DNA of 64,000 nt from Sipunculus nudus (taxonomy: Eukaryota > Annelida > Sipuncula > Golfingiida > Sipunculidae), in contig CM049309.1 in assembly GCA_026874595.1 (NCBI GenBank), forward strand, positions 18,370,576 to 18,434,575. The letters are read 5' to 3'. Of this stretch, positions 1-64,000 are shown piece by piece. Each line of letters begins with the position of its first letter. Positions within the stretch are counted from its first letter, which is position 1. The notes beneath the pieces are model-generated. The model was not told where the DNA came from. It did no database searches and saw only the letters and a program-made list of their open reading frames with translations. Made by a program: the position numbers and the translations under genes.

Positions 1-859
1 TTCTGCAGTAACAAGGTTCGTCTGTAGATAGCCGTTTTTCCCGTATCTACATCTCAAGCTGTGCTCATCTTCAGTGTCAGCCAGGCTCTTTCTCTGTTGT
101 ATACACCTGTTAAGCAGGATGGGTGACACATATCGTCCTGCATGGGCTATAATATACGCTATCTTCAGTACGAAGCTTTGCTAGGAGTTTCTCATTAAGC
201 AAGTTTTTGGCACATCGTTGAAGGTTTTCATACAATATTCCTGAATAAAGATAACAGGAATCATGATAGGTAGCCTTGTTTTCTTCCATATTTTTTTCTG
301 AATGTCATCCCTAAAATTTCTTGGGGTCAAATGGAATTGGCATCGCATAAAAATCGTAAAACTGAGGAATATTTGTAGCAAGAGTAATATAGCCACTACC
401 AGATAAATCTACCAACTTTTCTCCAGATTTCTGTTGGTACAAACAACAGAGCTTAAAATTAGTTATACTTTCTCATTCTTGGAAAGTTTTGATTTCTGAC
501 ACAAATGTATTCACCAGGTCAGGTCATGTTAAATGAAAGCCCCATAGAATAAGAACATATGGTTAGGGAAATGTGGTTGGTAATATTTAATGGTGTTGTG
601 TTTATCTATATATTTAGTTGTGTTGATCGGTAAATCGGTTTGTTTATGTATCAAATAGTGGAACTTACTGGGCTGCGGTTTGTAATGATTGGCTGACGGA
701 AGATTCTGGGGGTCTGGAGGCTCCTGGGAGGCTTAGCTGGTAATTTCCGTAGAGAGATGTCTGTGGAACATTCGTTGACTAGGGCTTTCCCGAAGTTTCT
801 TGTTTACTCATTTACTTATGCCTAGGTGGTCATATATATATTTTACATCCAATCAGTGA

Positions 860-985
860 AATTTACCATTTCATGGAATTGGCAACGATATTGCCCATTT
901 CATGAAATCAGCAATATATATGTCCATTTTATGAAATAGGCATTTGCAAAAAATTGCTCATTTCATGAAACGGGCAACAATTATG
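860..985. repeat. Clustered TTTCATGAAA palindrome repeats, cluster 1
   Basis: About four imperfect copies of a short palindromic unit built on GCCCATTTCATGAAA and its complement, spaced roughly 30-40 bp, each a potential small stem-loop. A second cluster of the same motif lies at 3556-3722. The function is unknown; this could be a short-period satellite or the ends of a MITE. Confidence 0.6.
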
Positions 986-1295
986 AACGAAAAATTAAGT
1001 ATTGCATGTACATGTATGAGACCCCTAATAATTATAATTTAATTCTGAAAAAAGTCATGAAAACAGAAGTGAATGTTACAAGACACCTCTATTCATAATA
1101 TACTACAATTACCCGTGCTACGCACGGTTTTGGGCGAGCATTTAGTTCTGATGTCAAATAGTCTGTCATAGTTGCATGTCTTGGGTGTACAATGTTACTG
1201 TCTCTTTGAATCCGACATTTGGTATAAGTGTTCTGTCTCTGAGTTAACCTTGTGTCGGAGTCTGAATGACCTGGACGAATACGTTCTTGTCCGAA

Positions 1296-1410
1296 TGGTG
1301 GAATGTCTTCGGACAAACCTGGAGCATACGTATGTCAAAAATCACGGCAAACCGTAGTGTCAAAGGAGACATGTAAATTCACACAATCGCGTTACGCTAT
1401 TAATATATAG
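1296..1410. repeat. Segment duplicated at 3165-3290
   Basis: Both copies share GGTGGAAT.TCTTCGGACAAACC, then TATGTCA.AAATCA.GGCAAACCGTA, then CGCTATTAAT followed by TA-rich sequence. Order and spacing are conserved, so this is a dispersed repeat or duplication. A short hairpin, CCGTGCTACGCACGG, lies about 185 bp to the left of the first copy. Confidence 0.65.
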
Positions 1411-1840
1411 ATCAATTATATGCATGGTGTTATGCATAAAACTCTAATTGAAGCCGTGAGGATGACCGGAGAATTTCGAAGAAGTTGTGTTAAATAAAAT
1501 GAAGAAATATGTAAAATAAAATCATTTTTATATGAAAATATATATTATGCTAAACATCGCCTTTAAAGTTGCCCTCCGAGCCCGTGAATCCGCCAGTAAA
1601 GGAACCTGTTATCTTGCATGGTAGTACAGTACAGCGCTGAGACATGATCTCGATAATTGCATTCCGGGTATAACGAACAAAAACTGAGCATTAACATGGT
1701 CGGGCAATCCCGGTGCGCAAACGTTTGTGGTAGCATTATATTATGTGGTACATTTTATGGCTGTATATATTTTTAAATATCACGCACTCCTTTCTGTTTG
1801 AAAGCTGAGCCAATGTTTCCAGTGAGACAGTCACTGCGTT

Positions 1841-2830
1841 CAGGCAGTGTGTTAAACCCGGATCCCACTCCGGATCCCGGACCCCAAGAAAAATTTGTAA
1901 TTCTTAAACTCTCATGGTAATTTGTCCAGATATTTTAGCATAATCTTATCTAAAGACATATTTTATATCATGTTTGGTTAAAACATAAAAAATAGTCTGT
2001 TTTGCAACAAAATTTGATAAAAAAAAAACCACTTACGGACCCTGGCGCACGGACCTCACGGATTACACGGACCCCGTTTTCTCGTTGTTTTACCATTTCT
2101 TTAGTACATACATGAATTTCACATCACGTTTAGCCATAACACCCTTGTAATTTATTATTGTGTTTGTATCTGTATTTTTAAATTTCTGTCTCAGTTTTTA
2201 TTCATAATTTTATATTTGCTATTTATTTAATTTGTGTAGCGTTTTAAAAAGTATAATAATTAAAAACATTTAAAAAATCATTATTTTGGAACCTGTAGTT
2301 GCTTGAATTGCAAGTAATCAACAATTCCTTTCGGTATTTATATTATTGCCAACTTTAAAATTGCATGGTTGTTATGAACGGAGCACGAAACCTGTTGTTA
2401 TGTGGAAGTGCTCTGATATATCAGTCTCAGGTCCGCTCAACTGTTAGTGCACTTCAAATTAAATCTCCCCCACTGTGTCAGCACTATTATATTTTCATTT
2501 AAAATAACAAATATTATATTTAGTGTATGACATGAGTGCTATTTTTGTCCTCTTTTAGTCATAAATAAAAATATGAGCGGTGGTTACTGGGGTCCTTTAA
2601 AATTGAACAGTCGGCAAATTCAAGTAAATGAGGTCCGTCTTCATCGAAATATTTTTGTAATTTTAAATCTTTCAGTGAATCGGTCATTTACAAATGTGTA
2701 ACATTTAGGGACTTTGCCCTGTCCTTACATCAACAATAGTGGTGTTTTTATCGGTATAAATAATGGAAAATGAGGAAATAGGTTTATGGGGTCCGGGGAC
2801 CGTGGGGTTCGGGTTTTACACACTACCCTG
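1841..2830. mobile_element. TIR-bounded non-autonomous element, about 1 kb
   Basis: The left end (1841-1886: CAGGCAGTGTGTTAAACCCG, then a GGACCCC block) and the right end (2788-2830, inverted: CAGGGTAGTGTGTAAAACCC, then GGACCCC) are clear inverted copies of about 43 bp. The interior is AT-rich, has no transposase frame and contains further GGACC/GGTCC motifs. This looks like a MITE or an internally deleted DNA transposon. A clean target-site duplication is not visible, so the superfamily is undetermined. Confidence 0.7.
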
Positions 2831-3164
2831 CATTCACTACCGCTCGGAAAATTTTCATTCTTTGAAAGATCCCCCTTTTAAGCATTTTCCTCACGCGAGA
2901 TCTCCTTGTGCACAATAGACCTTTTCGCTGCGCGGAGGTTGCCTTTTGAGAAGGGATCACCAATGGGGAATATTTCGTGCCGGTCACCGCAAATTTAAGA
3001 AAAGCCCAGATAGGGCCCCCGGAGAAAAACTCTGTCCCGCCATCAAACACTCTGTGTCCATTGTGTTACCAGGCCCGAAGACACAAAGAAAAGAGGCGCC
3101 CGCGGGGGAGCAAATATTAAAATTATTAATTATGCACGTAATCCGCAAATATTGCAAATAAAAG

Positions 3165-3279
3165 TGGGTGGAATCTCTTCGGACAAACCCTGAGCATATG
3201 TATGTCAGAAATCATGGCAAACCGTACGGTAGTATCAAAGGAGATACGGAAAATCACAAAAATCGCCTTACGCTATTAA

Positions 3280-3290
<11 letters not shown>
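3165..3290. repeat. Second copy of the 1296-1410 segment
   Basis: Direct copy of 1296-1410, ending in a long (TA)n tract. The TIR element at 1841-2830 lies between the two copies. Confidence 0.65.

Positions 3291-3353
<63 letters not shown>
3283..3353. repeat. (TA)n microsatellite
   Basis: About 70 bp of nearly uninterrupted TA dinucleotide. It creates spurious (YI)n open frames on both strands. Confidence 0.95.
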
Positions 3354-3357
<4 letters not shown>

Positions 3358-3555
3358 CAGCCTTTAAGGGAGTTGTTGAATATTTGGACTTCAGTGGGAA
3401 CTCCATTAAAAGGGGGCTACGATACGCTCTTTTTGTCACACATCAATACACAAGAATCAAACATACAAAACTGTGTGTCATACTTACTGATTCTTACACC
3501 TATTCATTCTATTATCCTGTCATTATAACCACAGGGGTGAATGTTTATAAAATGG

Positions 3556-3722
3556 ACAAGCTTATTTCATGAACTGGGCAGTTTCACATATTGAGCAAAT
3601 GTGAATGAATGAGTTTTTAAAACTCACACATGTCACTGCCCATTTCATGAAATGGGCTGCTGTATTATTTATTTCATGAAACGGCAATATGGTTGCCCAT
3701 GAAATGGGCAATGTCACAGATT
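3556..3722. repeat. Clustered TTTCATGAAA palindrome repeats, cluster 2
   Basis: Contains the perfect 20-bp palindrome GCCCATTTCATGAAATGGGC (about 3639-3658) and at least three flanking variants. Same family as 860-985. Confidence 0.65.
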
Positions 3723-4568
3723 GGGTGTAAGATAAACATATAAAAATCAAAGTATAGTGCATGGATTTTATTCTTTTTGTAAAACTGTACAATTTAACCT
3801 GATTTCAGATTTAACCTCACAACATTTTCATGCTAGGTATTAACAGTTTATTATCTATTATCACCAGCTAACCTTTGCTTAGTTATATATAGAATCACCT
3901 CATAAAAGGAGACATTAATTTAACACATTTTCTAGCTATAGATCATTTTTCAGTGAGCAAAAATGAACGAATACATGTTTAAAGTTTCCAATCGAAGCGA
4001 ATCAGTTGTTTAGAAGATATTTCCACCAAGGAGATTTTGGTAAATCTCCTTGTTTCAACCTTCCAAATATCTGCCATTAATAAATTACCTTTAATTTATC
4101 AGCTATTGTAACATTTTTGTCGGTTGCATCTCCATTTAAAAGTACATTCACCGTTTAAAATGCACATATGATCTTTATTATAAAAGGTAATATGAAGAGT
4201 ATTCTAGTAGTATCAGTTCTAATGAAATAAAAACTTGACCTTGACAGGTTTCATACATCATCATCTGACCTATATTTACAAAATTACAAAGTTACACCCG
4301 TTCAAGAAAACTTGATGTGCTTTGTACGGAACAGAAGGATATATGCAATAGCGGTTAAGCGACCGACTAGGATATCCCCTTTTATATTATAGAGCGATCC
4401 TATTCATGGTATATGTATGTAACCTGGATGAGATACTGGTAGAAATACGGAGGTGATGTGTCTACCAAGCGACCCAGACCAGTTAATATGAGATCATTAA
4501 ATAACTTATTTCCAGCATAATATCGTATATTAAGCATAGATACAATATTACAGAGCACATATAATATA

Positions 4569-4618
<50 letters not shown>

Positions 4619-4799
4619 ATATATATGCAATAAAACCCCGCTTAACTACAACCTCTGTGCAGCGACAACTTCAAAACAACGACCACTTCCCACGGTCTCA
4701 ATTCATTTTTTGCTCTTTGATATCTTGCTGCGCATAGACGACCACCTCGAAAATTCGACCTCCTTATCGAGGTCCCGTTGGTGGTCGTAATTCCGAGGT

Positions 4800-4842
<43 letters not shown>

Positions 4843-5232
4843 AGGCTTAAAAATAATATCTCCTGAGAAGAAAGTCTTTGAGTAGGATTTGCTGGTTCAG
4901 ATTAAGAATCTTTTGCGGTATCATTTGCAATATACAGGAATCTGGTTTCTCTTAATGGCCTCTAAGTAACCCTTGACTATATAAACAGATTCACAAACAG
5001 AGGTGGAATGATAAACAAAATAAAAGGGATATTATGCCAGGTACATGTGCGATAAAGTATAAAAGTATATACATTATTCTCCACAAAACTTATCAGTCAT
5101 CGGATCCTTATTGAGACAAACTGTGCGATTTTTTTCTGTCTTTATCACAAATGTTCTTACACTGAGGGAGTGAATGCTCTGTATATACAGTGTCCCTTTG
5201 CCTCATGACTTAAATTGGTCTGCTATTTCCAC

Positions 5233-5238
5233 TTTATT
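5233..5238 (-). promoter_or_regulatory. Candidate polyadenylation signal of CYP-A
   Basis: AATAAA on the minus strand, about 57 nt past the CYP-A stop codon. This is the expected position for a short 3' UTR, but no transcript evidence is available. Confidence 0.5.
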
Positions 5239-5294
5239 CCAACTGAAAGTTAATATTTGTTCCAATGCCAATGTTACTTCAAATCCATTCTTAA

Positions 5295-19754
<14,460 letters not shown>

Positions 19755-20291
19755 GGTTTAACACGGACAAGTTTCCTCGAAAAGTACATGCAAGCAGATT
19801 TGATGATTGATATACACAAACTCGTCAGCCGATGTAATTATAATTTGCCCCGTGTTGTCCCCAGTCCAATGTACATGCAAGAAATGCCCTACTTTTCCCG
19901 TGTATGTATAAGTTCAGGGTATAGGCCTATGCAATCGCTTGTCTCGATAGGTTGCCGCAGTTGCACCAAACTATGTCAACACGCGCAATCGTATTTCCAG
20001 GTCAAAATCTGGGACTAATCCAAGGTTGCAGTCATTGATTTATTCACCAGATATCGCAGATGTTATTATCCGTACAGGCCTGCTGCACGGTAACCTGACG
20101 TTGTTACCGAATGGTGCAGCAGATATGTGAAATATTGAGTTTTTTTGTGCATTTTATTATTAAAGTTTAAACTTTTGAACAAAGCTAAAGTTTGCGTGGC
20201 CTTAAGACTGCTTTTGAGCACCGGACCATCGCAGATTTTAACGAGAACGAGAGCAGCGGTCATTTTTAAGACGGTTGCCCTTGAGCTTTGG

Positions 20292-20330
<39 letters not shown>

Positions 20331-21922
20331 GAATATTTTAATCACATAAAAAATCAAGTAAATCAACTGGGTATAATCCATAAAAATAACTTTATAGCTA
20401 CCTTTTAAAGCGAAATTAGGCCTAGGTGCCTACACATTGCAACAGATGGTTGCCATTTTGAAATATGGCCGCCATATTTACTAGGGGACACACCTTTGAT
20501 GGCCCTTGGGTCTAAAATGATCCTCAAGATGTCTCCTTACATTTTGCAAAATTTCATGCTCCTGTCATAAAATACACAATTCCATCATATATCTGATGCA
20601 CTATAGGGTTCGTTCGACCGTTCTTTTGCAGGGGATAAATAGTTACCGTTAGGCCTAGAAATTCTAACTTTAAATCAAGAAAGGTCATGGTTATATTCTC
20701 ATGGAAAACAAAATAAACCAAAATCGAAATAAAAAAAGAGCACAAATCTCAGTCATTCTTAGTGAACCTTGGAATTATTCAGCTCAGACTCATTGGCTAT
20801 ATCTTGCTCTGTGATACTTTTAACGTCATGGTATTAACAGGGTCGCGTTTAGTTCATATAATGCTCTGACATTTGACAGTGCTTTCTAAAATCTTAATTA
20901 GGCCTTGATAAGAAATTAGCGGGGTTGGTGAAAGGGGGAGGGGGGAATTGCAGGCGTGCATGTGAGGTATATATATAGGCCTATATATAGTAGGGGATAA
21001 TCGAAGTTGGGACAACTTTTTTTTATATATAATATGTATATATTTATACATTTATATAGCCTACCTTTATTGCCTATGTGACACATTTGAAATAAATTAG
21101 TTTATAAATACTTTTAAAGTTGTGGAATATAAATGTAGCAATGCTAAAGGATCCAGATTTTATCATTTCAGTTTCATGTCAGTCAAGTTAAGTGAATCAC
21201 CAGACCACAGAAGTGTCAATAAATTCTTTAAATATGCGTCAAGGTCAACCAAAAGTTAAAAGTTCAAAAGAGTCATATATTGATACTTTTTACCAATTTA
21301 GAATCAAATCCAACGAAACTCTGGATACTATCACGCTATCAATCCAATCTTGAGAAAAAAAAAGGTCAAGACCACAGCACCATGAAAAATTTTGAGACCC
21401 CTGTAATATAAGAATATGTTATAAGGTTGATAAATGTTGATACATCCCCCCCCCTTGTTTTGCAAACTAAACGTATGAACCTAAGGCAAAAAAAATTACC
21501 ACCGTTAAAACTGACCGAATATGATTATAAGAGTCAAATTTTAACCTTATATAAACCAATAATTCAGACAATTAATTTCTAGCATTTTTTCTGGACTAGA
21601 AATGGTGCCTCCTTTTTCTAAATTAAAAAAAAAAGAATTAAACTGAAACCACATATATGAAAATCATTAATTGTTGAAAAAGAAATTACTCTGCGAACTT
21701 AGATATTTCAGGAATTAACAGCATTTCATATTCAGAAGTTCAAAGATCTATAAATGTAAGAACTTGTTATTAAAAAACAATATATTGTACAATCTTTATC
21801 ATATGATATCATTGTCTTTTTCAGAAGATTATAATATTTTTAATTAATGCCATCAAATAGAACGCTTGGAAATGTCGGTTTGGCAAAAAAAATTCTAAAA
21901 ATTTTTTTTTCAGTCATTGTGA
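19755..21922. other. Spacer between CYP-A start and CYP-B 3' end
   Basis: Should contain the CYP-A promoter and 5' UTR and the end of CYP-B. No TATA box at a convincing distance and no 5' exon could be assigned. A (TA)n tract (about 20289-20331) and AT-rich sequence are visible; no other gene is seen. Confidence 0.6.
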
Positions 21923-21928
21923 TTTATT
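21923..21928 (-). promoter_or_regulatory. Candidate polyadenylation signal of CYP-B
   Basis: AATAAA on the minus strand about 18 nt past the CYP-B stop codon. This is close but feasible; other AT-rich candidates lie further along. Confidence 0.4.
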
Positions 21929-21945
21929 AAGACTCTAAAACACAG

Positions 21946-43364
<21,419 letters not shown>

Positions 43365-44225
43365 AGTTAATATTAGACCTGTGCTGCGTATCCCCCACTG
43401 CAAGTGCAAATTCTTTCCTTATTACATGCTTGCGTATCTTGGTGCAGGCATCCGTTGATAAAAAATTGGAACGGGAACACTATTATGCTTGTCGGTAATT
43501 ACATGTACAGTAACACATTTAGGTGTACCGCTTTATCGCACTAAGCTTACACGGGCCATGCTGCATATCCGTCCTTCAACTTTTCTGCACACCTAGGGGC
43601 GGATCAACAATATCTTGGGGGGGGGGGGGGGGAGGGGGGGTTCCTGGGAACTAATCAAGAAAAAGACAACAAAGCTAAAATGCTTTAAAAAACTTCTTTC
43701 ACAGGCACCTCGCGCGTCAGTTTTGACCACCGTCATGAACAATTAAATTTTGATTTTCATCAGAAAGAAAAGAAAATAATAAAATTTTTAATAAAATCCA
43801 TCAAATTAATTTCCTTTAGAGTCATTGTGATTTTACCTGTTTAGCTAAATAATTGTTATAATGGTGTTGTCCCCTTATCAAATGAACCTAGGATTAAAAG
43901 GAAATAATAGCCCGCCTACACTGATTTCTTTGCCTTTATTTTTTTGCCTTACAAGTCAGATAATACAATAAAATACAGTAAATAATGTTTTAAACCTAAA
44001 GGGAAATCTGTGCTTCAATATATTCATTACTGTGTTTTGGTTCGGAGAAAACAAATGTACTTTTTTTTTTTCTTTCAAAATTCTGTTTCTAATTCAGCTT
44101 GTGCAGTTAGAAACTTTTCAAGGTTCGTAATGTTTTGAAATAATTTTTTTGGTGGAAATAACCACCTTCACTTTCAATAATGGCTTAACCATGGACTGTG
44201 TATATTTGCAGCACTCCATTCCGGG

Positions 44226-44470
44226 TTCAAACTTCGTGACAGGGTGGAAACACATGATTATCCTAGCGTCAACCAGGGTCTGTATACCGCACCTGCGGGC
44301 CCCGGATGTGTAACACCGAGAATTAAGGAAAGCGCAATCGTTTGTGTGTGCAGAGCGCTCACCCGGTGTGGGGGCCGACCGTGAGAAATCTGACCGCTTC
44401 TCGCCTGAGATACGAAATCACGATCTGGGCATTGAGCCCTGTGCCCTACCCCCAGACCACGGAGGCCGGA
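44226..44470 (-). mobile_element. SINE, family A, degenerate minus copy
   Basis: Shares GCAGAGCGCTCACCC, GTGTGGGGGCCGACC and CCACGGAGGCCGG with the other family A copies, in the same order, with deletions. Confidence 0.7.
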
Positions 44471-44890
44471 GCGTTGCAAATCCCACCCCCACCCACCACC
44501 CGCCGGATCCCGCCCTTACGCAGCTTCACATGTGAACAACAAGTTGCTAATAGGTAAGCGCTGCCAGGCTGTGCACACTAAGCAAAAGCAATGTATGCTC
44601 AACACGGTTAGGAGCCTAAATCCAATATGCTTGACAGGCGAATGTAATGTTTGACATGGTTTATAGCTTATAACCAACATGCTTAACTTGCACATAACAG
44701 TGTGAGTGTATGCGTGCAAAATTGCTTAAAACTCCATATGTGGGTGTAAACTTAACATAGAGGGGTTTCCAGTGGTTCAGGAAGCCTGTAAGCTGTTTTT
44801 TTATTGGCACAGCTGGTCATTTAGCCCTTCTAACTGTTTATATTATTTTAATTATATTTCATATAAATATTTTATAAAACTGAAGTGCTG

Positions 44891-44893
<3 letters not shown>

Positions 44894-44974
<81 letters not shown>
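44894..44974. repeat. (CT)n then (TA)n compound microsatellite
   Basis: About 35 bp of CT followed directly by about 46 bp of TA. Confidence 0.95.
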
Positions 44975-44976
<2 letters not shown>

Positions 44977-46189
44977 TAGCTAATTAAGCCGGTAATCGGG
45001 ACTTTTTTCCGGGAAGGGGGGGGGTATATTAAATGAGGTGATAAATGTTGGTTAACTTATTTTAAAAGTTAAAAAGATTATTACTTTCAGTGGGATAGCG
45101 TCCCAAACAGACAAGTATAAATATTTTGACATTTATTTTGTGGAGCTGTGCTTGAGGAAGAAATGCATACATCGGTATACGTTCACCTTGAAAACCTTGG
45201 TCAGTGATGATGTTTACATTTGCGAACCGGAATGGGACGCGAGGGCATCAGATTCTCGAGGATATTTGACTAGTTACATATATTATTTTTTTTTGTAAGA
45301 CCTATGAAGGATAGATTGATGAAAGGAAGGTATAAAAGATGACTTAAATGTATGTTTAAGGCAAGGAAGCTGTTCCTAAAGAAAGAAACGGGAATATACA
45401 TACCACGTTAGTTGCAGAAGCGGAACTAAGGGGTCCGAACCTTTTTGAAGGGTTTCAGAACAATTTGTGCACTCCCCCCCCCCCCCCGACTCCCCTTTAC
45501 TGAAATTTGTGATCTTTTTTTAGATTTTGTATGGTCAAAATTATGTGTTCGTTGGAAACCACTCAAATTAAGGAATATGTGTTTTGAGGGAACTATAAAT
45601 GATGTATTTAAAATGGAAAACCACTAAAAGTGAGGAAACAAAGTTCAATGAGTGATGTCTTGACGGACGACCAGCGTGGCGGAGCACTGATTATCTGTAT
45701 GAAGAACTGTTTCCCCTGATTGTCGGCCGGGTGTGTCCTTGTTATCTTCATGCATGTCACATTCTCCCGACAGACGGTCTATGAATGTCAAGGATAAACT
45801 TCCTGCCCATATCCATTCATACAGCTCGCTTTTACGCAGAAAACCTGAGGAGTGTAATTACAAAAATTAAGTAGAAGTAGCAAACATAGAGTATACATCG
45901 ACAACGACCATGCCAAATATAACCAACAGATGGTATTTTTCTGTGACACATATTTTGTATATTGATATAGCAGTGGATCTTTTTTTGTGGTGTTATATCC
46001 GTGACGCGGTATTTTAAATATAAACATGACTTAATGCACATGCTTCCTTGGATAGTTTACGTGACACAACTGTTCCAGAATTGTTGTATTAAGATGTAAA
46101 TGCAAGGAAATAGTGCAGCGACACTTGTTGCGGTTTTTTTAACATTAAGCGAAAGGATTATACCAGGATGAATTGTGAGATTAACCATT

Positions 46190-46560
46190 TTTGCTTACTG
46201 ACATAAGAACTGAGTGCCAAGTTATCTAGAGACATGTTTTCACATTCACTGACCATGCACGTTGGTCATAGATTGAGTCAAATGTTAGGGCAAACATCCG
46301 TCCCCGACAGCAGGGGTTATTCATGCACATGTGCACAATGGTCCTTAATCCTGCGCTAGATATTCCTCTGTCAGGTGGTGTCTATGTTCGCAGGTATGCC
46401 GCTCATTGCAGAAGGGATTTTGGCTGTACTTGGTGCATGGTAGCCTCCACGCAATTAATAAACTTCGAAAAATCACTCAAAAAATGATGTGAACATTAAA
46501 AATGATTTATTCTCATATCGGCGAGGTCACTGCGGGGACTATAACTTTACAATGAGGTAT
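46190..46560 (-). repeat. Dispersed repeat, inverted relative to 41385-41700
   Basis: Inverse copy of 41385-41700. The two copies flank CYP-B exon 1 and the divergent intergenic region. Confidence 0.75.
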
Positions 46561-46634
46561 TGCATAGTGTCATATGCAACGCTGTTTCAGAGAACATTGA
46601 GAACAAAGTGGACCCAATTCCTTTTATAAGTATT

Positions 46635-46637
<3 letters not shown>

Positions 46638-46728
<91 letters not shown>
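46638..46728. repeat. (TA)n microsatellite, about 90 bp
   Basis: One of the longest TA tracts in the window, about 450 bp upstream of the receptor start codon. Confidence 0.95.
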
Positions 46729-46731
<3 letters not shown>

Positions 46732-47179
46732 AAATAGCGAACAGATGCAATTTACGAAACAAATTTATAATGATTAGAAAAAAGATTACTGAATACATCT
46801 AATTTATATGAGAAAGGTACTCATTTCAACAGGGGCTGAAGCTTTAAGTAAAGCTAAGAGAGAGAGGCACTATAAATGAATAGTTTTCAATGTAATCATT
46901 TTTCATCTTTTTCAGATAATCTTCTCCGTGCTGAATGGGAAGAAGGATAAATGAGTCAACCCAGAATGATATAAGCAAGAGAGAGCTTGAATAACAAACG
47001 GAAAATTGGGAAGAAGACCAAACTAATATAATAACCTAATGTAACTAGTTGTGTGACATCACAGTTGAGCAAACGTTTCTGTGTCACTTTAAGGATGATT
47101 TTATATTCTTTTATTCTGATCACGTTTAACTCCTTTGCACATTAACATTATATATAGAGGTAATATCTACCTCGTAACC

Positions 47180-47288
47180 ATGGGAGTCCCGCTCATGTCT
47201 GCATCAGAATGGGAGGTCATTGTTGTGACCTTCTCGATGTTGCTCAGCGCTTTTCATTCTGGTAAGAACTGATTTCTTATCATGCCCC

Positions 47289-47322
<34 letters not shown>

Positions 47323-47535
47323 CTTTACACACACACACACACACACATATATATGCAGTCTGACTTCAGCTGTGCTCACTCTTCAAGTGCATACTGAATT
47401 AATCAAATAATCAAATATGTGTATATTGTTCATTTGAATAGGTTGGAAACTTACTATAAATGGTACATTATTGATGCTCCACTGCATAGTAGAGCACTTT
47501 CAATTTCAATGTATTAAACTTCTATATGCATTATA

Positions 47536-47577
<42 letters not shown>

Positions 47578-48880
47578 TTATAACCTATAACGAAAGGTCA
47601 CATATCCTATATGCGTCTTTTCTTCCCTTCTACATGCATTCAATATAATATTATTTCTATGGTGCAAACATTAAGAACCACCAGAACACGAATGCCGATC
47701 AGATCAGCTTTTTACTATGAGAGACCCCGATAGGTCATTCAGTTCAAACACAACTGCTCAGCAAGAAAAGGGCTTAAAATGTATACAGTTTAAAGAACAA
47801 TAAAAGATGGAAGGAATACTGGAAAATTTAGGTTATGGCAGTGGTGCAGTTTAACTTCAAGGGTGGGGAGATGACTCCCAAGGCAATGGATTGTCATCAA
47901 TGTTGGGACAACTTTTTTTAGGCAAATAACCAGGTTTTAATATATAATATTTCATAGTAAACTCAGAAATGGAACCAAAGTCTATAATTCTAATTATTGA
48001 TATATTTAATTTCCAATAATTAAATATTATTCTTTTGAATATTGGGGGTGGGGGGGGGGGGGTGATTACATTGACCATCCCCCCTTGCTTTAAAATGAGG
48101 GATATATATAATCCCCCCTGTATTGACGTCCCTGGGTTTCAAGATGAAGGAAACAAAAATTGGTCCATGGCCTTGTTACCAAAAATAAACTTTCAATGAA
48201 AAGTAAAACAAATAACGCTGAAGGAAGCCATAATTATTCTTATCATATTTACTATGTTTTAATCTTCTATTTGCCTGAAAATGGCGATAATATAGGTTTG
48301 CATTTGACTCGGAGATTACACGATCTGGCTATGTGTACCGGTGTAGTTTACTATCAGGACAGCGCTTCACTTGTTGCCCTGAAATGTTTGTTCTTCATTC
48401 AAAATGAAATAAATAAATCTTTGAAAACTTATTAAAACCTTATTTATAATTAATTTAAAAGAATATTAATTCATAAAGTTTTTATCTTTCTTACACATTT
48501 GCAGTAGGCCTATGTACTGAGAACATTCCCTTCCCATTTCACCAGTGGTCTATCGCTCAACAACTAACCCACGTTACCGACTGGCAACATGTAGCAGTAC
48601 TGCAAGAACAGGAAGACAACTGTTCTGACGCCATGTTCCAGACCAAACCGAACTCGAAACCGGTTACGGTTATTGTGGAAACGGCTTGTTCACAAAATGG
48701 GACAGTATCACTTGACCTGCTGCTATTAGCGGCAAAAGAGAGAAAAATTAATCGATTTCTCCTCGCTGTTCGCTGGATATGTTTCGACGAATTATTTGAC
48801 GAGGTACATGTATATAAACTTTGATAAAAGTGTAAATACTCATGTGGTTTAAAATATCTATTCGCATATTTATCAATTCA

Positions 48881-48948
<68 letters not shown>

Positions 48949-51900
48949 TTCCTAAAAATATATTTTTTATAATATATTTAGATTCCATGAATTTAGCATA
49001 AACTAGAATTATAGCATGAATGTACATGTATACTTCCGCCAAGGAAGAAGACTGCCCACTTATACCAATGAATGTCTCTGGCCTTCGGCTGGGATAAAGA
49101 AATTTGCCTATCTCAACATGAACAAAAACTTTTAAATTAAAAAAAAAAGAAATATTATGGTGATTCAGAGTACCTCCTTATATTAATGGTTTGTTCCTTA
49201 CGTATACATTAATCCTGCACGAATTGCAATACTGTATGAGCACAGTGACTATCTGAAATAAATATAACCAGCAGACATAGTAACCGACTATGGAAAACAC
49301 GCGCCACCTGTGGGAGGTATCACAAATGATTAAAAAATGGGAAAATTGTTTTTAGAAAATACATCTAATTGATACATTAGCTCTTTTCTGCAGATAATAT
49401 CCCTTGAGAAGAGTAATCAAGGATATTTCACCTTTATATCAGAATGGATTATATTAGCAGATGGAAGGACAGAACTTCAGCTACAAAACCTATCACTTCC
49501 TTTTTATCATGTTACCATGGTTACGAGAAACGGCAAAATATACACCCTGGTGAGGAACGGAAGCACGTCCATCTTGAAACAGTCAGAGAAGAGTATTCAT
49601 GACTCCACAGCTGCTGAAAATATATTCCCAAACCGCCCGTATGGTTTTTGTGGAAAACACTTTACGGCCGCGACGCATTTAGTAGGTTTTCCTTTCTACT
49701 GTTAATTGGAAATGGGCCACAGGAATGAAACTAGACTCTATGTCCTGACAATTAAATGACTATATTTGGGTCCATAAGCAAATGTTTATGTTAACTGCAG
49801 CTTTGTAGGAAATCTTGTGAGTGTATATGTAATATTTATATATGTGAAGGCAAGAGATTAACTACTTTATGTTTGACTCTCTATGATGTATATCAAAGCT
49901 ATACTGAAAATATTCAAATTGACAGCCACAACTAGTGACACTTAAAGTGTACACTGATTAAATATATTTGTTTATAATGATTGAATCACATCTGATTTAT
50001 CATTCTATATGTTGAGATCACGCTCTAGGTTATATTTTTTTTTGCCTCTTACTGTCTTAAAAAGCCCAGATCTCTGTTTGACCAGTCTCGGCAATGTTAT
50101 GGTACATTTATGCGCTTTACCTTATAAGCAATAAATATTCGTTCTTGGATTATAATTTTTCATTTCATATACAAAAATACTTAAAGAAAAAGAATTAATT
50201 TGCTGGAGGTAAATGCTTGCCTTTTTCAGTATCCCGGCTTCACTGAAAAAGTCACTGACGGCGGGAAGGCTGTTTACAGTGGCTACATCATCACAATCAT
50301 GGACATGCTTGCCAAAATTCATAATTTCAGGTGAATCCACTTTTTTTCTTAAATGATGCAAATAAAACATTATCTTTAGTACGACATCGATGTGCTAAGG
50401 CCTAATTATTACTGTATCTGTCATCACTCATATCCGCTAATGTCCACATTATTTCTTCCTTTCGTGTATCATAACCCCTGTATGAAAAACTTTAGAATAC
50501 AGATTAATGTAGGTATTGCATCTATCATCTTTGCTTATCATGAAATTCTTCCGAACAGTTCTTACATAAAAAAATCTTATTAGCAAAGTTTTGGCATTGT
50601 GAATATAATCTTAAAATTTGTCTGGAAAAAATCAACTCTTAATTTAAGGTTTTGATATTAAAAACAGAGCTGCCTTTGTTATGATCAAGCAATACTGATG
50701 ATTACACAGCTAAAACTGGCTTTGCGGTAGACACCGGGCCTTGGTGAAACAAAGATACAAAATATAATATGACAGAAAGCGAGTGCTATACCGTTGTGAT
50801 GTAGTCTCAAACTAAAATAGACCTCTGCAGTTGTACATAGTTCGATTAAAAATTATACTAGAAAATCACTCAGAGAGCGCAGACCTCCGCCTAGGCAGCT
50901 CATTACCTCCTAAGGCATTGTCAGAAATGCAGCATTTTTCCTTAAACAATTTCCTTAATCCGGATAGTAATCCGGACCACCGGAAAAATTTAATCACTTA
51001 TTCCTTGTATCAATATCGGCCTTTCCTTAAAATTTAATCAAAATGCGGTAAAATGTTTTGAGTAATTTTGCTAACAGACAAACAGACCGACAAACAAATC
51101 AAAGCCGAATAAACCATAACCTAATTGGCGGAAGTTATAAGGCAGCATTTAAAATGGAAGCGATTAAATTAACCAAAAACGACCTTTCAAAAAATAAAGA
51201 ACGATAGAACATATTTTTTGAGAAAATAATATCTCTTTATTCAAATAAGCTCTTTGGTCCTTATGGAATACTTTATATTTAATACTGATTATCCGCCTTT
51301 TGTAGTTATACGCTGGTAGAGCCGGTGGACTGTGAGTGGGGCGCTTTAAAAAATGGCTCATGGACGGGACTCATCGGGATGGTTCTCAGGAAGGTTTGTG
51401 CGTAATGTTTTCACTGTAACTATTTAAAATCCAATAGACGCACGTGATGTTATTTTTTACCCAGCTTTTGAGAGAGTGATCTTTCTTTCTCTGGTGGCAA
51501 TATAATATTGTTACTCTTGCAACAGTTTTCTCACAACACTTGCACCCCTAGTTGGTACGAGATAACGCGGTGTAGGGCTATGACTGAGAAAGTGTTTGTA
51601 GAGGAAAGTATGAAAACCATGTTGAAATTCGGCCGACGAAATAAATTGAGTGTTCGGGTCCGCAACACCACACTTTTTCAACTTGGATGATTTTTCATTG
51701 ATTTAAAAGGACCTATTCCGAAATCTGAAGTTTCTTAACTAAAGATATTCCCCTGAATGTTTAAAAAAAATAGGCTAGAAAACATCACACGATTTTTTTT
51801 ATGTTCACATGATTACAACATGTGGGGACCTGCAATGATTATATTAACACATTCAACAAGGGCATCTTGCAACATGCATGTCAGAGTTCTGCAAAATACA

Positions 51901-54900
51901 TTTTGCAGCTCAAGAACTTTCGCACCATGTTAACTGCTACCTCGTAGAAAAATAAGTTCAAATAATGCATCTGTCAAAAAGCCGTCATACGAACTTTTCT
52001 TTAAGTTTATTATATTTAAGCGGAGTTACCCTGAAATAACGAAACGTCTACAAAAAACGACGGGGAATAGCTGGCTTTAAACTAATGTTAATTCACAATA
52101 AAAACTGTATAAAATGCCAACTTCATTACTTGTATCTTGTTATACCCATTTTTGAGATCCCTGTGCCTTTAACTAAATTTACAAAAACTTTTTAACAATT
52201 AAAAGAGCGTGGTAGTGATAATTTGTATATTAATCTAAATATAGGCCTGGGCAGTCGAAGGGTAAAACACTCGGCTCTATCTGCTGTGACCCGAGTTCAA
52301 TCCTCAGCTTGGCTTGGAGAGAAGGTTGTAGTTTCCCGTCCAAAGGGTTACCGTTTCCGGTTTCCTCCATCAAACAATACCGAACTCCACCACCTGAGCC
52401 ATGGAGAGTGCCTTGATTAATTAGAATACCTATATATTAACAAGCCATTGTAAAATAAAGGTAATAGTAATTATTAATTATTTGTGTCATAGGAAGTCGA
52501 CTTTGTAAGTGCGGCCACGACATTGACGGCCGAGCGAGAGGACGTCGTTGACTTCGCCTACCCTTATTTCACAAACTACAAAGTAGTCATCGTCAAGAAA
52601 ACCGGTCTGGCAGCCGCCACGTGGAAGGTTTACACCCAGCCTTTCAGTATAACTCTGTGGGCTGCCACTATAATTGGAGCTCTCCTTATTTCCGCCATGT
52701 TTTGGATATTTTCCAAGACAGGAATACCTGACAGGTGGTCAGAGAATATAAGCGATATTTTATTCTTCACTTTCGGGGCTTTACTTTTCCAAGGTTCGTT
52801 TCTTTTATCCTTTTTGTTTTATCTGTTTGGTTTACATACATATGATTTTGGTCAGATAATTAATTTGGGTAGCTTCCCTAATCATATTTACTTTATCAAC
52901 GTGAACAGTTTGCCCTGTTTTGGTAATCTTAAAATGTAAATATTATGCTTACAGTTAAATAGGGACCAGCTGTCTTGATTGTATTTGTCATGCATATAGG
53001 ATTGAATATTCCAAAATTAAAGGTTTTTTGCTAGCGTTATTGGTGTTGTCTTCTTTAATACCCTTTGGGCATGAAGATCTAACCTATACACAATTGTTTT
53101 ACAATACATTGACTTGTAACACGTTAACTTGTTACAGGTTGTGCACGCCAGCCAATGTCAGGTTCTCTGCGGATATTGTTCGGGACCTGGTGGTTATTTT
53201 GTGTCATTTTGATGCAAACATACATGGGTAACCTTGTGGCCTCTTTGGCATCAGACAGAGAGAAGCTACCCTTTAAGACTGTTGAAGAAATGGTGGAGCA
53301 GGAAGCGATAAAGTACGGGGTCATGGCTGGAGAGGAGTTTACAGCATATCTACAAGTGAGTTTACCAGTACCCTTCTCATGCAGCAATTATACTCTGCAG
53401 TCGTCCAAGTGTAACCGCTACCCTGTATGGTAAGGTTCTCTGGGCATGACCACCAGGGAGGTGGAATTGTATTCAGACCAATGAGAGCGTGGTATCGTAT
53501 TGTACATCCAGTCCAAGTTTAAACATTTGACACCAGCACTTTGTGGCCTGATCACGCTGATACACCCACTTTTGTTGGTCAGATTCTTGGCAAACTGCCA
53601 AAACCGGTGTAATCATACCAACAAGAGCTTTGGTTGCATGTTTAAAATTTGAGGCTGGATGCACAATGCGATACCACGCTCTCATTTGTCTAATAATAAC
53701 ATTTTGCTCTGTGCCTACACTGGTGGTTATGCCCAGCGAACCTCGCCGTACCAAGAAGCGGTAACACGAAGGGATGTCTGGAAACGACTGCATTGTACAA
53801 CCGCAGAGGGAGTAGCGTAGTTTCCCGTCTTGAATCAAGTCTTTATTTAAAGATAATAAAATTGTTTTAACATTTCACTACCTGCATTGTGTCATCCCTT
53901 GTCTTTTCTCTTTGTCAGTCTTACCATATTCTGTTATACTTTTATCCAAATCCTTATCTACATTCTATTTTTTTCTGCCTTTGTCCTTTTTGTTTCAGGA
54001 GTTCTTGCGTTGGGGCATATCGTTCGTATGGGTTTACCAGAGACCGAGTTCATACGGGCTGGGTGCATCAGAGTTGCTTCTGACAGTCTAGTCTGCGCTG
54101 TGATAGCACCATCCCGAAAAAAAATATCAATTTTTTTCAAGATTTTTTAATGTGATCCAATAATCACAAAATCAATCTGCTGTAATCCAATAGTGGTTTC
54201 TTGTAATAATCCCGAAAGCAAACTGGAGACAGGCCGCACTAAATCTGCATAGAGTTGGTAGAATTTCTGTAATTACTGTAATTATCGGATAGGTCCCAAA
54301 ACGGACTCACACTCTTCCGTCTCCGCTGGAATATTTCTCTTCCCTCCTCGCTCTGAAACACAGCCCCAATTTATAACTTTTCATCCGAAAATTCCGGAAA
54401 CTTCTATTTCACGAACAATTGAAGGAACCCAACAATAAATAGTACAAACACCCAAATAATATTACAAGACACGCGACCGGCCCAGAAATTTTGAGATTAG
54501 CACTGTGTCTATACACGCCAGGGTCACAGCCGGCCCAGCTCACGCGTCTCCCATGGCTACGGACAATGCTGGCGCTACACAGACACATGTAAGACTGCTG
54601 CACACAATAAAAGAGACATCTCTAACACTCCCCCTCCTGTAAGAAACAAAAGATAGTTTTCTAAAAAAAACTTTCTTTTTGCGATCACAATCACTAATTT
54701 TACACTTCAACTTGTTCATGACCGTGAGGGGATTGTGATTACTGAAGACAATGATAGGCTTGACTGATAAAGTTCTATAAACTTCAAAATGTTGCAATGC
54801 CAAAATCAAAGCCAAACATTCTTTTTCAATAGTGGAGCACCAGCACCAGCAGCAGTATCCCTAGCATCTACAGCTATCTTAAAAGGTACAGAAAAGTCTG

Positions 54901-57900
54901 GAGCTACCTAAACGGTGAACTTTGCAGAATTTCTTTCGAATTCTGAAATACATTTTTACACTGAACATTCCATACAAACTGTTGTTTCTCTTTAACAAAT
55001 CAGTCAAAGGTTCAGCTACGGCAGAAAAAAATTGGACAAAACTTTCTGTTATATCCAACCATACCAAGAAAACGCATTATTTGCTTTTTAATTTTCTGGT
55101 CTAGGAAATGCAGAAATAGCACTTATTTTAGCATCAACAGGCTTTACTTGACCCTGCCCTACAATATGACCCAAAATGTTATTTTTGCATGATAAAACTC
55201 AGATTCAAATAAGTTGACGGTCAGACGTGCTTCACTGAGTCTTTCGAAGAGGTCGCGAAGAACTCTCAGGTGTCTCTGTACACTATATCACGATACAGGT
55301 CATCAATATATGCGTCGCAGCCCTGAATGTCCTTGACAACCATATGGATGAGGCGCTAGAACGTGGCTGGAGAGTTCTTCATGTCAAACGGCATACCTTT
55401 ATACTGGTACAGTCCTTGCGGCGTCACAAATGCGGACACTTCTTTCGCTCGTTCTGTCAGCAGAACTTGCCAGAATCCTTTTAGTTAGTCAAACTTGGAG
55501 ACATATCTGGAACTACCGACTCTATCAATACAATCATCGATCCTCGGAATCGGGAACGTGTCAGTCTTGGTGACAAAGTTCATTTTTCGATAATCTGTGC
55601 ACATACGGTAGCTTCCATCAGGTTTTGGCACAAGAATACATGGTGAACTCCAGTTACTGTTACTAGGTTCAACAAAATCATTATCCAGGAAATACTGAAC
55701 CTCATCTTGTAGATACTTTTGCTTTTCTGGATTAAGTCTGGATTAAGTAAGAAGGTTGCTTGACAGCGCTTGCCTTGAAAACATCGACGCCATGGCACTA
55801 AACAAATGTTCATAACTACGCAGCAGGTTCTTGAGGTCTTGTTGTTGTCGTGCGGTAAGGTGTGACAGTTAGGCATCCAGGTTGTTAAGCACGTCTGAGT
55901 TTTTTGTAATATTGTTCCACACTGCATGTCTGCATCACACTTACAATCAGTATCTACTTTAACTGGGTCAGGGTCAGTTTTTACACAATTAACAGCAGTA
56001 ACATTATGTACAACATCTGATGTGCTATTTCTGTCATAATATGGTTTCAACATGTTAACATGGCACATTTTTTAACGCCTATCTGGTTTTAACAGTATGT
56101 AATTTAAATCACTGACTTTCTTGTCAACAATGTAAGGACCAAAATACCTAGCTTGCAGAGGTCTGCCAGGGATGGGTAGTAAGGCAAGGACCTTTTCATC
56201 AGGCTCAAACGTCCTATTTACTGTGTGGTTGTCATACTTTGTTTTCATTTTACTTTGTGCAGATTTTAGATTTGACTTTGCAATGTCACAAGCATTGTGT
56301 AGTTTAGTGTGAAAATCTGAGACATACTGCAATAAACTAAGAGAATCAGGATTTTCACACAAGAGTTTTTTTAAGCAGTTTTAAAACTAGTTCAAAGGGA
56401 CTGAAACCTAAGGACTCTTGAAAGGATTCGCTGACAGCAAACAGCAATAGGTTGATTCTTTCATCCCATTCTTTCTGTGTGTTATAACAATAAGTCCTAA
56501 TCATGTTTTTTAATGTCTGGTGAAACCGCTCGAGGGCGCCCTGACTTTCAGGATGGCACGGAGAAGAGCTGTACTGTTTTATACCTAGCTCAAGCATAAC
56601 TTGTTGGAATAAGCCAGAGATAAATAAGGCCCTTGGTCAGACTGGACAGATTTTGGTCATCCAAAAGTTGTAAAAAACTTAGTCAGAGCCTTGACAATAC
56701 TTTTGGCATTAATTTTGCGCAATGGTATTACCTCAGGGAACCTGGCGCACATTATTGTCAGCAAGTATTCATGTCAAAAGTATTTTGTTTTGGGCAGTGG
56801 TCTAAAACAATCAACAATAATCCTACTAAATGGTTCCTCGAAAGCAGTAATATGCCTAAGTGGGGCTTTAGGAGGATTCTGATTTGGCTTGCCCACTATC
56901 TGGCATGTATGGCATGATTTACAATATTGTACAACATCAGTCCTGAGGTTAGGCCAATAGAAGTGTGTACTAACTTTCTGATAAGTTTTATTTTACATAA
57001 AAACAAACTGGGTTCTGTGACAGTTCATCTTTAGAAACTGCCCTGGGAAACAAATATCAGGGTCCTTATGCTGTTCCGCGATAAGTTCTGACCTTGAAAA
57101 TGCTGCATCCTGTACGGGCGAGTCGTTAGACGAGTCACTAGTGACTCCCAGAGTGTTATTATCTGGGCCATCATCCTCATGTGTGTTTTTCTTAGCCATA
57201 GATCTAGTTACAGCACATGAAGGATACAAACCAAAAATTTTATGACTTTCAGGATCAGTGTCCTGATCAAGTGACGGTTTTTCTGCCGCTGTTGGTACAG
57301 GCTGTACTTTGTCACCTGCAACATCATTGCCTAGTATCAACTGAATTCCCTTAAATGATAAAGTAGTTCTTATGCCCACAGTAATATTCCCAGAAATCAA
57401 ATCTGACTTTAAATATATCCTGTGAAGCGGAACTGAAGTGTGCTTGTCTGAAAAAAAAAACATTAACAAGTGCATGTGCACCAGTAAAAGACCTATTAGA
57501 AAATGGCAAAGTGTCTGCTAACATGAGAGTTTGGCCTAAACCAGTGTGCCTCAAAATTCTAATAGGGGTAGAATATGAAAAATCACTTGAAAGTGATACA
57601 AAACCATCATGTATGAATGGCTCAAATAACTCCATTTCAGAGTCAGGAGAGGAATCTACTACCACAGTTTCATCAAACAAAGAAATGACACTTACAGTGT
57701 CAGTCATAAACTCTTTTTCAGAGTCATTAAAGGAATCTATATCCTTATTACAATGAAATTCCTCATGGGAGTCAACAGAGGAATTTCCTCAGCAGAAACA
57801 AACTTCTGTTTGTCATAAGAGGACCTGGCCTCATTTGTAATACTCTCGCAAGAGTCATAAAGGACTTAGCCTTATTTAGTGGATATTCCTCGCAGGAGTC

Positions 57901-60358
57901 TTGAAAGGACCTAGCCTTATTAAATTCCTCGCAGGAATCAATTGTGGTTTTTACCCCGCAAGCTACAGATTCTTCTTTGGAGTCAGACGGCAAGTTGGCC
58001 TCCGTAGCATCAAACTCTTTATTAGAGTCAATAAAGGAGTTGTACATGAAAAGAGCTTGGCTCTTGTAATATGCTATGCATAGATTTTGAAACAAAACTA
58101 AAAGGTTTATCCTTTGGTTTATTTGCAAGTTTCCAGCAGTCAGATATTAGATGACCTTCCTTTTTGCAGTAATTACAGATTATCTTTGAAAATGACTGGC
58201 CTTGGTTCGATTCAAACACAGTGGACTGAGGTGTAGCAATGGACTTTGCTGAACTATCAGGACTACTAGTACAGGGTGACTGCGCTTTAAATTTCTTTTG
58301 ACCATACTGATTTACATTCTTTTTTGTGAATGACTGGTTTGATTTGCTCGTTAATGACATTTTGTGTGTTAATGAATAATCATCAGCTAATTGAGCAGCA
58401 ATGTCAAGTGATTCAGGACTATTCTCATCGAGAAAAATGTTAACATATGCGTTAATGCAGCTCTTAAATTCTTCAAGCAAAATCAACTGGCGCAAATTGT
58501 CATAATCTTTCATTACATTTCTAGAACTAAACCAGTGATCAAACAACTGCTCTTTTGTCCTAGCAAATTCTACGTAGGTCTGTTCTTTGAGCTTTTCCCA
58601 ATTTTTGAATTTCTTGCGGTAAGCCTCCGGATCTAACTCATAACCCTTAAGGATTAATCGTTTAACCTGGTCGTAGTCAGCAGCGGCTTCTACTGAAAGC
58701 TCTGTATAAATTTCTCTGGCCTTGCCAGTTAATACACTTTGTAATAGCATAGTCCAATTTTCCTTAGGCCATTTTAAATTTTCAGCTACCTTCTCAAAGT
58801 GTAAGAAATATTTATCAACCTCTTTTTCTTGAAAAGGTGGGACAAGTCTAATGTGTTTCGTAACATCAAAACTGTGAGATGGAGCAGCACGTAGACTATT
58901 TATTAGTTTAAGTCTTTTTAACTCCAGTCGTTTTAACTCAATTTCTTTATCTTTTTCTTTCTTTTTTAATGCTTGCTCATGTTGCATTTCTAACTTTTTT
59001 AATTCTAACTGCATGGCAAGGATGTCATTTCTTGATGTTTCCTCTTCACTCTCTTCAATCAAACCTATGCTAACTAGATCCTGCATGATTTTAGCAATGA
59101 TATCATGCTTTCTCAAAGCATTTTTCACACTTAGCCCTAAGTGTTGTCCCAAACGCAAAAAGCCAGGGTCACACGTGGGCCGGCCCAGCTCGCGCGTCAC
59201 CCATGGCAACGGCCAATGCTAGCGCTACACAGACACATGTAAGACTGTTATATAAGAGACATCTGTATCAATATGCATGTTATTTTTATAGACATATATG
59301 CATGTTATTTTTATAGACATATGCATGTTATTATCATAGAAATCTTCATGTTATTTTTATAGGCATATGTATATTATTATTATAGACATATGCATGATAA
59401 CGGAGTTTCACATTACCATTAGGAACAATACACTCCTTAAAAGTGGTTATACAATGCATGAATCTCCGGGTTTCACCACTAGGGCTCACACAGGGCAAAC
59501 ACACTGTAATCAGACTAATTAGAGCGTGGTACCGTACTGTGCAACCGGCTCCAGGTTTTAAATCCGCGACACCCCGCTCTTGTTGGTTTGATTCTCGGCA
59601 CTGTGCCAGCCCTGGTGTTTTGACCCCGAATAAGTTACTAAACAAGGCAGCGTTTAAAACGAAGGAGATTTGGAACGAGTGAAGTGTATGACCACTACGT
59701 GAGAAGTGTGGAGTGACTAAAAGAAACCATAAAACAAGTGAGACAAAACCTTACGTATCCATTTTCAGAACCACGCAGACAAGGCAGGATACCCCTTTAA
59801 TAAACTACGCGACAAGATTGAGGAGTTCAGCCGAAACGATCCAAGTACTAAACACACCGACTACAAATTCCACTTTGATAAGGTCCTGCGTGGTGGGTAT
59901 GCAACGTTTTTCGACAGCCAGGCCTTGGCTAACCTGCTGTCAAATCACAATAACCTGGCTACGTTTGATGCCGGAGTGTCAGCCAAACATTACAGCCTGG
60001 TGTTCGCGAATAATTCTGCATACACAGACTTGTTCTCAAACACGTGAGTGTATTTGGTAGTAAAATAGACTTGTTCTCAAACACGTAAGTTGCATGTGGC
60101 ATTAAAATACCTCCAAATGCGTTAGTTGGAATCGGTTATACACTAAACTTGTTCTCAAAGGCTTAAGCAGGAACTGGTTGTAAAATAGACCTGTTCTCAA
60201 ACATGCTGAAACCACCAGATAGTATATTAAACTTGTTCTAAAACTTGTGAGCGAGAAACGGTAGTAAAATCGACTTGTTCTAAAACTGGTGAGTAATCTT
60301 TAATATTCCGAAAGGTTCTCACTCGGGCGTAGACTGTTACAAAAATGTTACATTGGGA

Positions 60359-60408
<50 letters not shown>

Positions 60409-61170
60409 AATATATAATTACATAGAATACATTAGCAACGCATATTTCGTCCAAGAAATTCACATGCACATAATTTCAAGGTTTAATTCAATATTACAAG
60501 GCTTGTACATTGCTCATTCCATATATACATATTACCTATAGTTGTCCGTACAGAATGCAGATATTTCCCTTGCTGCCTTTAAAAAAACTTAAACTAATCA
60601 GTAAATAATATTAGAAAAGGATAAAAATATTTTATACTTCAAATCATCAACATGATCTGAGGAAACTTGAAAATTTTCTTTAAAATATAATATAAGGATG
60701 AATAAATTAAAAAAAAATATGTCTCCAGAAATAACAGAACATGAAATATTAAATGTTCAAAAAACATGTACAAAAGGAAAATATAAAATAATTTAATGTT
60801 AGTAATACTACAACTATCTAAGTTAATGTTTGTTGAATTGTTTACTTATTTAATCTCATTTTTCCAAATGTAAAGTAATATTACATTTCTGTTTTGCCTT
60901 TATATTCTTAATTTTTCAAAATATTTTAATTTCCTTACTAAATATAACATTAAATAACTTGTGTTCTGAAGATTTTCCTTTCTTCCACATTATAATCACA
61001 ATTCAAACGTAAGGAGCACCTGATTTATTAGAAGGTCATTTTTAATTGGAAACCATCCAAACAGTACTGTGTTTAAAGTTAAAGGTGGCACGATCCCTCC
61101 ATTTTATTTCATTGTAAATTTCCCTCATTTTAAAGTTAAGAAACCGGTTAGATGTAGACGTATAAATGTG

Positions 61171-61209
<39 letters not shown>

Positions 61210-61491
61210 ATGTAAATTTCAGATTAATCTTTGCACACGCGCTTAAGATATAGCTAGGTAAATTTAATTCCATCTTTATTGATATGCTTAACGTATAACA
61301 CGTATTTTTCACATTACAGGATCAAACGACTGCGAGCCTATGGCTTTTTGAAACAATGGGAGAAGAAATACTGGCCAATCAAACGAAAGCAGAAGACTAT
61401 CCAAGGCATGCGTATAGCATTTTCACATGTTCAAAGCGTCTGTGCTCTGGCAGGTGTCATGGTGTTTACAGCATTCCTGGTTCTGTTATAG
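47180..61491 (+). CDS. Ionotropic glutamate receptor / IR-like channel subunit; 9 coding exons
   Basis: Ligand-gated cation channel subunit of the plasma membrane. Exons: 47180-47261, 48505-48803, 49394-49681, 50230-50330, 51306-51393, 52493-52793, 53138-53355, 59769-60043, 61320-61491; 1824 nt, 607 aa plus TAG, phases consistent throughout. Order: signal peptide (1-27), short N-terminal domain (about 28-222), S1 (about 224-335), M1 (about 337-359), pore loop GALLFQG (381-387), M3 ending TYMGNLVASL (414-423), S2 (about 425-580), M4 (about 585-607). The chain ends directly after M4 with no cytosolic tail. Arg301 in TLTAERE fits the alpha-carboxylate-binding Arg of iGluRs, and Asp508 fits the acidic amino-group ligand. 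The N-terminal region is about half the usual iGluR length, and the SYTANLAAF-type gate is degenerate, so an IR-like role is likely. The ligand is unknown. Confidence 0.9.
48882..48946. repeat. (TA)n microsatellite
   Basis: About 65 bp of TA in receptor intron 2, 80 bp past the exon 2 donor. Another TA tract lies at 47541-47575 in intron 1, with (TTA)n and (CA)n at 47291-47346. Confidence 0.95.
52223..52475 (+). mobile_element. tRNA-derived SINE-like repeat, family B, plus copy
   Basis: A-box-like GGCAGTCGAAGGG and B-box-like CGAGTTCAATCC, then GTTGTAGTTTCCCGTCC, GAGCCATGGAGAGTGCC and the tail ATTGTAAAATAAAGGTAATA. It ends about 17 nt before receptor exon 6 (52493), so the acceptor region of that exon is SINE tail. 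Confidence 0.8.
52493..52793 (+). CDS. Receptor exon 6: end of S1, M1 and pore loop
   Basis: Encodes EVDFVSAATTLTAEREDVVD with Arg301, M1 and the pore SDILFFTFGALLFQG. The donor is GTTCGT, the same atypical hexamer as CYP-A exon 5. Confidence 0.93.
53138..53355 (+). CDS. Receptor exon 7: M3 and start of S2
   Basis: Encodes CARQPMSGSLRILFGTWWLF, then TYMGNLVASLASDREKLPF and KYGVMAGEEFTAYLQ. The S2 GST/T-type ligand contact seems replaced by GEE. Confidence 0.93.
53440..53770. mobile_element. Head-to-head pair of family C SINE-like copies
   Basis: The left arm contains ATGAGAGCGTGGTATCGTAT and the right arm its inverse (ATACCACGCTCTCAT), with further matching TTTAAACAT and TTGTTGGT blocks; they meet near GGCAAACTGCC (about 53590). 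They form a foldback of about 120-bp arms in receptor intron 7. Confidence 0.75.
54098..54627 (-). repeat. 3' LTR of the gypsy element
   Basis: On the minus strand it begins TGTTAGAGATGTCTC right after the polypurine tract. It contains TATAAAT (about 54370) and shares about 105 bp with the 5' remnant at 59167-59272. The far edge is uncertain (54098 or 54151). Confidence 0.65.
54640..54900 (-). pseudogene. RNase H domain fragment of the gypsy element
   Basis: Minus-strand frames give APDFSVPFKIAVDA and then LILALQHFEVYR, SVKPIIVFSNHNPLTVMNKL, patterns of Ty3/gypsy RNase H. The C-terminal part is missing: the frame runs straight into the polypurine tract and LTR. Confidence 0.7.
55140..55690 (-). 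pseudogene. Reverse transcriptase of the gypsy element, with stops
   Basis: Minus-strand translation shows WSSPCILVPKPDGSYRMCTD, YRKMN, then VSKFD, a stop, LKGFWQV, SAFVTPQGLYQYKGMPF and the catalytic YIDD. At least four in-frame stops are present. It lies downstream of the integrase on the coding strand. Confidence 0.85.
56072..56990 (-). pseudogene. Integrase of the gypsy element, frameshifted
   Basis: Zinc-binding region FYWPNLRTDVVQYCKSCHTC, core residues in IIVDCF and QSDQG, and the third acidic residue in HPESQGALERFHQTLKN. A C-terminal SH3-like part follows with ARYFGPYIVDKKVSDLNYIL and HVNMLKPYY. Several stops and frameshifts interrupt the core. Confidence 0.83.
57200..57650 (-). pseudogene. 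Aspartic protease of the gypsy element, catalytic Asp replaced
   Basis: Minus-strand frames give IRILRHTGLGQTLMLADTLP, then VPLHRIYLKSDLISG and QLILGNDVAGDKV. The family motif is DTG; here it reads HTG (codon at 57545-57547), so the protease is predicted dead. A frameshift near 57450 splits the domain. Confidence 0.75.
58028..59209 (-). pseudogene. Gag of the gypsy element (393-aa frame, CCHC knuckle)
   Basis: Longest open frame in the window. Features: Lys/Glu/Leu-rich coiled coil (about residues 62-100), a capsid-like helical domain (about 120-300), and a zinc knuckle CNYCKKEGHLISDC (about 345-358). The frame is lost after the knuckle and continues in another frame toward acidic Ser/Glu repeats (57772-58020). 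The first residues of the frame come from LTR sequence, so the native gag N terminus is missing. Confidence 0.85.
59167..59272 (-). repeat. 5' LTR remnant fused to gag
   Basis: Shares AGCGCTACACAGACACATGT, then AAGACTG, and GGCCGGCCCAGCTC...CCATGG with the 3' LTR, but homology stops at GACCCTGGC and passes directly into gag. The rest of the LTR, the primer-binding site and the leader have been deleted. Confidence 0.75.
59455..59660 (+). mobile_element. SINE-like repeat, family C, plus copy
   Basis: Most intact copy: AATCTCCGGGTTTCACCACT, TTAGAGCGTGGTACCGTACT, B-box-like GGTTTGATTCTCGGC, CAGCCCTGGTGTTTTGACCC. It lies about 110 bp upstream of receptor exon 8. Confidence 0.75.
59769..60043 (+). 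CDS. Receptor exon 8: S2 with Asp508
   Basis: Encodes NHADKAGYPFNKLRDKIEEF through GGYATFFDSQALANLLS to AYTDLFSNT. The GTGAGTG donor lies in the first unit of the 41-bp array that follows. Reading past the donor meets TGA at once. Confidence 0.93.
60029..60300. repeat. 41-42-bp minisatellite carrying copies of a splice donor
   Basis: CTTGTTCT or CCTGTTCT cores at 60029, 60070, 60148, 60190, 60232 and 60274, with a degenerate unit between 60070 and 60148. Unit 1 is the end of receptor exon 8 plus its donor (AACACGTGAGTG). Unit 2 carries AACACGTAAGTT; the last two carry GTGAGCG and GTGAGTA. Confidence 0.9.
60362..60401. repeat. (TA)n microsatellite
   Basis: TA repeat in receptor intron 8. Confidence 0.95.
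61174..61208. repeat. (AG)n microsatellite
   Basis: GA dinucleotide tract of about 34 bp, about 110 bp upstream of receptor exon 9. Confidence 0.95.
61320..61491 (+). CDS. Receptor exon 9: end of S2, M4 and stop
   Basis: Encodes IKRLRAYGFLKQWEKKYWP and M4 (ALAGVMVFTAFLVLL), then TAG. No C-terminal cytosolic tail. Confidence 0.93.
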
Positions 61492-61833
61492 GAAGTGTTT
61501 GCAAAAGAACACAACCCTGCATGTCGGAAACATATACCGATGCTGTATAGTTTGAAACGTCATTCGATGATCCAATGAATTACTAGAAATCTGCATTCTA
61601 AGAAATGCAATCCTCCGCCATGTCGGGGGTCCACGTTTGCATTCACTTAATCAGCGAATATTTCCGGGTCCATTCGCGCATAAGTGACTCTACATTTGTG
61701 AAGATCCCTTGATGACGTTCCTGAATACGGATCATGTGCCAGATTCACACCAAAATTTAATCGACTCTTAGCCTATTCAAGAAAAGTGTTAACAATTTTA
61801 GAAAGTTGAGTTCATGAATGGGTGTGTTAACAA

Positions 61834-61839
61834 AATAAA
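61834..61839 (+). promoter_or_regulatory. Candidate polyadenylation signal of the receptor gene
   Basis: AATAAA about 340 nt after the stop codon. First clear hexamer downstream. Confidence 0.4.
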
Positions 61840-62094
61840 TTTCATTTTAGACATGAAAGAATCAAGAAAGATGCATTATGTGCCATTTGAAAAATTTGAA
61901 TTTTCAATTTGACCTTCTGACACCACAGTTGACAAGTGGACCTGCAACAGGTCGAGGAATAATTTTTTTTTCATTTTATTTTAATCGTGTTTATTAATGT
62001 TTAGTGGTCATTTTTTAATTCATGTATTGGCTCCTTCTGTGGGTCGCAGATAGTTTACTTTCTTTCTCCAGGGGGCCCCACTATCACTAAGGGG

Positions 62095-62220
62095 TAAGGA
62101 CTACATGGGAATCCTCCTGTAATTGAGCACACAGACGCCTCCTGTAATGATAATTGTAAATTACTGGAACTGGTCATGGCAGGAAAAGGGCAGCTGGACA
62201 TAGGGTCAACAGTGTAAAAG
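62095..62220 (+). repeat. Dispersed repeat, inverse copy at 42842-42960
   Basis: Contains GGGCAGCTGGACATAGGGTC, shared with the minus strand of 42842-42960, with collinear flanking matches. Confidence 0.7.
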
Positions 62221-63653
62221 TATCGGGGTTGCTCTTACTTGGGGTATATTTCTGTAAGATCAGAATCTGACATGTTGCATGGACGTCACCCGGACATCGG
62301 AGGATGGCGCCACGAAGTGGTGTGGCCGCCCCCGTTTCCACGCTTATGGATCCACCCCGCTATCAGTGACTTCTGACGCGCTTTGAGAAACATAAAAACT
62401 ATTCTTGGACCATTCAGTACTGGTTTTGCAGTTCTGCCGGCGCTATCGTTTCTCTCAAGCAAAACCACAAACTTCTGCGGTTTTCACCCATTGTTGAAAG
62501 CCTATAAAACGAACTCGCCTGCAGTACGAGGCGGGACTATTGACTTTGCTACGCCACGTTGCTGTTATCCCCGGGGACCGTGACCGTGGGCTCTTGGTCC
62601 CCAAGCCCACGGAATGCCATGAAACACGCCATGAACTTTATTATTTAGGAAGAGGAGAGACTTTATGTTTGTTTGGTGCCACATGGATTAATACAGGACT
62701 TCAGTTTTGTGTGTGCCCGAATTATGTGTTGATGATGGACTTCAGTTTCTCGTATACCGGATTCAGTTAAGTATTTCGTTGCAGTTTGTTATTTAGAGAC
62801 TCAGTTTTTCTTCAGAGACTTTGTTATAAATTACGTTATGTATTGACTATTATATTATTTGTGTATGAATGTAAATATTGTAATATAGTAATATAGTACT
62901 GTTTTTGCACCCATATTTTGGTTACGTATTCATTTGAAGAAAACGTGTCTGAGCATATGTGTTACGGTTCGGCCTGAGTTGTTTGGTGTGAAAAGGGACC
63001 GTAACAGACAAAATTATAGGGACCTACGCAGGTCTATTGACAAGGTTCTTCCATAGGTGATGGGTCACGTGAGCAGACTAAATCTAATCATGACTGGTCT
63101 ATACAGGTTGTGCAAGAGAAGAATAGGATCAAGGGCACCAGTTTTCCTCTGAGAACTTGGTTGAAACATTTTGGCTTTCAAACAGAGGGACAAAATATAA
63201 CTTTCCTAAAATTATTCAGACCGAAATAGACTGACGATAATGACAACGACAGGTTTCGGAGACTAGATGATATCAGAACTGACAACCTGACACCTTTGCT
63301 GTAATACGGCAATAAAAAAAATATGGGGAAAAATACTTTAAAAATGATCCGTAACATTTGAGGTTACAGGACACTAGATGAAACCGCAGCTGAAAAACTG
63401 ACACCTAACAGTAATTTAGCAGTCTTAAATATAGGGTTAAATGCGAGAAAAATAGAAAAGTACAGGTAGCGCCACCAGTTTTTGGGAACTGATTAAATTA
63501 ATCATGATCAATACGCATGTATTAATTACTCATGTTATGATCTGATGAAAAATACATGTTAAGGGAACTTTAACAATGGGTGAATGACTTCCAGAGTGCT
63601 CAAAATAATGCCTTTTAACTCATATTCCTAAGAAAGTATTTTCCTAAGAAAAT

Positions 63654-63726
63654 AAGTGACAGTGACCTTATTTTCGTTTTCCCAGTAAAATCTTCTTGGA
63701 AAACGAAAATAAGGTCGCTGTCACTT
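63654..63726. repeat. 30-bp-arm hairpin
   Basis: Left arm AAGTGACAGTGACC then TTATTTTCGTTTTCC; the right arm is its inverse with one mismatch and one bulge; loop of about 12 nt. Confidence 0.85.
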
Positions 63727-64000
63727 CCTTGATGCTTAGTTAGAAAAATCTACGTCAAACTGCTATGACTTGTTTCCATCTGATTTTAAGGGTACTCAAA
63801 TTATATTCTTACACATAGCTTACACATAAGTCACGGTGACCTGATTTAAAGCTCGCTTACGTCTGGCATCAGTGATATTATTTGCCTCAAGATAATTTTC
63901 AAAGCGACGGATGTAAGGGCCCCAACGAGCAGCCGCGGTTTCTGATGTAGAAAACGGAGGAAAGTCAATTCATATTTGCGGCTGTCATATGTTGACGATT

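Follow-up and report, generated by a model that had tools for sequence, protein, structure and literature searches.

In Sipunculus nudus, the 3′ end of exon 8 of a receptor gene runs into an array of tandem units that is a genuine, decaying duplication of the splice donor of this exon. We class the array as a mirage, i.e. a minisatellite of a duplicated exon-intron boundary, which is a previously known type. At a probability of about 80%, the boundary segment was duplicated in a common ancestor of the receptor gene and a nearby inverted pseudogene, and the present array is a decayed mirage that is tolerated and spliced mainly at unit 1. According to this explanation, a segment of 41-42 bp across the boundary between exon 8 and intron 8, donor included, would have been duplicated in tandem in that ancestor, presumably by slippage or unequal exchange, and the copies would then have decayed as intron sequence. 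The spliceosome would use mainly the unit 1 donor, and units 2 and 7 would give rise to minor transcripts at most, encoding a receptor that ends ...DLFSNT and lacks M4. In all likelihood, the array is tolerated since the first donor still yields the full receptor.

Gene model of the receptor

The window, i.e. the whole stretch of 64,000 nucleotides that was analyzed (G000:C4:18370576-18434575, in a genome of 1.43 Gb), contains a receptor gene of nine exons (Table 1) encoding 607 aa with no stop inside the frame; the frame allows four splice choices that are nearly identical (606 or 607 residues). The 607-aa protein matched the Pfam models for the glutamate-binding lobe (PF10613, Lig_chan-Glu_bd, 1.6e-19) and for the channel (PF00060, Lig_chan, 1.2e-21), and exons 8-9 alone matched none of the Pfam models. 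When exons 6-9 were used as query, the best solved relatives were delta-type glutamate receptors (GluD1, phmmer 1.5e-24). The gene model is sound, and the predicted protein, with its ligand-binding domain and M1-M3 channel, is of the ionotropic glutamate receptor type.

Exon 8 aligned with GluD1 through DLFS. Its 3′ end is in phase 2 (...DLFSN/T) with two bases over, and exon 9 picks up at G ATC AAA. The GluD1 alignment ends before M4, and M4 was therefore assigned by hydropathy, which reaches its maximum in exon 9 at VQSVCALAGVMVFTAFLVL (2.23), together with a matching segment in three paralogues. Thus, the predicted M4 is located in exon 9, after the ligand-binding domain. The receptor TAG (61489-61491) stands directly behind M4 (...FLVLL, then stop), the paralogues L008, L010 and L011 run on with a short tail (e.g. 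LVLLYEGLV...), and the pseudogene copy has a tyrosine codon at the place of the TAG; it looks as if the C-terminal tail of the receptor had been lost.

Other features of the locus were also recorded. Intron 7 contains open frames on the minus strand (window ~54540-59218) with a gag-like zinc knuckle and a polymerase-like piece, which we take to be putative Ty3/gypsy-type retrotransposon pieces. Upstream of exon 8, the intron contains a minisatellite with a 23-bp unit (59271-59396), present in 5.4 copies in the window gene; the pseudogene copy has 25 (L002 2296-2869). Beyond the gene, an inverted repeat was noticed by eye at 63654-63726, its two arms (63654-63682 and 63698-63726) being about 29 bases long.

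Table 1 Positions in the window of the receptor exons, the units of the exon 8 array and the CYP-B array (a slash marks the splice site or the corresponding place in a unit)
Feature	Position	Strand	Remarks
Receptor exon 1	47180-47261	+	
Receptor exon 2	48505-48803	+	
Receptor exon 3	49394-49681	+	
Receptor exon 4	50230-50330	+	
Receptor exon 5	51306-51393	+	
Receptor exon 6	52493-52793	+	
Receptor exon 7	53138-53355	+	
Receptor exon 8	59769-60043	+	Acceptor CAG 59766-59768; open frame joins exon 9 in frame
Receptor exon 9	61320-61491	+	End of ligand-binding domain, predicted M4, then TAG
Unit 1	60026-60066	+	Authentic donor CAC/GTGAGT at 60044; spans exon 8 end
In-frame stop TGA	60045-60047	+	Reached at once when unit 1 donor is unused (read-through ACG TGA)
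Unit 2	60067-60108	+	Donor CAC/GTAAGT at 60085
Unit 3	60109-60146	+	Decayed; TGC/GTTAGT at 60121
Unit 4	60147-60186	+	GT lost; GGC/TTAAGC at 60163
Unit 5	60187-60228	+	GT lost; CAT/GCTGAA at 60205; no clear counterpart in pseudogene copy
Unit 6	60229-60270	+	Donor CTT/GTGAGC at 60247
Unit 7	60271-60311	+	CTG/GTGAGTAA at 60289; strongest spare donor by U1 pairing
CYP-B array	22641-22933	-	63-bp x 4.6; spans acceptor TTTTAG/ACACG of CYP4-like exon, start 22671

Seven units at the exon 8 donor

An earlier note on this DNA had described a donor array of about seven units at receptor exon 8. The array is real and comprises seven head-to-tail units of 38-42 bp from 60026 to about 60311, which were cut at the starts given in Table 1; the 3′ limit of unit 7 is our own cut. 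Unit 1 consists of 18 bases from the very end of exon 8, followed by the 6-base donor and a further 17 bases of intron, and the exon-intron boundary reads AAACAC/GTGAGTG at 60043/60044. TRF (score 50) reports units 1-2 only (60026-60109). For the 26-base exon/donor core, the scores of units 2, 4, 5, 6 and 7 (43, 26, 29, 27 and 31, respectively) all exceeded 24, the highest score reached in 2000 mononucleotide shuffles, each of five 41-base pieces; the shuffle preserves single-base composition only. The score of unit 3 (11) was within chance (95% = 16), and this unit is recognised only through its position and its likeness to pseudogene unit P3. GT is kept at the donor place in five of the seven units and was lost in units 4 and 5.

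Predicted strength and consequences of the spare donors

Calculated U1 duplexes of the window units amounted to -7.7 kcal/mol for unit 1, -5.7 for unit 2, -1.8 for unit 3, -4.4 for unit 6 and -10.8 for unit 7; in the pseudogene the values were -7.4 (P1), -2.8 (P2), -0.7 (P3), -4.5 (P4) and -4.6 (P5). Donors were also scored by base frequencies, using a local matrix, which ranks units only roughly, and a human-type matrix. The 45 donors behind the local matrix were seven from the receptor, three from receptor paralogues, 17 from the 20 sampled CYP4 exons (three letter-identical to others were dropped) and 18 from CYP-A/B, where the GT with the best score close to an alignment edge was taken. 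On both matrices, units 2 and 7 outscored unit 1. The GTAAGT of unit 2, previously proposed to be better than the true donor, is indeed better by base frequency (5.16 vs. 3.38 on the local matrix, 3.86 vs. 3.52 on the human-type matrix) but weaker in U1 pairing. The donor of unit 7, which had been passed over, is the strongest spare donor by U1 pairing and on the human-type matrix (6.16), and with 4.68 it comes slightly under unit 2 on the local matrix. Since unit 7 beats the true donor in U1 pairing and unit 2 has the better base frequencies, real competition is possible. On the human-type matrix, the best other GT in 1 kb of intron 8 (42 GT sites) reached 3.39, about the score of unit 1, so that predicted strength alone is insufficient to settle donor use.

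As the earlier note had stated, reading on past the authentic donor meets TGA at once. This stop stays in frame with any spare donor, and the predicted protein would therefore end DLFSNT; the loss of M4 upon use of a downstream donor thus follows from the frame, as a prediction. Use of the unit 2 donor would add 41 nt and place the stop 37 nt before the last junction, whereas use of the unit 7 donor would add 245 nt with the stop 241 nt before the last junction. In vertebrates, nonsense-mediated decay follows a 50-nt rule. By this rule, decay would spare the unit 2 product and act on that of unit 7. As for the protein, M4-deleted NMDA receptors are reported to assemble and to reach the surface, yet not to function; earlier work cited in the same paper had found lowered surface expression of NMDA receptors upon loss of M4, and AMPA subunits without M4 that were kept from forming tetramers (PMC8517087).

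Origin of the array

A protein search of the genome with exon 8 gave six matches among the best-scored candidates: the window itself, two pieces of an inverted copy about 20 kb downstream, and three paralogues (L008, L010 and L011) with an open exon 8 of 48, 43 and 40% identity. In all three paralogues the donor lies in the same place (GAAAC/GTAAGT, GAGAC/GTACGT and GACAC/GTAAGT) and a matching exon 9 follows, and TRF at score 40 found no array at the donor in any of them. Because the paralogues share the place of the donor and lack the array, the donor is the most likely source of the array. Away from the donor, L008 has some short arrays, and in L010 an array of 34 bp x 9.2 lies upstream of exon 8, off the junction (546-857).

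The inverted copy is a pseudogene, with two length differences in exon 8 (one base and two bases) and an exon 9 start that was unrecognisable in the alignment. It has five units, compared with seven in the gene, and GT stands at the donor place in all five (one haplotype). As the pseudogene shares the array, an array of several units predates the duplication that gave rise to gene and pseudogene. The proposal that the array had grown from the exon 8 donor is thereby supported, with conserved coding sequence in unit 1, paralogue donors without array and a pseudogene that shares it.

In order, P1-P5 answer to window units 1, 2, 3 or 4, 6 and 7. Identity was 95% between window unit 1 and P1, 81% between unit 2 and P2 and 85% between unit 6 and P4. 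The pairing of units is not clean, however. Window unit 2 is equally close to P1 and P2 (81%), and P3 is 80% like unit 4 and 65% like unit 3, yet groups with unit 3 in the unit tree (0.82), in which branch supports range from 0.00 to 0.91. Unit 7 and P5 are weakly alike inside the unit (53%), and from the unit 7 donor onwards 49 of 62 positions match. The two window units without counterpart reflect either a gain in one copy or a loss from the other. Gene and pseudogene differ at 26/273 sites in exon 8, at 13/149 sites in that part of exon 9 which could be aligned, and at 133/790 sites in intron 8 beyond the array. Twelve of 50 exon 9 codons differ, two of them silently, as expected with one copy dead.

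Arrays at other exon junctions

The earlier note had pointed to a further junction array within 40 kb, in a CYP gene. Two adjacent CYP4-like paralogues with ten matching exons lie on the minus strand of the window (5298-19757 and 21952-43367), and of this pair only the second (CYP-B) has the acceptor array. The array is real and spans the acceptor (Table 1). Its intronic part was covered by one of 11 DNA matches to the CYP-B query, the match to itself; the other ten begin at query position 271 or later, so that among these sequences the array is restricted to CYP-B.

We compared 52 internal junctions of the receptor, CYP-A and CYP-B with chance, counting a junction when it lay at least 10 bp inside a TRF array. 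Two of the 52 were counted, against 1.27 expected when arrays with periods of 10-150 were shifted circularly (P 0.39) and 3.74 with periods of 10-500 (P 0.84). An alignment-based test, which is sensitive to decayed repeats, likewise gave 2/52 (score at least 36) against 2.48 expected, an expectation raised by the microsatellites and transposon arrays among its controls. In both tests receptor exon edges were 0-2 bases off the later gene model and CYP exon edges were alignment edges; the CYP-B acceptor was taken as 22687, where the sequence has it at 22671, both within the array. Thus, the pair of arrays in the window is real and not unusual, and the suggested excess of arrays at junctions over a shuffled expectation is not supported in the window.

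Beyond the window, 1.6-3.0% of positions lay inside minisatellites in four sets of sampled loci; 30 loci from a P450 family search, with single-long-open-frame genes ranked first, served for array density only. The sample of CYP4 exons comprised 20 of 67 matches to one CYP-B exon (ranks 2-22 without CYP-A, which is in the window). Among the 40 junctions of these exons none scored at least 30 in the alignment test, against 2.64 expected, and none was counted under the strict 10-bp rule, against about 0.8 expected (40 x sampled density). A third junction array, with a 35-bp unit repeated about seven times and units containing GCCGCG/GTAAAT, was found by TRF and by eye at a CYP4 exon donor in two related genes on G000:C10, L055 and L060. 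In L055 the array seen by TRF extends only some 5 bp into the exon, that of L060 begins 14 bp past it, and with scores of 21 and 24 both remained below the threshold of the alignment test. Altogether, junction arrays recur in the genome, without excess over minisatellites elsewhere in what was sampled.

Discussion

For amphioxus mirages, Canestro 2002 is cited (PMC3087553). These are described as tandem repeats across exon-intron boundaries, at the 5′ or 3′ splice site, with unit lengths of 10-72 bp in Adh3 and about 150-160 bp in globins (PMC3087553). Reported cases are Adh3, the globins BflGb6 and BflGb9, PGBD5 and troponin C; splice signals are present in many, not all, units, and RT-PCR results suggest regular splicing (PMC3087553; PMC3902484). 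Like these, the receptor array crosses a boundary, as unit 1 begins in exon 8 (60026) and contains the donor (60044), it carries splice signals in part of its units (GT in five of seven), and its unit lengths are inside the reported range. Unlike the amphioxus mirages, its units are much decayed, common to a gene and a pseudogene, and located in a gene of the glutamate receptor type.

Repeat units at the 3′ end of an exon that offer extra donors also occur in human IFI6 (6-16, G1P3), the repeat unit of which is short. Two downstream units of the IFI6 minisatellite are reported as used donors (PMC4526556). The receptor array differs in its units of 38-42 bp and in the immediate stop; the strength of its spare donors is predicted. 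In human segmental duplications, paralogues are reported to contain internal tandem repeats with on average four 30-bp units, some at exon-intron boundaries; these repeats add length to an exon or intron, and new introns may arise from those at boundaries (PMC2812944); in the receptor, in contrast, open frame and intron position are unchanged. Repeats inside an intron are reported from earthworm (PMC12783039). Among the titles listed in the literature on bivalves and splice-site VNTRs, none was on a junction-spanning mollusc array, which does not prove absence.

Could the array be a splicing switch, the spare donors being in use for a regulated isoform that is M4-less or targeted for decay? 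The U1 pairing of unit 7, stronger than that of the true donor, and the near-consensus donors kept in units 2 and 7 would fit, as would the used repeat donors reported for IFI6 (PMC4526556); a C. elegans paper, by its title, ties intronic minisatellites to alternative splicing. As M4-deleted NMDA receptors are reported at the surface without function (PMC8517087), M4-less subunits could moreover act dominantly. We nevertheless consider such use unlikely, since the pseudogene counterparts of units 2 and 7 (P2 and P5) pair weakly with U1, GT was lost in two window units, amphioxus mirages are reported to splice normally (PMC3087553; PMC3902484) and the case comes from one sequence, that of the window. 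A graded version, in which unit 1 faces competition from the donors of units 2 and 7, so that number and sequence of the units tune the amount of working receptor, is quite unlikely; unit 2 would then yield a stable M4-less subunit (37 nt) and unit 7 a product targeted for decay (241 nt). Several observations nonetheless speak against a tolerated mirage: the predicted strength of units 2 and 7 leaves room for competition, GT in all pseudogene units is less decay than expected of quite free donors, the units of the two copies do not pair cleanly, and the donor minisatellite of IFI6 does supply used donors (PMC4526556).

It is very unlikely that exon junctions are hot spots of minisatellite birth in this genome, e.g. 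via R-loops or pausing at splice sites. Three separate junction arrays (receptor donor, CYP-B acceptor and the donor of the CYP4 pair on contig C10) would be in line with it, but neither the window junctions, by circular shift or by alignment, nor the sampled CYP4 junctions reveal the excess it calls for. An origin from a dispersed repeat, or from the tail of a transposon that inserted at the edge of the exon, is hardly credible. The window is repeat-rich (42 TRF rows), but in a DNA search of the genome 60000-60300 matched two places only, itself and the pseudogene copy, and the exonic bases of unit 1 belong to conserved coding sequence of the receptor; as this search skips very common words, a common repeat is not fully excluded by it. 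The duplicated boundary that decays and is tolerated hence remains our preferred explanation.

The reading as a regulated isoform is cheap to test, although short reads may give false junctions between repeats (PMC10632439). The receptor locus offers a clean natural test, with unit 1 set against a stronger-looking donor 245 nt downstream, predictions on frame and decay fixed beforehand, and paralogues without array as controls. If boundary arrays in a repeat-rich genome are about as frequent as chance predicts, duplicated donors and acceptors are to be expected in many genes, and splicing must tell near-identical neighbouring donors apart.
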